Shown here piece by piece: positions 1 through 64,000 of a DNA stretch of 64,000 nucleotides. Location: the NCBI RefSeq assembly GCF_000226295.1, contig NC_016024.1, forward strand, positions 665,501 through 729,500, given 5' to 3'. Position 1 is the stretch's first letter. Every line of letters starts with the position of its first letter. The notes below the pieces were generated by a model. The model had not been told where the DNA came from. It did not search any database and saw only the letters and a list, made by a program, of their open reading frames with translations. Both the position numbers and the translations under genes were made by a program. The DNA comes from Chloracidobacterium thermophilum B (GTDB lineage Bacteria; Acidobacteriota; Blastocatellia; Chloracidobacteriales; Chloracidobacteriaceae).

Positions 1-697
1 GAAAAGCTTTTCCATTAGGGCGCTCACCGAGCAGGGCACGGGCCATCTGCCAGGCCAGCCCGCAGGCGGCAAAGTCTTTTTCCGGGTAGGCGTCGCCGAC
101 CTGTTTCGGACACACGACGACGGCATCTGCCGGAACCTGGCTGCCCAGCGCCGTATGGTGGTCAATGCACACGCCGACGATGCCGTGTGCGCGTGCCATT
201 TCCCATTCGCGGTGGGCAGTAATGCCAATATCCACGGACACAAGCACCTGAATGCCATCAGCCGCCGCCTGCTCAATAATGCCGGGGTTGAGTCCGTAGC
301 CTTCCTGTTCCCGGTCGGGAACGTAATAGGAAACGAAATCATCGGTCTGGACGCCGAGTTGCTGCAGCACGCTGCGGAGGGTGACCAGCCCGGTCGTGCC
401 GTCGCAGTCATAGTCTCCCACAATGCGGATGCGCTCCCGGCGTTCCACGGCCCGCCCGATGATGTGCAGGGCTTCTGTGAGGTTGCGCATCGGGCGCGGG
501 TCGGGCACGTGGGTCAAATCCGGCGCGAGAAAGGCCGCTGCCTGTTCGGGAGTCGTCAGTCCACGGTTGATGAGACAGGTGGCGACGAGCGGATGAACGT
601 CCAGCGCCTGCGTCAGGCACTTCACGGCGTCAACCGGTGGGGTGGCTTGTTTCCAGAGGGCGCCGCTAAGGGAGCGGCGAGGCGCATGAACGGACAT
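1..697 (-). CDS. recJ: single-stranded-DNA exonuclease RecJ, N-terminal part (runs off window)
   Basis: The minus strand is open from an ATG at 697 to the window edge, giving about 232 N-terminal residues. The translation contains the DHH-superfamily metal-binding motifs GDYDCDGT (about residues 95-102), VSVDIGIT and IDHHTALG, in the order and spacing expected of RecJ, the 5'-3' single-strand exonuclease of recombination and mismatch repair. The classical motif is GDYDVDG; here a Cys replaces the Val. The N-terminal segment with a tryptophan (ALWKQA) also fits RecJ proteins. The gene diverges from metK across a 452-bp gap. The C-terminal DHHA1 and OB regions lie outside the window, so completeness cannot be judged. 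The family call is firm from the motifs. Confidence 0.9.
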   Translation of the reverse strand, partial: MSVHAPRRSLSGALWKQATPPVDAVKCLTQALDVHPLVATCLINRGLTTPEQAAAFLAPDLTHVPDPRPMRNLTEALHIIGRAVERRERIRIVGDYDCDGTTGLVTLRSVLQQLGVQTDDFVSYYVPDREQEGYGLNPGIIEQAAADGIQVLVSVDIGITAHREWEMARAHGIVGVCIDHHTALGSQVPADAVVVCPKQVGDAYPEKDFAACGLAWQMARALLGERPNGKAF

Positions 698-1149
698 GGG
701 GGACCAGTACCGGGATGGAATGGGGCACCGTTACGCGGAGACGCGGCGGCGCAAAGATGACAGGCGTAGCTTACCACGTGACGCGCGCCCGATATCAATA
801 TCGCCAGGACCAGTCGGCAGGTCAAAGGTGGACATTCGTTGGCACCTGGCTGGCTGCGTGTCTGCGCACGCGATTGCCGAACGGGCAAATACCGGCGGGA
901 GGCATGGCTGGGGGGCTTCTCCAGCCCGGTTTCCATTCAGTAAGGTGGAGGTGTCGTCAGGCGGGCGGCGGGTTGGCCGTTTTTGTTTCACATGTTACGC
1001 TTGCCGACTTTGGACAACACTCAGCCCGATTTTCAACGATGGTTTTTGGCTGCATGCATCTGGACGGTTGGCGATTGGCTTCGGGCATCGGCCTGGCGCT
1101 GGATGGTGTGGCGCGTATCCAAAACCGCGCATTTGTGGAGGGGTAGGCT
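698..1149. other. divergent intergenic region between recJ and metK
   Basis: This 452-bp gap lies between two divergent start codons and presumably holds both promoters. Open frames across it encode no recognisable protein and I reject them. A short inverted repeat occurs at about 908-928 (GGCTGG ... CCAGCC). A small GC hairpin-like stretch followed by five T lies near 964-985. I looked for a SAM riboswitch ahead of metK and could not recognise one. No clear -35/-10 pair stands out. Confidence 0.4.
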
Positions 1150-2298
<1,149 letters not shown>

Positions 2299-2368
2299 GT
2301 TGCCTGCCCGTGTGTGGTCTGCAAGTCGTTGGCGGCCGGGCCCGGCTCCGTGGGGTGTCCGGCTGTGA

Positions 2369-3700
<1,332 letters not shown>

Positions 3701-3725
3701 GCCGGCGTAAGCCGACGCCTGCCGG

Positions 3726-3776
3726 GGCCGCCGTCCCTTCTTCCGGTTCAGGAGGGGACGGCGGCCGTTTCTGTTG
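3726..3776 (+). terminator. Rho-independent terminator after ahcY
   Basis: A perfect 12-bp inverted repeat (GGCCGCCGTCCC at 3726-3737 and its complement at 3755-3766) is followed by GTTTCTGTT. It sits 25 bp after the ahcY stop and runs into the 3' end of the convergent membrane-protein gene, so it ends the metK-ahcY transcript. The T-tract is interrupted, which lowers certainty slightly. Confidence 0.75.
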
Positions 3777-4824
3777 GTGGTGATGTGACTCGCGGTGGCA
3801 CCGGGCGGTGGGTGGTGGGACGTGGCGCTACGCCGGTAGTGCTTTCGAGCCGCGCGCCGAGCAGTTCGAGGTCATAGCCTTCCCGGCGTACCCGCATGTC
3901 GAAATACAGCAGGCAGTAGGCAATGGTCGCCATGGGCAGGGTCAGCAGCTTGCCAAGCTGGTCGGCCACATTGAAGGCCAGGATGAACCACGTCGGCGTA
4001 CGGGTCAGGTCCTCGAAATCGCCATTGAGAATGACATAGATGAGAAACGGAATGCCGATAGCCGAGATGGCGGATGAGGCAATGGCTAAGTCAAAGAGCG
4101 TAATCTGGACAACCCGCCAGATGGTCCCCCGGGCCAGTTGCAGGGCGCGAACGATGCTGTCCCACGTCGCGCGGCCCTCAATCATGACCACGCTGGGGAT
4201 GAGCGCAACCTGCGCCACAGCGGCACAATACGCGACAAAGCCCAAGGCAATCAGGACAAACAGCAAGAGGGTGAAAAGTCCGCCGGCGAGAACGGACGGG
4301 AGATACCTAAACAGCAGGAGTACCACGGCCAGGGCTATCCAGACGACGAATATCCCAACGAAGAACAGGCCCGAGATCACCATTCCAAACAGGATATACC
4401 CGATAAGTTGCGTCAGAATGAGCGGCCACAGGCGGCCGCGGACCATGCGCCAGGTGCGCCAGAAGCCAATTGGCACGTCGAGCATGACGAAATCGGCCAC
4501 TGTCCGGGTCAGCCCGCCGGTAATGAGCATCAGCAGCAGTGGGCTGATCAGGTAGGTCAGGGAGTAACCAAGGGTCATTCCCAGGATCATGACAGGCAGT
4601 GTGGCGGCCGATTCCCGCAGCCCGGTGAAGGTGTAGGCGAGCAGGAGCGTTCCGGTGCAACTGGTCACGACCGGGATGGCCGCCAGCGCCAGCAGGGGTG
4701 CAAAGTTGTGCCGGTAGATGTGAACCGCACGGTCAATGAGATCGCCGGTGGAGAGAGGCTCAAGATCGGCGAGTTGGTGCAGGCTCGGCAGTTCGGACGA
4801 CCGACCGGGAGACGGCGTACCCAT
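3748..4824 (-). CDS. multi-pass membrane protein of unknown function
   Basis: This 358-residue protein has a cytoplasmic-looking N-terminus containing GDLIDRAVHIYRHNF, followed by about six to seven hydrophobic segments. The arrangement resembles proteins annotated as glycerophosphoryl-diester-phosphodiesterase membrane domain or general YciC-like membrane proteins, where an amphipathic IYR-x-NF motif precedes the first helix. The C-terminus is a Thr/Pro-rich tail. Its ATG shares one base with the TAA stop of the upstream ATPase gene (TAATG), so translation is probably coupled. Catalytic residues cannot be identified, so the function is unknown. The shared transcript with an anti-sigma-type ATPase may mean membrane signalling, but that is a guess. 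Confidence 0.75.
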   Translation of the reverse strand: MGTPSPGRSSELPSLHQLADLEPLSTGDLIDRAVHIYRHNFAPLLALAAIPVVTSCTGTLLLAYTFTGLRESAATLPVMILGMTLGYSLTYLISPLLLMLITGGLTRTVADFVMLDVPIGFWRTWRMVRGRLWPLILTQLIGYILFGMVISGLFFVGIFVVWIALAVVLLLFRYLPSVLAGGLFTLLLFVLIALGFVAYCAAVAQVALIPSVVMIEGRATWDSIVRALQLARGTIWRVVQITLFDLAIASSAISAIGIPFLIYVILNGDFEDLTRTPTWFILAFNVADQLGKLLTLPMATIAYCLLYFDMRVRREGYDLELLGARLESTTGVAPRPTTHRPVPPRVTSPPTETAAVPS

Positions 4825-5282
4825 TATCGTTCCGCCTTTTTCTTCATCCGCACCTGATTCCCACGGGCGTTGTACTCGACCTCATCCATGATGTGGTAGA
4901 TGAGCATGACGCCGCGCCCACAGGTACGCATCAGACAACTCGGATCGGTGGGGTCAGGCAGGGCATTGAGGTCGAAGCCGTCACCTTCGTCGGTAATGGT
5001 GAAGGTAACTTCGTCGTTCGCAAACTCGACGACCACGTGAACCTGCTTGGTCGGGTCCTCGTGGTTGCCATGCTTGATGGCGTTGGCAATGGCTTCGTCC
5101 AGCGCGAGGATGATGTTGGAGTTCGGTTCGGCAATGCCGCGGGCTTCGAGCAGGCTCATCAACTCATGCAACAGCTCGTGCATGCGCGGGATGACACTGG
5201 GAATGACGAACTCCAGGCGGTCAAGCTGCGGGGCCGGGGTGGCGGTCCGGTCGGCAGAGTGTCCTCCCATGGGGCCAGGCAA
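4824..5282 (-). CDS. anti-sigma-factor-type Ser/Thr kinase (HATPase_c_2, RsbW/SpoIIAB-like)
   Basis: The 152-residue product is one GHKL ATPase domain. It shows the N box DEAIANAIKHGN (residues 62-73), the G1 box DEGDGFD (98-104) and the G2 region CGRGVMLI (121-128). There is no histidine-kinase dimerisation domain. Proteins of this size and pattern phosphorylate anti-anti-sigma factors and hold sigma factors in partner-switching systems. No STAS-domain partner or sigma factor is nearby. The next gene, a membrane protein, starts on the last base of its stop codon. Start codon: ATG 5282, though a second in-frame ATG four codons later is also possible. Confidence 0.85.
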   Translation of the reverse strand: MPGPMGGHSADRTATPAPQLDRLEFVIPSVIPRMHELLHELMSLLEARGIAEPNSNIILALDEAIANAIKHGNHEDPTKQVHVVVEFANDEVTFTITDEGDGFDLNALPDPTDPSCLMRTCGRGVMLIYHIMDEVEYNARGNQVRMKKKAER

Positions 5283-5357
5283 GTCCTTCGGTCTGGAATC
5301 GAGGTGGCATGCTTGGACAGGCTAGCACAGCTTGCCGCACCGCGCCTATGCCAAGCA

Positions 5358-6152
5358 TCACACGGGCTGGGCCTGTTCGGCCAGGGCCGGCACCCGGCGC
5401 TCATTCCGGGTGTCTGTGGCGATGCGTCCGTCGCGGATGGTCAGAACCCGGTGGGCATGGGCGGCAATGTCGGGTTCGTGTGTCACCACGACAATGGTGT
5501 TGCCGCGTTCGTGCAGGACATCGAGCAGCGCCATGATTTCCCGGCTCGTGGCCGAGTCGAGGTTGCCGGTTGGCTCATCCGCCAGAATGATGGAGGGATT
5601 GTTGACCAGGGCCCGCGCAATGGCGACCCGTTGCCGTTGTCCGCCGGAGAGTTCATTGGGACGGTGGTGCATACGGTGCGCCAGGTCAACCTGTTCAAGC
5701 GCCCGCTTGGCGCGTTGCAGCCGTTCCGCCGCCGGCACGCCGCTGTAGATGAGTGGCAGTTCGACATTGTGCAGAGCCGTGGCGCGTGGCAGCAGGTTGA
5801 AGGTCTGGAAGACGAACCCGATTTCCTGATTGCGCACCCGGGCCAGTTCATCATCGTTCATGGCCGAAACGAGTTTGCCGTTGAGCCAGTACTCGCCCTT
5901 GGTCGGCGTGTCGAGGCAGCCGATGATGTTCATCAGGGTGGTTTTGCCTGACCCGGACGGCCCGATAATGGCAATGTACTCGTTACGCTGAATGGTAAAA
6001 CTCACTCCGTGCAGCGCGTGGATGATCTCATCGCCCATCCGGTAGGTTTTCCATACGTCTTTGGTTTCAATGAGTGGGGCTGACAATGGTGTGGACTGTG
6101 GGCGGAGGGCGGTGGCCGGTGCCGTTTCAACTGACAGAGTGGTGCTTTCCAT
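5358..6152 (-). CDS. ABC transporter ATP-binding protein (MacB/LolD type)
   Basis: The 264-residue ATPase has Walker [10 protein letters not shown], the Q-loop [11 protein letters not shown], signature LSGGQRQRV, Walker [13 protein letters not shown] and an H-loop VVVTHEPD. The [16 protein letters not shown] and DEPTGNLDS wording is typical of the MacB/LolD/FtsE subfamily that drives mechanotransmission rather than transport through the membrane. It lies 12 bp downstream of a MacA-like adaptor gene and clearly forms an operon with it. An FtsX-like permease would be expected next, but the following gene on this strand is an anti-sigma-type ATPase, so the permease must be encoded elsewhere. Confidence 0.92.
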
Positions 6153-6164
6153 GGGATTTCCGCT

Positions 6165-7634
6165 TTATCCTTTGCCTTGGTTGGTCGTTTCCGCCTTGGC
6201 GTCGCGGGTGATAGCTGTTCCCGGACGGAGCGTGCGAAGCAGGCGGTAGGGGCCGGTCACGACCAACTGCCCTTCTGACAGGCCTTCGACAACTTCGATG
6301 TCCGTCTCACCCAGAATCCCCGTCCTGACGGGCACAAACTTGGCCTTGCCACCTTCCTCGACAAATACACCGGAGACCTCGTTGCGCCTGGCCGGCTTTC
6401 TGTCGCCTTCACTGCCGGCAGGGGAAGGCGTTGAAGCCGGGGGCGTCTGAGACATCTCGGACAGGTCGCGGCTGACCAGGGCTTGCAGCGGAATGACGAG
6501 AACGTTGTGTCGGGTGTCCGTGGTGATGACGGCCGTGGCCGACATGCCGGGACGGAGCCGCGCCCGGTCTTTTTCAGACGGTTCAAGGCGGATTTTGACC
6601 TTGAAGTTCTTGGCCTCTTGGGAAGTCGTGTTGGCCGCAATCGTCTGCCCAGAGCGGGTCACGGCGCTTTGCCCGACTTCGGCCACCCGGCCGGGAATCT
6701 CGGTGTCGCCCAAAGAGTCCACCTTGACCTTGGCTGGCTGTCCAATCCGAACGTTGGCAATGTCGGTTTCGTCCACCTGGACTTCGACGTTGATTTCCGA
6801 CATGTCGGCAATCGTCATCAGGGGCGTGGTATTGAAGTTGGCAACGGCAAATTCGCCAACCCGCACAGGCAGGCTCGACACCACGCCATCAATGGGCGAT
6901 TTGCGAACGGTCTGGTCGAGGAAATACTGCGCGTTTGTCAACTGCGCCTGGGCAGCTTTGACGCGCTGCCAGGCCGACTTGCTGGATTCTTCAGCCCGCT
7001 GAACGGCAATTTCGGCGTCCTTGACAACCTGCCGGAGGCGTTCGATCTGAACGAGCTGGGCGTCGTAGGCGGCCTTGGCGACCTCGTAGTTGGCCTGCGC
7101 CGTGTCAAACTCGGCGCGTGACACCACGCCTGCCTCAAGCAACTCGGTGGTGCGCTGCAACTGAACCTTCTGCAAGTCGAGCTGGGCTTTGAGCCGGTTG
7201 AGATCAGTTTCGGCCGCAATGAGCTGTGCCTTGTTCTGGGTGACGAGATTGCGGGCGCTCAGAACCTGGGTCTCAGTGGCGCGGGCATCCTGCTCGGCTG
7301 CGCGATAGTTGGCCTCGGCGCTCTGCTGCGAGGTCAACTGCTGGGTGGGGTCCACCTTGACCAAGGGTTGCCCTTTGCGAACCAGATCGCCCTCTTTGAC
7401 AAAAATATCCGTCACGCGCCCCGGAACTTCGGCCGTGAGGTTGTACAGCGCCACCGGACGCACCTCGCCGGAAGCCGAGACTTTGGCCTCAAGCAGCTCG
7501 CGCCGTTTGACCGGCTCAATCTGGACGCTCAGCGCATCGGTCCGCCGCGTCAGGAGGCTGGCCGCGACGATTCCGGCGATGAGCAGGGTCACGCCGCCAA
7601 CGATGAAAAGTTTTTTGGTTCGACTCAGTGCCAT
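6165..7634 (-). CDS. periplasmic adaptor (membrane fusion) protein, MacA/HlyD family
   Basis: The product (489 residues from ATG 7634) has one N-terminal membrane anchor (KLFIVGGVTLLIAGIVAASL). A first lipoyl/barrel segment (VSASGEVRPVALYNLTAEVPG) follows, then a long alpha-hairpin of about 170 residues with heptad-like AQ/LQ repeats. The second lipoyl half is SPIDGVVSSLPVRVGEFA, followed by beta-barrel and membrane-proximal domains (VVTGPYRLLRTL). This is the layout of adaptors in MacAB-type tripartite exporters. ATG 7634 is preferred over an upstream ATG at 7685 because it follows GAGG about 11 nt upstream and gives a normal Lys/Arg-flanked anchor. The MacB-type ATPase gene follows directly. 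Confidence 0.9.
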   Translation of the reverse strand: MALSRTKKLFIVGGVTLLIAGIVAASLLTRRTDALSVQIEPVKRRELLEAKVSASGEVRPVALYNLTAEVPGRVTDIFVKEGDLVRKGQPLVKVDPTQQLTSQQSAEANYRAAEQDARATETQVLSARNLVTQNKAQLIAAETDLNRLKAQLDLQKVQLQRTTELLEAGVVSRAEFDTAQANYEVAKAAYDAQLVQIERLRQVVKDAEIAVQRAEESSKSAWQRVKAAQAQLTNAQYFLDQTVRKSPIDGVVSSLPVRVGEFAVANFNTTPLMTIADMSEINVEVQVDETDIANVRIGQPAKVKVDSLGDTEIPGRVAEVGQSAVTRSGQTIAANTTSQEAKNFKVKIRLEPSEKDRARLRPGMSATAVITTDTRHNVLVIPLQALVSRDLSEMSQTPPASTPSPAGSEGDRKPARRNEVSGVFVEEGGKAKFVPVRTGILGETDIEVVEGLSEGQLVVTGPYRLLRTLRPGTAITRDAKAETTNQGKG

Positions 7635-7900
7635 AAATGTGGGAGCCTCAGACCCCTGCCAGGTTGGAAGATATTGGCTATGCACCGGGCTGGAATGTAA
7701 CGCGGATGTTTACGCCGCAGGGGTACGGAGAGTTTCATGAAAAAAATGCACCGTCGGGCAGAGGTGGGGCAGAAGTCAGGTCGAAATGCTGCGCCGGGGC
7801 AGTTTTTTTAAACCGCCTTGGGCATGATAATCCGTCGGACAGACAGGCTGTGTGTGGCGGCATACTTTGATGCCGGTGACTTCATTCCGGGCAGGCGCAC

Positions 7901-9262
7901 ATGACAGTTCTTTACACAGCCCAGTGGGTGCTTCCGGTGGCCACACCACCAGTTCAGGATGGGGCCGTTGCCGTCGCCGATGGGCGCATCGTGGCCGTGG
8001 GGCCCGAAGCCGAAGTGCGTGCCCGCCTGGCGCGCCTGGGGACGCTCGAAACCGTGGCCCTGGGGCGCGCGGCCCTGTGCCCCGGTTTTGTCAATGTCCA
8101 CAGCCACCTGGAGTTGACGGCGCTCCGCGGCCGCCTGGAAGACCTGTCGTTTTTCGACTGGATTCGGACCCTGACCCGTCTGCGCGGTGAGCAGATGGCG
8201 GTTGCAGATTTGGAAGTCTCGGCGCAGTGGGGCGTTGTCGAAGCGGCCCGGGCCGGCATCACGACCCTGGCCGATACGGAAACTTCCGGCGCGGGTTTTC
8301 GCGCCCTGTGCCAGGGCGGACTGCGCGGCATCGCCTATCAGGAAGTCTTCGGCCCTGACCCGATGCAGGCCAAAAAAAGTCTCACCGGCCTCAAGCGGCG
8401 GCTGGAAGCCCTGCGCCCGGCGGAAACTAACCTGGTGCGGCTCGGCATCTCTCCCCACGCCGTTTATTCCGTGTCGTCCCTGCTGTTCCGGCTCGTCATC
8501 GAATACGCCGAACGGCAGGCGCTTCCGGTGGCGATTCACTGTGCCGAATCCCAGGCCGAGGATGATTTTCTGCGGAGCGGACAGGGACCCTTCGCGCAGT
8601 TTCTGCGGGAGCGCGGCATTGCCTGGACGCCGCCCCGGGTGTCAACCATCCGGTATCTCAGCGACCTGAATGTGCTGCGGGTCAAGCCACTGCTCATTCA
8701 CGCCGTACGCGCCACGGAAGAGGACATCGGCCTGCTGACCTTCCACGGCGCCAGCGTGGCTCACTGCCCAAAATCCAATGCCAAGTTCGGGCACGGCATC
8801 GCTCCGGTCAGCCGGATGCGCCAGCGGGGCGTGCGCGTCGGGTTGGGCACGGACAGCGTGGCCTCCAACAATGTCTGCGACCTGCTCGATGAAGGGCGGT
8901 TCGCCCAGCTTCTCAGCCGCGCCACCCAGGGCGACGGTCAACTGCTGCCGGCGGCCGCCCTGCTCCAGTGGATGACGCTGGATGGCGCGTGCGCCCTTGG
9001 GCTGGATGACCGCATCGGCACGCTCGAAGTCGGCAAGGAGGCCGACCTTGTGGGGATTTCCCTCGCCAGCCCCCATCTCGAACCGGTGTATGACCCGGTG
9101 GCGGCGCTTGTGACGGCGGCCACCGGACGGGATGTGGTGCTGACGGTCGTCCGGGGGCGGGTGATTTACGACGGTCAGCGGGTGCTGACCCTGGACGAAG
9201 AACCGCTCCGCGAGCGCCTACGGGAGCTTGCCCGGCGGCTGGGTACGGTTCACGGAACGTGA
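7901..9262 (+). CDS. amidohydrolase, probably aminofutalosine deaminase (MqnX-like)
   Basis: This is a 453-residue metal-dependent amidohydrolase of the chlorohydrolase/TRZ-ATZ branch. It shows the HxH metal motif VHSHLEL, a second His in IHCAESQ, a third in IHAVRAT with SVAHCPKSN, and the metal Asp in GTDSVASNN. Close families are aminodeoxyfutalosine deaminase, S-adenosylhomocysteine deaminase and guanine deaminase. Because mqnE, whose product makes aminofutalosine, lies at 17445-18554, and no other deaminase is seen, I favour the step that converts aminofutalosine to futalosine in menaquinone synthesis. This is inference; SAH deaminase remains possible given metK/ahcY upstream. Start: ATG 7901, with only a weak ribosome-binding site. 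Confidence 0.6.
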   Translation: MTVLYTAQWVLPVATPPVQDGAVAVADGRIVAVGPEAEVRARLARLGTLETVALGRAALCPGFVNVHSHLELTALRGRLEDLSFFDWIRTLTRLRGEQMAVADLEVSAQWGVVEAARAGITTLADTETSGAGFRALCQGGLRGIAYQEVFGPDPMQAKKSLTGLKRRLEALRPAETNLVRLGISPHAVYSVSSLLFRLVIEYAERQALPVAIHCAESQAEDDFLRSGQGPFAQFLRERGIAWTPPRVSTIRYLSDLNVLRVKPLLIHAVRATEEDIGLLTFHGASVAHCPKSNAKFGHGIAPVSRMRQRGVRVGLGTDSVASNNVCDLLDEGRFAQLLSRATQGDGQLLPAAALLQWMTLDGACALGLDDRIGTLEVGKEADLVGISLASPHLEPVYDPVAALVTAATGRDVVLTVVRGRVIYDGQRVLTLDEEPLRERLRELARRLGTVHGT

Positions 9263-9399
9263 GGGGCGTTACCGGAAGAGGTCAGTCCGGTGCTGCTGGG
9301 CCGGTGATGTCCGGGAACACCGGGTTTTGGTATAGTGCGCCCTTTTACAACACCACAGTTCGGCTGCCAGCCTGCGGAGACACGAAAGGATACCGGCCG

Positions 9400-10281
9400 A
9401 TGAACAGCATGACCGGCTTTGGCCGCGCCAGCCTTACCACCGATGAGTTCTCCCTGACGGTCGAGCTGCGGACGGTCAACAACCGGTTTCTCGATATTCA
9501 GGTGCGGTTGCCCTCCGAGTTGGCGGCGGCTGAAGTGCCGTTGCGCAAGCTTATCCAGGCGCGGTTGCAACGGGGGCGGGTTGAAGTCACAGTGAGTCTG
9601 GTTCAGCAGCGCCCGGTGACGTTTCAAGTCAACCTGCCGCTCGTGCAGGGCTATGTGGCGGCGCTCCGGCAGGCGCAGGCGGCAACCGGCGTGTCCGGGG
9701 ACTTTGACCTCAGTCTGATTGCACGGCTGCCCGGTGCGATCCAGCCGGTCACGGAGACCGATGCCGCCTTTGCCGCGCGCCTTGCGGAAGGGTTGCTGAC
9801 CGCAGCCGGACAGGCCCTCGACGCCCTGACAGCGATGCGCCGGACGGAAGGCGCGGCCCTGGCGCAGGAGATTGCCGCCCGACTGGAACAGATTGCCGCG
9901 CGCATTCCCGAAATCGAAGCGGCGGCGGCGCTGGTGTTCGAGAACCAGCGCGCCCGGCTGGAGCGCCGGATGCAGGCCCTGCTCCGTGACCTCGGCAGCC
10001 TGGATGAGGCGCGCCTGGCGCAGGAAGCCGCCTATGCCGCAGAACGCTGTGACATTACAGAAGAAGTCGCCCGTTTGCAGAGCCACGTGGCGCAGATGCG
10101 TGACCTGCTCATCAGTGAAGCGCCCGGAGTTGGCAAGGCAATGGATTTTCTCTTACAGGAAATGAACCGCGAAGTGAATACGATGCTGTCCAAAACCAGT
10201 GACACCACGGTTCACGACGTGGCGCTTTTTATCAAGACCGAAGTCGAGAAAATCAAGGAGCAAGCCCAGAATGTCGAGTGA
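9400..10281 (+). CDS. yicC: YicC family endoribonuclease
   Basis: The product of about 293 residues begins MNSMTGFGRA, the hallmark start of YicC proteins, followed by VELRTVNNRFLDI. It ends with DITEEVARLQSHV and the conserved VGKAMDFLLQEMNREVNTMLSKT and FIKTEVEKIKEQAQNVE block. YicC proteins are hexameric RNA-binding endoribonucleases. ATG 9400 is chosen over the longer frame because of this conserved start and a GAAAGGA ribosome-binding site about 10 nt upstream. The gene overlaps gmk by 11 bp, and yicC-gmk-rpoZ is a conserved order in many bacteria, so the three are almost certainly one operon. Confidence 0.95.
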   Translation: MNSMTGFGRASLTTDEFSLTVELRTVNNRFLDIQVRLPSELAAAEVPLRKLIQARLQRGRVEVTVSLVQQRPVTFQVNLPLVQGYVAALRQAQAATGVSGDFDLSLIARLPGAIQPVTETDAAFAARLAEGLLTAAGQALDALTAMRRTEGAALAQEIAARLEQIAARIPEIEAAAALVFENQRARLERRMQALLRDLGSLDEARLAQEAAYAAERCDITEEVARLQSHVAQMRDLLISEAPGVGKAMDFLLQEMNREVNTMLSKTSDTTVHDVALFIKTEVEKIKEQAQNVE

Positions 10282-10945
10282 CCAGCCGCATCCTCTTCGC
10301 CGCGGCATGCTGGTGGTGGTTTCCTCGCCGTCAGGGGGAGGGAAATCCACGCTCCTGAGTCGTCTGCTGAAGTCAGTGGACAATCTCTACTATTCGGTTT
10401 CCTACACCACACGCCCGCCACGTCCCGGCGAACGGCACGGCGAGCACTACTACTTTGTCTCGCCGGACGACTTCGAGCGCATGCGCGAGCACGGGGAGTT
10501 CCTGGAATCAGCGCTGGTGCACGGTCACTTTTACGGTACGCACCGGAAGTTCGTCGAAACGCGCCTGGAACAGGGCCACGATCTCATTCTCGACATTGAT
10601 GTGCAGGGCGCGGAAAGCGTGGCCAACATCATGCCGGAAGCGACCCGGATTTTCATCATGCCACCCAGTTATGAGGTGCTGCGCCAGCGGCTCTGCGCCC
10701 GTGGGAGTGACCACCCACAGACGATTGCCCGGCGGCTGCGCAATGCCACGCAGGAAGTACGGCGTTTTCGGGAGTTTCACTATGTTATCGTCAATGATGA
10801 CCTGGAACGCGCGCTCCACTCGCTCATCTGCATCATTACGGCGGAGCGTGAGCGCTGGCGCCTGTCAGAAAAATGGCTCGAAGCCATTGTGGACACGTTT
10901 GATGCTGAATCTTTGCCACTGGAAGGAGAGACACCCAAGTTATGA
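10271..10945 (+). CDS. gmk: guanylate kinase
   Basis: The enzyme phosphorylates GMP to GDP with ATP. The 224-residue product has the P-loop VSSPSGGGKST (residues 17-27), the GMP-binding YSVSYTTRPPRPGE and HYYFVS segments, GEFLESALVHGHFYGT, and LDIDVQGA, followed by the family's RARGSD-like lid (CARGSDHPQTIARRL). ATG 10271 lies inside the end of yicC (11-bp overlap), and the 3' end overlaps rpoZ by 4 bp (ATGA), so the three genes are translationally coupled. Supplying GDP/GTP next to the RNA polymerase omega gene fits the known ppGpp/GMP link of this cluster. Confidence 0.96.
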   Translation: MSSDQPHPLRRGMLVVVSSPSGGGKSTLLSRLLKSVDNLYYSVSYTTRPPRPGERHGEHYYFVSPDDFERMREHGEFLESALVHGHFYGTHRKFVETRLEQGHDLILDIDVQGAESVANIMPEATRIFIMPPSYEVLRQRLCARGSDHPQTIARRLRNATQEVRRFREFHYVIVNDDLERALHSLICIITAERERWRLSEKWLEAIVDTFDAESLPLEGETPKL

Positions 10946-11208
10946 CGACGCCGACAACGACCAGTGAAAAGGAAACCAAGGAAGGCCGCATCTACCGCTT
11001 TCCCGACAGCAAGTACCGCCTGATTCTGGTGGCGGCGGCACGCAGCAAGCAGCTTCAAAAGGGACATGAGCCGCGGCTGCGCTCCACCAGCCACAAGCCA
11101 ACTCGCATTGCGCTGGAAGAAGTCAGCCGGGGTTTGGTGCCCTTTGAGGTCCTTCCGCCGCGCGAGTCCAAAATTCCTCACCATGAGGATGGCATTATCA
11201 GCGTCTGA
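10942..11208 (+). CDS. rpoZ: DNA-directed RNA polymerase omega subunit
   Basis: The 88-residue product contains YRLILVAAARSKQL and the THKPTRIALEEV-type core (here SHKPTRIALEEVSRG), which are the conserved omega motifs that clasp the beta-prime subunit. An unstructured Thr/Glu-rich N-terminus of about 14 residues precedes the core. The ATG is embedded in the gmk stop (ATGA overlap). The position as third gene after yicC and gmk is conserved in many genomes and strengthens the call. Confidence 0.92.
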   Translation: MTTPTTTSEKETKEGRIYRFPDSKYRLILVAAARSKQLQKGHEPRLRSTSHKPTRIALEEVSRGLVPFEVLPPRESKIPHHEDGIISV

Positions 11209-11363
11209 AGCCGATGACCTGTCTTACGCCGTGGCCGCAACTGGTGACAGAAGACCGGGTGGCGGTTCCGGCGTACTCCCCCCAAGCCGATGTCGGTACA
11301 TCTACCCCCGGATGACGACCGGAACTTTTCCGTGGTGGAGCGTCCTTACTTCGCCGAACTTCT

Positions 11364-12608
11364 GTGAATGAACGTCCACCGGTTGGTCAACTCCGAAGCG
11401 TGACCACGGCGCCGATGGAGAGTTTGCCCGGACCAACCGGCGGTACTGCCAAATCTATGCGAATGATAGCCAGCCGCACCGAAGACGCCTGGCATGGGCT
11501 GCGTCAGCCGGGCGCTTACGAGTGGTGGTATTTCGATGCCCTGTCTGAGGACCGCGAGTATGGGCTGGTGGCCATCTGGTTCTGTGGCATTCCTTTTTCG
11601 CCCGACTACAACGCCCACTTCGAGGCTTACGAACGTGGGCGCGCCCTGCCGCCCGACCCGTGTGATTACGCGGCCTTTTCCTTTGCACTCTATCACCGTG
11701 GGCGGCCGATTGCCTACGCGCTCGTCGAGTACGACACGTTTACGGCCTCGACAACCCGGCCGATGGTCTGCACCGGGCGCAACCTGTTGACCTACGACCC
11801 GGCAACGGCGACCTATCACCTGAATGTGGATGTGGATTTGACCGAAGTCACCACGCCCATTCCGGTCGCCATCGGCCGCCGGCTGACCGGGACGTTCCGC
11901 TTTCGCAATCTGAATGAACACTGGCTTTCCCCGGAGGTGGTGGCTTCCAGCCGGGGACTGATGGAGCAGGCGCTGGGGACGCACACCTGGAATCTGGTCG
12001 CTCCGGTCTGTGCAACGCAGGGTGCGCTGGAAATCACCGGAGCGGACGGGCGGTGTGAGCGGCGCGTGGCTTTTGTTGGGCGTGGCTACCACGACCACAA
12101 CTATGATCCCGTTCCGATGTCGCGCGCCATCAACCGCTGGCACTGGGGACGCTGCTGGCGCGGCGACCGCATGCTGATTTACTACCGCAACGAACCGCTG
12201 CCCGGACAGCCCGGCGCATTTTCCTTCGGAGCCGTTTTTGACGGCGAGCGCCCGGAACTCGTCACCGACGCCATCGAGGTGACGTTCGAGGCCCAGCGGC
12301 GCAACTGGCTGGGGCTGAAGTATCCGCATCGCCTGCACGTGACGCTCCCAGCGACCGGCGAAACCTGGACCATTCGCCAGCAGCACATGGTGGATTCCGG
12401 GCCCTTCTACATCCGCTTTCTCAGCGGGGCAGGCCCGGATGATGACGCCCATGGCGTTTCAGAAACGCTCGATGGCCGAAGGCTGCGGTGGCGGCTGTTT
12501 CGCCCCATGATCAATACCCGCATCCAGCGGCCGCCCAGCCGCGCCAACCTGCTTCCGGCACCAGTTGTGCGGTTGGGGCGCACGGCGCTTACCTGGCTGG
12601 TTTCCTGA
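11364..12608 (+). CDS. carotenoid 1,2-hydratase-like protein (CrtC/AttH lipocalin fold)
   Basis: The 414-residue frame contains GAYEWWYFDA (about residues 51-60), RYxxHNYD-like GRGYHDHNYD, and RWHWGR. These are typical of the CrtC family, which adds water across the terminal double bond of acyclic or monocyclic carotenoids. Related AttH-like proteins act on other lipids, so the substrate is not proven. The start is uncertain: GTG 11364 gives the longest product, but ATG codons at about 11415 and 11457 lie closer to the conserved domain and none has a clear ribosome-binding site. The last 150 bp overlap, in antisense, the 3' end of the convergent amidohydrolase gene. No other carotenoid gene is in the window. 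Confidence 0.72.
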   Translation: MNERPPVGQLRSVTTAPMESLPGPTGGTAKSMRMIASRTEDAWHGLRQPGAYEWWYFDALSEDREYGLVAIWFCGIPFSPDYNAHFEAYERGRALPPDPCDYAAFSFALYHRGRPIAYALVEYDTFTASTTRPMVCTGRNLLTYDPATATYHLNVDVDLTEVTTPIPVAIGRRLTGTFRFRNLNEHWLSPEVVASSRGLMEQALGTHTWNLVAPVCATQGALEITGADGRCERRVAFVGRGYHDHNYDPVPMSRAINRWHWGRCWRGDRMLIYYRNEPLPGQPGAFSFGAVFDGERPELVTDAIEVTFEAQRRNWLGLKYPHRLHVTLPATGETWTIRQQHMVDSGPFYIRFLSGAGPDDDAHGVSETLDGRRLRWRLFRPMINTRIQRPPSRANLLPAPVVRLGRTALTWLVS

Positions 12609-14396
12609 GCCTGTCCCGGCCGGGGCGCTGTTGCCGGTTGTGGGTTCCTGAGCGCGGAACACGACCTCGCCGCCGATGATGGTCATCAGGCAGCGTGCCC
12701 GGAGGATGTCCGTTTCCGGGATGGTGAGCAGGTCAGCGGAAAGAACGGTGAAGTCCGCGCGCTTGCCGACGGCTATCGTGCCGGCAAGGTCTTCTTCAAA
12801 GGCCGCATAAGCTGGCCAGAGGGTCAGCATTTTCAACGCTTCCAGGCGGCTGACCGCCTGCTCTGGATGCCATCCCGCACCGGAAAACCCGGTCAGGTCT
12901 TTCCGTGTCACAGCCGCATAAAACTCGATGAGGGGTTCACCGCGTTCAACAGGTGCATCCGAGCCACCGGCAATGATGGCTTTGCCATCGAGCAGCGCCC
13001 GCCAGGCATAGGCTCCGGCGAGGCGTTCCAGTCCCAGCCGGCGCGGGGCAAAGTGCAGGTCACTGATGGCGTGCGAGGGCTGCATGGACGCAATGACGCC
13101 GAGTTGGGCAAAGCGTGGGATGTCGGAAGGATGCAGAATCTGGGCATGCTCGATGCGCCAGCGCGGATCGCGCACCCGGCGCTGGGCTGGCGGCACTTCG
13201 GCGAACACCTGTTCGTAAATGTCCAGCACCTGACGGTTGGCCCGATCCCCAATGGCATGCGTCTGGATTTGAATGCCGGCGCGCAGCGCCTGCCGGCACA
13301 GGGCGCGCAGTTCGTCCGGTGGAGTGAGAAACAGACCTGTGGTGTCGGCGTCGGCGTAGGGGGCCAGCAGGGCCGCGCCACGTGACCCCAGCGCGCCGTC
13401 CATGTACGCCTTGATTGTCCGCATGGTGAAGCGTCCGTTGGCTTCGCCGATGATCGGGCCGCGCCGGAGCAGAGCGGCAACTTCCGCCGGACGGTTGGCC
13501 GCCGCGTTGTACACCCGCAGCTTGATAGCACCCGTGCGGCAGAGGCGGCGCAGCAGGTTCGTTTCCAGAAGGGAGCTGCCGGCGTTGTGAATGGTGCACC
13601 AGCCGAGCGACAGCTCGCGCTGCGCGCCGGCCATGGCCGCGCGCGCGTAGTCTTCGGGCGACAGGCGGGGCAGCAGCCGCCGGACGAGGTCCTGGGCGCG
13701 ATCAATAAGCATCCCGGTTGGTTGGCCGGTTGTCGCGTCCCGCAGGATGTCGCCGCCGGGTGGGTTGGGCGTCTGTGCGTCAATCCCGGCCTGCCTGAGC
13801 GCCAGGGTGTTGACCACGCTGGCATGCCCGTCCGCCCGTACCAGAAACACCGGATGCTCCGGCGCGATGGCATCGAGTTCCGCAGCGGTCGGGAAGGTGG
13901 GCGGCGTCCAGAAGGTCTCAATCCAGCCGCGCCCGACGATCCATTCACCCTTGGGCGTCTGGGCAACGCGGGCGGCAACGGCGGCCAGAAAGGCGGCGCG
14001 GGTGTTGGTTCCTTCCAGATTCAGGGTCAGTTCGCGTTCGCCGATGCCAAACAGGTGGCAGTGGGCATCGGTGAAGCCGGGGTACATCACGGCTCCGGCC
14101 AGGTCCACAAGGCGCGTTCTGGGGCCACGGTAGGTAATGGCTTCGGCCGTGGACCCGACGAAAACGATACGCCCGCGCCGGACGGCAACGGCCTCGGCCC
14201 GGGGTTGCCGATCATCGAGGGTGTGCACGGTGCCGTTGATGAACAGGACATCGGCCGGCGGCGTCCGCCCCGGCGCGGCGGCGGACAATCCCAGCAGTAT
14301 CCCCAGCAGCATCCCTGGCAGCCACCATCCGGTCGTCCGGTCGGTCGTCCAGCCGTACGTCATCCAGTGCGTCATCCAGTGCGTCATACGCAGCAT
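12459..14396 (-). CDS. exported amidohydrolase, YtcJ-like (amidohydrolase_3)
   Basis: A 645-residue frame with a hydrophobic export signal (WWLPGMLLGILLGLSAAAPG) is followed by ADVLFINGTVHTLDD and the HxH metal motif FTDAHCHLFG. Further features are a long insertion, the QTHAIGDRANRQVLDIYE region, WRIEHAQIL and GGSDAPVERGEPL, ending in the TVLSADLLTIPETDIL barrel. This matches YtcJ-type hydrolases, often of unknown substrate. The last ~55 residues are low-complexity and are read antisense to the carotenoid-hydratase gene, so the true end may be a late extension. Several ATGs at the start come from a 12-bp repeat. It follows the MFS gene by 17 bp and is probably co-transcribed. Confidence 0.85.
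   Translation of the reverse strand: MLRMTHWMTHWMTYGWTTDRTTGWWLPGMLLGILLGLSAAAPGRTPPADVLFINGTVHTLDDRQPRAEAVAVRRGRIVFVGSTAEAITYRGPRTRLVDLAGAVMYPGFTDAHCHLFGIGERELTLNLEGTNTRAAFLAAVAARVAQTPKGEWIVGRGWIETFWTPPTFPTAAELDAIAPEHPVFLVRADGHASVVNTLALRQAGIDAQTPNPPGGDILRDATTGQPTGMLIDRAQDLVRRLLPRLSPEDYARAAMAGAQRELSLGWCTIHNAGSSLLETNLLRRLCRTGAIKLRVYNAAANRPAEVAALLRRGPIIGEANGRFTMRTIKAYMDGALGSRGAALLAPYADADTTGLFLTPPDELRALCRQALRAGIQIQTHAIGDRANRQVLDIYEQVFAEVPPAQRRVRDPRWRIEHAQILHPSDIPRFAQLGVIASMQPSHAISDLHFAPRRLGLERLAGAYAWRALLDGKAIIAGGSDAPVERGEPLIEFYAAVTRKDLTGFSGAGWHPEQAVSRLEALKMLTLWPAYAAFEEDLAGTIAVGKRADFTVLSADLLTIPETDILRARCLMTIIGGEVVFRAQEPTTGNSAPAGTGSGNQPGKRRAPQPHNWCRKQVGAAGRPLDAGIDHGAKQPPPQPSAIERF
14359..14388. repeat. 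12-bp tandem repeat over the amidohydrolase start
   Basis: The unit GTCATCCAGTGC occurs at 14359-14370 and 14371-14382 with a further half copy to 14388. On the minus strand each unit is in frame and encodes M-T-H-W, so the repeat multiplies potential start codons in front of the signal peptide (MTHWMTHWMTYGW). Confidence 0.85.
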
Positions 14397-14413
14397 TTCA
14401 CTCCGGTGTGTTT

Positions 14414-15757
14414 TTATCCGTCATCCGGTCTGGCGGAGGGGAACGTCATCACCCGCCAGTTGAGAAAGGCCCAGGCGCTTGCCAGCGCCAGTCCCAGCCC
14501 GGCCAGACCGAACGCGGCAGTGACCCGCCACCAGTGCGCCAGGCTGCCGGCCAGCAGTCCCCCAATGGCCATTCCGCCCCGGAAACAGACCATGTAGAGG
14601 CTCACGGCCCGCCCCCGCATGTCATCCGCGACAACCTGCTGAAAACAGGTCGTCACCAGCGCGTAGGTGGCCACCAGAAGCGCCCCGCCAATGAACAGCC
14701 ACAGACAGGCCAGCCAGAACCAGCCCGTGGCCGCCAGCAGCAGCATGCAGAGACCGAGCGCCGCCTGCGTCGCCAGAATCAACGGCAGGGACTGCGCTTT
14801 TTTGGCGACGGTGGCGACCACGATGGCGCCCGTCACTGCGCCCAGCCCTGAACAGGCTGCCAGCCGTGAAAACAGCACTTCATCCCCGTGCCAGATGATC
14901 CGGGTGTATTGCGGAAGCAGGGTTGGAACGGCAACGCCCAGGCTGGTCGTCAGGGTGGCCAGAAAGCACAGCCGTCGCCGCACTCTGTCGCCGAAGACAT
15001 AGCGCATGCCGGTCGCAATTTCCTGCCGCCACGAGGGGCCGGGTGTCGCCGGTATCTGTTGTGGCGGGCAAATGGTGGCAAGGGCAGCCATCACGGCCAG
15101 AAACGACAGGGCGTTCAGGGCGAAACAGGTCGCCGCGCCAAAGCGCGCCAGGACCAATCCGGCAACCATCGGCCCGACAACCCGCGCCAGATTGAACTGG
15201 ATGGCATTGCCGGCAATGGCCTGCGCGACAAACGGTTGCGGCACCAGGTTGGGAAGCAGCGCCAGATAGGCCGGCCCGCTCAGCGCCTGCGCCGTTCCGG
15301 TCAAAAAGGACAGCGCCAGGATCGCATATACGAGGGGCAGCCCCGTGGCAACGTGCAGCCCAACGAGCAGCGCCAGCGTCAGCGCGCTGGACATTTGCAC
15401 CGCCTGGGAAAACAGGAGTAGCTTGCGGCGGTCGAATCGGTCAGCCACGGCGCCGCCCACCAGCGACAATCCCAGCATTGGTGCCATGCCCAGAAAGGCG
15501 TCGAGACCGAGATAAAATGGGCTGCCGGTAAGATCGAGGATGAGCCAGGCCTGGGCAACCTGCTGCACCCAGCTTCCGATGCTGGAAGTAAAAGCGCCGG
15601 CCCACTGAAGGCGGTAATCGCGGAAGGCAAAGGCGTGCAGCGCCTGGGGCAGCCAGGCTGGTATTCCGCTGGACGCGGGTGGACGGGTAGTTTGGTGCGG
15701 GTCTGAAAGTGAAGGTGTCGGGACGAGCGGCGGCGCTGCCGGTGGAAAACTTGGCAT
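14414..15757 (-). CDS. MFS transporter (MFS_3, enterobactin-exporter-like)
   Basis: The protein of about 447 residues has a Pro-rich cytoplasmic N-terminus, then HAFAFRDYRLQWAGAFTSSIGSW, which is the first helix typical of MFS_3 exporters. DRFDRRKLL is the loop 2-3 motif A equivalent, and twelve hydrophobic segments follow. The frame remains open far upstream to 17092, but that extension is simply antisense to ygfZ. ATG 15757 is chosen because it gives a normal MFS_3 N-terminus and leaves a 165-bp divergent promoter region with ygfZ. Substrate unknown; it is likely a drug or metabolite efflux pump. The amidohydrolase gene follows by 17 bp. Confidence 0.88.
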   Translation of the reverse strand: MPSFPPAAPPLVPTPSLSDPHQTTRPPASSGIPAWLPQALHAFAFRDYRLQWAGAFTSSIGSWVQQVAQAWLILDLTGSPFYLGLDAFLGMAPMLGLSLVGGAVADRFDRRKLLLFSQAVQMSSALTLALLVGLHVATGLPLVYAILALSFLTGTAQALSGPAYLALLPNLVPQPFVAQAIAGNAIQFNLARVVGPMVAGLVLARFGAATCFALNALSFLAVMAALATICPPQQIPATPGPSWRQEIATGMRYVFGDRVRRRLCFLATLTTSLGVAVPTLLPQYTRIIWHGDEVLFSRLAACSGLGAVTGAIVVATVAKKAQSLPLILATQAALGLCMLLLAATGWFWLACLWLFIGGALLVATYALVTTCFQQVVADDMRGRAVSLYMVCFRGGMAIGGLLAGSLAHWWRVTAAFGLAGLGLALASAWAFLNWRVMTFPSARPDDG

Positions 15758-15922
15758 ACTTCTATCGTGTGTCGGAGAGTCCCTTTCAGGCAAGAGCCGC
15801 GACAGGTGCCGTCCCGGCAGGGATGAAGACGACCGGACAACGCCGGATGGGTTTGCCTGGAGGGGACAGCGTGCGGCATGAACGACGCACAGCCTTTCGG
15901 AAAGGTCGTTGAATAAAGGGTT

Positions 15923-17041
15923 ATGGAGTATCCGCTTGCGACACACCACGCGACACTTGGTGCCGTGCTGCGCCCTGAAGGTGACGGGTCCGTGCCGGCG
16001 CACTATGGCCGGTTGGCGGCCGAATATACGGCGCTGGTCAAGCACGCCGGGATCGTTGACCTCAGCGCGCGCGGCTGCTTTGCCGTTGGAGGCCGTGACC
16101 GGACAACGTTCATCAACGGCTGGGTCAGCCAGCATGTCAAGCCGCTCGTGCCGGGCACCGGGGTCACTGCTCTTTTTCTGACGCCCCAGGGACGGGTCAT
16201 CGCGGATGTCACGCTGGACTGCCTGCCCGATGAGTTCTGGCTGACGACCGAGCCGGCTGCATCTGCCATCGTTCACAAAAAGTTGTCTCCGCTGGTGCGC
16301 GCCGGTGATTTCCGCTTGACTGACCTGCGCGCCACCCATGCTCTGCTTGGTCTCGTCGGGCCGGCTGCTCCGGCGCTGATCGAGTCGTTGACCGGCGCGC
16401 CGCTTGCCACTTGGCGCACCAGCCTGACGGTTGAAAAAGTCGGCGGTGGCACAGAATCCCTCCCGGTTTTTGCGCACGAGCGGCTGTGTATTGGCCATGC
16501 CGGCGTGCTGGTTGTGCAGCGTCCCCGCTACGGACAGCCGGCCTTTGATCTGTTCGTTCTCCACGAGGCAGCCGTGGAGGTCTGGACGCACCTGACCGGG
16601 GCCGGGGCTACGCCGGTCGGCTGGGATGCTCTGGAAGTGTGCCGCATCGAGCACGGCACCGGCCGTTTTGGGCAGGACTTTGACGAAACCACTCTCGCGC
16701 CCGAAGCCGGGCTGGGGCATGCCATCAGCTACACCAAGGGCTGCTATGTCGGGCAGGAAACCGTGGCCAAAATCCACTGGCGCGGCCATGACCAGACCGC
16801 GCGGCGGCTGACACCGCTGCGCATCGCCAGCGACACCGGTACGGACACCGCGCTGCCGGGGAAAGGCACGCCCATCCTTGCCGATGGAAAGGAAGTTGGA
16901 CAGTTGACCAGCGTCGTCCGCCATCCCGTGACTCAGGAAGTGCTGGCGCTGGGGTATCTCCGTTCGGCGGTACTGGCACAACCCACGGCGCTTGTGGTGG
17001 ATGGCCGTCCGGTTCACATCCGGGAAGGAGCGGCGGCGTGA
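15923..17041 (+). CDS. ygfZ: folate-binding Fe-S cluster repair protein YgfZ (GcvT-like)
   Basis: The 372-residue protein has the GcvT/YgfZ fold. Its N-terminus reads HYGRLAAEYTALVKHAGIVDLS, followed by FINGWVSQHV, LTPQGRVIADV and the diagnostic YgfZ signature KGCYVGQE (residues 272-279) followed by RRLTPL. YgfZ proteins use folate and the signature cysteine to support Fe-S enzymes such as MiaB; they are not glycine-cleavage enzymes. No gcvH or gcvP lies nearby, which supports YgfZ over GcvT. The stop overlaps the start of a small unknown gene by 4 bp (GTGA). Confidence 0.9.
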   Translation: MEYPLATHHATLGAVLRPEGDGSVPAHYGRLAAEYTALVKHAGIVDLSARGCFAVGGRDRTTFINGWVSQHVKPLVPGTGVTALFLTPQGRVIADVTLDCLPDEFWLTTEPAASAIVHKKLSPLVRAGDFRLTDLRATHALLGLVGPAAPALIESLTGAPLATWRTSLTVEKVGGGTESLPVFAHERLCIGHAGVLVVQRPRYGQPAFDLFVLHEAAVEVWTHLTGAGATPVGWDALEVCRIEHGTGRFGQDFDETTLAPEAGLGHAISYTKGCYVGQETVAKIHWRGHDQTARRLTPLRIASDTGTDTALPGKGTPILADGKEVGQLTSVVRHPVTQEVLALGYLRSAVLAQPTALVVDGRPVHIREGAAA

Positions 17042-17403
17042 CCCAGCCTTCAGACGTGCCACCGATGGCGAGCAACCCGTCCGAAAGCGCATCTGCCCCG
17101 GCGCTCGACTGGGCGACGGCGGAAGATGCCTATCATCTGGTCAATGCGTTGCTGTTGCAGGTAACAGCGGCCAACGATCTCATCGTGTTGCTGGCCACCC
17201 TGCTTGGGGAAGCATCTCTCAAGCGCGTCGTGGAAACCCACCAGTGGGTGCAGTACCAGGCCAGCCGTCGGCACATGGAGTCCCTGCAAGCTGACCTGGA
17301 ACGTTTTGCCGCCACGATGCAACGGCTGGCGGCAGCACAGCCCGACCGCCCTGCCGACTGCCCGGAAGAAGAAACCGGCGCGCCGCCCCACGATGCCACG
17401 TGA
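17038..17403 (+). CDS. small helical protein of unknown function
   Basis: I do not recognise this 121-residue protein. It starts at GTG 17038, overlapping the ygfZ stop by 4 bp, so it is probably translated from the same transcript. The middle (about residues 25-95) is predicted helical, with WATAEDAYHLVNALLLQV and LERFAATMQRLAAAQ, and both ends are Pro/Ser/Glu-rich and likely disordered. There is no signal peptide or membrane segment. A link to YgfZ function is only suggested by coupling. The gene converges on mqnE with a 41-bp gap. Confidence 0.6.
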   Translation: MTQPSDVPPMASNPSESASAPALDWATAEDAYHLVNALLLQVTAANDLIVLLATLLGEASLKRVVETHQWVQYQASRRHMESLQADLERFAATMQRLAAAQPDRPADCPEEETGAPPHDAT

Positions 17404-17444
17404 GGTGTCCGCGCCGGAAAATCCGCACCGGAAAAGCTGTGGGG

Positions 17445-18554
17445 TCAGACCAGAGCCGCTGTGGTTTCCCGAATGACGGGCTGGTAGAGCGTGTCGCGTT
17501 CGACCGGTTCAAAACCGGCGTCCCGAATAAGGGAAACGACTTCTTCACGGGTCGTCATGCAGCGGTCGCGTCCATCGGCTGAGTAGGTTGCCACCAGCGG
17601 GCCGCCGCCGGACACCGTGCCGTCGAGGTCATCCGCTCCGAAATGGAGCGCCATCTGCGCCGTCTGGCGTCCGAGCATGACCCAGTACGCTTTGATATGG
17701 TCAAAGTTGTCGAGCATCAGCCGGGAGACGGCAATGGTTTTGAGACTGTCCACGACGGTCGGCCCCGGCAGGTGAGCCAGTTCCGTATGTTCAGGATAAA
17801 ACGCCAACGGGATGAAGCACTGAAAACCGCCGGTTTCATCCTGCAAATCGCGCAGCCGCAGCATGTGGTCCACGCGGTCGGCGTAGCTTTCAATGTGGCC
17901 GTAGAGCATGGTGGCGTTGGAGCGGATGCCTTTGCGGTGTACGGTCCGTGCCATGTCGAGCCACCGCTGGCTGTCGCACTTGTGACGGCAGATTTTTTCC
18001 CGTACGTGCTCGGCAAATATCTCCGCCCCACCGCCTGGGCAGGAATCCAGCCCGGCTTCGCGCAACCGCTCGATGACTTCTTCATCCGACAGCCGCGTGA
18101 TGCGCTTGAAATGGTCAAGTTCGACCATGGTGAAGGCTTTGAGGTGAACGTTGGGGAAGGCGCTTTTCAGCCCGCGCAGCAAGTCAAGGTAGTAGTCGAA
18201 CTTAAGCGTCGGATGCAGTCCACCGACAATGTGGACTTCCGTGATTCCGGCCTCATAGTAGGGACGGACTTCAGCAATGGCCTGCTCGATGGTGTAGGTG
18301 TAGGCTCCTTCCTGTCCAGGCTTGCGGTAAAACGAACAAAACGTGCAGTCCCAGTAGCAGACGTTCGTTGGGTTGAGGTGATGGTTGACGTTGTAGTAGG
18401 CCACATTGCCATGTCGTGCGCGGCGAACGGTGTGGGCCAGGTGGCCGAGCAGCGCAACCGACCGGGTTTCAAACAGGGCCACCCCGTCGTCGAAGGAAAG
18501 CCGCTCACCGGCTTGTACTTTCTCGGCAATGCGGAGAATGGGGTCACTGGTCAT
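17445..18554 (-). CDS. mqnE: aminofutalosine synthase MqnE (radical SAM)
   Basis: The product of about 369 residues carries the radical-SAM cluster motif CX3CX2C in [11 protein letters not shown] (C66, C70, C73). It also has [28 protein letters not shown] and [10 protein letters not shown], which identify MqnE, the enzyme joining SAM-derived adenosyl radical to 3-enolpyruvylbenzoate to form aminofutalosine. It is distinguished from MqnC by the GGGAEIFAE wording. ATG 18554 is chosen because it gives normal family length and starts just before the ILRIAEKV helix; the longer frame adds 36 non-conserved residues. It converges with the gene at 17038 and diverges from the Ig-like protein at 18762. 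Confidence 0.88.
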
Positions 18555-18761
18555 AAGTACAGGTCGAACGTGTGAAATGCACCAGACGGGGGTATGGCGA
18601 TAGGGCATCTTAGCGACCGCCACCGGGTGCGGCAACGCGCCGTGGCGGGTACATTGACGCATCGAAAAACCCTGTGTTAACTTGCCTGCATATTCTTCCA
18701 GTCGCTACAGCCTCATCCACGACAGTTTTCTGTCACCTGTTTTGCTGAACCACCGTTGCTT

Positions 18762-19793
18762 ATGCTGACCGGCTTCAATACCGACATCACCTACAACGGT
18801 GTTGTGTATCACGTACAGACCGAGGACAAAGGGCCGGCCAACCCGCTGATTCTGTCCCTTGTGTATGTTGGAGGGCAGATTCTGGCGTCGAAGCGCACCT
18901 ACTACGTGAAGGAACTGGAAGAGGGGGTCACGCCGGCCGAGTTGCAGAAAAAGCTGGAGAAGCAGCACAAGGCCATCCTGGCGCTCATTGCGCGTGGGCG
19001 TGTGGAAGAGCTGATCAACAAGCGGGAGACCGCGGCCAACCGGTCTCCGGTAGAACCGCCGCCGCTGCCGCCGGCACCGCCGGCCCTTCCACCCCATCCT
19101 TCGGCTACGGAATCCCTTTCGCCTGCGTTGACCAAATCATTTTCTGAACGACCTCCGGCGCCAGTCACCGGCAGCCTTCCCCCGCCGCCGCCCCCGCCAC
19201 CACCGATTCCGGGATTGACGCGGGTCACTTCGGCGCTCGATAGCGTGCTGGCCGGCATAAGTGACCCGCTGCACCGTGCGCCTTCCACACCGCCGCCCCC
19301 ACCACACCCGGCCCCTTCATCCTCCGGTCCGGCGGTAACGACGATGCTCGGCAATCTCCTGCCGCCGCTTGGTCAACCGGGAGCTTCTTCTGATTGGTCG
19401 CCTTCGACGACCGGCGGAACGCCAAAGGCTTCGATTGACCTCAACAGCATGGTCAATCAGTACGTGGCCAGCAACCTGCAATCCGAAAAGCCAGTCATCA
19501 CCCTGCTTGGCAACCCGGCGTTTTATGCTGGAGAGACGGTTGTTATCCAGGTGCATGTCACCCGTGGCGTCAACGGTCCTCCCATCCCCAATGCACCGGT
19601 CATCGTCAAGGTCTTCGGTACGCATGACCGTCCGCACCGCAGCTCAGCGTCAACGGGGCAGGATGGGACAGCGGTTTTGACCCTGACCCTGCCCAACATC
19701 CACGCTGGAACGGCGGCGGTGGTCATCAGCGTGATGACCGAGTCCGGCGAAGCCGAAGTCAAACACCTGATCCGGCGTCGCAAAATCGGCTGA
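18762..19793 (+). CDS. three-part unknown protein: conserved N-terminal module, Pro-rich linker, Ig-like C-terminus
   Basis: The protein of about 343 residues opens with MLTGFNTDITYNGVVYHVQT and goes on to SLVYVGGQILASKRTYY, a compact beta-type module that I recall from hypothetical proteins of Acidobacteria and delta-proteobacteria. A helical stretch and then a Pro-rich linker (about 90-215, with runs of seven to eight Pro) follow. The C-terminal 95 residues (PAFYAGETVVIQVHVTRG ... TVLTL-like TAVLTLTLPNIHAGTAAVVI) look like a bacterial Ig/invasin-type beta sandwich. No signal peptide is visible, so location is unclear. ATG 18762 is preferred over TTG 18756. Function unknown. Confidence 0.7.
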   Translation: MLTGFNTDITYNGVVYHVQTEDKGPANPLILSLVYVGGQILASKRTYYVKELEEGVTPAELQKKLEKQHKAILALIARGRVEELINKRETAANRSPVEPPPLPPAPPALPPHPSATESLSPALTKSFSERPPAPVTGSLPPPPPPPPPIPGLTRVTSALDSVLAGISDPLHRAPSTPPPPPHPAPSSSGPAVTTMLGNLLPPLGQPGASSDWSPSTTGGTPKASIDLNSMVNQYVASNLQSEKPVITLLGNPAFYAGETVVIQVHVTRGVNGPPIPNAPVIVKVFGTHDRPHRSSASTGQDGTAVLTLTLPNIHAGTAAVVISVMTESGEAEVKHLIRRRKIG

Positions 19794-19861
19794 ACCCCGG
19801 CGTCTTTTCTGTTTTTCTGACTCCCCCGGCATTTTGACCGTCCCTTACAGGTTTTGTTGCC

Positions 19862-21358
19862 ATGGCTTTGCCTGCTACTTTCGGTGAACTCAAAAACAGC
19901 CCGTGGGGTGATCCCGCCCGGTGGCGTCGCTCGGTCAAGGACGAAATGCGCGCCAACCTCATCGCCAAGCTTGAACGTGGCGAAAAAGTCTTCCCCGGCA
20001 TTGTAGGGTATGAAGATACTGTTGAGCCTCATCTGATCAACGCCATCCTGTCACGCCACAATCTGATCCTGCTGGGACGGCGAGGGCAGGCGAAAAGTCG
20101 CATTTTGCGTTCCCTGACCAGCCTGCTCGATGAGGTCATGCCCATCGTGGCCGGCTCGGAGATCAACGACAACCCCTTTGCGCCCATCAGCGCCTACGCG
20201 CAGCGCGTCCTGGACGAACAGGGGGATGCGACGCCCATTGCCTGGCGGACACGCGCGGAACGGTACATCGAGAAACTGGCCACGCCGGACGTGACCATCG
20301 CCGACATCATCGGGGACATTGACCCCATCAAGGCGGCAAAGAGCGGCAACCTGCTCAGCGACGAGACCACCATGCACTTTGGTCTTCTGCCCCGGGCCAA
20401 CCGCGCCATCTTTGCCATCAACGAGCTGCCTGACCTGGCCGGTAAAATCCAGGTCGGGCTGTTCAACATCATGCAGGAAGGGGACGTGCAGATTAAGGGC
20501 TTTCCCGTCCGGCTCAAGCTGGATGTTGCCCTGGTGTTTTCGGCCAACCCTGAAGACTACACGGCGCGCGGCAAAATCATCACGCCGCTCAAAGACCGGA
20601 TTGGTTCGGAAATCCTGACCCACTACCCACAGACCGTTGAGGAAGGCGTGCGGATCACGGCGCAGGAAGCTTGGACTGACCGCCCGTCCCGCGCGCCGAT
20701 CCACATCCCGAAGTTCATTCGGGAAATCGTGGAAACCATTGCGTTTGTTGCCCGTGAAGACCAGCGGATTGACCGCCGGTCGGGCGTCAGCCAGCGATTG
20801 CCCATCTCGTTGCTCGAAAATGTCGTCAGCAGCGCCGAGCGCCGGGCGTTGCGCCACCACGAAACCATCATCGTGCCGCGCATTTCGGACATCTACGCTT
20901 CACTGCCGGCGATCACCGGCAAAATCGAACTGGAGTACGAAGGCGAACAGGTCGGCGCGGAACGCATTGCCCGCGAACTCATCCGAACTGCCTGCGGACG
21001 GGTTTATGATAACTACCTGGCGCTGGCCGAAACCGGGCGCATCGTCGAGTGGTTCAATCAGGGCCATAGCCTGAAGGTGTCTGAGGCAGATTCTTCAGCG
21101 GCGATACTGGAAAAGATGCGCGCTATTCGGACACTTATCGAAGTTGCCGAAATGGGCGGCTACGCCGAAGGCCGCACGCCGGCGCACCTGGTTTCGGCTG
21201 CCGAGCTGATTCTGGAAGGGCTGCACGCCCAGCGCAAAGTCAGCCGTTCGGAAGAGCGTGGCTACGGCAAGGCCGCTCCGGCTGACCGGCGGCGCGGTCG
21301 GCGTGGCGACGACGAGGATGACTTCAGCAACTGGGGTGGTTTTGGAAGCCTCAACTAG
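19862..21358 (+). CDS. MoxR/magnesium-chelatase-I-like AAA+ ATPase
   Basis: The 498-residue protein has a Walker A variant GRRGQAKS (residues 72-79), a Walker B-like AIFAINELPDL, the sensor-1 segment LVFSANPEDYTARG and an arginine-finger region LKDRIGSE. This matches the ChlI-like family of AAA+ proteins, which usually act with a VWA-domain partner as metallochaperones or remodelling factors. The C-terminal 40 residues are charged (RRGRRGDDEDDFS). It is not a proven chlorophyll-synthesis BchI; the long inserted helices differ from that enzyme. No VWA gene is adjacent. ATG 19862 is preceded by a weak ribosome-binding site. Confidence 0.82.
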   Translation: MALPATFGELKNSPWGDPARWRRSVKDEMRANLIAKLERGEKVFPGIVGYEDTVEPHLINAILSRHNLILLGRRGQAKSRILRSLTSLLDEVMPIVAGSEINDNPFAPISAYAQRVLDEQGDATPIAWRTRAERYIEKLATPDVTIADIIGDIDPIKAAKSGNLLSDETTMHFGLLPRANRAIFAINELPDLAGKIQVGLFNIMQEGDVQIKGFPVRLKLDVALVFSANPEDYTARGKIITPLKDRIGSEILTHYPQTVEEGVRITAQEAWTDRPSRAPIHIPKFIREIVETIAFVAREDQRIDRRSGVSQRLPISLLENVVSSAERRALRHHETIIVPRISDIYASLPAITGKIELEYEGEQVGAERIARELIRTACGRVYDNYLALAETGRIVEWFNQGHSLKVSEADSSAAILEKMRAIRTLIEVAEMGGYAEGRTPAHLVSAAELILEGLHAQRKVSRSEERGYGKAAPADRRRGRRGDDEDDFSNWGGFGSLN

Positions 21359-21402
21359 CAAGTCCCTTGTGTGGAAGCCGCCGAATGCCTTTGCAGAAGG
21401 CG

Positions 21403-22125
21403 TCAGCGCCATTCGCCCTTGGCTTCCGATGCCAATGCCGCCAGCCACTCCTCGTAAGGTATCGGGTAGAAACAAACTTCATCGCCGGGCTGCAAGCGCG
21501 CTGGCTGCGGCGCAAAAGGGTCAAACATCCGTACCGGCGTCCGTCCGATGAGTTGCCAGCCGCCGGGTGATGTCGTCGGGTAAATGCCGGTTTGACGCCC
21601 GGCGATGCCAACGCTGCCGGCCGGCACATGTGGGCGCGGCGTCGGACGGCGCGGTGTGGCAATCCGCTCATCCACAAGTCCCAGGTAGGCAAAACCTGGC
21701 AGAAAGCCCAGCATGAAAACCCGATAGACCGGGGCGGTGTGGCGGGCGATGACTTCTTCAACGCACAGACCGTGCTGCTGTGCCACGAAAGGCAAATCGG
21801 GTCCACAACGAAGGTCATAGCACACGGGCAATGTGATTCGCCGCCGGGAAAAGCCGTCCGCCGGGGGCAGATCACGGAGTAATCCCTCGATGTGGCTGAT
21901 GACGGCCGCCTGGGCGCTGGGATATGTCGGGTAGGCGCGGGCTACCCGGTCGGGCGCGTAAAACACGCCGAGCGAAGCATAGGCCGGGACGGTTTCCCGA
22001 AGTCCGGCAAAGGGTTGTGCTGCCAGCGCCTGATCGAGCCGGCATACCTGTTCGTGCAGTGCCGGTGAAATGGCCTGTCCGAACTCAACCGTCAGCGCAT
22101 CGTCGGCAATGGGAAACAGGCGCAT
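21403..22125 (-). CDS. pxpB: 5-oxoprolinase subunit PxpB
   Basis: The product of about 240 residues carries the Kip-I/PxpB motifs: FPIADDALTVEFG near the start, PVCYD, FMLGFLPGFAYLG, the PRPHVPAGSVGIAGRQTGIYP block and PGGWQLIGRTP. With PxpA and PxpC it forms the ATP-dependent 5-oxoprolinase that returns 5-oxoproline to glutamate. It lies just downstream of pxpA on the same strand. ATG 22125 is preferred; a TTG at 22149 would add eight residues. pxpC, normally adjacent or fused to pxpB, is not found in the window. Confidence 0.92.
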   Translation of the reverse strand: MRLFPIADDALTVEFGQAISPALHEQVCRLDQALAAQPFAGLRETVPAYASLGVFYAPDRVARAYPTYPSAQAAVISHIEGLLRDLPPADGFSRRRITLPVCYDLRCGPDLPFVAQQHGLCVEEVIARHTAPVYRVFMLGFLPGFAYLGLVDERIATPRRPTPRPHVPAGSVGIAGRQTGIYPTTSPGGWQLIGRTPVRMFDPFAPQPARLQPGDEVCFYPIPYEEWLAALASEAKGEWR

Positions 22126-22155
22126 CCTGGTCAGCAGTGGGCTGGGCAACGATGT

Positions 22156-22935
22156 TTACCCATTGGCCGGATACCCGTTGGTCGGAGCTGCGATGCGTAC
22201 GCCGTCGGCTTCGAGGGCACGCCGGATGGCCCGCGCAAAATCGAGCGCGTGGGGGCCGTCGCCGTGCAGACAGAGCGTGCCTGCCCGCAGTGCCACGACG
22301 TGATTCTGCGCGGCAATGACGGACTGCTGATGAACGATGCGCCGGGCCTGGGCCACGGCTTCGTCCACGTCCGCGATGAGCGCGTCCGGCCGGGAGCGCG
22401 GCACAAGCGTTCCTTCCAGGGTGTAGCGCCGGTCGGCAAAGGCTTCCCCAACCGCCCGCAGTCCGATCTTTTCGGCTTCCGCCACCAGGCAGCTCCCGGC
22501 CAGTCCGTACAGGATGAGTCCGGGATTGATGCACTGTACGGCCCGGGCAATGGCCGCGGCACAGTCGGCATCGCGCGCGGCGCGGTTGTACAGTGCGCCG
22601 TGGGGTTTGACGTGATGCAGGCGTCCGCCCAAGGCGCTGCACATCCCCTGAACGGCGGCGACCTGATAGAGCACGCAGTCGAAGACTTCTTCGGGAGTGA
22701 GCGCCATGTCACGGCGTCCAAAGCCGAGCAGGTCAGGATAGCTTGGATGCGCCCCGATAGCGACGCCCTGCGCCAGCGCCCGCTGAATACTTGCCCGCAG
22801 CGTGTGTGGATCGCCAGCGTGGAAGCCGCAAGCCAGATTGACGGATGAGACATAGGGCAGAATGGCTTCATCCGCGCCCATAGACCAGGCGCCGAAGCTT
22901 TCGCCCAGGTCGGCATTCAGATCAATCGTTACCAT
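22156..22935 (-). CDS. pxpA: 5-oxoprolinase subunit PxpA (LamB/YcsF family)
   Basis: The 259-residue protein begins IDLNADLGESFG, continues with VNLACGFHAGDP and GAHPSYPDLLGFGRR, and has VKPHGALYN and ALIADV-type motifs. These are the signature regions of the YcsF/LamB family that includes PxpA, the metal-binding subunit of the three-part 5-oxoprolinase. Length is normal for the family. The ATG at 22935 starts directly at the conserved N-terminus. pxpB follows within about 30 bp, so the two form an operon. Confidence 0.93.
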   Translation of the reverse strand: MVTIDLNADLGESFGAWSMGADEAILPYVSSVNLACGFHAGDPHTLRASIQRALAQGVAIGAHPSYPDLLGFGRRDMALTPEEVFDCVLYQVAAVQGMCSALGGRLHHVKPHGALYNRAARDADCAAAIARAVQCINPGLILYGLAGSCLVAEAEKIGLRAVGEAFADRRYTLEGTLVPRSRPDALIADVDEAVAQARRIVHQQSVIAAQNHVVALRAGTLCLHGDGPHALDFARAIRRALEADGVRIAAPTNGYPANG

Positions 22936-22968
22936 GTTCGGCTTGATGACCGGTTCAGTACTGGGGCC

Positions 22969-23283
22969 TTACCGGTCGTTGGGCTTCCGATCTTCCTTTT
23001 TCCGGTCGTTTTTGTCGTCCTTGCGGTCGTCGTCCTTCAACTTTTTGTCAATGTAGCGCGGCTCTTTTTTCTTGTCGTCTTTCCTGTCGTCGGCTTTGTC
23101 CTTCTTGTCCCTGTCGTCCCGGTTCTGAATGCCGGCCGCAAGACGCAGCGCCGCCGTGCTGTCCGCCAGAACGACGTGGGAAACGGGTATGGGGGAAGGG
23201 CCCTCGTGAGAAAGTGCAGCGAGGCCCAAAAAACAACTCACCACAACGAACAGCCTGACAATGCTACGCCTGCGGAATGTCAT
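22969..23283 (-). CDS. small exported protein with charged Asp/Lys/Arg repeats
   Basis: From ATG 23283, supported by GAGG five nt upstream, the frame encodes about 104 residues. There is a clean signal peptide (RRRSIVRLFVVVSCFLGLAALS), a short neutral stretch, and then about 50 residues made almost only of D, K and R (DDRDKKDKADDRKDDKKKEP and onwards). I recognise no family. The tail is expected to be disordered and may bind metal, polyanions or another protein outside the membrane. It is divergent from rfaE2 and follows no obvious operon partner; pxpA is 33 bp downstream on the same strand. Confidence 0.65.
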   Translation of the reverse strand: MTFRRRSIVRLFVVVSCFLGLAALSHEGPSPIPVSHVVLADSTAALRLAAGIQNRDDRDKKDKADDRKDDKKKEPRYIDKKLKDDDRKDDKNDRKKEDRKPNDR

Positions 23284-23378
23284 GATGTCCTCAACGGGCG
23301 ACACTTTACCGGAGTGGGATGCCAGGCAACGTTCGGCCGGTTGCATAAGCGCCCTGGCTTTTGGTGAACTGTCACCGT

Positions 23379-23876
23379 ATGCATACCGCCGATAAAGTGT
23401 GTTCTCTAACAGAACTCGCGGCGCGCGTCACGGCCTGGCGGCGCGAGGGCAAGCGGATTGTGCTGGCGAACGGGTGTTTTGACCTGCTGCACGTCGGTCA
23501 CGTGCGGTATCTGCAGGCGGCGCGGGAACAGGGCGATGTGCTGGTTGTCGGCGTCAACGGCGATGCCGCTGTGCGTGAACTCAAAGGACCCGGACGGCCG
23601 GTGATGCCTGATGTCGAGCGGGCTGAAATCCTGGCTGCGCTGGCCTGCGTGGATGCCGTGGTGATCTTTCACGAGCGCACGGTGGAAACCCTGCTGTGGA
23701 CGCTGCGCCCGGAAGTTCACGCCAAAGGGACGGACTACCGCCCGGAGACCGTCCCCGAACGCGACATTGTCCGGGCGTATGGCGGGCAGGTGGCGATTGT
23801 CGGCGACCCCAAAGATCACTCGACAAGCACCCTGCTCCAGCAGCTCTGTGCCAGACTGCTGCCTGATCGGTCGTAA
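23379..23876 (+). CDS. rfaE2: D-glycero-beta-D-manno-heptose 1-phosphate adenylyltransferase-like (RfaE2/HldE C-domain)
   Basis: The protein of about 165 residues is a cytidylyltransferase-like nucleotidyltransferase. It has [15 protein letters not shown] with the HxGH motif (residues 38-41), [37 protein letters not shown] and a final [11 protein letters not shown]. This wording matches the stand-alone adenylyltransferase half of HldE, which makes ADP-heptose for lipopolysaccharide. The kinase half is absent, as in organisms with split genes. ATG 23379 is preferred to a TTG six codons earlier. The gene converges on the Na+/H+ antiporter. Confidence 0.88.
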
Positions 23877-23914
23877 GCACGTCGTGTCCCGGCTGCAACG
23901 TCCGGTGCAGGTTT

Positions 23915-25201
23915 TCAGGCTGTCCCGCCGGCCGGCTCGGCGTCCACATCGTCCGGCGTCGGCCCCTGGGCTGCGACAAAGTACGCCACGAGCCGCCCCA
24001 CCGTCAGCCCCTGCACGAGAATCGAGAAGACCACCACCACGTAGGTGGCGGCCACGATGATGTCCCGCGCCGGAGAAGGGGGCAGCGCCAGCGCCAGGGC
24101 AATCGAAATTCCGCCGCGCAAACCGCTCCAGGTGAGAATGCGAATCGTGCCCGGCGGAAGCCACTGCCGCAACCGCAGCGTCGTAATTGTCAGTCCGACC
24201 CCGGCCGCCCGTCCGACCAGAGAGGCCACTGTTGCCAGCAGTCCGATGACGAAGTAGGAGGGCTGAAGGGCAATGACGATGAGTTCGAGGCCAATCAGGA
24301 AAAACAGCACGGCGTTGAGAATTTCGTCAATCAGTTCCCAGAAGACATCGAGACGCAGGCGCGTTTCTTCGGACATGGCCTGGATGCGCGCCCGATTGCC
24401 GATGAACAGACCGGCCACGACCACGGCAATCGGCGCCGACAGGTGAAGCGTCTCGGCCAGGGCATAAGTGCCCGTCACCAGCGCCAGGGTGATCAGCACC
24501 TCGACCTGGTAGGCATCCACGGTCTTGAGCATCAGGTAAGCGGCCCAGGCCAGGACAAAGCCCAGCACCGCGCCCCCAATGGCTTCCTGGACAAAGAGTT
24601 TGGCGACGCCAGCGGCACTCAGGGATTCCGGCCGCCGGTACACTTCCAGCAGGGTGAGAAACACCACAACGCCAACACCGTCGTTGAAAAGCGATTCTCC
24701 CGCAATCTTGGTTTCAAGCTGTTTCGGGGCACCCACCCGTTTGACAATGCCCAGCACGGCAATGGGGTCGGTAGGCGCAATCAATGCTCCAAACAGCAAC
24801 GCTTCCAGGTAGGTGAGCGGCAACCCCAGAAACCCGGTGGCATAGTAAAACAGCGTCCCGGTGACGAACGTCGAGAGCACAACGCCCACGGTTGAGAGAA
24901 TTCCAACCGGATACTTGGCCAGCCGGAGGTCTTCGACGTGAACGTGCAGCGCGCCGGCAAAAAGCAGAAACCCCAGCATGCCGTGCAACAGCACGTCGCC
25001 GAAGTCAATCGAACTGACAAACTGGGCAAAGCTCCGCAACGGGATGAGACCCATTTCACCCAGGATGACCAGCACGACCGAAATGAGCAGGGAAATAGCC
25101 ATCAGCCCAATCGTTGCCGGCAGGCGAATCCAGCGGATGTTGACATAGGCTGCCAGGGCTGCCAGCGTGAGCAGGATGGCTATCGTGTGGTAGGCAGACA
25201 T
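23915..25201 (-). CDS. Na+/H+ antiporter, CPA1 (NhaP-like) family
   Basis: The membrane protein of about 428 residues has some twelve hydrophobic segments, the CPA1 motifs LIAPTDPIAVLGIVKR and ESLFNDGVGVVVFL with the transport aspartates, and LTWSGLRGGISIALAL late in the chain. It exchanges cytoplasmic Na+ (or K+) for protons. ATG 25201, behind an AGGAA ribosome-binding site, gives a normal N-terminal helix; the frame remains open further upstream, but only antisense to the YkvA-like gene. The gene is divergent from that gene across about 190 bp. Confidence 0.93.
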   Translation of the reverse strand: MSAYHTIAILLTLAALAAYVNIRWIRLPATIGLMAISLLISVVLVILGEMGLIPLRSFAQFVSSIDFGDVLLHGMLGFLLFAGALHVHVEDLRLAKYPVGILSTVGVVLSTFVTGTLFYYATGFLGLPLTYLEALLFGALIAPTDPIAVLGIVKRVGAPKQLETKIAGESLFNDGVGVVVFLTLLEVYRRPESLSAAGVAKLFVQEAIGGAVLGFVLAWAAYLMLKTVDAYQVEVLITLALVTGTYALAETLHLSAPIAVVVAGLFIGNRARIQAMSEETRLRLDVFWELIDEILNAVLFFLIGLELIVIALQPSYFVIGLLATVASLVGRAAGVGLTITTLRLRQWLPPGTIRILTWSGLRGGISIALALALPPSPARDIIVAATYVVVVFSILVQGLTVGRLVAYFVAAQGPTPDDVDAEPAGGTA

Positions 25202-25393
25202 CGGTATTGTTCCTGTGGTGAGATGTTCAGCACTCTGGCTTTGGGCGGAACATATTGGTTCAGGTCGGCAAAGGCTGTGCCGAAAGCCACACGGTTTACA
25301 GGTGCGTATGGCATCAAGCCATGCCAAAATCGAGGCGAGGTTGGTTATGGCTCCAGTTTTGACTATTGGGTTGGCATCAGAGGTAAGCATCAC

Positions 25394-25879
25394 ATGACTG
25401 ACCGTGTATTGCATCCGCCGGTTTCGCTCGAAGCCACGAATGGCAGGCATCAGGGGGAACTCCATCAGGCTGAGCGTCTGTCCGCCAAATCTTCGGGCCG
25501 GCTGCGCCGTCTGGCGCGTGAAGCCCTGCGTTTTCTGCCCAACCTGCTCAAGCTGGCCTACCGTCTGGCACGTGACCCGCGCGTTCCACAGGCGGACAAG
25601 ATCATTCTGGCGGCCACGATTGCCTACGTGCTCACCCCGCTCGATGTGTTTCCCGATTTCATCCCGTTCTTCGGGCAGATTGACGACAGCTACCTGCTCG
25701 CGGTCGCCCTGTTGCGCCTGCTCAGCCGGACGCCCGGCGAGGTGTTGGCCGAACACTGGGAAGGCCCCGGCGACATTCGCCCCCTGCTCAACCGGATCAT
25801 CGTGCTGACGACTTTTTTCCTGCCCAAGCGGGTGCGGCGGGTGGTCGTGGCGCAGGTCGAGCCGTTGACGCAACCCTGA
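25394..25879 (+). CDS. YkvA family (DUF1232) protein
   Basis: The product of about 161 residues carries the DUF1232 core: VPQADKIILAATIAYVLTPLDVFPDFIPFFGQIDD-type sequence, with the hallmark YVLTPLDVFPDFIP, preceded by a basic helix (LKLAYRLARDPR). The second half is helical with TTFFLPKRVRRVV. Members are small membrane-associated proteins of unknown role. ATG 25394 is the most sensible start; the longer open frame upstream is antisense to the antiporter. It is monocistronic as far as can be seen. Confidence 0.78.
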   Translation: MTDRVLHPPVSLEATNGRHQGELHQAERLSAKSSGRLRRLAREALRFLPNLLKLAYRLARDPRVPQADKIILAATIAYVLTPLDVFPDFIPFFGQIDDSYLLAVALLRLLSRTPGEVLAEHWEGPGDIRPLLNRIIVLTTFFLPKRVRRVVVAQVEPLTQP

Positions 25880-26066
25880 GTTGGCTGATTTCCGCAGTCT
25901 ATGCTGCGGCCGTACTGACTGAAGTCAGAGCAGCCGCTCATGCCAGAACTGCCACCCAGCCGTGGATGGGGCTGGGGGCGGGAAATCAGCCGTGACAGGC
26001 TGAACATTCAAATCACAACCCAATCGAAAGAAAACAAGGACGGTTCGGAGTGGAGACTGCCGGGCC

Positions 26067-26095
26067 TTGACGGCAAACGTGTTATTTTGTACCTT
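26067..26095 (+). promoter_or_regulatory. candidate sigma-70-type promoter
   Basis: TTGACG at 26067-26072 is followed after 17 bp by TACCTT at 26090-26095, in an unusually A/T-rich island. It lies about 45 bp ahead of the small gene at 26141. The -10 element matches the consensus only partly, so this is a weak call. Confidence 0.3.
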
Positions 26096-26140
26096 TGTTT
26101 TGAAAATCGTTTTCATTTTCCCGAAAGGCGGCCACAACCC

Positions 26141-26338
26141 ATGACCTTCTCCCCGGCAGTGGACATCCGCATCTATGTCACGGAGTGGGGTGATGTCCGC
26201 ATCGAGACCCCGCACTGGCGACATACCCTGCCCCCGGCTGATTTTGTGCGTTGGCTCCGGTCTGCCCGGTCAGACCGTCCGCGCGCTGTGAACCCGGCCC
26301 GGCTGCCGAACGGTCTGCGGCGTGAATCCGGGCGTTGA
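26141..26338 (+). CDS. small hypothetical protein
   Basis: From ATG 26141, with GAAAGGCG upstream, the frame encodes 65 residues with an ordered-looking first half (VDIRIYVTEWGDVRIETPHW, then LPPADFVRWLRSA). A basic tail follows (RLPNGLRRESGR). I recognise no family. The spacing to a promoter-like sequence and the beta-strand/helix pattern make a real short gene plausible, but it could be chance. The stretch before it (25880-26140) shows nothing else coding. Confidence 0.4.
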   Translation: MTFSPAVDIRIYVTEWGDVRIETPHWRHTLPPADFVRWLRSARSDRPRAVNPARLPNGLRRESGR

Positions 26339-26464
26339 CCGGATGCTGCTGTTTCCGGTCATCGTGTTTTGGGGTTGGTGACGACGGCGCTGCCCCTCTC
26401 CTCTCACCAGCCGTTTTTCCGGCGGCTGCTTGCGTACGGTTGGTACGCGGAAAGGTTTTCTGCC

Positions 26465-26824
26465 ATGACACCATTTGAGCATCTGACCAGCGCCGCTTTG
26501 GCGTGTTCGCACCAGCGGGCATTTGTCGGGGGCGTCGTCCAGCACCCACAAACCGGGAAGTTCCAGCTCTGGTTTTTGCCGACCGGACGGGACATTGAGC
26601 CACTGCGGGCTTACGAGTCACAGGCGCAGGCGGCCGCCAGCTATCACGCTTTGCGGCGCGCGTTTTCGAGCGGAAATCCAACCCGTCTGGCTGAAGCCTT
26701 TGCGGCTGTGTCGGCCACCGGTGAAGCCCCGGCGTCATTTCCGCCTGATTTTCTGGAACGCCTGCGCCTTGGCGTGCAGAAAGCGCTTGCGGCGCGTGGG
26801 ATCACCGTCTGTTTTGCACCGTAG
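26465..26824 (+). CDS. hypothetical protein, about 119 residues
   Basis: I do not recognise this protein. From ATG 26465 it reads MTPFEHLTSAALACSHQRAF, then a beta-type stretch FVGGVVQHPQTGKFQLWFLP, then helices (AQAAASYHALRRAFSSG and DFLERLRLGVQKALAARG). It has no signal peptide. The frame is open upstream to 26369 with other starts possible. Its 3' end overlaps the convergent PotB-like gene by 23 bp. Codon use matches the surrounding genes, which supports coding. Confidence 0.6.
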   Translation: MTPFEHLTSAALACSHQRAFVGGVVQHPQTGKFQLWFLPTGRDIEPLRAYESQAQAAASYHALRRAFSSGNPTRLAEAFAAVSATGEAPASFPPDFLERLRLGVQKALAARGITVCFAP

Positions 26825-27716
26825 CCGGTGGGCGTTGGAGGCGGGCGGTGACCTGGTTGATGACGACAGCCATCACCGCGACACCGGCCAGCAGCAGCAG
26901 CGTCACCGCCGCGCCAAACGGCTGGTTGCGCTGGAAAAACTGATTCCAGATCACATTGCCAAGCAGGATGCTTTTGGCGCCGCCAAGCAGATCGGCGACG
27001 ACAAAGTTGCCCAGGCTCGGAATGAACACGAGGGCGCTGCCGGCAATCAGTCCCGGACGCGACAAGGGAACGATGACCTTCCAGAACGTCACCCACGGCG
27101 TTGCGCCCAGGTCGGCCGCCGCATCGAGAAGCTGCCGGTCGAGTTTGTCGAGGCTGGCGACCAGCGGAATGATCATAAAGGGCAGTTCACCGGCGACGAG
27201 TCCGATGAACACGGCCAGGTCGTTGTAAAGCAGCGGAAGCGGCTCGCGGATGAGACCCAACCCAAGCAGCGCCGTGTTGATAATGCCCTCGGTACGCAGC
27301 AGATGTGTCCAAGCGAAGGTGCGTACCACAAGGCTCGTCCACAGCGGAATGACCGTCAGGGTCAGGAGCAGCGGTTTCCAGCGCGGCCTGACCTGGAAGG
27401 CCAGGAAAAGCGCCACGGGATAGCTGAGGACGATACAGACCAGCGTGACAACGACAGCCATCCAGAGCGAGCGCCAGTAAATGGCCAGGTACATCGGCTC
27501 CAGGGCCTGCCGGAAGTTGGACAGCGTCCACGTCCAGGCAATGTTGCCGTAGGTTGTGCGGCTGGCGAAGGACTGCCTGGCGACGATGACAAGTGGCAGG
27601 AAACCCAGGAGAAACAGCCAGATCGTGGCCGGCGCCAACAGTCCGGCCCGCCATGCGAAACGTTGCACCGTTGGCCTCGCTGACCTCCCGCAAACCTTTG
27701 CAAGATAAGGTGACAA
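26802..27716 (-). CDS. ABC transporter permease, PotB-like (spermidine/putrescine type)
   Basis: The 304-residue membrane protein has six hydrophobic segments and the permease EAA loop DAAADLGATPWVTFWKVIVP (about residues 198-217), followed by PGLIAG. FGYPVA-like VLSYPVALFLAF and IPLWTSLVVRTFAW match the PotB subfamily. No ATG is available at the N-terminus. TTG 27716, with AAAGGA about 10 nt upstream, is the likely start. The usual partners (ATPase PotA, second permease PotC, binding protein PotD) are not in the window, so this permease stands alone here. Confidence 0.88.
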   Translation of the reverse strand: MSPYLAKVCGRSARPTVQRFAWRAGLLAPATIWLFLLGFLPLVIVARQSFASRTTYGNIAWTWTLSNFRQALEPMYLAIYWRSLWMAVVVTLVCIVLSYPVALFLAFQVRPRWKPLLLTLTVIPLWTSLVVRTFAWTHLLRTEGIINTALLGLGLIREPLPLLYNDLAVFIGLVAGELPFMIIPLVASLDKLDRQLLDAAADLGATPWVTFWKVIVPLSRPGLIAGSALVFIPSLGNFVVADLLGGAKSILLGNVIWNQFFQRNQPFGAAVTLLLLAGVAVMAVVINQVTARLQRPPATVQNRR

Positions 27717-28060
27717 TGAAAGCTAATCCTTTTGCCCAGCGTTTGAAAAGCACAACCAGGTAAACCGTCAAGGGTGTACCGTTGGCTGGCTGTCTGCTGT
27801 TTCGGTGTTTGGGTGGGCACTGGGTGGTGTCGTGGCCGGCCTTTCTTACCAGAGCGTGGCTTGGTGCAGAGAGTCTTGCTGTTCTATAGCGATTTAATTG
27901 ACATTACTATTTCTTTCTGGCAAGCTGCCTTCAGAACAAGCTGCCTTCAGAACAAGCTGCCTTCAGAACAAGCTGCCTTCCCTTGTAGGTTAGGTAGCTT
28001 TCAATCCAGGAGATCAGCTTGTTCGTTGACCAATGCTTGTTCCAAAGGAGAACCTTGCCG
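27717..28060. other. A/T-richer intergenic region with tandem repeat
   Basis: This 344-bp gap separates the divergent PotB-like gene and the small exported-protein gene. It is visibly richer in A/T than its surroundings, holds a TTGACA hexamer (27898-27903) without a convincing -10 at normal spacing, and then a 16-bp tandem repeat. The one open frame across it is Cys-rich only because of the repeat and is not considered a gene. Confidence 0.5.
27921..27980. repeat. 16-bp tandem repeat, 3.75 copies
   Basis: The unit CAAGCTGCCTTCAGAA starts at 27921, 27937 and 27953 without mismatches, and a partial copy runs to 27980. It lies in the leader region 80-140 bp before the small exported-protein gene. 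I saw no other copy in the window. Confidence 0.95.
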
Positions 28061-28261
28061 ATGCAATCTGCAATGCGATTTGGATTGCTGCTTGTTATGA
28101 GCGTGTGGCTTTGTTCGGTCTCAGGGTTGGCAAGCACAGGCCCATCAGAATTGCCCAACCCATCAGAGCCATCAAAATCAGAGCCATCAAAAAAAGACAC
28201 CTGGCAAGTCGTTGGAGGCCAGGGTTGGAGGCTAGGGGAGGATACAACGCCGACCCTTTGA
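28061..28261 (+). CDS. small exported protein, zero-frame product
   Basis: ATG 28061 follows a strong ribosome-binding site (AAAGGAGA, about 10 nt). The 66-residue product has a signal peptide (MRFGLLLVMSVWLCSVSGLA), then a Pro/Ser/Lys spacer built from two PSEPSK-type repeats, and ends DTWQVVGGQGWRLGEDTT plus three residues. I recognise no family. A run of seven A in the form TCA AAA AAA (28187-28195) is a possible -1 slippery site. The -1 frame stays open to 28425 and encodes a Cys-rich tail, so this may be only the short form of a longer product, or the front of a broken gene. Confidence 0.6.
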   Translation: MQSAMRFGLLLVMSVWLCSVSGLASTGPSELPNPSEPSKSEPSKKDTWQVVGGQGWRLGEDTTPTL

Positions 28262-28425
28262 GCATAAATTGCCACATCGAATACTGGAGTGCTGAACAAT
28301 CTGGCAACTGCATAAGTTTCTTTGCCATCGTGAACTGTGGCACCTTTTTTGCGCCAGAAATTAGTATCTGTTCAGCCTCAGTCTGTTTTGGCAACCCGGG
28401 GTCTGTCACATTGATTTGTTCTTGA
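28189..28425 (+). other. candidate -1 frameshift site and Cys-rich extension
   Basis: The heptamer A AAA AAA at 28189-28195 is phased correctly for tandem slippage in the frame that starts at 28061. After a -1 shift the frame continues to a TGA at 28423-28425, giving a product of about 121 residues. Its last ~55 residues contain six Cys (for example INCHIEYWSAEQSGNC and VNCGTFFAPEISIC). The next gene starts 18 bp later. Alternatives are an indel pseudogene, or a shift nearer 28250, since the zero frame after the A-run also looks protein-like. Confidence 0.35.
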
Positions 28426-28443
28426 TAGGGAGGTGTTCTGAAG

Positions 28444-29256
28444 ATGAGACACATCAAAACTGGACTGTTTTTGTTGGCGGCAGGCTTTTTTCTCATTGGC
28501 ACCGGCGGTACGGCACTGGGGCAGCGCCGGGCTGTTGAACACCGTATGGAGATTCAGGTGACGAACCAGACGATTAATGTTGGGGAGCGGCTCACCATCC
28601 GAATTGACGGTGTCCAGCCGAATGACATGATTAACCTTGCCCCCAAGGAACAGACTACAGCCCAGGTTGCAGCCGGCATCATGGTGCCAGCGCCAGGACG
28701 TGTCACGACGCTGGGCATTGGCTCTACCTCACCGTTGCCCGATGGCGCTCTGTCCGTAACGCCATCTGAAGTACGCATCACGCGGGCCACGAACTGGACG
28801 GGCAACCTGTTCTTCCATGTTGATGTGCCGATGCAGACCCAGGTGACTTTGGTTATCAATGACCAGCCATTGCTCAACGCCAGGCTGTCCGCACCGGTTG
28901 CCTTCTGGCGGGAAGCCTTTCACCCAGGCTTCTCCATCGCCCCGGAGACCTTTGTGCGTGCTACCTTGCCAAACATTGACCGGGAAGAGCGGATTCGCCC
29001 GGAGGAGGAAGCCTATCGCGTGCCGCCCTCCAAGGTGCAGGTGCTCAAGCGGGTACTGCCGTCTTCCGACACGGCACGGGAGTTGCTGGTGGCTTTCCGC
29101 GTGAATGAGCAGGGGCAGGTGTTTGCCGCACACGTACTGACCCACGATCCCCAGGCTGCGGCGTATGCCGAAAACTTCAAGCAGTGGGTGTTTGCGCCGT
29201 ACGTCGTGGATGGCAAGCCCGTGCCTTTCCTGACGGTGATGAAAGTTTCGTTCTGA
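28444..29256 (+). CDS. exported protein with TonB-C-like C-terminal domain
   Basis: The 270-residue protein starts at ATG 28444 behind GGGAGG and has a signal peptide (TGLFLLAAGFFLIGTGGTALG). The middle (about 30-165) is beta-rich with no recognised family. The last 80 residues (ARELLVAFRVNEQGQVFAAH, then a WVFAPYVVDGKPV motif and a final beta strand) resemble the TonB/TolA C-terminal fold often seen in stand-alone Acidobacterial secreted proteins. No ExbBD genes are nearby, so it is not a classical energy transducer. It lies 18 bp after the possible extended form of the previous gene and ends before a hairpin terminator. Confidence 0.72.
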   Translation: MRHIKTGLFLLAAGFFLIGTGGTALGQRRAVEHRMEIQVTNQTINVGERLTIRIDGVQPNDMINLAPKEQTTAQVAAGIMVPAPGRVTTLGIGSTSPLPDGALSVTPSEVRITRATNWTGNLFFHVDVPMQTQVTLVINDQPLLNARLSAPVAFWREAFHPGFSIAPETFVRATLPNIDREERIRPEEEAYRVPPSKVQVLKRVLPSSDTARELLVAFRVNEQGQVFAAHVLTHDPQAAAYAENFKQWVFAPYVVDGKPVPFLTVMKVSF

Positions 29257-29295
29257 TTCCCGGCGGAGAGGCAAGCCGGGTTGCATGAAATCAGG

Positions 29296-29339
29296 CCGAA
29301 GCTGCCCTGTGGAAGGGTGGCTTCGGTCTGGCTGTTTTT
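29296..29339 (+). terminator. likely terminator after the TonB-C-like gene
   Basis: CCGAAGC (29296-29302) and CCCT pair with AGGG and GCTTCGG (29320-29326), forming a long hairpin with one mismatched step. A run of five T lies about 9 nt after the stem, slightly far for an ideal intrinsic terminator. Confidence 0.55.
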
Positions 29340-29425
29340 GGCAGGGCTTGCCGTAAAGCCAGCGGCTTGAACCGGTAACGCATCCGGCGCGTCCCTGAAC
29401 GTTTGGTGGATGAGATACGGACGGG

Positions 29426-29434
29426 TGTTATACT
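29426..29434 (+). promoter_or_regulatory. candidate extended -10 promoter for the first methyltransferase
   Basis: TGT-TATACT at 29426-29434 is an extended -10 element, about 140 bp before the GTG start at 29576. The only -35-like hexamer (TTGGTG at 29403) is 20 bp away. The 319-bp gap 29257-29575 otherwise holds only the terminator. Confidence 0.35.
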
Positions 29435-29575
29435 CGTTTCCCATAAACCCAGCTTGATGCCAGTCTGTGGTTGCCAGAAGCTTCACGTCCGTACAATTGC
29501 CGCAGGCGGGTCTCTGGGTGACTTCCATACCGCCGGGCTTGCTCTGCACGTGAGCAGGCTGCCAAGGTCCGGGCT

Positions 29576-30652
29576 GTGAACTACATTGGTAGCAAGTTCT
29601 CGCTTCTTTCCTTTCTGGAAACGCACATTACGCAATTCTCCACGCCGGATTCGGGTTGGACATTTTTCGATATATTTTCGGGAACAGGCGTTGTCGGAAG
29701 GCACTTCAAAAAGCTTGGATTCCATATCGTCGCCAATGACATTCAGTATTACAGCTACTGTCTCAACCGGGCATACATAGGCATCAACTGCCAGCCAGGG
29801 TTCATTGGCATTGTGGAGCATCTGCCACAGCCGGCTGGTCTTTCGCAGTATGACGCCGTTGATGTCGTTCTGGATTATCTGAACAGGCTGACGGGAGTTG
29901 AAGGCTTCATTTACCGGAATTACTGTCCGGGCGGTACGGCCGGAAAAGATTTTCCCCGTCAATACTTCACAGACGAAAATGGAAAACTCTGTGACGCCAT
30001 TCGCCTTCAAACAGAAGACTGGCATCGGGATGCTTTCATTTCAGACGATGAGTATTTCTATCTGCTGGCCAGCCTGATTGAAGCCATGGACAAGGTTGCC
30101 AACACGGCTTCGGTCTATGGCGCGTTTCTCAAGCACGTGAAGCCAAGCGCACGCAAGCCGCTCCGGCTGGAAAGGCTTGAAATTATACCCGATAACAGGT
30201 TGCATCGAGTGTACAATTGCGACGGGGGCGAACTGGCAAGCAAGGTGCAATGTGACATTCTCTACATTGATCCTCCCTACAACCAGCGCCAATACTGCAC
30301 GAACTACCATGTTCTGGAAACCATCGCAAAATATGACCATCCACAGCTTTATGGCATTACGGGACTGAGGGACTACCGTCACCAGAAATCAGATTTCTGC
30401 AATTCTGCAAAGGCTCTTCAATCGCTTGAAAGGCTGATTCGGGAAACAAGTGCAAAATATGTCTTTCTGAGCTACAACAGCGAAGGTCTCATGCGTGAAG
30501 ATGAGATTATCAGGATGATGAGCCAATACGGGGTAGTGGACTTGAGAAAAGAGGATTACCGCCGGTTCAGAGCCGATATAGACCGGGAAAACCGCAGATA
30601 CCGGGCAGACAGTGTTACCGAGTACCTGTTTTGCCTGAAAAAGGCCAGGTAA
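29576..30652 (+). CDS. D12-class adenine-specific DNA methyltransferase (copy 1)
   Basis: The 358-residue protein begins NYIGSKFSLL, then has the SAM-binding motif FSGTG (residues 34-38) and the catalytic motif DPPY (232-235) within LYIDPPYNQRQY. The order FxGxG before DPPY is that of the alpha-class D12 (Dam-like) N6-adenine methyltransferases. The start is GTG 29576. The DNA is clearly richer in A/T than neighbouring genes, which points to later acquisition. A homologous methyltransferase gene follows after 58 bp in the same direction. The recognition sequence cannot be read from the sequence. Confidence 0.9.
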   Translation: MNYIGSKFSLLSFLETHITQFSTPDSGWTFFDIFSGTGVVGRHFKKLGFHIVANDIQYYSYCLNRAYIGINCQPGFIGIVEHLPQPAGLSQYDAVDVVLDYLNRLTGVEGFIYRNYCPGGTAGKDFPRQYFTDENGKLCDAIRLQTEDWHRDAFISDDEYFYLLASLIEAMDKVANTASVYGAFLKHVKPSARKPLRLERLEIIPDNRLHRVYNCDGGELASKVQCDILYIDPPYNQRQYCTNYHVLETIAKYDHPQLYGITGLRDYRHQKSDFCNSAKALQSLERLIRETSAKYVFLSYNSEGLMREDEIIRMMSQYGVVDLRKEDYRRFRADIDRENRRYRADSVTEYLFCLKKAR

Positions 30653-30710
30653 CGAAATCAACCGGGCCGGCTTTTTTGAAAGAGGACGGCACTGCACAGG
30701 GAACGTCTGA

Positions 30711-31805
30711 ATGATCAAGTACATCGGCTCCAAACGAACCCTCATCCCGCTCATTCTGGAAACCATCCGCCGGGCGACAAACGCCCGAACCGTTCTTGAC
30801 CCCTTTTCCGGGACGGCCCGCGTCGGGCATGCGCTCAAGGCAGCCGGCTACCGTGTGCTCTCCAACGACCACAATGCCTACGCCGCCGTCCTGGCGCGCT
30901 GCTACGTCCAGGCCGATGCCGAAGATGTCCTCGAAGACGCTCGCAAACTCGTCCGGGAGTTCAATGCCCTCAAAGGCACACCGGGCTATTTCACCGAGAC
31001 GTTCTGCATCCGGTCCCGCTTCTTCCAGCCCAAAAACGGCGAACGGATTGACGCCATCCGCGAAGCCATTGCCGCCAGGGGGCTTGACCCGGAGTTGGAA
31101 GCCGTCATGCTCGTCTCCCTGATGGAAGCGGCCGACCGCGTGGATTCCACGACCGGCGTGCAGATGGCCTATCTCAAAAGCTGGGCGCCACGCTCGTACA
31201 ACGACCTCGAACTGCGTGTCCCGAATGTGCTCCCGCGCGCCCGGTACGGCAAAGGGCAGGCCACCTGTCTTGATGCCCTCGATGCCGTCCGTCGCTTTGC
31301 GGCTGATGTGGCCTACCTTGACCCGCCCTACAACCAGCATTCCTATCTGGGGAACTACCACATCTGGGAGTCGCTCGTGCGGTGGGACAAACCCGAAGTC
31401 TATGGCGTCGCATGCAAGCGCGTGGACGTACGCCAGCGCCGCAGTGTCTTCAACGCCCGTTCCCGGTTTACGGCTGCCCTGCACACCCTGCTGACAGCCG
31501 TGCAGGCACCGATCATCATCGTGTCGTTCAACGATGAAGGTTACGTGACGCGCCAGGACATGGAAGCCATGCTGCGGTCGCTGTGGAACGGCGCCGGGCA
31601 GGTCACGACCATCGAGAAGGATTTCAAGCGGTATGTCGGGGCGCAGATTGGCATTTATAACCCACGTGGGGAAAAGGTGGGTGTGGTCAGCCATCTGCGG
31701 AACCGGGAATTTCTCTACGTGGCATCCCGCGAAGACCTTGCGCCGGCGCTGATGTCTGTCACGGCTGCACAGCATCGGCAGGGCTGGCTGTTCGGTGAAT
31801 CTTAG
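30711..31805 (+). CDS. D12-class adenine-specific DNA methyltransferase (copy 2)
   Basis: The 364-residue protein starts IKYIGSKRTLIPLIL, with FSGTA (residues 32-36) as the SAM motif and DPPY (204-207) in YLDPPYNQHSYLGNYH. It is homologous to the upstream gene product, sharing YIGSK and DPPYNQ plus NYH, but is GC-rich like the chromosome. This argues that the two genes diverged before arriving here or came separately. Two D12 enzymes in tandem are typical of systems that modify an asymmetric site, one enzyme per strand. No recognised restriction enzyme lies directly beside them. Start ATG 30711 follows a weak ribosome-binding site. Confidence 0.92.
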   Translation: MIKYIGSKRTLIPLILETIRRATNARTVLDPFSGTARVGHALKAAGYRVLSNDHNAYAAVLARCYVQADAEDVLEDARKLVREFNALKGTPGYFTETFCIRSRFFQPKNGERIDAIREAIAARGLDPELEAVMLVSLMEAADRVDSTTGVQMAYLKSWAPRSYNDLELRVPNVLPRARYGKGQATCLDALDAVRRFAADVAYLDPPYNQHSYLGNYHIWESLVRWDKPEVYGVACKRVDVRQRRSVFNARSRFTAALHTLLTAVQAPIIIVSFNDEGYVTRQDMEAMLRSLWNGAGQVTTIEKDFKRYVGAQIGIYNPRGEKVGVVSHLRNREFLYVASREDLAPALMSVTAAQHRQGWLFGES

Positions 31806-31815
31806 TGTGAGGACT

Positions 31816-32634
31816 ATGCCCGTGTTTCGCCGTTGGGTTGCAACCAGACCAGTTGCCTGCTTCTTTGGCCTGACAGTTCTGCTCTCCTGGTCGTACTGGT
31901 TGACGCTGCTTGCCAGCGGGCAACAGGTTCGTCCGGGGTCATCCGCCACGCATCTGCCAGGCTTGTTGGGACCTCTGGTGGCAGCCGTCATCATCACCTG
32001 GCTGGCATTTGGGCAAGCCGCCCTGCTGGCGTTCATAAAAAGCGCCCTCGTGCTGCCGCACCCCCGTTTTCAAAATGCTCTCCTTGCCTCGTCGCCGCTT
32101 CTGATTGCCGGCGTCACCTTCCTGGGGCTTGCTGCCGCAGGTGGGGAACTGCCGTCCCGGCAAGCGTTTTGTGCCTATCCAGGCGCTCCGGCGGACACCC
32201 CGTTGCTGATACTTCTGCCGGCTGTGCTGCTTCTCAACGGTTATGGAGAGGAAGCCGGTTGGCGTGGCTTTGCCACGCGGCATCTTGCTCCAAAGCTTGG
32301 AAGATTTCGCGCCACGCTGGTCGTGGCATCTGTCTGGGCGGTCTGGCACGCGCCGCTCTTCTGGCTCAATGCGAGTATGCAGGCGCTGGTCGGGCCGGTC
32401 CTGCTGGGGTGGGGCTTCGGGCTGTTGTGCGCGGCTTTTCTGCTCGCCGGCCTATACTTCCTTTCCCAGGAAAGTGTTCTGGTCGTTGCCGTGTGGCACA
32501 CGCTCTACAACTTCACCGTCGCCACTCCGGCCGGAACTGGCACGCCGGCTGCCCTCATCACGACGGTGGTGATCGTGTGGGGAGCCTGGTTCGCGTTTGT
32601 GTGGAGCCGTGAACCCAACAGCTCGAACGCATGA
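31816..32634 (+). CDS. CPBP family intramembrane glutamic endopeptidase
   Basis: The membrane protein of about 272 residues has roughly eight hydrophobic segments and the three CPBP (Abi/Rce1-like) motifs: GEEAGWRGF (E145, E146, R150), VWHAPLF (H178) and VAVWHTLYN. CPBP proteases process prenylated proteins, bacteriocin-type peptides or act in immunity. The start is uncertain: ATG 31816 is used here. GTG 31795 would overlap the methyltransferase by 11 bp and add seven residues. Its tight spacing to the methyltransferase suggests co-transcription. Confidence 0.88.
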   Translation: MPVFRRWVATRPVACFFGLTVLLSWSYWLTLLASGQQVRPGSSATHLPGLLGPLVAAVIITWLAFGQAALLAFIKSALVLPHPRFQNALLASSPLLIAGVTFLGLAAAGGELPSRQAFCAYPGAPADTPLLILLPAVLLLNGYGEEAGWRGFATRHLAPKLGRFRATLVVASVWAVWHAPLFWLNASMQALVGPVLLGWGFGLLCAAFLLAGLYFLSQESVLVVAVWHTLYNFTVATPAGTGTPAALITTVVIVWGAWFAFVWSREPNSSNA

Positions 32635-32707
32635 CCTTTTCCGCCCAGACGAATGGATCGCCGCGACGTGGTTGTTTTCTGGTAAGGTGTTGCCCTGAAA
32701 GGCAACC

Positions 32708-34303
32708 ATGGCTGTTGTGGGGAATGGGCGATCCGGTATGGAGACCACGGTCAGACATCGTGTAGCTCCGGCTGCTGACCCGGCGGCCGACCTCCATGGG
32801 CTGACGGCGCACCTCGCGGCGCTTTCGCCAACGGGCGGACGCTTCCGCGTGCAGGTCATCACCCCACATGGTTCCAGTCGTGGCGACTACCACGTGGAAT
32901 GTGCTGTCAACTACGGCAAGCTGACGGTGACATACTGGGGGCCAAACGGTTCCGCTTGCTGGCGGGTCGAACGCTACGCACGGCATGGCACGGCGCTCCG
33001 GCTCGATGTTTCCCGGCGGGTCGGAGCCGAGCGCGGACAGCTCATCATCACCTCCCCGGATGAAGCCCCGGACGAAGCTCCGCCGGAGGCTTTTCCCACG
33101 CCGGACATGACACGGTGGAAAGCTTGCGTCCGAACGTGGCTCAACCGAAACCTCCCGGCCGGTGTGCGCATCACCAGCCTGCGCCAGTGGCGGCATCCGT
33201 CGCCGGTGGCAGGCTGGCAGGCGCAGTCTGGTAATGCTACCTGGCTGGTGTTCACGACGACCGATCCAACGGCCCTGCGCCAGCTTCTGGGAAATGCCAT
33301 GCAGGCGCTCGACGCGCTGCCGGCCGCAACCCATCTCTGGCTGTTGCTGCCGCCAGACAGCCGGGTGGAGCTGTTGCCGTTTCTGTCCCTGCTGCACGTG
33401 CCGCAGGTGAGGCTCTACGAAGCCGCGCCCGACTGGTCAGCCGTGCATCCGCTCGCGCCCGGCCACCAGTTGCCGCTCATCACCGAGCCCGTCCGGCTGT
33501 GGCGCTACCGTCCGCCCACGCCAGCCGAACTCCAGTACCTGCGCCAATGGTTTGGCGATGCTCTGGATACCCACTGCGAAGTTGTCCCGGCCGGAGGCAG
33601 CACGCTATCCGTCCGGTGGTACGGGCTGGAATGCGCCCGGTTGCAACGCTGTGTGGTGGCCGAAGAAAAGGCAGCCGGGCGCACAACACCGGCCCTGCGT
33701 TTTGGGTTGACGACGCTGGGCCAGCCAAGCCGTCCGTTGACCGCCCGGAACCAGGCTGATTTCCACGCGCTGCTGGAAATGCTCAACCGCTACCGGACGC
33801 CGACGGCGCGGGAAGTTGGGCATCCGCTCTACCGCGCCCACCCGGAACGCTGGCTGGACGTGGCGGTGCGCCGTCAACTGCACCTTATTGACGAGGCTCT
33901 GGATTCGGCGCACATCCGCGTGCAGGCACCGCACTTCAGCCGCGATACGCTGGGGCTGGCTGATTTCGTCACGCTGACCCACACCGGCCGGCTGGCCGTG
34001 GTAGAACTCAAAGCCGACGCCGATGCCGACTTCATCTGGCAGGGGCTGACCTACTGGCTGCGGGCTGTCCATCACTGGCGGCAGGGGGATTTCTTGCGCC
34101 GGGGCTACTTTGCCGGTGCGCAGCCGGACCGCTGCGCCCTGCCTCACCTGTACCTGCTGGCGCCGACGCTGCGGTTTCATCCCACCGTCCGCACGGTTGC
34201 CCGGCGGCTGCGCGCCGACCTGCCGGTGACGCTGGTGGGCGTCACCGAGCGGTGGCGGCAGTCTCTGCGGGTCGTTTTTCGGGAGTGCTTCGGTGACTTC
34301 TGA
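32708..34303 (+). CDS. large unknown protein with PD-(D/E)XK-like nuclease signature
   Basis: I do not recognise the family of this 531-residue protein. The N-terminal ~100 residues form a beta-rich module (RFRVQVITPHG, CAVNYGKLTVTYWGPNG). The middle is mixed. The C-terminal ~140 residues contain a helix (RQLHLIDEALDSAHI), then LGLADFVTLTHTGRLAVVEL with D419 and E433-L-K435, and then QGLTYWLRAVHHW. D-x(13)-ExK between strands, followed by a helix with Q, is the core pattern of PD-(D/E)XK nucleases. The gene comes 73 bp after the CPBP gene and ends 40 bp before the tRNA-Glu gene. A nuclease role is inferred only. Confidence 0.65.
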   Translation: MAVVGNGRSGMETTVRHRVAPAADPAADLHGLTAHLAALSPTGGRFRVQVITPHGSSRGDYHVECAVNYGKLTVTYWGPNGSACWRVERYARHGTALRLDVSRRVGAERGQLIITSPDEAPDEAPPEAFPTPDMTRWKACVRTWLNRNLPAGVRITSLRQWRHPSPVAGWQAQSGNATWLVFTTTDPTALRQLLGNAMQALDALPAATHLWLLLPPDSRVELLPFLSLLHVPQVRLYEAAPDWSAVHPLAPGHQLPLITEPVRLWRYRPPTPAELQYLRQWFGDALDTHCEVVPAGGSTLSVRWYGLECARLQRCVVAEEKAAGRTTPALRFGLTTLGQPSRPLTARNQADFHALLEMLNRYRTPTAREVGHPLYRAHPERWLDVAVRRQLHLIDEALDSAHIRVQAPHFSRDTLGLADFVTLTHTGRLAVVELKADADADFIWQGLTYWLRAVHHWRQGDFLRRGYFAGAQPDRCALPHLYLLAPTLRFHPTVRTVARRLRADLPVTLVGVTERWRQSLRVVFRECFGDF

Positions 34304-34317
34304 CAGCCCCGAAAGTG

Positions 34318-34340
34318 AAAAAGCCGCCGGAAGCGGCGGC
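34318..34340 (-). terminator. terminator downstream of tRNA-Glu
   Basis: On the minus strand GCCGCC, a six-base loop and GGCGGC (34340 to 34323) are followed by five T (34322-34318). It lies directly after the tRNA 3' end and is a compact intrinsic terminator for it. Confidence 0.8.
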
Positions 34341-34343
34341 GGG

Positions 34344-34419
34344 TGGTGTCTCGTACGGGAGTCGAACCCGTGTTACCGCCGTGAAAGGGCGGTGTCCTAG
34401 GCCACTAGACGAACGAGAC
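34344..34419 (-). tRNA. tRNA-Glu (anticodon UUC), CCA encoded
   Basis: The 7-bp acceptor stem pairs GTCTCGT (from 34419) with ACGAGAC (to 34348), followed by discriminator A and an encoded CCA (34346-34344). The anticodon arm is CCGCC-CTTTCAC-GGCGG, giving anticodon TTC for glutamate. The T arm has the GGTTCGACTCC pattern. All arms close well. Its 3' end faces the methyltransferase/protease stretch, an orientation typical of island insertion sites, although no integrase or duplicated 3' end was seen. Confidence 0.96.
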
Positions 34420-34455
34420 GCAAGTGCTTTGAAAAGAACATCCAAAAGGGCCGTC

Positions 34456-35889
34456 TCAAAAAACGAATGCGCAATTGGCCATGACCGTGGATTGACTGTC
34501 AAGCCCGATAGTTCCCAGATTGTGCTTCCCGGCGCTGTGGCAGGTTGCCCCGGCTGGCAAAGGCAGGTGAGGCGTCCGGCCAAGCTGAGGCAGGCCGTCG
34601 GGCAGAACGTTCAGCCCGGAGCGTTGTCCCTGGCGCTTCAAGGTCAGCGCAAGCTGCTGCAGGGCATAGCGCAGATCAACATCAACATTCCGGCGTACGT
34701 CTTCAAGGGTCAGCTTGACGGTGACATCGGGCGTGACGCCCTGCCCTTCGAGCCGTACGCCGCGCACCGTGCGGTAGTCGCGGATGCTGATCTGCACTTT
34801 GCCGCCATCCGGGAGTGGTTCCTGGATGCTGGCCAGTACGGCCCCGGCCGTCCGCCGTCCGATGACCGTGCCGCGCCCAGTTTCCTGAACGGCCGCGGCG
34901 AAAATTTCGGCGGCGCTGGCCGAGTGTTCATCAATCAACACGAGTACCGGCCCGGTATAGGCCTGCCGGTTGCCGCTGACGCGCATCCGCAGCGGCTTCT
35001 GGTTACGCTGGATGAAATCGCCAAAAACCACATCCTGGCGGTAAATGAGCCGCAGACAGTCGGCGAGCACATCGAGCAGTCCGCCGGTATTTTCGCGCAG
35101 GTCAAAGATCAGACCGGCAGCCTGTGGATTGGACGTGATGTGCTCTTCCAGCCAGTCGGCCGTCTTCGGTGCAAACTCGGTGAACCGCAGGTAGAGGACG
35201 CCATCAGGAAGGTACTGCACCCGTTGTTCCGGCGTCGTGGCGAAGGGACGGCAGATGACTTCAACCCGCTTGGGATGGTCATTTGAGTCAATGAGCTTGA
35301 GCTTTACGGACTGACCGATCTGGAAGCGTTGTCCCGGCTTGAAGCCGGTGAAGGGCTGCCCGTCCATTTCGGCTATGATCCAGCCCGGACGAATGCCGGC
35401 TTCGTGAGCGGCCGAACCGCCGAGCGTGTGCGTGATCACCCATTGCCCTTCGAGCTTGCGCAACTGGATGCCAAGACCAACCCGTGCGCCCTGCTTTTCT
35501 TCCCGTACGCGGCTGGGCGGCAGGGCGAAGGTATGTTGGTCGTCGAGTGTGGCCAGAAGCTGATTGATCGCACGGTAGAGGGTGGATTCATCCTTGGCCG
35601 CCAGTGCCTGTCGCCGGAATTGCTGGGTCAAATCCCGCCAGTTCGCACCGTGCAGCCGGGGGTCGTAGTACCGGCGCTCAATCAGCCGGCACACGGTGTC
35701 GAAAACCCGTGCATTCTGCTGGGCGCTGACCGTCGTTTCCCGGCTCGTTTCCCGGCTTGTCGCCAGAACCGGCGGATAGACCGGCCACGGGAAACTGCCG
35801 GCCAGCAGCAGCCCCAGCGCCACACCAAGGAATGTTCGCCAGAGGCGTTGGCTGCACCTGCCTTGGCTTGATGGAAAACGATGCTGCAT
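34456..35889 (-). CDS. S41 family (C-terminal processing-like) peptidase with altered dyad
   Basis: The product of about 477 residues starts at ATG 35889 with a signal peptide (FLGVALGLLLAGSFPWPV). A helical region follows, then a PDZ domain (about 135-215, ARVGLGIQLRK to DGQPF) and the S41 core with EHSASAAEIFAAAV (S325 at the nucleophile position). In Ctp proteases a lysine follows in a TFGKG-type segment; here that place reads TAGA (347-350), with no Lys. LDDQHTFALP (H119) recalls the tricorn-like S41B histidine. So it may use another catalytic set or be inactive. It acts outside the cytoplasmic membrane. Confidence 0.85.
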   Translation of the reverse strand: MQHRFPSSQGRCSQRLWRTFLGVALGLLLAGSFPWPVYPPVLATSRETSRETTVSAQQNARVFDTVCRLIERRYYDPRLHGANWRDLTQQFRRQALAAKDESTLYRAINQLLATLDDQHTFALPPSRVREEKQGARVGLGIQLRKLEGQWVITHTLGGSAAHEAGIRPGWIIAEMDGQPFTGFKPGQRFQIGQSVKLKLIDSNDHPKRVEVICRPFATTPEQRVQYLPDGVLYLRFTEFAPKTADWLEEHITSNPQAAGLIFDLRENTGGLLDVLADCLRLIYRQDVVFGDFIQRNQKPLRMRVSGNRQAYTGPVLVLIDEHSASAAEIFAAAVQETGRGTVIGRRTAGAVLASIQEPLPDGGKVQISIRDYRTVRGVRLEGQGVTPDVTVKLTLEDVRRNVDVDLRYALQQLALTLKRQGQRSGLNVLPDGLPQLGRTPHLPLPAGATCHSAGKHNLGTIGLDSQSTVMANCAFVF

Positions 35890-36087
35890 AGTCAAGCCCC
35901 GGATAACAGACCGTTGAGGGAGACAGATGAAACTAAGGCCGATCATCTGGTTTTGGCAACGGAAAGCTGGAAAAGCATCGCCGGGCTGTGGTTGCATAAA
36001 GGGTTGTGCAGGTTGACCCGGAAAAATCATGAAGGCCAAACCCCGGCATGCGACGCTTGACCAACAAAGGGGAAGTTCAGACGCGAT

Positions 36088-36459
36088 ATGATGGAAACCG
36101 ACGAGTCAAAGTTTGAAAGCATGCGGCGTGAAAACCGGTTGTCGTGCCACCTGCCCGCCGTCGTCGAAGGGCGTGACAAGAATGGTCTCAAACGGGATAC
36201 CACTGCCCGGTGTGTTTCGATCAGTCGGCGTGGCGCCTGTGTCATCACTCCGCTGGAAGTCACGGTTGGCGAGAAACTCACCCTGGCGCTGCCGAGCGTC
36301 AATGCCGAGCGCAAGGAAATGATGGTCGTCGCGTGGATTCGGGAATTTGAAGGCCAGCGGCACGTCGGTCTGGGACCGATTGACGAGGATACCTTCGTCA
36401 TTTTCAGCGATGCCGCCGTAACGGGCGGGGCCGCCGGTGAAGCTTCGGCAGCCGGTTAG
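36088..36459 (+). CDS. PilZ domain protein
   Basis: The 123-residue protein is a single PilZ-like beta barrel. It has RRENR (R13-R17, the RxxxR motif) and SISRRG (44-49) at the place of the usual (D/N)xSxxG motif, with Ser in place of the first acidic residue. AWIREFEGQRHVGLGPID follows, as in many PilZ proteins. Such domains bind cyclic di-GMP and control motility, polysaccharide or pili; the Ser change may weaken or keep binding. Start ATG 36088 (a second ATG follows immediately). The alpha/beta hydrolase gene lies 15 bp downstream. Confidence 0.8.
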   Translation: MMETDESKFESMRRENRLSCHLPAVVEGRDKNGLKRDTTARCVSISRRGACVITPLEVTVGEKLTLALPSVNAERKEMMVVAWIREFEGQRHVGLGPIDEDTFVIFSDAAVTGGAAGEASAAG

Positions 36460-36474
36460 GAGCAGCCGGCTGCC

Positions 36475-37626
36475 ATGCTGAAGCGCCTCATTCAGTCCTG
36501 GGAACTCCGGCTGTCAAAGGTGGACCGCCACCGGCGTGCTTCACCTTTTGCCTGGGGACTCGACCACCTCACCAGCCACAGCGAGCACCTGCCGGCGCCC
36601 CTGCCGGTGGCCGATTTTCCCCATCCGCCGGACTTTCTGCGCGAGTACGTCCGGCAGACCCTCGCTGCCGCAGAACGTTTTTTCACGCCGCCGCCCCTTG
36701 CACAGTGGCATCTCCATGACGGGTGGCTGACCTTTCCCAGCTCAATCCAGACCCCGGACGAACCCAACAACCTGGCGTGGGCGCGTTACTTTCCGGTTCG
36801 GGAACGGCCGGGCGCAACAACCCGCCCGCCGGTTGTGCTGGTGCTTCCCCAGTGGAATGCCGACTACGCCAGCCACGTTTCGGTCTGCCAAGGGCTGAAT
36901 GCCTTTGGCATTGCGTCCGTCCGGTTGAGTCTGCCCTACCACGGCAGCCGGCGGCCCGTGCATCAGGTACGCGCTGATTACATGGTCAGCCCCAACCTGG
37001 GGCGTACCCTCCAGGCCGTCCGGCAGGCCGTTCACGAAGTGCGGCTCGTGCTCGACTGGCTCGAAAGCCAGGGCTACCACCGCTTCGGCATCATCGGGAC
37101 GAGTATCGGCTCCTGTGTGGCGTTTCTGGCCTACGCCTTTGACCCACGCCTGCAGGTTGCGGCGTTCAACCACGTGTCGAGCTACTTTGCCGACGTGGTC
37201 TGGACCGGCATTTCCACCAGCCACGTCCGGGCCGGGTTGGAACAGCACGTCACCCGCCATGACTTGCGCGAGTACTGGCTGCCGATCAGCCCTTTCCCCT
37301 ACATTGAGCGGCTGGGCCGCCCGGAAAACCGGAGCAAAAAGACCCTGCTCATCGCGGCGCGCTATGACATGACGTTCCTGCCGCACCTGACCCGCCATGC
37401 CCTGAGCGAGTTTGAGCGCCACCGCGCGCCGTACACTTCGGCCTGGATGTACTGCGGCCACTACACCACCGGCGAAACGCCGTTCAAGTTCCACGACGGC
37501 TACCTGATGATCAACCACATGCGCAAGCATCTGAATCCGGGCGGCCATGTCGTGCGGCAGGCTCTGAAAAGCCAGCTTCCGGCAGTGCTGCGGCCACGCT
37601 CGCGGGCGCTTCGTCCGCCCGCGTAA
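36475..37626 (+). CDS. alpha/beta hydrolase (ABHD18-like)
   Basis: The 383-residue protein has the alpha/beta-hydrolase nucleophile elbow GTSIGS (IIGTSIGSCVAFLAYAFD), preceded by VVLVLPQWNADYASHVSVCQ and an LPYHGSRRP loop. The C-terminal part has AARYDMTF, an acid-containing strand, and CGHYTTGE with the likely catalytic His. The pattern resembles DUF2048/ABHD18-type proteins of unknown substrate. No signal peptide is visible. It lies 15 bp after the PilZ gene, so the two are probably co-transcribed, and about 90 bp before pstS, separated by the Pho-box-like site. Confidence 0.8.
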   Translation: MLKRLIQSWELRLSKVDRHRRASPFAWGLDHLTSHSEHLPAPLPVADFPHPPDFLREYVRQTLAAAERFFTPPPLAQWHLHDGWLTFPSSIQTPDEPNNLAWARYFPVRERPGATTRPPVVLVLPQWNADYASHVSVCQGLNAFGIASVRLSLPYHGSRRPVHQVRADYMVSPNLGRTLQAVRQAVHEVRLVLDWLESQGYHRFGIIGTSIGSCVAFLAYAFDPRLQVAAFNHVSSYFADVVWTGISTSHVRAGLEQHVTRHDLREYWLPISPFPYIERLGRPENRSKKTLLIAARYDMTFLPHLTRHALSEFERHRAPYTSAWMYCGHYTTGETPFKFHDGYLMINHMRKHLNPGGHVVRQALKSQLPAVLRPRSRALRPPA

Positions 37627-37645
37627 GCCCTTGGTTGGTCTGCGC

Positions 37646-37674
37646 CTGTTACATCCCTGAAAAAGTGCCGTAAC
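37646..37674 (+). promoter_or_regulatory. Pho-box-like triple repeat upstream of pstS
   Basis: Three 7-bp elements, CTGTTAC (37646-37652), CTGAAAA (37657-37663) and CCGTAAC (37668-37674), recur exactly every 11 bp. Seven-bp units spaced by four bp are the architecture of PhoB-binding Pho boxes (CTGTCAT-type). The site ends 45 bp before pstS. The third element matches least. Confidence 0.5.
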
Positions 37675-37719
37675 ACCCATCACACTTGCTTGGCGCATCT
37701 TCCCGGCCGAGGTGCGCCT

Positions 37720-38724
37720 ATGTGGTTTCAGTCCCTGTTGGTCGTCGGGCTGGCGCTGATGACGGTGACGGCCCCCTATTGCGCTCCGGCAGGGCGCGGT
37801 TTTCCGGTCATCCGCGTGGACGGCTCCAGCACCGTCTATCCACTGGCCGAAGCCGTCGCCGAGGAGTTCCAGCGGAACTATCCGGGCGTGCGCGTGACCA
37901 TCGGCGTCTCCGGCACAGGCGGCGGCATGAAAAAGTTTTGCCGTGGAGAAACTGACCTGGCCACGGCTTCGCGCCCCATCGCCGCGTCCGAACGTGAAGC
38001 CTGTCGCCGGGCTGGACTGGCCTACTACGAACTGCCCATCGCCATGGATGCCATCGTTGTCGTCACGCATCCCGGCAACGTCCAGGTGTCGGCCATGACG
38101 CTCGATGAGTTACGGCGCATCTGGGCCCCTGAAGCCCAGGGACGCATCCGCCGCTGGTCGCAGGTCAACCCGGCGTGGGGCGACCGCCCGCTCAACCTGT
38201 ACGGCGCCGGAACCGACTCCGGGACGTTCGATTACTTCACCGAAGTCGTCAACGGCAAGGCGCGGGCCAGTCGCGGCGACTACATGGCGTCGGAAGACGA
38301 CAACGTGCTCGTGCAGGGCATTGCCGGCGATCCCAACGCGCTGGGGTACTTTGGCTTTGACATCTACTACGAAAACCGCGACCGGCTGCGTCCCGTCCCG
38401 ATAGCGCGGGCTGCCGGCCAACCGCCCGTGACGCCGACCGTCGAGACAATCCTCTCCGGGGCGTATGCGCCGCTGGCGCGGCCGCTGTTCATCTACGTCA
38501 ACGCGCGCTCCCTGGAACGCCCGGAAGTTGCCGACTTTGTTCACTTCTGGCTCGAACACGGTGCGGCGCTGGCGGACGAGGTGCACTGTGTGCCGCTGCC
38601 GCCGGAAGCCTACGCTGCCGTCCGTCAGCATCTGGCCAACGGGCGCGTCGGCAGCGTCTTCACCAATCGCCCGGCGGTGGCGGTTTCCATTCAGGATTTG
38701 CTGACCTGGCCGGCCGCGTTGTAG
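37720..38724 (+). CDS. pstS: phosphate-binding protein PstS
   Basis: The product of about 334 residues starts at ATG 37720 with GAGGTG six nt upstream; a TTG ten codons earlier is rejected. A signal peptide ([20 protein letters not shown]) is followed by [44 protein letters not shown] and [14 protein letters not shown], the phosphate-binding loops of PstS. It is the extracytoplasmic binding protein of the high-affinity phosphate transporter encoded by the next three genes in the same direction. Regulation by phosphate starvation is suggested by the repeat just upstream. Confidence 0.93.
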
Positions 38725-38747
38725 GCGGCAGCAGTGCTGAAACCGAT

Positions 38748-39653
38748 ATGCAAAAGCGACAGGGAAGCTGGCGACACTGGTGGGAAAGCGGCATCGAGTG
38801 GCTGCTGGCCGGCGCGGCCCTCGTGGCCGTGCTGACGACACTGGGCATCGCCGCTGTGCTGATTGGCGAGTCGCTGCCGTTTTTCAGGGTGGTTTCCTGG
38901 CGCAGCTTTCTCACCGACACGCAATGGACGCCGCTCTTTGCCGAGCCGCGCTTTGGCATTGGCGTTCTGCTGTCGGGCACCATCACCAGTTCCGCCGTGG
39001 CGCTGGCTGTTGCCATTCCCTGTGGCACGTGGCTGGCCCTGTATCTGTCGGAATTTGCCACGGGACGCTTCCGGGAAAGCGTCAAGCCCATCCTTGAACT
39101 GCTGGCTGGCGTGCCGACGGTGGTGTTCGGGTACTTTGCGCTCTACACCGTCACTCCGCTGCTGCAAAAGCTGTGGCCGGCGCTGCCTGGCTTCAATCTG
39201 CTCTCGGCCGGGCTGGTCATGGGCGTGATGATCGTGCCCTATGTGGCCTCGCTCAGCGAAGACGCCCTGCGGGCCGTCCCGATGAGCCTGCGCGAAGGCG
39301 CTTACGCTCTGGGTGCGACACGCCTGCAAGCGGCCTGGCAGGTGGTGCTGCCGGCGGCGTTTTCGGGCGTGGCGGCGTCGTACGTTCTGGGTGTCTCCCG
39401 CGCCATCGGCGAAACGATGATCGTGGCCATTGCGGCCGGACAGCAGCCGCGTCTGACCTTCAACCCACTCGAACCGGCGGCAACGATCACAACCTATATC
39501 GTCCAGGTCTCCAAGGGCGATGTGCCCTACGGCAGTCTGGGCTACCGGACGATTTTTGCAGCGGCGCTGGTGTTGTTCATCCTGACGCTGGTGTTCAACC
39601 TGGCGGCGGACTGGGTCCGCCGCCGACAGCGTTTTCAAGGGCGTGTCCTATGA
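38748..39653 (+). CDS. pstC: phosphate ABC transporter permease PstC
   Basis: The 301-residue integral membrane protein has six hydrophobic segments, the EAA-loop equivalent LREGAYALGATRLQAAWQVV, and RAIGETMIVAIAAG. GVPTVVFGYFAL matches the PstC pattern. It pairs with PstA to form the channel of the phosphate transporter. ATG 38748 is 23 bp after pstS, and the TGA overlaps the pstA ATG by 4 bp, so expression is coupled. Confidence 0.93.
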   Translation: MQKRQGSWRHWWESGIEWLLAGAALVAVLTTLGIAAVLIGESLPFFRVVSWRSFLTDTQWTPLFAEPRFGIGVLLSGTITSSAVALAVAIPCGTWLALYLSEFATGRFRESVKPILELLAGVPTVVFGYFALYTVTPLLQKLWPALPGFNLLSAGLVMGVMIVPYVASLSEDALRAVPMSLREGAYALGATRLQAAWQVVLPAAFSGVAASYVLGVSRAIGETMIVAIAAGQQPRLTFNPLEPAATITTYIVQVSKGDVPYGSLGYRTIFAAALVLFILTLVFNLAADWVRRRQRFQGRVL

Positions 39654-40603
39654 CCAACCCGGCGACGACCAACCCGGCGACGGCTGACCGTCTGTGTGAC
39701 CGCGCCGCGGCGCGCATCCGGTGGGCCAGGCAGCTCGAACGGGGCTTTGTGCTGGCGGCCTGGGCGTTGTTGGGCCTGCTGGCGGTGGTGTTTCTGTCCC
39801 TGTTTGCCGGTGTGCTCCAGACGGGGTGGGAGCGTTTGCAGCCGGATTTCTTTCTGACCTTTGCTTCCCGCCGGGCGGCACAGGCCGGGATTCTGGCCGC
39901 CTGGGTCGGGACGCTGGTGGTCATGGCGGTGACGGCAGCCGTAGCCATTCCGCTTGGCGTGGCGGCCGGGGTCTATCTCGAAGAGTACGCCCGCCCGGGC
40001 CGCCTCACCACGCTGATTGAAGTCAACATTGTCAATCTGGCCGGTGTGCCTTCGATTGTCTATGGCTTGCTGGCGCTGGGGCTTTTCGTCCGCCTGCTGG
40101 GTCTGGGCGCGAGCATCCTGACGGCTGGCCTGACCTTGGGGCTGCTCATCCTGCCCATTGTTGTCGTGGCCACGCGCGAGGCCATCCGCACGGTGCCCCA
40201 GTCCATCCGGGAAGCGTCCTACGCCGTCGGCGCAACCCGCTGGCAGACGGTGTGGCAGCACGTCCTGCCGGCGGCGCTTCCCGGCATTCTGACCGGCATC
40301 ATCATTGGCCTGGCGCGGGCCATCGGCGAAACCGCCCCGCTGGTGACAATCGGGGCCGTGACCTTCATTGCCTTTCTGCCACCTGCACCGTTCTCGCCCG
40401 AAGCGCCGTTTCTGTCGTTTGACTGGCTGTGGGCGCCGTTTACGGCGCTGCCGATTGTGACCTTTGACTGGACTTCCCGCCCCAATCCGGCTTTTCGCCC
40501 CAATGCGGCGGCGGCGGCGCTGGTGCTGACCTTTCTGACAGCGGTGATGAATGCCACGGCGGTCTGGCTGCGCTATCGGCTGCGCCAGCGGCAACTCTGG
40601 TAG
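39650..40603 (+). CDS. pstA: phosphate ABC transporter permease PstA
   Basis: The product of about 317 residues starts at the ATG overlapping the pstC stop (ATGA). It has six hydrophobic segments, [30 protein letters not shown] and the loop [20 protein letters not shown] with [14 protein letters not shown], typical of PstA. The N-terminus carries a short repeated NPATTNPAT stretch. It is the second channel subunit of the Pst system; pstB follows 20 bp later. Confidence 0.93.
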
Positions 40604-40623
40604 CGTGGGAGGTTTTCCGGCCT

Positions 40624-41433
40624 ATGAACAACAGCGTCCAGAGACAGCCGGCCAACAGCCATGAACCATCCCACGTTCTCAAGGCCGAAGCCCGCAACCT
40701 GAGTTTCTTCTACGGAGACAAAGCTGCCCTGCGGGAGGTCAACCTGCCGGTGCACGCCCGGCGCGCAACCGCCCTCATCGGCCCTTCAGGGTGTGGCAAA
40801 AGCACCCTGCTGCGCTGCTTCAACCGGATGCATGATCTCTATCCGGGGCATCGCTACCAGGGCGAAATCCGCCTCTATCCTGACGACATCAACCTGCTCG
40901 CCCCGGAAACCGATCCCATTCTGGTGCGGTCGCGCATCGGCATGGTCTTCCAGAAGCCGAATCCCTTTCCGAAGTCGGTCTTTGAAAATGTCGCCTACGG
41001 GCTGCGCCTGCGCGGCATCCGCCAACCTGCCGAACTGGAAGCACGGGTTGAACGCGCCCTGCGGGATGCCGCCCTGTGGGATGAAGTCAAGGATCGGTTG
41101 AAGGACTCCGCCTACGCGCTTTCCGGCGGACAGCAGCAACGCCTGTGTATCGCCCGTGCGCTGGCCGTTGAGCCGGAACTGTTGCTGTTCGATGAACCGA
41201 CTTCCGCCCTGGACCCACTGGCCACGGCCAGCATCGAGGAACTGCTGCGCAACCTCAAGGTGCACGTCACCACGCTCATCGTCACCCACAACCTGCAGCA
41301 GGCGGCGCGGGTGGCCGAGTTCACCGCCTTTATGTATCTGGGTGAACTGGTCGAGTTCGGACCCACCGAAGTGCTTTTCAACGCACCATCCCAAAAACAA
41401 ACCGAGGATTACCTCGCCGGACGGTTCGGCTAG
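40624..41433 (+). CDS. pstB: phosphate ABC transporter ATP-binding protein PstB
   Basis: The 269-residue ATPase has Walker [20 protein letters not shown], the PstB-type Q-loop [19 protein letters not shown], signature LSGGQQQRL, Walker [14 protein letters not shown] and the H-loop IVTHNLQQA, ending with EDYLAGRFG. All are characteristic of PstB. It powers the PstCA channel. The usual last gene of the cluster, phoU, is not found downstream; the next gene is an M16-like protein with its own leader. Confidence 0.95.
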
Positions 41434-41585
41434 GCAACGGCTTTTTTCACTGTGCCGTCAGATGCCATTATCTCTGCTCCGATGTATCAGGCCGGCAGCA
41501 ACTTGCCGCCCGGACGCGGAACGGACTACGGTCACAGACCCGACACCAGTCCGGGGACACGCCGGACGGGTTTGGAAGGTTGCCT

Positions 41586-44327
41586 ATGTCGTACGTACGT
41601 TGTGTCTGGCTGTTGTTGCTTCTCGTCGGTTGGGCAATGGGTGAGCCGGCGGCCGGTCAGACCCGCCGCCGAACGTCTCCGCCAGTGACATCGCCAGCCC
41701 CGGCGCCGGCCAAGCCGTCCCCCATTCGCGGACTCGTGGAGCAGACCCAGCGCGGTGTGCTGACGCTGATTCGGTTCAGCAACGGGTTGCGTCTGGTCTG
41801 TGGTGAACGGTACAGCACGGAACTGGTGGCCGTTGCGGCGCGGCTTGGTTTTGGTGACGCTGACGAACCGGAGACTGCATCCGGTGTGGCGTGGGTTGTC
41901 GCGCATGGGCTGCTGGCAGAAGCCGATGCAGCCGAACTGGCCGCCATTGGCGCTACGGTTGAAACCGTCGTCGAGGCACACGGGGCCACCCTGACCATCA
42001 CCGCGCCAGCAAAGCATCTGGCAACTGCGGCCGGCGTGCTGCTGCGCGCGCTGGCACGTCTGGAGTTTTCCGAAGGGCAGCTTCAGAAAGGGCAGGTACA
42101 GGCCGCGCACCATCATCTGGAAAGTCGCCTGCATAGCGGCCATCTGTCCCGGTCGGCCTGGCTGGCGCTGGCTGCCGGACGCCAATCGGGTGTCCCCGAC
42201 ACAGAAGCCCACTTCAAAGCCATCAGCCTGGAAACGGCCCGCGCGTTTCACACGGCGCACATGTCGCCCCGCCGGACGGTGCTGGCCGTGACCGGGAACC
42301 TCAATCTGGCCGAGACGTTGCGCGTCGTCGCTGAGGTCAATGCCGGCTGGAAGCCGGAAGCCGCGGCTGCCACGCCCCGGACATTGACCGGCCGGCAGTA
42401 CCGCGCCGACCGCGGCCCTCAAAACCACACCTGGGTTCACCTGGGCTACGTCCTGCCGACTCTGCGGGATGAGGAGCGCGCAGCGTTGGACATCATCCGC
42501 GCGGCTCTGGCGCTTGGCGTGCGTTCCCGGCTCCAGGATGCCTTGATTGAAAACCGCCAGATTGCTTCTGAAATCCAGACGCACCTCGAAGCCATGCCGC
42601 AGGGCGCAACCTTCTGCGTAGGTCTCAACGTGCAGCCGGAGCGCCTTGACCGGGCCGAGGCGCTGACGCTTGAAGCCATCGAGCGGTTGCGCCGGGAGCG
42701 CCTCTCAAACGGCGAACTTCAGCGGGCGCGGGCGCAGCTTGAACTCGAACGCGCCCTGGACGGCGACCGCCTTGGCGACTGGGCGCAGCAGCTCGCCCGG
42801 GTTGAATCCACTTCCGGGTTGGTGGCCTGGCTGGATGACCTCGACCGCATCGGTGAACTTGACGCCGAGCAGGTGCGTGCCGTCGCCGCCAGGCATCTTG
42901 TCGCCTCCCGGCTGGTCGTCCACGAGTACGAAGCCGTCACCGCACCGCTGCGCACGTTCACGCCGGAAAAGTTTTTCGAGACCGTCGGGCTGCTCGTGCC
43001 GGGAACGCTGGCGGCGGACATCCCGGCCGGTGAGACAACCGATGCCCCGGAAACAGTGGTCGTGCCCAGCAAGGCTCCGCCAAAGGCGAAGGAAAGCGGG
43101 TTGCCTGTCATCCTGCCCGCCGAACCGGTACGTGAATATGCGACCCTGCGCGGCCCGCGTGTGCTCGTGCGTCCTGATCCATCCAACCCGCTGGTGTCCA
43201 TCGGGCTGTATTTTCAGGGCGGGCGCTTCATTGAAGATGAGCGGACTGCCGGGATAACCGAACTCATGCTGCGCGTCATGCGGCGCTACACGGCAAAACA
43301 GATGCCGGACGGCATCCTGGATGAACTGGAGCGCCTTGGCGGCCGCTTGCACGTTATCAACGAGCGCGATTTCTTTGGCTTTGAGCTGTGTGTGCTGGCG
43401 CGTCATGCCGAAGCCGCCCTGCGCCGGCTGGTGTCCATCGTCGAGCGGCCGGCTTTTGAGGCGGCTGGCGTCAAGACCGAGCGGGAACGGCTGCTGGCCG
43501 AGCAGAAAGCGGCCCGTCCTCTGGAGTTGGCCGTCTGGCTGGCCAGAAAGAGTCTGCTGCCGTCGCACCCCTATGGTTTCCCGGCACTGGGCGTCAACGG
43601 CACGGTACGCAGCTTTGATGAGAGCGCCGTGCAGCGGTGGTATGCCACAACTATACAGCGCCAGTTGCCGATTCTGGTCATCGTCGGCGGCACGCAAGGC
43701 TCAGCACTGGTGACGCGCGACATCACCGAGGGCTTTACGCGCCGCGAAACCGACACGTCCCTCAAGGCGCGCGTCGCGCAACCGGCGGCGTCTCCCATCG
43801 TCCAGGAAGTCACCACCGGAACGCGCGACATCGTGGCCTGCGCACTGGCGACACCGGGCGGACGGGAGGCCGACCACCGGTGGAACGTGTTGGCGGCCTG
43901 GCTGAACGACCACCTGAAGGCCAACGGTTCGGACCGGGAAGTGTTCCGGGTGCAGTTCAGCCCGGCGTTGCAGCTTGGTGAACTGCTGGTCATCGGGGAA
44001 GGTGAGCCGGAGGATGCGCCCGGAGTGACGGAGCGCATGGCACGCGCCCTGCGCGATCTTGCCAAACAGCCGCCGTCGGCCGATGCCTGGCGGCGTACGG
44101 TGCAGGAAGTGGCAACCCGTACAGCGGAGACGACGGATACCGTCCGGGGAAGAACCCGGGCCTATGCAACGGCAGTCTATCTGGGAAGTGCCGCTTCCGA
44201 GGTGGACACGGCTGCCGCTGGCATTCGCCAACTGCCCCTGCCGGAGGCTGAAACCTGGCAGGGCCTCACCATTGAGGCTGCCGGGCGCGGCCTTGTGCGC
44301 GGAACGCGGCTGGCGCGCCCAAAGTAA
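41586..44327 (+). CDS. exported M16-fold protein lacking the HxxEH zinc motif
   Basis: The protein of about 913 residues (ATG 41586, GGAAGG six nt upstream) has a signal peptide (VRCVWLLLLLVGWAMG), a Pro-rich spacer and two M16 peptidase halves. The first half reads RFSNGLRLVCGERYST and has a region with TASGVAWVVAHGLLAE where the HxxEH metal motif should be. Here that place is WVVAH (103-107), without the first His and the Glu. The second half (RGPRVLVRPDPSNPLVSIGL onwards) has no motif either, as in normal C-terminal halves. It is therefore probably a non-catalytic structural or binding member. It converges on the SirB1-like gene with a 3-bp gap. Confidence 0.82.
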   Translation: MSYVRCVWLLLLLVGWAMGEPAAGQTRRRTSPPVTSPAPAPAKPSPIRGLVEQTQRGVLTLIRFSNGLRLVCGERYSTELVAVAARLGFGDADEPETASGVAWVVAHGLLAEADAAELAAIGATVETVVEAHGATLTITAPAKHLATAAGVLLRALARLEFSEGQLQKGQVQAAHHHLESRLHSGHLSRSAWLALAAGRQSGVPDTEAHFKAISLETARAFHTAHMSPRRTVLAVTGNLNLAETLRVVAEVNAGWKPEAAAATPRTLTGRQYRADRGPQNHTWVHLGYVLPTLRDEERAALDIIRAALALGVRSRLQDALIENRQIASEIQTHLEAMPQGATFCVGLNVQPERLDRAEALTLEAIERLRRERLSNGELQRARAQLELERALDGDRLGDWAQQLARVESTSGLVAWLDDLDRIGELDAEQVRAVAARHLVASRLVVHEYEAVTAPLRTFTPEKFFETVGLLVPGTLAADIPAGETTDAPETVVVPSKAPPKAKESGLPVILPAEPVREYATLRGPRVLVRPDPSNPLVSIGLYFQGGRFIEDERTAGITELMLRVMRRYTAKQMPDGILDELERLGGRLHVINERDFFGFELCVLARHAEAALRRLVSIVERPAFEAAGVKTERERLLAEQKAARPLELAVWLARKSLLPSHPYGFPALGVNGTVRSFDESAVQRWYATTIQRQLPILVIVGGTQGSALVTRDITEGFTRRETDTSLKARVAQPAASPIVQEVTTGTRDIVACALATPGGREADHRWNVLAAWLNDHLKANGSDREVFRVQFSPALQLGELLVIGEGEPEDAPGVTERMARALRDLAKQPPSADAWRRTVQEVATRTAETTDTVRGRTRAYATAVYLGSAASEVDTAAAGIRQLPLPEAETWQGLTIEAAGRGLVRGTRLARPK

Positions 44328-44330
44328 GCC

Positions 44331-45188
44331 CTAGTTCCACCGGGCTAATTCCCGCTTGGCTTCATTGATATGGGCTTCGAGGATGCGGTGCTGGGCCTCG
44401 GACATAGTGTTTTGTTTTTGTTCTTCAAGCCAAATCACAGCCTCGCTCCAGCGTTCGAGCTGGAAGCACAGCAGCCCGATGTCGCGCCGGATGTAGGGGT
44501 CCTCCGGGCAGACGATAAACTGCATGCGGCGCGCACGTAAGGCCGTTGTCCAGTCTTTGGCTTCAAGGCCGATGCGGTAGATGTTGTTGAGCATCCGCAG
44601 GAAAATATCGGCCGGTTGGGCCACTTGCAGGTGTTCGGCGCACAGTTGTTCCTGCGGCCCGCACATCTGCTGAAGCAACTGCTGCAAGCCGTCGCTGTCC
44701 AGCCACTGGCACTGGTGGAAGGGATCGAGATAGCCGACGCCATCGGGCCCGCTGTAGCGCACGAGAAAGTGCCCCGGAAAGTTGATGCCTTCGCACCGCA
44801 GACCAAACCGGGCAGCCAGTTCGATGAAAACGACGGAAAGGGTAATGGGAATCCCCACCCGGCGGGTCAGCACGTCTTCAAGAAAGCTGTTGCGCCGGTC
44901 ATCGTAGTTTTCCGTATTGCCACGAAAACCAAGCGCCACGAAGCCTTCGGCCACGGCTTCGATGGTAAGCGGTTCGGGCTGTCCGGTTTCGTCTGCCCAC
45001 TTCCACAGGGCATCGGCCAGGGCATCGAGTTGCTTCGGAATGGTCATGATGTCCCGCTCCGGGGCCGCCACCCACGTCACGGCGGCAGCGGCCCAGGCAA
45101 GCGCCGGCTGGTGGTTATTCACGTGCCACACGATGGAAAGTTCTTCCAGCCGCTGCCTGAAGCGGCGTTCAGTAACCAGAGACATCAT
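44331..45188 (-). CDS. SirB1/transglutaminase-like protein
   Basis: The 285-residue protein has the SirB1 (transglutaminase-core 2) wording RNSFLEDVLTRRVGIPITLS, CEGINFPGHFLVRY and YLDPFHQCQWLD, followed by a helical TPR-like C-terminal third. Members resemble Sir-type regulators or papain-fold enzymes of unknown substrate; the GIP, PGHF and DPF motifs are conserved here. The ATG at 45188 overlaps the stop of the upstream gene by 4 bp (ATGA), so it is translationally coupled to a large exported protein. Confidence 0.82.
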   Translation of the reverse strand: MMSLVTERRFRQRLEELSIVWHVNNHQPALAWAAAAVTWVAAPERDIMTIPKQLDALADALWKWADETGQPEPLTIEAVAEGFVALGFRGNTENYDDRRNSFLEDVLTRRVGIPITLSVVFIELAARFGLRCEGINFPGHFLVRYSGPDGVGYLDPFHQCQWLDSDGLQQLLQQMCGPQEQLCAEHLQVAQPADIFLRMLNNIYRIGLEAKDWTTALRARRMQFIVCPEDPYIRRDIGLLCFQLERWSEAVIWLEEQKQNTMSEAQHRILEAHINEAKRELARWN

Positions 45189-47608
45189 AGCTTGGAAGTA
45201 TCTGGGGCAGATTCAGCAGGGGCAAACGAATCGCAGCCCGGACTTTCGGCATTGGCATCCCCGGCAGATGCTGGCAGGCAGCGTAGCACGCCCGTTTCAT
45301 CAAGGTAAAACGTCTGGTCGCCGGTGCGGTCTGGTCCCGTTCGGACGGCTGGAAAGGCTGTCAGCGAGAAACCGGCTGGCTTGCCGTCTCCGGCCGGGCG
45401 CAGCACAATCGGGCCCAGCACATACCCACGGTAGGGCAGGCGGGTCATCAGTTCGACCTCTTCGCTGAAAGGACGGCTGCCGTCGGCGCGTTTGGCCAGC
45501 GTCGGAAGGCTGTCGGAGTAGTTGCCCTGGCCAGCACCACGCGCATATTCCATCTGGGCTTCGTAGATGGCCCGCAGCACCTCACGTACGCCCTGTTCGT
45601 TGGCCCGGCGCTCATCGGCGGCCGAACTGGCTCCCCAGCCAGCACCGGCAATGCCGACGAGATAGGGCAGGGACACGTTCACCACATTGGTTATCATCCG
45701 CCCTTCACGTCCGATGTGGGTAAAGACGGGAAATGGCGTCAGTCCTTCAAGAAATACCTGGTAGCGTTTGGGGGTTTCGTTGCGCAGTTCGGTCAGGGCC
45801 TGGGCCAACAGCCCTTGGGAAACATACGCACTGCCCATGGCGTCGGCCGGACGCGCCCCGAAGCCGACATTGAAATCTTCGCGGCGGCCCAGGGTTTGCC
45901 CGCGCCGGTAGGTGTCAATCACCCATTTCACGTCACTGGTACGGCCGGCGACGAGCACGTTGGCAACCACCGACACGGCAAAGGCGTTTTCTTCATCCTC
46001 ATTGCTGCCCTCGAACAGCCAGATGGTTTCGCCTTCGTAAGTCTTCACACGAGGGTCGAAAACGGGTCGCCACGTCGTTCCTTCTGGCGGCTTGGCAATG
46101 GCCTGCCAGGCCTTTCGGTCGGCAGCCTTGCGCGCTGCCGCCGAGAAAATTTTGGCAAACGCATCCCGCAGCGCCTGGGGATTATTGCTGACAGCAAAGG
46201 TGGCCACCCGGAAGTTGTCTGTGAACGGTAGGGCAGTGCCGGTATTGACAACCTCTCTGACTTGCAGACCGCCTACGGCCAAGGTGATTTCGCCGGTCAG
46301 GGCGGCGGCGATTTCCTGGCGGAAGTTGACACCAAACTTGCGTTCGGCCACCTGAATGTCAGTTTCGTACCGGGCATTGAACGTCCCGGCCATCTGGCGC
46401 AGGGTGTCATAGACGCGCGTCGGGTTGACGCTCAGGGTGGCAAAAATCTGGGTGTCATCCGGCAGGAAATCAGCCGCGCGTCCGCTCACGCGAGGGCCAT
46501 CGGCAAAGGCCGGAAAAAGACCCTCGCTGGCGCGGTCGAGTCCAACGACGATGCGCTGCGTGACCCGTCCATCTTTCACACTGTAGGCAAAGCCGGTGCC
46601 ATCCACCGCACCGATGCCGGACTTTGTGACGAGCTGGTTGATTTTAGCCACAAATTCCGCTTCGGCACGGGCCTGCTCACGGGAAGCCCGGTTGCCCGAC
46701 GGAGAGGGCTTCAACAGTTCAGCAAACAGGTCGCGGACATACGTGCCAATGGTGGACGTGTTGATATAGACCATCCCGTTCCGGTTGTCCGTCAGTTGTT
46801 TCTGAACGTCCTCGAAGCCTCTGGCTTTACCGAGTGGGCTGAAGGTGGGCTGGGCCATCTGGGTCAGCCAGCGCGTCATCGCCGGGCGGAAACCGACGGC
46901 AATGACCTGTCCGCTGTGCGCCATAACCAGCGACTCGGTGGCTTTGGTGGCGGGAAAGGTGGTCGTGCGGAAGCGTCCGGCACGTCCCGGAAGGGGCTTG
47001 ACCCGTCTGGTATTCGTCACAAACGTTGGCAACCACTGCTCCCCAAGCTGCACAAAGCGCGCGGCGGCAGCATTGTCGGGCGCAATGAGCACCACGACGA
47101 ATTCGACTTCAGGTATGGGAAACAGGCCGCCAAGGGTCTTTTTCTGGTTCGGTGCCAGCATGAGTCCGACGCCGACACGGGTGGCCGCGAGGGTGGCTTT
47201 GTCGGGAAAGCCGACGGCGGTCAGGGCTTCGTCATAGCGTGTCAGGTCAATGGGCAAGGGGGAGTCGGACGCCGCCAGAAATTGCTTGAGGCTCTCCACG
47301 GCGAGGACTTCGTCTATGGCATTTGGCAGGCGCTCAAACTCGGCGTAAAGCAGCACGTCGGCGGGAAAATACTCCGCCAGCGGGCGTGGCGTTGTGGTTT
47401 CAGTTGTGGCAGTCGGGCCGGCGGGAGGCGTTGTTGTTGCCGGCGCTTTCCGTGCCGGCTGCCGCCGGGTGCGTTGGGCTTCCGCCAGATTCCAGTTTGA
47501 AAGGATGAGTGTCAGAAGAAGCCCGCCGGCAAGCAGAGAACGCCGGTGAGTGCGGGCTTGCCAGAAGCGATGCGTCCACGGAAAAACGTGGCACGGTGAA
47601 AAGTTCAT
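45185..47608 (-). CDS. large exported protein, DUF3352-like, with pilin-like C-terminal module
   Basis: From ATG 47608 (GAGGAG eight nt upstream) the product is about 807 residues. An N-terminal signal (HRRSLLAGGLLLTLILSNWN) and a Thr/Pro-rich linker precede a long region resembling DUF3352-type proteins (YFPADVLLYAEFERLPNAID, VYINTSTIGTYVRDL). The C-terminal ~130 residues (EQGVREVLRAIYEAQMEYAR, GYVLGP, then TFYLDETGVLR) match the soluble domain of type II/IV pseudopilins, as in the HEAT-repeat protein at 51005-53980. Function unknown. The SirB1-like gene follows with a 4-bp overlap. Confidence 0.75.
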   Translation of the reverse strand: MNFSPCHVFPWTHRFWQARTHRRSLLAGGLLLTLILSNWNLAEAQRTRRQPARKAPATTTPPAGPTATTETTTPRPLAEYFPADVLLYAEFERLPNAIDEVLAVESLKQFLAASDSPLPIDLTRYDEALTAVGFPDKATLAATRVGVGLMLAPNQKKTLGGLFPIPEVEFVVVLIAPDNAAAARFVQLGEQWLPTFVTNTRRVKPLPGRAGRFRTTTFPATKATESLVMAHSGQVIAVGFRPAMTRWLTQMAQPTFSPLGKARGFEDVQKQLTDNRNGMVYINTSTIGTYVRDLFAELLKPSPSGNRASREQARAEAEFVAKINQLVTKSGIGAVDGTGFAYSVKDGRVTQRIVVGLDRASEGLFPAFADGPRVSGRAADFLPDDTQIFATLSVNPTRVYDTLRQMAGTFNARYETDIQVAERKFGVNFRQEIAAALTGEITLAVGGLQVREVVNTGTALPFTDNFRVATFAVSNNPQALRDAFAKIFSAAARKAADRKAWQAIAKPPEGTTWRPVFDPRVKTYEGETIWLFEGSNEDEENAFAVSVVANVLVAGRTSDVKWVIDTYRRGQTLGRREDFNVGFGARPADAMGSAYVSQGLLAQALTELRNETPKRYQVFLEGLTPFPVFTHIGREGRMITNVVNVSLPYLVGIAGAGWGASSAADERRANEQGVREVLRAIYEAQMEYARGAGQGNYSDSLPTLAKRADGSRPFSEEVELMTRLPYRGYVLGPIVLRPAGDGKPAGFSLTAFPAVRTGPDRTGDQTFYLDETGVLRCLPASAGDANAESPGCDSFAPAESAPDTSKL

Positions 47609-47716
47609 AAAAGACAGCTCCTCAAAAAAGGCAACATGGCGCCGGATGTGATGAATGACACATTGCCTTGATACTGTGTGGCGTGGCACGTCGCAAGACC
47701 GGGCGCGAAGACAGGT

Positions 47717-48364
47717 TCAGGGACGGGAAGGCGTGGACAGTGCCGCAAGTTGCCGGGCGCGCTGGCTGATGTCTTCTAGGTTGGGTTGGTTGCCGGTGGA
47801 AGGTGAAAACAGGCCACTCCCGACCGTGACCACCGACGCTCCAGCCTGGAGGTATTTCGCCACACCGGTCAGGTCAATGCCTCCGGCTGCCAGCAGGTGC
47901 AGGTTGGGAACGGCGCGACGCAGTTGCCCCACATAGACGGCCCCGCCGAAGGAAGCCACGGGAAACACGCGCACGAGTTGCAGCCCCCGCTCAGCCAACC
48001 GGGCCACTTCGCGCGGAGTGGCACCGCCGGGAATGACCAGCACGTGATGTTTCCGGCAAAAATCCATCACCGGCGGGTTGTCGTAGGGCAGGGTCGCAAA
48101 CTGGACATTCGCCTTGATGGCGCGGTCGGCAACCTCGACGGTTGGGACATCCCCGATACCTATTATGACTTCATCGGCGAACTGATGCCGGATGTCGCCG
48201 ATGACCCGCATCGCGCCGGGAGTGTGGTAGGGAACCTCGATGATACGGATGCCGCCGGCAATGACGGCGCGGGCTGACTGCACTGCAATTTCGGCCGTCG
48301 CCGCCCGCAGGCTCGCTACGATGCGATGGGTGAAAAACTGCTGAAGCAGGTCATGGGCGGTCAT
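47717..48364 (-). CDS. KDPG/KHG-aldolase-like protein with substituted catalytic Lys
   Basis: The 215-residue protein has the (beta/alpha)8 layout of Eda aldolases: RIVASLRA, GGIRIIEVPYHTPGA (E43 kept), VIPGGATPREVARLAERG, and LVRVFPVASFGG with LAAGGIDL and SVVTVGSGLF. In Eda the Schiff-base lysine is in a VKxFP-type motif; here the place is R132 (LVRVFP), and the GAGTV-like loop is IGDVP. So aldolase activity is doubtful. It starts 2 bp after the stop of the cyclase-like gene, forming an operon. It may have another activity on a related sugar acid. Confidence 0.75.
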   Translation of the reverse strand: MTAHDLLQQFFTHRIVASLRAATAEIAVQSARAVIAGGIRIIEVPYHTPGAMRVIGDIRHQFADEVIIGIGDVPTVEVADRAIKANVQFATLPYDNPPVMDFCRKHHVLVIPGGATPREVARLAERGLQLVRVFPVASFGGAVYVGQLRRAVPNLHLLAAGGIDLTGVAKYLQAGASVVTVGSGLFSPSTGNQPNLEDISQRARQLAALSTPSRP

Positions 48365-48366
48365 AA

Positions 48367-48987
48367 TCAGCCCCGCAGGATGACACGCGCCGGTGCGCCG
48401 TCGCTGTCCATGAGCTTCAAGGGAAGACAGATAAGCTCATAATCCCCGGCATCCACAGCGCGTAAGTCCAGTCCTTCCAGAATGACCACCCCGTTGGAAA
48501 GCAGCTCGATGTGGGTGGCAAAGGTAGTGCTGCCGTATTCCTCGACGGAAAGGTAGTCAATGCCGACCAGCTTGATGCCATCGGCCACCAGCTTGGCGGC
48601 GGCCTCCGGCGTGATGAACACATAGTCGGGGTTGAAAGTTTCCTGCTGCCAGAGCTGGGAGTTGCGGGTTTTGAACAGCACCCGGATGTGTTCGCCCAAA
48701 TCCAGGCGCGAGAGGGTGTCAACGTCTATTTTCCGCGCGGTGACTTCCACCACCCGCGCCCGCCCGACCATGATGTTGAGCGGAATTTCATGCAGCTTGC
48801 GTCCGGTTTCGATGAAGTGAAAGGGGGCATCCACATGGGTTCCTGTGTGCGTGCCCATCCCGCAGTAGCAGACATTGGCCGGATCACCCTTGGAAAGTTG
48901 CGCCCGGGGTTCAAGCACCACGGGTGGGTCGCCAGGATAGACTGGCATCCGTGGGTGAACCGGAACGGTCACATCGTAAATCTGCAT
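48367..48987 (-). CDS. cyclase family protein (kynurenine-formamidase-like)
   Basis: From ATG 48987 the product is about 206 residues, starting QIYDVTVPVHPRMPVYPGDP. It carries the metal-binding signature HTGTHVDAPFHF (with the His and Asp ligands) and GIDYLSVEEYG, as in the cyclase/KynB family. These hydrolases act on N-formylkynurenine or related amides and lactones. The longer frame adds 86 unrelated residues and is rejected; AAGGAAGG lies upstream of the chosen start. The substrate is not settled: no other kynurenine gene is seen. The aldolase-like gene follows by 2 bp. Confidence 0.85.
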   Translation of the reverse strand: MQIYDVTVPVHPRMPVYPGDPPVVLEPRAQLSKGDPANVCYCGMGTHTGTHVDAPFHFIETGRKLHEIPLNIMVGRARVVEVTARKIDVDTLSRLDLGEHIRVLFKTRNSQLWQQETFNPDYVFITPEAAAKLVADGIKLVGIDYLSVEEYGSTTFATHIELLSNGVVILEGLDLRAVDAGDYELICLPLKLMDSDGAPARVILRG

Positions 48988-49316
48988 AGTCCTGGTTCCT
49001 TCCTTGACAGAAGCCGATGCTAATGGCGTTGACCAAGGGCTGTCAAACGGCGCGGTTCCGCGACAAATCCGGGAAAAAGCGGCTTCACTGCGTGAAATAC
49101 CACTGCAACAGCCGGTTTGCACGCCTGGGGCAGACTGCCCGCAAGCCGGCCCGGTCGGGTTGGTGCGGGGCCCGCATTTCCGAACGTCGGCCGGTTGGTG
49201 CCCATTGCGTCGCATCGGGTCTCTCGTCACAATCGTGCAACGCAAGGATGTTTCGAGTCAGGGCAGCGGCTGAGGGCGTACTCGTTGGGAAACCAGGTGG
49301 GTGTTTCAGCCCGCCC

Positions 49317-49382
49317 CACGCTTGTGGCCAGCTACAGGGTCCGGGTTCGGCTTCCCCGGCTGGCCCCGTAGCCTGTGGCGTG
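49317..49382 (+). other. structured leader candidate before the parvulin gene
   Basis: An outer stem CACGC (49317-49321) with GCGTG (49378-49382) encloses an inner helix GCTAC-a-GGG-t-CCGGG (49331-49345) that pairs with CCCGG, CCC and GTAGC (to 49372). It ends about 50 bp before the parvulin gene start. No T-run follows, so it is not a normal terminator. It could be a leader RNA or chance structure in GC-rich DNA. Confidence 0.3.
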
Positions 49383-49433
49383 AGATGGCACTGCTGTCCT
49401 GTCCGGCTCGTCGTTCCGCTTAGGGAGGTGACT

Positions 49434-49955
49434 ATGCGTTTGTTCCGACTGGGCTGCCTGATGTTCGGGGTTGCCCTTGGTGTGGCCTGTGGCGGCAATG
49501 CGTCTGAGCCGCCGAAAACCGAAGACAAAGCAGCCAAACCCGCCAAGCCGGCTCCAAAGCCCTGTGATCCCAAAGACCTTATCCCCGTCAAGCCAGAGAC
49601 TGTCCCAGAAACTCTCGAAGTGCAGCATATTCTCATTGCCTACAAAGGGAGTGGTGCGGCGAAAAACCCACAGATCAAAGTGACCCGCTCAAAGGAAGAA
49701 GCCCGCAAGCTCTGGGAAAAGGTTTTCGAGGAAGCCCGCAACTGTGCCGACTTCAACAAGCTGGTCATCCAGTACAGCGATGACCCCTACAAGATGAACG
49801 ACAGCAAATACAACGCCTTTCCCGGCTTCTACGAAATCACGCCGAAGGGCGTTTTCGATGAGAACTTCAAGAAGTGCGCCCAGGGGTTGAGTCCGGGCAA
49901 CATTGACAAGGTCGAAAGCTACTACGGGTTTCACATCATCCGGCGGAAGGCGTAA
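49434..49955 (+). CDS. exported parvulin-type peptidyl-prolyl isomerase
   Basis: The product of 173 residues starts at ATG 49434 behind GGGAGGTG. It has a short signal sequence ending GVALGVACGG, a possible lipoprotein with an imperfect lipobox, then a Lys/Pro-rich spacer. The parvulin core is LEVQHILIAYKGSG, KEEARKLWEKVFEEA, DFNKLVIQYSDDP and PGFYEITPKGVFDENF, ending VESYYGFHIIRR. Such enzymes help fold exported proteins. It is followed after 8 bp by the PP2C gene on the same strand. Confidence 0.85.
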   Translation: MRLFRLGCLMFGVALGVACGGNASEPPKTEDKAAKPAKPAPKPCDPKDLIPVKPETVPETLEVQHILIAYKGSGAAKNPQIKVTRSKEEARKLWEKVFEEARNCADFNKLVIQYSDDPYKMNDSKYNAFPGFYEITPKGVFDENFKKCAQGLSPGNIDKVESYYGFHIIRRKA

Positions 49956-49963
49956 GCGGCGCT

Positions 49964-51016
49964 ATGGCCCATGAAACGACGGCCTCGGCCGCGACCTCGA
50001 CAATTCGCTTCGCCTGCATCTGTGACCGGGGACTGCAACGCACATCCAATCAGGACCGGGCCCTGGCCGAAGTCAGCGCCCGGCTTTTTGTCGTGTGCGA
50101 TGGCGTCGGCGGGAATACCGGCGGCGAAATTGCGAGCCAGACCGCCATCGAGACCGTCCGTGACACCTTCATTGCGCCCGATGAGCGTCCGCCCCTCGTG
50201 CGCCTGGAACGCGCCATTCACTACGCCAACCGGGACATCTTCGAGATGGCACGCCATGACCTCGACCTGGCCGGAATGGCGACGACGCTGGTGGCGCTGC
50301 ATCTCGATGGCGAAACCGCATGTGTGGCGCATGCCGGCGACAGTCGGCTGTATTACTTTGCCGACGGCAAGCTGACCCAGGTGACCATAGACCACACGCC
50401 GCTCCACGATGCCGTCCGCCGGGGTGAACTTTCACCGGCCGAGGCCGAGCAGCTTCCCAAGGCCAACGAAGTGAGTCGGGCGCTGGGCGTTCTGCCCGAA
50501 GTCGAGGTCGAGACCCAGACCTTCCCGCTGGCTGTCGGGTCACGTTTCCTGCTCTGTACGGACGGTGTAACCCGCCACATCACCAACGATGAACTGGAGC
50601 GGCTCATGACTGTCTTCGTGGACAATCCCGACGGGCTGTGTGACGAAATTCACCGGTATTGCTACGAGCGTGGAGCCGAAGACAACTTTACGGCGCTGGT
50701 GGTGTGCGTCGATCCGCCGCCGCCAGCTTCAGACCAAGGGCTTGCTTCCCCTCCATCGCTTCAGGAGCGCCTTGTGCGCACCAGGGAAATGAGCCTTGCC
50801 CCAAGTTTTCCAGCCGACCGGACAACCGGCGAGCACCACCCTCTGCGCGAACTCGTCGAGGCCCGCCGCGCCCGTTCCCGGCGTGAGTGGATACTGCACA
50901 CGCTCGTGGTGCTCGTGCTCATGGCGCTGTCCTTTGTCGCCGGCTGGTGGTTGGGGACACAACGGATCACGCCCGAAGTCGCCCCAGCACCGGCTCCGGC
51001 GCGCCTACCCCGCTGA
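49964..51016 (+). CDS. PP2C-type Ser/Thr protein phosphatase with C-terminal membrane anchor
   Basis: The 350-residue protein has the PP2C motifs RTSNQD, VVCDGVGG, GMATTLVALH, AHAGDSRLYYF, LLCTDGVTRH and AEDNFTALVV, with the metal-binding Asp residues present. A linker and one hydrophobic helix (about residues 307-330, HTLVVLVLMALSFVAGWW) follow, so the catalytic domain is cytoplasmic and tethered. It is a candidate partner for Ser/Thr kinases such as the one at 56108-58705. The last 12 bp overlap the convergent HEAT-repeat gene. Confidence 0.92.
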   Translation: MAHETTASAATSTIRFACICDRGLQRTSNQDRALAEVSARLFVVCDGVGGNTGGEIASQTAIETVRDTFIAPDERPPLVRLERAIHYANRDIFEMARHDLDLAGMATTLVALHLDGETACVAHAGDSRLYYFADGKLTQVTIDHTPLHDAVRRGELSPAEAEQLPKANEVSRALGVLPEVEVETQTFPLAVGSRFLLCTDGVTRHITNDELERLMTVFVDNPDGLCDEIHRYCYERGAEDNFTALVVCVDPPPPASDQGLASPPSLQERLVRTREMSLAPSFPADRTTGEHHPLRELVEARRARSRREWILHTLVVLVLMALSFVAGWWLGTQRITPEVAPAPAPARLPR

Positions 51017-53980
51017 CCGGCTGCGGACGGGTGCCCACTGCCGGGCGGCCGGAAGCCATGGCTGTCCGGCGTCGCTGCTGCGGATGATGCCGGAGGCGTC
51101 AACGTAAAAGGCCCGCCGTCCCGTCAGCCCCGCAAGACGCGGCGTTGCCAGAACAAAGAAATCGGCCGGCCCGAACGCGGTTGCTTCGGTCACATACAGG
51201 GCAAAAACGTAATCCTGGTCAACGAAAGGGGCTTCCAGTTCACGTTCCTGCTGCTGAAGCTCGGCCAGGGAGGCAAAACGCCCGCCGGAAGCCATCCGAA
51301 AGGCCAGTTGCGCCGCGACGAGACGTTCCAGATAGTCCATCACCTGGGCTTCATTGCGGGTCACACGGTCATCCGCGCTGAGGCTTCCAGCCGGAAGGGT
51401 GCGCCCCGGCGACACCCAGACGGGAGCCGTTCGCGCTTCCGGCAGCCGGCGCAGAGGCAACCGCCGGGCCGCAACGGCCGTTGACGATACCTTGCCCGCG
51501 GCCGTTGCGCGTGGGGCCGGGCGAGGCGTGGGGCCGGTCGGAGAAGCTGGACGCACCGCAGCGGTTGGCGATGCGGCTGGTGTTGCCGGCAGTGTCGCCG
51601 TTTCCGGTGGGCCGGAAGGCGGAACCAGTCCCGGAGCCGGGCCGGGCGCGGTACTTTCCCTGACCGTGGCGGAAGCCGTCGGGCTGGGGAGCACTGGCGT
51701 TGGTTGGGCCAACGTTGGGCGGGAAGGTGGAGCTGAAGCCGTTGTCGTCGGCAGGGGGTCTGGTGGGGTGGAAGGCGCTTCATTGGCGGCGACGACTGGC
51801 AACGGGGCTGCCGGTGCCGGCTGCGGGGAGTCCGGTGGTGGCGGAGGTAGTGGCAGGGAGCCAGCTATGGAAGGGGGGAGTTCGGGCCCCAGCGGTGGCG
51901 CAACGTTGGCTATGGCCGGAAGGCTTCGGGACGGGCTGGGCAGAATCACCACTGTTGGCATCCGGCGGGAAGGTGGAGCTGAAGCCGTTGTCGTCGGCAG
52001 GAGGGCTGGTGCCGTGGAAGGTGCTTCATTGGCGGCTACCGTCGGCGCTGGTGTTGCTGATGCCGGCGGCAGAGGGGCCGGTGGCAGCGGGACGGTCAGA
52101 GACGGGGGCAGTTCGGGCCCCGGCAGTGGCGCAACATTGGCGACGGCCGGAAGCGTTCGGGATGGACTGGGCAGAATCACCCGTGGCAGCCGCAGCCGGT
52201 CGAGCGCCGCAACGGCCGCCTGCCGGACTTCCGGGGCAACGTCCTCCCGGGCCAGTCCGCGCAGGGTCTCGGCCAACGCCGGAGGTGTCCCCCGTGGCTC
52301 CGTGAGCCGCGAAAGCCACTCCACGCGCACGGCCGGGTCGGGTTCGGCGGCCAGCCGTTGGGCAGTTGCCTCAGCAAAACGCGCCGGATCGGTACGCGCC
52401 AGCGCTGCCAGCGCCGCACGCCGTACTTCCGGGTCACTGTCAGCCAGAGCTTCCAGGAACGTACCGGTAGCGGCCGGTGGAACGGTCACAACCATCAGCC
52501 CCAGCAGGGCCCCGCGCCGCCGCAGGGCGTCGGGCGACGCAACCAGTCCTTGAAGCCGGAGTGGGCTTTCCGGCAGGGCGTTGAAAAATCCGACAATGGC
52601 TGTGCGCCGGTTCAGTACGTCGTCAAAGGCCATCCTTCCGACGGCTTCGACGACACCTACAAAGGCTTCTTCCGAGCCAAGCCGGGCGAGGGCAAAGGCG
52701 GCAGTGCTTCGCAGGGCAGCGTCATCGGACTGAAACGCCGTCAGCAGCGCTGGCAGCGCCTGACTGCCGCCAATGCGGGGCAGAGCCACAACGGCGCTGG
52801 CCCGGACGGCCGGGTTGGCATCCCCCAGTGCTGTCTGGATGGCCGGGAGCGTACGGGCGTCACCGATTTTGGCCAGCGATTCAACGGCGCGGCGGCGCAG
52901 AAGGGCATCGTCTGCCGCCAGCGTTTGCACCAGAGCCTCGGTGGCGCGGTCGTCCTTGAAGTTGCCGAGTGCCTGCACCGCCAGCGTGCGCACAAGGGCA
53001 TCGCCGTCCCGCAGGCTGTCCACGATGGCGTCAAGCGTACGCGGGACAGCCAGTGCACCAAGGGCATCCACGGCCCGGGCGCGCACCCGTGCGTCTTCAT
53101 CCCGCAGGGCGTCCACGAGAGCATCGGCCGCCGTCTCATCGCCAATTTTTCCCAGGGCAAACGCTGCGTTCTGGCGCACGGCCGCTTCCCGGTCGCGCAG
53201 GGCTTCGAGCAGGGGCGGAACAGCCTGCCGGTCGCGGAGGCGCCCCAGCGCCTCGGCAGCGCTGGCGCGGACGGTGCGCTCCTTGTCCAGCAGCAGTTCG
53301 CTGACGGCCGGAATAGCGCGCGGATCACCCAGCATGCCGAGTGCCATGGCGGCGCGGCTGCGGACATACAGGTTGCTATCGCCAAGCATACGCAGCAGCG
53401 GTTCGACGGCCTCACGGCGGCCCAGCGCCCCCAGCGCTTCGGTGGCACTCGTCCGCACTTCCGGCTCTGCGTCGGACAGACAGTTGACCAACTCCGGCAG
53501 GGATTGAGCATCGCCCAGTTTGCCCAGCGCCTGTGCGGCGGCACTGCGTACAAGGGGTTCGGCGTCCTGCAGCCGCTGGCGCAGCCGTGGAATGGCCGCG
53601 GGACGCCCCAGCCGGGCCAGAGCTAAGGCGGCTGCCGCCCGCACATCCGGGCTGATGTCATCAAGCGCCGCTGTCAGCGCTGGCAGTCCCAGTTCGCTTT
53701 TGAGATTGCCGAGAGCTTCCGCTGCCGCGCTGCGCACGAGAAAGTCACGGTCCCCGCGCAGGGCTTCCACCAGCGGCGTCACCTGACGCTCATCGCCGGA
53801 GCGTCCGAGTTCTTCAACGGCCCGGCGGCGGGCTTCGCGGTCCTGGAGATCGGTAAACGTCCGGCGGCCATCCTGAGCTGTCACCGGGCAAGGGGATGCC
53901 CAACGTTCACCCATCACCATCCCTGCCAGGAGCAGAACGGCGGCTACCCACCACCGCCGACCAGACCCGATATGCGACAT
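51005..53980 (-). CDS. exported HEAT-repeat protein with Pro-rich linker and pilin-like tail
   Basis: The 991-residue protein has a signal peptide (WWVAAVLLLAGMVMG), then about thirteen HEAT/PBS-lyase repeats of ~31 residues with the recurring pattern VR-x-AAEALG-x-LG. A Pro/Ala/Thr-rich linker with a near-exact internal duplication follows (see repeat), then a C-terminal ~110-residue module (NEAQVMDYLERLVAAQLAFR, YVFAL, then AFYVDASGIIR) like the soluble part of pseudopilins. HEAT repeats bind other proteins. Start ATG 53980. It converges with the PP2C gene (12-bp overlap). Function unknown; an extracytoplasmic scaffold is the likeliest role. Confidence 0.82.
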   Translation of the reverse strand: MSHIGSGRRWWVAAVLLLAGMVMGERWASPCPVTAQDGRRTFTDLQDREARRRAVEELGRSGDERQVTPLVEALRGDRDFLVRSAAAEALGNLKSELGLPALTAALDDISPDVRAAAALALARLGRPAAIPRLRQRLQDAEPLVRSAAAQALGKLGDAQSLPELVNCLSDAEPEVRTSATEALGALGRREAVEPLLRMLGDSNLYVRSRAAMALGMLGDPRAIPAVSELLLDKERTVRASAAEALGRLRDRQAVPPLLEALRDREAAVRQNAAFALGKIGDETAADALVDALRDEDARVRARAVDALGALAVPRTLDAIVDSLRDGDALVRTLAVQALGNFKDDRATEALVQTLAADDALLRRRAVESLAKIGDARTLPAIQTALGDANPAVRASAVVALPRIGGSQALPALLTAFQSDDAALRSTAAFALARLGSEEAFVGVVEAVGRMAFDDVLNRRTAIVGFFNALPESPLRLQGLVASPDALRRRGALLGLMVVTVPPAATGTFLEALADSDPEVRRAALAALARTDPARFAEATAQRLAAEPDPAVRVEWLSRLTEPRGTPPALAETLRGLAREDVAPEVRQAAVAALDRLRLPRVILPSPSRTLPAVANVAPLPGPELPPSLTVPLPPAPLPPASATPAPTVAANEAPSTAPALLPTTTASAPPSRRMPTVVILPSPSRSLPAIANVAPPLGPELPPSIAGSLPLPPPPPDSPQPAPAAPLPVVAANEAPSTPPDPLPTTTASAPPSRPTLAQPTPVLPSPTASATVRESTAPGPAPGLVPPSGPPETATLPATPAASPTAAVRPASPTGPTPRPAPRATAAGKVSSTAVAARRLPLRRLPEARTAPVWVSPGRTLPAGSLSADDRVTRNEAQVMDYLERLVAAQLAFRMASGGRFASLAELQQQERELEAPFVDQDYVFALYVTEATAFGPADFFVLATPRLAGLTGRRAFYVDASGIIRSSDAGQPWLPAARQWAPVRSRSAG
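51721..52195. repeat. internal duplication in the HEAT-protein linker
   Basis: Two copies of a ~77-82-codon unit lie in tandem in the linker. Each holds VILPSPSR-(T/S)-LPA, then GPELPPS, then ANEAPST and LPTTTASAPPSR. The DNA is also alike: GGGAAGGTGGAGCTGAAGCC occurs at 51721 and again at 51967, so the event is recent or maintained by conversion. Confidence 0.85.
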
Positions 53981-54013
53981 GGCTTTGGTCTCCTTGTCTG
54001 TGCAGTACGTCCG

Positions 54014-54988
54014 TCAGAGATTTCCATCCAGTGTCAGTTTGCCGTAGCGCCGCGCAATGGCGCGCGCCCGCCGGGCCTGACGCCACCGTTCAACCGGCGT
54101 CGGGAGCAGCAGGCGCGCCAGCATTTTCCCCCGCGCCTGCCAGTCGGGAGCGCCTGACCAACTCGCCCACGCCAGCGCCGCGGCCCGCCAGCGCGCGCCG
54201 GCCCGGGCAAAAGCTTCGGCGTACGTCCAGGTGAGTTCGGCTGTAGCACGGCGGCGTTCAGTTTCGGACAGCTCCAGCCAGTCGGCCGTGCGGGCCTGAG
54301 CGGCACGGGTTTCAGCCAGCATAAACTCCACGTTCCGGCTCGTGTTGTAACCGTGGTGACGCCAGGCGGCACGGATGTCCTTATCCAGGGCAAAGGCTCC
54401 GACCCGGCACAGCCGGAGGTAGAGTTCATAATCTTCCAGGCGGGCCCGTTCGTTCCAGCCAAACCGGGTCAGGGCGCTGGTCCGGTACAGCACCGTGGCA
54501 CTGACCGGAGCGCCGCCACGCAGAAGCATGGCGCGGGCGTCGCCATCCGTATAGCGCGCCCACCAGCGGGTGTCATCCACGATGTCGTTATCGGCGTTGA
54601 CAATCAGGGCATGGCCGTAGGCCAGAACGGCCGTCGGGCGCGCTTCCAGCATCGTCACGCGCGTGGCGAGAAAATCGGGCAGCCAGAGATCATCCGAGCC
54701 AAGGTAGGCAAAATACGGCGCATCGCAGCAGGCAAGGGCTTCGTTGAGGGTGGCGCACAGCCCCCGGTTGGTTTCGTGGATGATGAGTTCACACGGGAAC
54801 GGGCAATCGTCCAGCGTTCGGGCAATGACGTGGGGTGAGTCATCCGGTGAGCCGTCGTCAATGACCAGCAGTTTTGTCGGGGGGTGGGTCTGCCGGAAAA
54901 TTGAGCGCAGGGTTTGGGCCACGAAACGGGCGTGGCGATAGGAAGGAACAGCCACGAAGACCGGAGCAGCGGCCACCGCACACCTCAC
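54014..54988 (-). CDS. glycosyltransferase family 2
   Basis: The 324-residue protein has the GT-A start VFVAVPSYRHARFVAQTLRS, LLVIDDGSPDDS, HETNRGLCATLNEAL and FAYLGSDDLW, with the DxD-like SDD. EDYELYLRL is the usual family-2 acceptor-side motif. The start is GTG 54988, overlapping the stop of the upstream glycosyltransferase by 4 bp (GTGA). With that gene and the kinase gene it forms the 3' part of a minus-strand operon, probably building an extracellular or cell-wall polysaccharide. The sugar is not predictable. Confidence 0.9.
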   Translation of the reverse strand: MRCAVAAAPVFVAVPSYRHARFVAQTLRSIFRQTHPPTKLLVIDDGSPDDSPHVIARTLDDCPFPCELIIHETNRGLCATLNEALACCDAPYFAYLGSDDLWLPDFLATRVTMLEARPTAVLAYGHALIVNADNDIVDDTRWWARYTDGDARAMLLRGGAPVSATVLYRTSALTRFGWNERARLEDYELYLRLCRVGAFALDKDIRAAWRHHGYNTSRNVEFMLAETRAAQARTADWLELSETERRRATAELTWTYAEAFARAGARWRAAALAWASWSGAPDWQARGKMLARLLLPTPVERWRQARRARAIARRYGKLTLDGNL

Positions 54989-56121
54989 GCAGCCAGCACT
55001 GCGTCGTAAAAATCGCGCAACCGGGCAAGATACGCTTCAAAACTATAGTGCCGACAGGCATGGGCTTGTCCACGTGCGGCCAGTGTCCGGCGGTAGTCGG
55101 CATCATCCAGTACGTGGTTCAGCACCCGCGCACAATCGGCAGCATCCCCGGCACGAAAAAGGGCGGCGGCCGTGCCATCGGCGGTAACTTCCCGCAGCGC
55201 CGGAATGTCCGAGGCGACACACGGCAGCCCGGCGAGCATGGCTTCAACCAGCGCCAGCCCGAAGGTATCGCTGCACGATGACAGAATGAACACATCGAGT
55301 TGAGGCAGGGCCTCGGCGGCCGGACGACTGCCGCAAAAGTCCACCCGGTCAAGGATGCCAGCGCGCGCACACAATGCCCGTGCCGCCGCCTCACGGCGCG
55401 CATCCTGCCCTGCGCCAACCAGAAGACACCGGGCCGTCGGATGACGGGCGAACACCTCCGGCAGCGCCCGGCACAGCGTGGCGTGGTCTTTGACCGGCGT
55501 GAAGTTGGCAATCATGCCCAGGGTGGGGCCGTCAGGTTGGAAAACCGTGGGCTGTCTCCGGCCTGCGCCCGGGTCAGGGACGCCATTGGGCACTACGGCG
55601 ACGTGTCGGGCCTGCGTCAGGCGCAGCCGTCCCTGTGCCAGATGCCACCGCTGGGCCGCATGCGACACAACTGATACGGCATCGAGACGGGGCAGCAGGA
55701 AGTTCAGCGCCTGGAGGTTCCTGGTGTCATATTCGAGGTTGTGCAGCGTCAGGACGAGCTTGACCGGCAGGCCGCGCCGCGCCCACCACGCATGGAGGGC
55801 CTCGACGGCCTGGTTGGCATGAATCAGGGTGATGCCCTCGACCCGGATGAGTTCGCGCAACCAGCCGGCCAGAAACGGGTCGAACGGTGCACGCCGTTTG
55901 CGGAAAAAGGCGTGCGGCAGTGCGTGAAAGTCGGCGGCCGCCGTGCCGTCGCCAAATCCGGCCAGGCAGGCGCTGATCCCAACGTCCGCAGCCCGCCGGC
56001 AGGTGGACAGCACCAGCGTTTCGACACCGCCACGGTTGAGGGAGTCGAGCAGATAGAGAACCCGCAAGTGTTTCAAGGAAAGCGGAAAGGACTGGCGCCG
56101 GATGCGCCTAGGCCACCACAT
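54985..56121 (-). CDS. glycosyltransferase family 4 (GT-B)
   Basis: The 378-residue protein has LYLLDSLNRGGVETLVL at the start, a domain-1 Rossmann region, VVPNGVPDP, TLGMIANFTPVKDHATL, CLLVGAGQDAR and the donor-site motif SSCSDTFGLALVEAMLAGLPCVASD (E-x7-E type). These mark retaining GT4 enzymes. The ATG at 56121 overlaps the end of the kinase gene by 14 bp. If translation starts later, at LKHLRVLYLL, the overlap would vanish. It is coupled to the next GT2 gene. Confidence 0.9.
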   Translation of the reverse strand: MWWPRRIRRQSFPLSLKHLRVLYLLDSLNRGGVETLVLSTCRRAADVGISACLAGFGDGTAAADFHALPHAFFRKRRAPFDPFLAGWLRELIRVEGITLIHANQAVEALHAWWARRGLPVKLVLTLHNLEYDTRNLQALNFLLPRLDAVSVVSHAAQRWHLAQGRLRLTQARHVAVVPNGVPDPGAGRRQPTVFQPDGPTLGMIANFTPVKDHATLCRALPEVFARHPTARCLLVGAGQDARREAAARALCARAGILDRVDFCGSRPAAEALPQLDVFILSSCSDTFGLALVEAMLAGLPCVASDIPALREVTADGTAAALFRAGDAADCARVLNHVLDDADYRRTLAARGQAHACRHYSFEAYLARLRDFYDAVLAA

Positions 56122-58705
56122 TGTCGCCAGCCGATGGTGGCGGCGACGGCGGCGGACTGATGAACGGCTGCATCAGTTGCTCCCAACTCTGCCGGACGGG
56201 TTCCATAATCGCCCGAAACGCAGGGTTTTCGCGCAGCCGTGCCCAGTCGGGATTGGAAATGAACCACGGGTAGTTTTCGTTGCCCAGGGCGATGGCCCGG
56301 CGCAGCCAGTACAGCGCATCTTCGTCATCACCCAGCGCCGCGTAGAGTGTCGCCAGCCAGTAGGCGGCATCGCCATCGGCATTGGCAATTTCACGGACGG
56401 CATCGTTGATGAGCGCCCGCGCCCGGTCGGGTTGCCCCTCGATGACAAAGCCCAGCCCGTAGATGGGACGGAAGCCATGGAGGTCGGGATTGCGCTCGAA
56501 CAACTCCCGGAACGTGCGCGCCGATTCCTCATGCCGCCCCTGGTAGTAGAGCACCTGTCCCAGCACCATTGTGGCAAAGGGATGGTTGGGTTCGATAAAC
56601 AGCGCCGCTTCGAGATGTTCCAGCGCCTCTTCGTAGTGCCCCTGGTAGAGGGCAATGCGGGCGCGGTTGTACGACACTCGTACGACATCCGTTGGGTCAA
56701 GCCGCAGACAGGCTTCGTATTCGGCCAGAGCCGGCCCGTACAGCCCATCCCAGCGGTGCAGGTAGGCCGCCGTGTTGTGTGCCGCCGGGTCGTTGGGCGC
56801 AATGGCCAGCATGCGCCGCACCTGCTCGCGGGCGCGTACCTTCTCGCCCTTGAGCAGGTAGTAATAGACCATGTTGATCTGTGGTTCGATGAGCGAGTCA
56901 TCGAGCGCCAACGCCTGCCGGAAGCGTTCTGCCGCACGCTCGAAATACAGCGCCCCGCCAATGCCTTTCAGCACATATTCGACATAACACAGGCCCATGC
57001 CGGAGTGGGCCAGGGCGAAGTTGGGGTCGCAGGCCAGCGCGTTTTCAAACATTTCGGTCGCGGCGCTGAAGTCATCCTTGAGCATCGTCTGGCGGAAACG
57101 CTGCAACTGATTGCGTCCACGCAGGTAGTACTCAAAGGCTTCGGCATTGCGGGTCGTCGGCTTGGCAATGCGCTCCTGCTCGGTCTGGCTGATGCGGACA
57201 CGCAGTTCTTCACAGATTTTCTGCGCCAGGGTGTCCTGCAGCGTGATGATGTCCTGGGCGTCGAGGTCAATTTTGTCGCTCCAGAGGATTTCTCCCGTGT
57301 GAACGTCAATCAACTGCGGCGTGACGCGCATGCGCTGTCCCGACTTGACGTAGGCGCTGGTCATCACGGCGTCCACCTGGAGTTCGTTGCCGACGTAGAT
57401 CGGGTCGAGGTCACGCCCCTGGTACTTCGCCATGTAGCTTGACGGACGCACGACGATGGATTTGAGTCCGGCCAACTCGGTGATGACGCTGTCGGCAAGG
57501 GAAAAGCTGTAAAAATCCGTCTGGGGGTCGCCGCTCAGGTTGCGGAAGGGAAGAATGGCAATCGAACGTTTGTCGGATGTACGCCACGAACTGGGCATCG
57601 AGTCCCGGAGCGCCTGCCCTTTGTCGGCAATGTCGTCGGGTTTTTTCTCGGCGGGCGGTGGCTCGGCGGGTTGGGGCGCGCCGGTGGGGCGGCTGGGCAA
57701 GGCGGAGGGTGGAGTATTCGTCTGACTGATGGGTGTCCGGTCAGGCGTGCCGCGCAGCCGGCTGATGAGCCGTCCCACGACGCCACCGGTGAGCCAGTTG
57801 CTGCGCTCGTGGCGCGGGGTAACCATAGGCAGCAGGGAATCGTCGGTCAGCGGTTGCCCGGTCTGCATCTGGACGGCGCGCAGGAGCTGCTTGAGGTCCG
57901 CCTGGAACTCGCGCATCGTCTGGTAGCGGGCCGCCACATCCTTGGCCGTCGCCTTTTCGAGAATGCTTTGCAGCCGCTCAGGCACAGCCGGATTGATGGA
58001 CGACAGCGGCGGAAGCGGCTCATGCATGATGGCATGCATGACATCCACCGTGCTTTTGCCCTGAAACGGGAGGCGGCCGGCTGCCATTTCGTAGATGACG
58101 ATGCCCAGTGAAAAGATATCCGAACGGGCATCAATCGTGCCGCCACGGGCCTGCTCCGGCGACATGTAACCGGCCGTGCCAAAGGGAACACCGGCCTGGG
58201 TCAACTCCATGACGGACTCGTCGCCAATGTTCTTGGCCGTGGCTTTCGCCAGGCCAAAATCGAGAATCTTGGCCTGCCCGCGCTCATTGACGATGACATT
58301 GGTGGCTTTGACATCCCGGTGAATGACACCCCGCTCATGCGCTGCGGCCAGCGCATCGGCCAGTTGGACAGCAATGGAGAGGGTGCTTTCCATATCCAGC
58401 GGTCGCCCCCGTACCATCTGCTTGAGGCGTTTGCCTTCGAGGTACTGCATGACGATGAAATGCAGCCCACGGTCCTCGTTGATTTCATAGACCGTGCAGA
58501 TGTTCGGGTGGTCGAGCGCCGAGGCGAGTTGGGCTTCGCGGAGAAACCGCTTGCGGGTTTTTTCATCCGCCACCAGCTCAGCCGGCAGAATCTTGATGGC
58601 CACGATGCGCCGCAACCGGGTGTCTTCTGCCTGGTAAACTTCACCCTGCCCGCCTTCACCGATTTTTTTGAGCAGCTTGTAGTGGAGTAGGTACGTACCA
58701 ATCAT
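56108..58705 (-). CDS. Ser/Thr protein kinase with TolB-like domain and TPR repeats
   Basis: From ATG 58705 the product is about 865 residues. The kinase domain (about 1-275) has IGEGGQGEVY, VAIKIL (K38), HRDVKATN (D131) and DFG (149-151), with GTAGYMSPEQA and a full activation loop. A Pro-rich linker leads to a TolB/adenylate-cyclase-type domain (about 375-500, SIAILPFRNLSGDPQTDFYS, then IVVRPSSY). At least six TPRs follow to the C-terminus. No membrane helix is seen. The domain order is common among Acidobacterial kinases. It lies between purF (with one small ORF) and two glycosyltransferases, which may be its targets. Confidence 0.93.
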   Translation of the reverse strand: MIGTYLLHYKLLKKIGEGGQGEVYQAEDTRLRRIVAIKILPAELVADEKTRKRFLREAQLASALDHPNICTVYEINEDRGLHFIVMQYLEGKRLKQMVRGRPLDMESTLSIAVQLADALAAAHERGVIHRDVKATNVIVNERGQAKILDFGLAKATAKNIGDESVMELTQAGVPFGTAGYMSPEQARGGTIDARSDIFSLGIVIYEMAAGRLPFQGKSTVDVMHAIMHEPLPPLSSINPAVPERLQSILEKATAKDVAARYQTMREFQADLKQLLRAVQMQTGQPLTDDSLLPMVTPRHERSNWLTGGVVGRLISRLRGTPDRTPISQTNTPPSALPSRPTGAPQPAEPPPAEKKPDDIADKGQALRDSMPSSWRTSDKRSIAILPFRNLSGDPQTDFYSFSLADSVITELAGLKSIVVRPSSYMAKYQGRDLDPIYVGNELQVDAVMTSAYVKSGQRMRVTPQLIDVHTGEILWSDKIDLDAQDIITLQDTLAQKICEELRVRISQTEQERIAKPTTRNAEAFEYYLRGRNQLQRFRQTMLKDDFSAATEMFENALACDPNFALAHSGMGLCYVEYVLKGIGGALYFERAAERFRQALALDDSLIEPQINMVYYYLLKGEKVRAREQVRRMLAIAPNDPAAHNTAAYLHRWDGLYGPALAEYEACLRLDPTDVVRVSYNRARIALYQGHYEEALEHLEAALFIEPNHPFATMVLGQVLYYQGRHEESARTFRELFERNPDLHGFRPIYGLGFVIEGQPDRARALINDAVREIANADGDAAYWLATLYAALGDDEDALYWLRRAIALGNENYPWFISNPDWARLRENPAFRAIMEPVRQSWEQLMQPFISPPPSPPPSAGDNVVA

Positions 58706-58938
58706 ACGTCCACCGTCATGTAGCAACGCGGATACTGGAGATTCAGATTGGCGCACAGCATCTGCGCACCATCAGATGTAAGGAGATATGTCACTTCCGG
58801 TTGGCTTTTGCCCGTTGGCAGACCCGATACTAGATAATTCACCAGGGCTTTTCCACCAGAAAACGATGTGGCCGGACGCCGTGATGGTGCGGCCGGGGCG
58901 TTGCCGCCACGGTCAGGCGTGATCAAAAGCCGAACCAT
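58702..58938 (-). CDS. possible small protein between purF and the kinase
   Basis: A 78-residue frame starts at ATG 58938, 9 bp after the purF stop, and its TGA overlaps the kinase ATG by 4 bp. This arrangement is typical of a real coupled gene. The translation (for example TYLLTSDGAQMLCANLNLQY) matches nothing I know and has no signal or membrane segment. It might be merely the kinase leader. Confidence 0.4.
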   Translation of the reverse strand: MVRLLITPDRGGNAPAAPSRRPATSFSGGKALVNYLVSGLPTGKSQPEVTYLLTSDGAQMLCANLNLQYPRCYMTVDV

Positions 58939-58947
58939 GCCCAGCCA

Positions 58948-60354
58948 CTACGCCCGGTGGCTGCGCCCGACCGCCCGCTGCGGGACGGGCAGCGGATACT
59001 TGCCGGTATAGCAGGCGGTGCAGAACCGGAGTCCTTCATCTGCGCCACAGGCCGCCAGCAACCCCTCGTGGCTCAGGTAGCCCAGGCTGTCGGCATTGAT
59101 GTATTGCCGGATGGCTTCCGTGGACTGGTTGGCGGCAATCAGTTCGGCGGTCGAGGGCGTATCCACACCGTAGTAGCAGGGGGAAATGGTCGGCGGACAG
59201 CTTATCCGCAGGTGGACTTCCCGCGCCCCGGCCTGGCGGAGCATCTCGACGATCTTCCGGCTGGTCGTGCCGCGTACCAGCGAGTCATCCACCAGAACAA
59301 CGCGCCGCCCTTCAATCAGATCGCGCACGGGATTGAGTTTGACCTTGACGCCAAAGTTGCGGATGGACTGCGTTGGCTCGATGAAGGTGCGGCCAATGTA
59401 GTGGTTGCGCACCAGCCCGAACCGGAAGTTGATGCCCGACTGCGCCGCATAGCCAATCGCGGCGGCTACACCGGAGTCCGGGACCGGAACGACGATGTCG
59501 GCTTCAACGGGCTGTTCCCGGGCCAGTTGCTTGCCCATCTTGTGGCGGCTTTTGTTGACGCTGCGCCCGTAGATGCGGCTATCCGGGCGCGCAAAATACA
59601 CGTGCTCGAAAATGCAGAAGGCCGGCGTCTGGGGCGGCAGCGGGTACTCGGTCCGCAGGCCCTCCCGGTTGACGGTCAGAATTTCACCCGGTGCAATGTC
59701 GCGGACGTAAGTCGCACCGATGAGGTCAAAGGCACAGGTTTCCGAGGCCACCACCGTCGCCCCATCCAGTTCACCCAGACAGAGCGGGCGGAAACCACGT
59801 GGGTCGCGCACAACAAACAGACTGTCCGGTGTGAGAATAAGAATCGAGTATGCGCCTTCAAGCTCCCGGAAAACGTCGGCAATGGCCTGCTGAAGGTGTG
59901 GCTGGCGCGACCGGGCCAGTTTGTGCAGGACGACTTCGGTATCGCTGGTTGAGGAAAAAATCGCACCTTCCCGCTCCAGTTCGGCACGCATGGTTTCCGC
60001 AAAGGGGAAGTTGCCGTTGTGACAGATCGCCAGTTCACCCCGGTGGCATTTGATGGAGAACGGCTGGGCTTCGTTGAGGCTGACTTCTCCGGCGGTTGAG
60101 TACCGTACGTGGCCGATGGCGCAGTGGCCGGGCAGTTTGTCCAGGACGGACTCGGTGAAGATTTCGTTGACTTCACCCATGCCGCGCACGGCATGCAGGC
60201 GCTGGCCATCACTGGTCACAATGCCGACGGATTCCTGCCCACGGTGTTGCAGGGAATACAGTCCCAGATAGGTGAGCCGGGCCGCTTCGGGATGCCCCCA
60301 GATGCCAAACACCCCACATTCTTCACGCAGCTTGTCCTGATACCAATCGTGCAC
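58948..60354 (-). CDS. purF: amidophosphoribosyltransferase
   Basis: The enzyme makes 5-phosphoribosylamine from PRPP and glutamine, the first committed step of purine synthesis. The 468-residue product has a 12-residue propeptide ahead of C13 (EECGVFGIWG), QHRGQESVGIV, GHVRYSTAG and HNGN in the glutaminase half. The PRTase loop VVLVDDSLVRGTTSRK follows. Late Cys (CPPTISPCYYG, FCTACYTGKYP) fit the Bacillus-type enzyme that binds a 4Fe-4S cluster. Start ATG 60354. It sits in a long codirectional run with infB, rbfA and nrnA upstream. Confidence 0.97.
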   Translation of the reverse strand: MHDWYQDKLREECGVFGIWGHPEAARLTYLGLYSLQHRGQESVGIVTSDGQRLHAVRGMGEVNEIFTESVLDKLPGHCAIGHVRYSTAGEVSLNEAQPFSIKCHRGELAICHNGNFPFAETMRAELEREGAIFSSTSDTEVVLHKLARSRQPHLQQAIADVFRELEGAYSILILTPDSLFVVRDPRGFRPLCLGELDGATVVASETCAFDLIGATYVRDIAPGEILTVNREGLRTEYPLPPQTPAFCIFEHVYFARPDSRIYGRSVNKSRHKMGKQLAREQPVEADIVVPVPDSGVAAAIGYAAQSGINFRFGLVRNHYIGRTFIEPTQSIRNFGVKVKLNPVRDLIEGRRVVLVDDSLVRGTTSRKIVEMLRQAGAREVHLRISCPPTISPCYYGVDTPSTAELIAANQSTEAIRQYINADSLGYLSHEGLLAACGADEGLRFCTACYTGKYPLPVPQRAVGRSHRA

Positions 60355-60434
60355 CGCCAGACTCCATCGGTTTCATTCGCGCCTGAACCAGCGTCACCGG
60401 CGACCGTTGCTCCGTCCACAGGGTCAGACGCCGC

Positions 60435-60605
60435 TCAGGGAATGAAGTAAAAAAGCCAACTGATGACCAGCCCGACGCCGACAAAAGCGCCGAATGTTTT
60501 GAGGCCATACAGACATCGCTCACGGGTGGTTTCGGCTTCGTTGGTGATGGCGGCCAGGACAGTGGAGGTGAGCGCCGCGAAGGTTGTCATGATGAGAAAG
60601 TGCAT
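60435..60605 (-). CDS. small single-pass to two-pass membrane protein
   Basis: The frame gives 56 residues from ATG 60605 (65 from 60632). It contains two hydrophobic stretches (FLIMTTFAALTSTVLAAI and FGAFVGVGLVISWLFYFIP) around a short charged loop (NEAETTRERCLYG). I recognise no family. It lies between a DUF6677-type membrane protein and purF on the same strand, 30 bp after the former, and is probably part of that transcript. The start is uncertain. Confidence 0.6.
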   Translation of the reverse strand: MHFLIMTTFAALTSTVLAAITNEAETTRERCLYGLKTFGAFVGVGLVISWLFYFIP

Positions 60606-60635
60606 GGTTTCAAGTCCCGCGCTGGTCAGCACGCA

Positions 60636-61097
60636 TCAGGCCTTGCGCCCTTTGGCAATGTCAAACACATCGAACATCACCAGGTAGTTGAGCAGTCCGG
60701 CGACGACAAGAAAATACGTGCCGTATTCGTAGGTTGCGGCTTTAAACTCAAAGCTGACGCCAAAGCCAAGCCCCCGCAGGATTGGCTGAAGGACACCGAT
60801 ACCCATCTGGCCGATGAGGCAAACCTTCGACAGGACATCCCGCAGTCCGAGCAGTTCGTCCGGGTCGAAGGGGGAGTAGAGGTGTCCGCGCATCCACAGT
60901 CCCAGCACGACCATCGTGTAGATGCTGCCGCCGATGAGCACTGCGCGCCCGTAGCGGCCCAGCAGGCCGTGCCCCAGTCCGGGCACGAGCCAGGCTGCCA
61001 AGCAGACCACGACCTGTCGCGGCAGGGAAACCGGGGCCAGGGCGGCGACCGGCGGCTGCTTCGGATCAAGGGGCGGAGCGTCAGAAGTTGGCGTCAT
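60636..61097 (-). CDS. DUF6677-like membrane protein
   Basis: From ATG 61097 the product has about 153 residues: a Pro-rich N-terminus, then AAWLVPGLGHGLLGRYGRA, the signature of the DUF6677-type family. Three more hydrophobic segments and the ending LVMFDVFDIAKGRKA follow. The WLVPGLGHGLLG-type motif is a recurring small membrane-protein module in Acidobacteria; role unknown. It is downstream of nrnA on the same strand, with a 17-bp gap, suggesting an operon. Confidence 0.75.
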   Translation of the reverse strand: MTPTSDAPPLDPKQPPVAALAPVSLPRQVVVCLAAWLVPGLGHGLLGRYGRAVLIGGSIYTMVVLGLWMRGHLYSPFDPDELLGLRDVLSKVCLIGQMGIGVLQPILRGLGFGVSFEFKAATYEYGTYFLVVAGLLNYLVMFDVFDIAKGRKA

Positions 61098-61114
61098 GGT
61101 ATGGGGCGAGGCTC

Positions 61115-62083
61115 TCAGTCGGCGGCTCTGGAGGTCGTTCCAAGCTCCGACTGCAACGAAGATAACACGCGGTTCGCAACGCTGTCCTGAGTGCCGATGA
61201 CAGTGCACCCGGAGGCGTATTTGTGTCCGCCGCCACCGAAACGTTCCGCAATTTTCGACACATCCACGTTGCCTTTGGAGCGCAGGCTGATGCGGAACTG
61301 CCCCGGATGAATTTCCTTGAAGAACACGGCGGCTTCGACATCCCGGATGGAAAGCGGGTGATTGACAATACCTTCGAGGTCATCTTCGGTGGCCTCGGCG
61401 GCTTCCATCATCTCACGGGTCATCGTCACCCAGGCCACCCGCCCGCTTTCATCCCGTTGCAGCGTGGACAGGACACTGCCCAGCAGTTTGATTTTGCCGA
61501 AGGAGTGGGACTCGTACAGGGCCCGGGCCACATGCGCCGGACGCGCCCCGCGCCGTACCAACTCGGAGGCAATTTTGAAGGTGCGTTCGGTGGTGTTGGC
61601 GTAGTGGAATGAGCCGGTGTCCGACAGCAACGCTGCATAGACACACTCCGCAATCGGTTGGTTGATGTTGATCCCCAGGGCTTTGCAGAGGTTGTAGATC
61701 ATTTCGCCCACAGCGGCGGCTGTGGCGTCAATCCAGTTGATGTGCCCGAACAGGGCAGTCGTGGTGTGGTGGTCAATGTTGACAATGAACTGCTTTTCGA
61801 GTCCCGGCAGACCCGGACGGTCCAGATCGCTGCATTCGATGACAAATGCCGCGTCGTATGGTTCGTCAATTGCCGGGCGAACCTGCACTTCCCCTGCGCC
61901 GGGTAACTCCTGATAGGCCGGTGGAATCGGGTCGCGCATCACCACGACGACATCTTTGTGCAATGCACGTAGCCCCCAGTAAAGTGCCAGTGAGGAACCG
62001 GTGCTGTCACCGTCGGGACGGGCATGGCCGGTGATCAGAAAGCGGTGCTTCGACTCGATGAGTTCGACCACCTGACTGAGCAT
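61115..62083 (-). CDS. nrnA: bifunctional oligoribonuclease/pAp phosphatase NrnA (DHH family)
   Basis: The 322-residue protein has the DHH motifs GHARPDGDSTGS, FVIECSDL, NIDHHTTTALFG and the DHHA1 end RFGGGGHKYASGC. This is the layout of NrnA, which degrades nano-RNA and pAp to mononucleotides. Start ATG 62083. Its position directly after rbfA in an infB-rbfA-nrnA series is common, since nrnA and truB often follow rbfA; truB is not seen in this window. It is a second DHH-family protein besides RecJ. Confidence 0.93.
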   Translation of the reverse strand: MLSQVVELIESKHRFLITGHARPDGDSTGSSLALYWGLRALHKDVVVVMRDPIPPAYQELPGAGEVQVRPAIDEPYDAAFVIECSDLDRPGLPGLEKQFIVNIDHHTTTALFGHINWIDATAAAVGEMIYNLCKALGININQPIAECVYAALLSDTGSFHYANTTERTFKIASELVRRGARPAHVARALYESHSFGKIKLLGSVLSTLQRDESGRVAWVTMTREMMEAAEATEDDLEGIVNHPLSIRDVEAAVFFKEIHPGQFRISLRSKGNVDVSKIAERFGGGGHKYASGCTVIGTQDSVANRVLSSLQSELGTTSRAAD

Positions 62084-62149
62084 AGGGCTTCAACTCCGTA
62101 CATAGGGAATCCAACCAAGACAACCTGCGCCAGAGCGCACCCGCATCGG

Positions 62150-62554
62150 TCAGGGGCTGGGGGCATCAGCCGCCTTCAGACGGGGACGCTCTTCGTCCAG
62201 AATGGCCTCAATCCGGGACGCGGAAAGCAGGGTTTTGTCGAGTACGAAATGCAGGGTCGGCACCCGGTGCAGTCCCAGGTGCTGCCCCAGGGCCTGCCGG
62301 ATGAAGTCCGTGGCCTCGTTCAGGACACGGACCGTCAGCGCCAGGTTGCTTTCCCGTCCGCCGTCGCCACTGACATAGACCCGCGCGGCCGTCCCAGCGG
62401 CATTGAGGGCCACGTGGTGCACCACGACCGGGTCCACGCGCTCATCGTCCAGCTCAAAGCGCACAATCTCGTTGATTTCCAGACGGAAAGCTTCGCACAG
62501 GCGTTCGCGGCGGTGGTTTCCCGGTCTCGAACGGTGGCTCGCACGGCGTCGCAT
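62150..62554 (-). CDS. rbfA: 30S ribosome-binding factor A
   Basis: The 134-residue protein has a basic N-terminal region (MRRRASHRSRPGNHRRERLC), the helix LCEAFRLEINEIVRFELDDERV, and the RbfA core ARVYVSGDGG, with LGQHLGLHRVPTLHFVLDKTLLSASRIEAIL-type ending (HFVLDKTLL, RIEAIL). RbfA helps mature the 16S rRNA 5' end in the 30S subunit. It lies 24 bp after infB on the same strand, the usual order. The C-terminus is short and Pro-rich. Confidence 0.92.
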   Translation of the reverse strand: MRRRASHRSRPGNHRRERLCEAFRLEINEIVRFELDDERVDPVVVHHVALNAAGTAARVYVSGDGGRESNLALTVRVLNEATDFIRQALGQHLGLHRVPTLHFVLDKTLLSASRIEAILDEERPRLKAADAPSP

Positions 62555-62578
62555 CGTTGGGGGCCTGACTCCTTGGGC

Positions 62579-64000
62579 TTAGAGTTCCGCAGCGTATTTT
62601 TCGAGCGTGTAGCACTCGATAATGTCGCCTTCCTTGATGTCCGAAAAATGGTCAAGTCCGATCCCGCATTCAAATCCGGCCTTGACTTCGGAGACATCGT
62701 CCTTGAACCGGCGCAGCGAGGCAATCTCGCCTTCATAAACCACGACCGAATCCCGGACCAGACGCACTTTGGCAGCGCGTTTGACCACCCCCTCCAGCAC
62801 CGCGCAGCCGGCGATGTTGCCCACTTTGGGAACCTTCACCACTTTGCGCACTTCCGCCCGCCCAAGCTCGATTTCCTTGGTGAGCGGATCGAGCATGCCG
62901 ATCATGGCCTTGCGCACTTCTTCTTCGACCTTGTAGATGACGCTGTGCAGGCGGATGTCCACCCGCTCCTGTTTGGCCAGTTCAGCCACGCGCGGGGCCG
63001 GGCGGACGTTGAAGCCGATAATGATGCAGACGTGCGACATGTCGTTCGAGGCTGCGGCCAGCATCACATCCGATTCTGTGATCGCACCCACATCGGCCCG
63101 AATGACACGGATGCTGACTTTCTCGTTGGAGAGCTTCTGGAGAATTTCACGCAGGGCTTCCACCGATCCCTGCACATCGGCCTTGAGAATGACGAGCAGT
63201 TCCTTGAGCTGTCCGCTCTTCATTTGCTGGTACATGTCTTCCAGCCCGCGCGCCGCACTGCTCATCAACTGCGCCATGCGGGCTTTGGACTGCCGGTAGT
63301 TGGCCAGTTCCTGAGCGCGGGCGGCATCATCCACCACCTGAAACAGATCGCCGGCTTTGGGGACGCCCTCCAGGCCGAGCACTTCAACCGGAACTGAAGG
63401 CCCGGCTTCCGTCAGTGGCCGCCCGCGATCATCAATCAGGGCACGGACGCGCCCGAAGTGCAGGCCGACAATGAACGGATCGCCCACTTTGAGCGTCCCC
63501 TGTTGAACCAGCACCGAGGCGACGGGACCGCGCCCTTTGTCAAGGCGCGCTTCGAGAACGACGCCCGAGGCCAGCCGTTTGGTGGGGGCCTTGAGGTCGA
63601 GAAGGTCGCTTGTGAGCAGGATCATTTCGAGCAGGGTATCGAGGTTGCGCCGGTGCTTGGCGGAAATCTCGACCATGACGGTGTCGCCGCCCCACTCTTC
63701 ACAGATGAGACCGATGTCGGACAGTTCCTTTTTGACGCGCTCGACGTTGGCCTGGGGTTTGTCAATCTTGTTGATGGCCACAACAATGGGCACTTTGGCA
63801 GCCCGGGCGTGATCAATGGCTTCGATGGTCTGCGGCATCACGCCATCATCGGCGGCCACGACAATGACGGCAACATCCGCGCCTTTGGCTCCGCGTGCCC
63901 GCATCATCGTGAAGGCTTCGTGACCGGGCGTGTCCAGAAAGACGATGCGGCGCAGTTTTTCCCGATTGTCCGGGTCGGGAACCTCGACGCTGTACGCCCC
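62579..64000 (-). CDS. infB: translation initiation factor IF-2, C-terminal part (runs off window)
   Basis: The minus-strand frame is open from the window edge to a TAA at 62579, giving about 473 C-terminal residues. It shows the GTPase G3 motif DTPGHEAF, G4 NKIDKP, the domain II beta barrel (FIVGLHFGRVRALIDDRG) and the IF-2 C-terminal domain ending CYTLEKYAAEL. IF-2 delivers fMet-tRNA to the 30S subunit. The N-terminus and G1 P-loop are beyond 64000. rbfA and nrnA follow. Confidence 0.96.
   Translation of the reverse strand, partial: GAYSVEVPDPDNREKLRRIVFLDTPGHEAFTMMRARGAKGADVAVIVVAADDGVMPQTIEAIDHARAAKVPIVVAINKIDKPQANVERVKKELSDIGLICEEWGGDTVMVEISAKHRRNLDTLLEMILLTSDLLDLKAPTKRLASGVVLEARLDKGRGPVASVLVQQGTLKVGDPFIVGLHFGRVRALIDDRGRPLTEAGPSVPVEVLGLEGVPKAGDLFQVVDDAARAQELANYRQSKARMAQLMSSAARGLEDMYQQMKSGQLKELLVILKADVQGSVEALREILQKLSNEKVSIRVIRADVGAITESDVMLAAASNDMSHVCIIIGFNVRPAPRVAELAKQERVDIRLHSVIYKVEEEVRKAMIGMLDPLTKEIELGRAEVRKVVKVPKVGNIAGCAVLEGVVKRAAKVRLVRDSVVVYEGEIASLRRFKDDVSEVKAGFECGIGLDHFSDIKEGDIIECYTLEKYAAEL

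Follow-up and report, generated by a model that had tools for sequence, protein, structure and literature searches.

Programmed -1 ribosomal frameshifting of the dnaX and insertion-sequence types is characterized by an X_XXZ_ZZN slippery heptamer, a Shine-Dalgarno-like stimulator 6-17 nt upstream, and a hairpin 4-10 nt downstream (PMC4066793). Genes split over two frames also include the frame-broken genes and pseudogenes of prokaryotes (fs-genes, PMC3711429), and changes in homopolymer length can underlie phase variation, an example being the poly-A run of Mycoplasma p78, a case we draw from its citation in that same source (PMC3711429).

Here, we compare with these systems a locus of the photosynthetic hot-spring bacterium Chloracidobacterium thermophilum B, located in a stretch of 64,000 nucleotides (C1:665501-729500 of a two-contig genome of 3,695,372 bases) that was analyzed as a whole (the window, whose positions are used throughout). 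We conclude that this locus is probably a frame-broken allele of a gene for a secreted Cys-rich protein, broken by small insertions. It would form part of a two-gene accessory module, in which the gene for a small exported Cys-rich protein is followed by that for an exported TonB_C-domain protein. The features on which this reading depends are as follows.

28042 to 28048, plus strand: AAAGGAG, the Shine-Dalgarno-like site of the signal-peptide ORF, assigned from sequence, at a spacing of about 12
28061 to 28261, plus strand: zero-frame ORF of 66 aa, with a signal-peptide-like N-terminus and a Pro/Ser/Glu/Lys linker, ending DTWQVVGGQGWRLGEDTTPTL-stop
28189 to 28195, plus strand: A7 run, which is A6 in the only orthologue (genome G004), a frame-changing difference in length
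28252 to 28425, plus strand: Cys-rich segment of the -1 frame (DPLSINCHIEYW...VTLICS-stop) with six Cys, a homologue of the mature region in the relatives' single-frame secreted Cys-rich proteins
28444 to 29256, plus strand: intact downstream gene of the same module; its product is 270 aa long, looks exported, and carries at its C-terminus a TonB_C-like domain that scores below the Pfam gathering cut-off

The initial annotation had proposed that a programmed -1 frameshift joins the signal peptide to the Cys-rich tail, and its observations on the sequence hold. The AAAGGAG site precedes an ATG at 28061, which in both the sequence and the ORF list opens an ORF with the hydrophobic, signal-like N-terminus MQSAMRFGLLLVMSVWLCSVSGLASTG; the A AAA AAA run is in phase with this ATG and fits the X_XXZ_ZZN pattern; and, while the zero frame stops at the TGA of 28259-28261, the -1 frame with its six Cys stays open as far as the TGA of 28423-28425, 18 bp before the ATG of the next gene (28444). 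Since the -1 frame is already open from 28033, its openness over the overlap is weak evidence. Codon usage scoring of the linker favored none of the three frames, because this region is A+T-rich for the genome. A search of the same genome with the signal-peptide ORF returned no convincing paralogue. We also considered a +1 site at CTT TGA (28256-28261), which resembles the prfB site, and rejected it: the +1 frame meets a stop shortly afterward and differs from the Cys frame.

The main evidence on how the two halves relate comes from other genomes. At eight loci in seven genomes that carry a relative of the TonB_C-like downstream gene, a single-frame ORF combining a signal-like N-terminus with a Cys-rich part lies directly upstream of that relative. 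These loci are in G034 (L032/L095), G160 (L033/L097), G039 (L035/L096), G013 (L038/L104), G028 (L090, L093), G041 (L103), and G093 (L102); L090 (G028:C28) is counted among them with a frame continuous with that of L103 and a start codon that is not clear. The Cys-rich ORF lies about 13 to 110 bp from the partner gene in the relatives, compared with 18 bp in the window, and the frame change is kept in none of them. Because all eight loci encode both halves in one frame before a TonB_C-like gene of the same kind, the two halves belong together, which supports the part of the earlier proposal that joined them as one secreted protein, here as putative parts of a single ancestral one. The annotation had itself named single-frame relatives, together with a different A count, as what would speak against a programmed shift; single-frame relatives were found, and a different A count was found in the orthologue G004.

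Judged from its relatives, we take the tail to be a real protein, its similarity to them being modest. Its Cys spacing (C-12-C-8-C-n-C-4-C-n-C) is common to three relatives (G034, G160, and G039), and SGNC and similar motifs recur in some members of this set of four. With a profile built from the three relatives only, the window tail ranks first of 1712 ORFs, but at an E value of 0.15; it outscores all but 4 of 5000 shuffles, and all but 36 of 5000 when the Cys positions are held fixed in the shuffles. For the remaining relatives, whose Cys counts differ, the relationship shows more in position and kind than in alignment. Weak profile matches occur in other genomes (E 0.009-0.1), while searches with the tail in phages and viral contigs, and a scan of genome contigs with the tail pattern, gave no match. 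From the single sequence, AlphaFold predicts a three-stranded sheet for the tail (pLDDT 83.7), with no significant match in the PDB (best E 0.12). Four of the Cys-rich relatives scanned against Pfam had no match, and two scanned against NCBIfam matched no model at the cut-off. The ungapped comparison of the G041 and G028 Cys-rich ORFs over 58 codons gives 7, 5, and 24 changes at codon positions 1, 2, and 3, respectively, a pattern indicating that the Cys-rich family is a real protein family under purifying selection elsewhere. This secreted family is undescribed.

In one genus (G040, G020, and G024), no clear Cys-rich ORF was found before the partner gene. Larger Cys-rich ORFs precede the partner gene in one genus (L036 39-770 and L096 798-1514, with 19 and 14 Cys), and one of them carries many short Cys-Gly repeats; these perhaps represent another kind of Cys-rich exported protein. 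In G034, a weak sigma-70-family protein (regions 2 and 4; L095 226-834, reverse strand) is encoded directly before the Cys-rich gene and is a possible regulator of the module.

The downstream partner gene keeps its own ribosome-binding site. Its product scores 17.8 bits against TonB_C (PF03544; E 0.0046), short of the gathering cut-off of 24.6, and a distant relative scores 21.2; such distant relatives are thinly spread across the class. The N-terminal 200 residues matched no Pfam family, the whole protein matched no NCBIfam family, and a scan of genome contigs with it gave no match. Its single-sequence AlphaFold model is poor (pLDDT 44.7). By sequence, the intact protein of the relatives is likely a small disulfide-bonded protein that acts with the TonB_C partner in the periplasm or outside the cell. 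The pairing is of some use in its own right: within one class of Acidobacteriota, several families encode a small exported Cys-rich protein immediately ahead of an exported protein of the TonB_C-like kind.

Among the seven genomes of the genus, the module is present in the window genome (G000) and in G004 and absent from the five others. From about 28045 to 29200, a handful of bases separate these two genomes; in the wider flanks they diverge by about 5%, with many patches. The module thus looks like a recently exchanged accessory element. The near-identity could instead reflect selection rather than decay, which would count against a broken gene; recent exchange explains it equally well. With A6 in place of A7, the zero frame of G004 runs through SKKTPGKSLEARVGG to a stop about 25 nt earlier than in the window, and a -1 shift there leads to DTWQVVGGQGWRLGEDTTPTL and a stop, the very ending of the A7 zero frame. 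In G004, the Cys tail is therefore out of reach of the zero frame and of a -1 shift alike.

Several other features of the neighborhood were recorded. Two adjacent genes resembling D12-class adenine methyltransferases adjoin the module (29576-30652 and 30711-31805), and the two kinds lie at separate places in other genomes of the genus. In G004, the C-terminal end of a transporter permease gene is present a second time in part (G004:C1:665852-665971), about 1.5 kb from the full copy, which corresponds to 26802-27716 in the window. Two further ORFs that are whole in the window genome (14414-17092 and 9250-10086) are split over two frames in G004, and we attribute these splits to indels or assembly errors in G004.

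The sequence in and around the gene is repetitive.

27921 to 27980, unstranded: 16-bp tandem repeat CAAGCTGCCTTCAGAA separating the module from the divergent transporter gene, 3.8 copies here and one extra in G004
28162 to 28192, unstranded: 15-bp in-frame tandem repeat (SEPSK SEPSK) that runs into the A-run
28211 to 28237, unstranded: 13-bp tandem duplication (GTTGGAGGCCAGG / GTTGGAGGCTAGG), of a length not divisible by 3, shared by G000 and G004 and a candidate primary lesion

Of the 16 tandem arrays found in the window, three fall within 320 bp at the Cys-rich gene, and the 16-bp array may be a variable-number repeat in a promoter region. A short near-perfect tandem duplication like the 13-bp one arose in 4 of 3000 shuffled linkers. 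The initial annotation had set an indel-broken gene against its own proposal; this competing reading proves the better one, given the single-frame relatives, the A6/A7 difference, and the 13-bp duplication, which the annotation had not named. Under such a break, small insertions in the repetitive linker would have thrown the Cys-rich mature part out of frame with the signal peptide and linker (28061 to about 28195), the candidate lesions being the 13-bp duplication and the one-base change in the A-run. Normal translation would then give a short exported 66-aa peptide that lacks the Cys part, and the intact downstream gene would be translated from its own ribosome-binding site. From the sequence, we infer that the insertions caused the break and that no full product is made; the Cys part of the window is probably not made at all. 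Being shared by the two genomes, the 13-bp duplication may be the older lesion, in which case the A-run would perhaps have changed in length later, in one lineage. Frame arithmetic by itself does not single out one ancestral state, and, since the linker has no alignable relative, the 13-bp duplication stays a candidate lesion only.

Before the frame-broken gene is accepted, other origins of the split have to be weighed. Roche 454 sequencing is known for homopolymer miscalls. The 2011 genome of C. thermophilum strain B is a Roche 454 genome from a non-clonal, non-axenic culture (PMC8245765), and, as the window genome is apparently this one, A7 may be wrong. A miscalled run in this assembly, and perhaps also in that of G004, could then hide an intact gene. 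The seventh A could indeed be an error, and the window has only five A7/T7 runs, the suspect site among them. However, among the homopolymer runs of at least five bases in the aligned region of the two genomes, 112 of 113 are equal in length, the A-run at 28189-28195 being the only one that differs, so neither assembly is generally poor at runs. Moreover, a single error would not suffice for both genomes, because the two assemblies give different run lengths and the frames are joined by neither. We therefore regard an intact gene behind a sequencing or assembly error as rather unlikely.

The same difference in run length between two nearly identical modules, flanked by clustered arrays of which the upstream one also varies in copy number, invites a reading as a phase-variable gene. 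The poly-A run and the short tandem repeats would act, through slipped-strand mispairing or transcript slippage, as a contingency switch for a secreted disulfide-rich protein beside its TonB_C partner in a free-living photosynthetic acidobacterium, and both genomes would be caught in the off state. Exported-looking products such as this one are the usual targets of phase variation (PMC3711429). Against this, 6-7 bases make a short run by the standards of contingency loci, and the 'on' allele is not seen, as both alleles compared are off. We hold such a switch to be unlikely; if the A-run does vary within cultures, the locus would be a rare contingency locus in a free-living phototroph.

A programmed -1 shift at the A AAA AAA heptamer, the central proposal of the initial annotation, fares worse. 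In addition to the phased heptamer, a 6-bp stem (CCUGGC/GCCAGG) begins 5 nt downstream, inside the 4-10 nt rule (PMC4066793). Yet no SD-like stimulator occurs in the 30 bases upstream of the heptamer, and the downstream hairpin has a z of -1.4, with 21 of 200 shuffles folding as well. Because G004 has A6, the -1 product is not available in the only orthologue, and the single-frame relatives need no shift. The predicted length of about 121 residues was correct as arithmetic, since a -1 shift would yield 121 residues, but the shift itself is unsupported. We consider it very improbable that the signal peptide and the Cys tail are joined in this way. The last alternative has one feature of its own.

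28235 to 28260, plus strand: possible coupled restart, GGGGAGGA (28235-28242) then TTG (28258-28260) overlapping the TGA stop, a weak rival

That ribosomes ending at this TGA restart at the TTG to make the Cys part as a separate peptide is scarcely credible despite the TTGA overlap and the GGGGAGGA 15 nt upstream, as the product would have no signal peptide, whereas the Cys part of the relatives looks exported, and as the overlap is not used in G004, where the zero frame stops too early.

Set beside the described systems, the locus resembles frameshifting of the dnaX and insertion-sequence types in its phased A_AAA_AAA heptamer and in a short stem-loop at an allowed distance (PMC4066793). It differs from them in that the A count is not the same in the only two orthologues, so that they do not conserve the shifted product, in that an upstream SD-like stimulator is absent, and in that the relatives need no shift; in addition, instead of giving two useful products, the shift would attach a mature part to a signal peptide. 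With phase variation of the Mycoplasma p78 type, as far as it is described where it is cited, the locus shares a poly-A run of differing length early in the gene of an exported protein and neighboring repeats that vary; here the run is short, and of the two alleles known neither is 'on'. The partner resembles TonB_C proteins (PF03544) in its C-terminal 55 residues, which align to the domain, and differs from them in falling below the cut-off and in the pairing of its gene with that of a small Cys-rich protein. With the frame-broken genes and pseudogenes of prokaryotes (fs-genes, PMC3711429), the locus shares relatives in one continuous frame, presence in few genomes, and a change of frame located at a homopolymer run or a short tandem duplication. 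Unlike them, it has an intact downstream partner, and the sister genome carries the whole module nearly unaltered. As a claim of frameshifting, then, the locus is ordinary, a gene frame-broken at short repeats.
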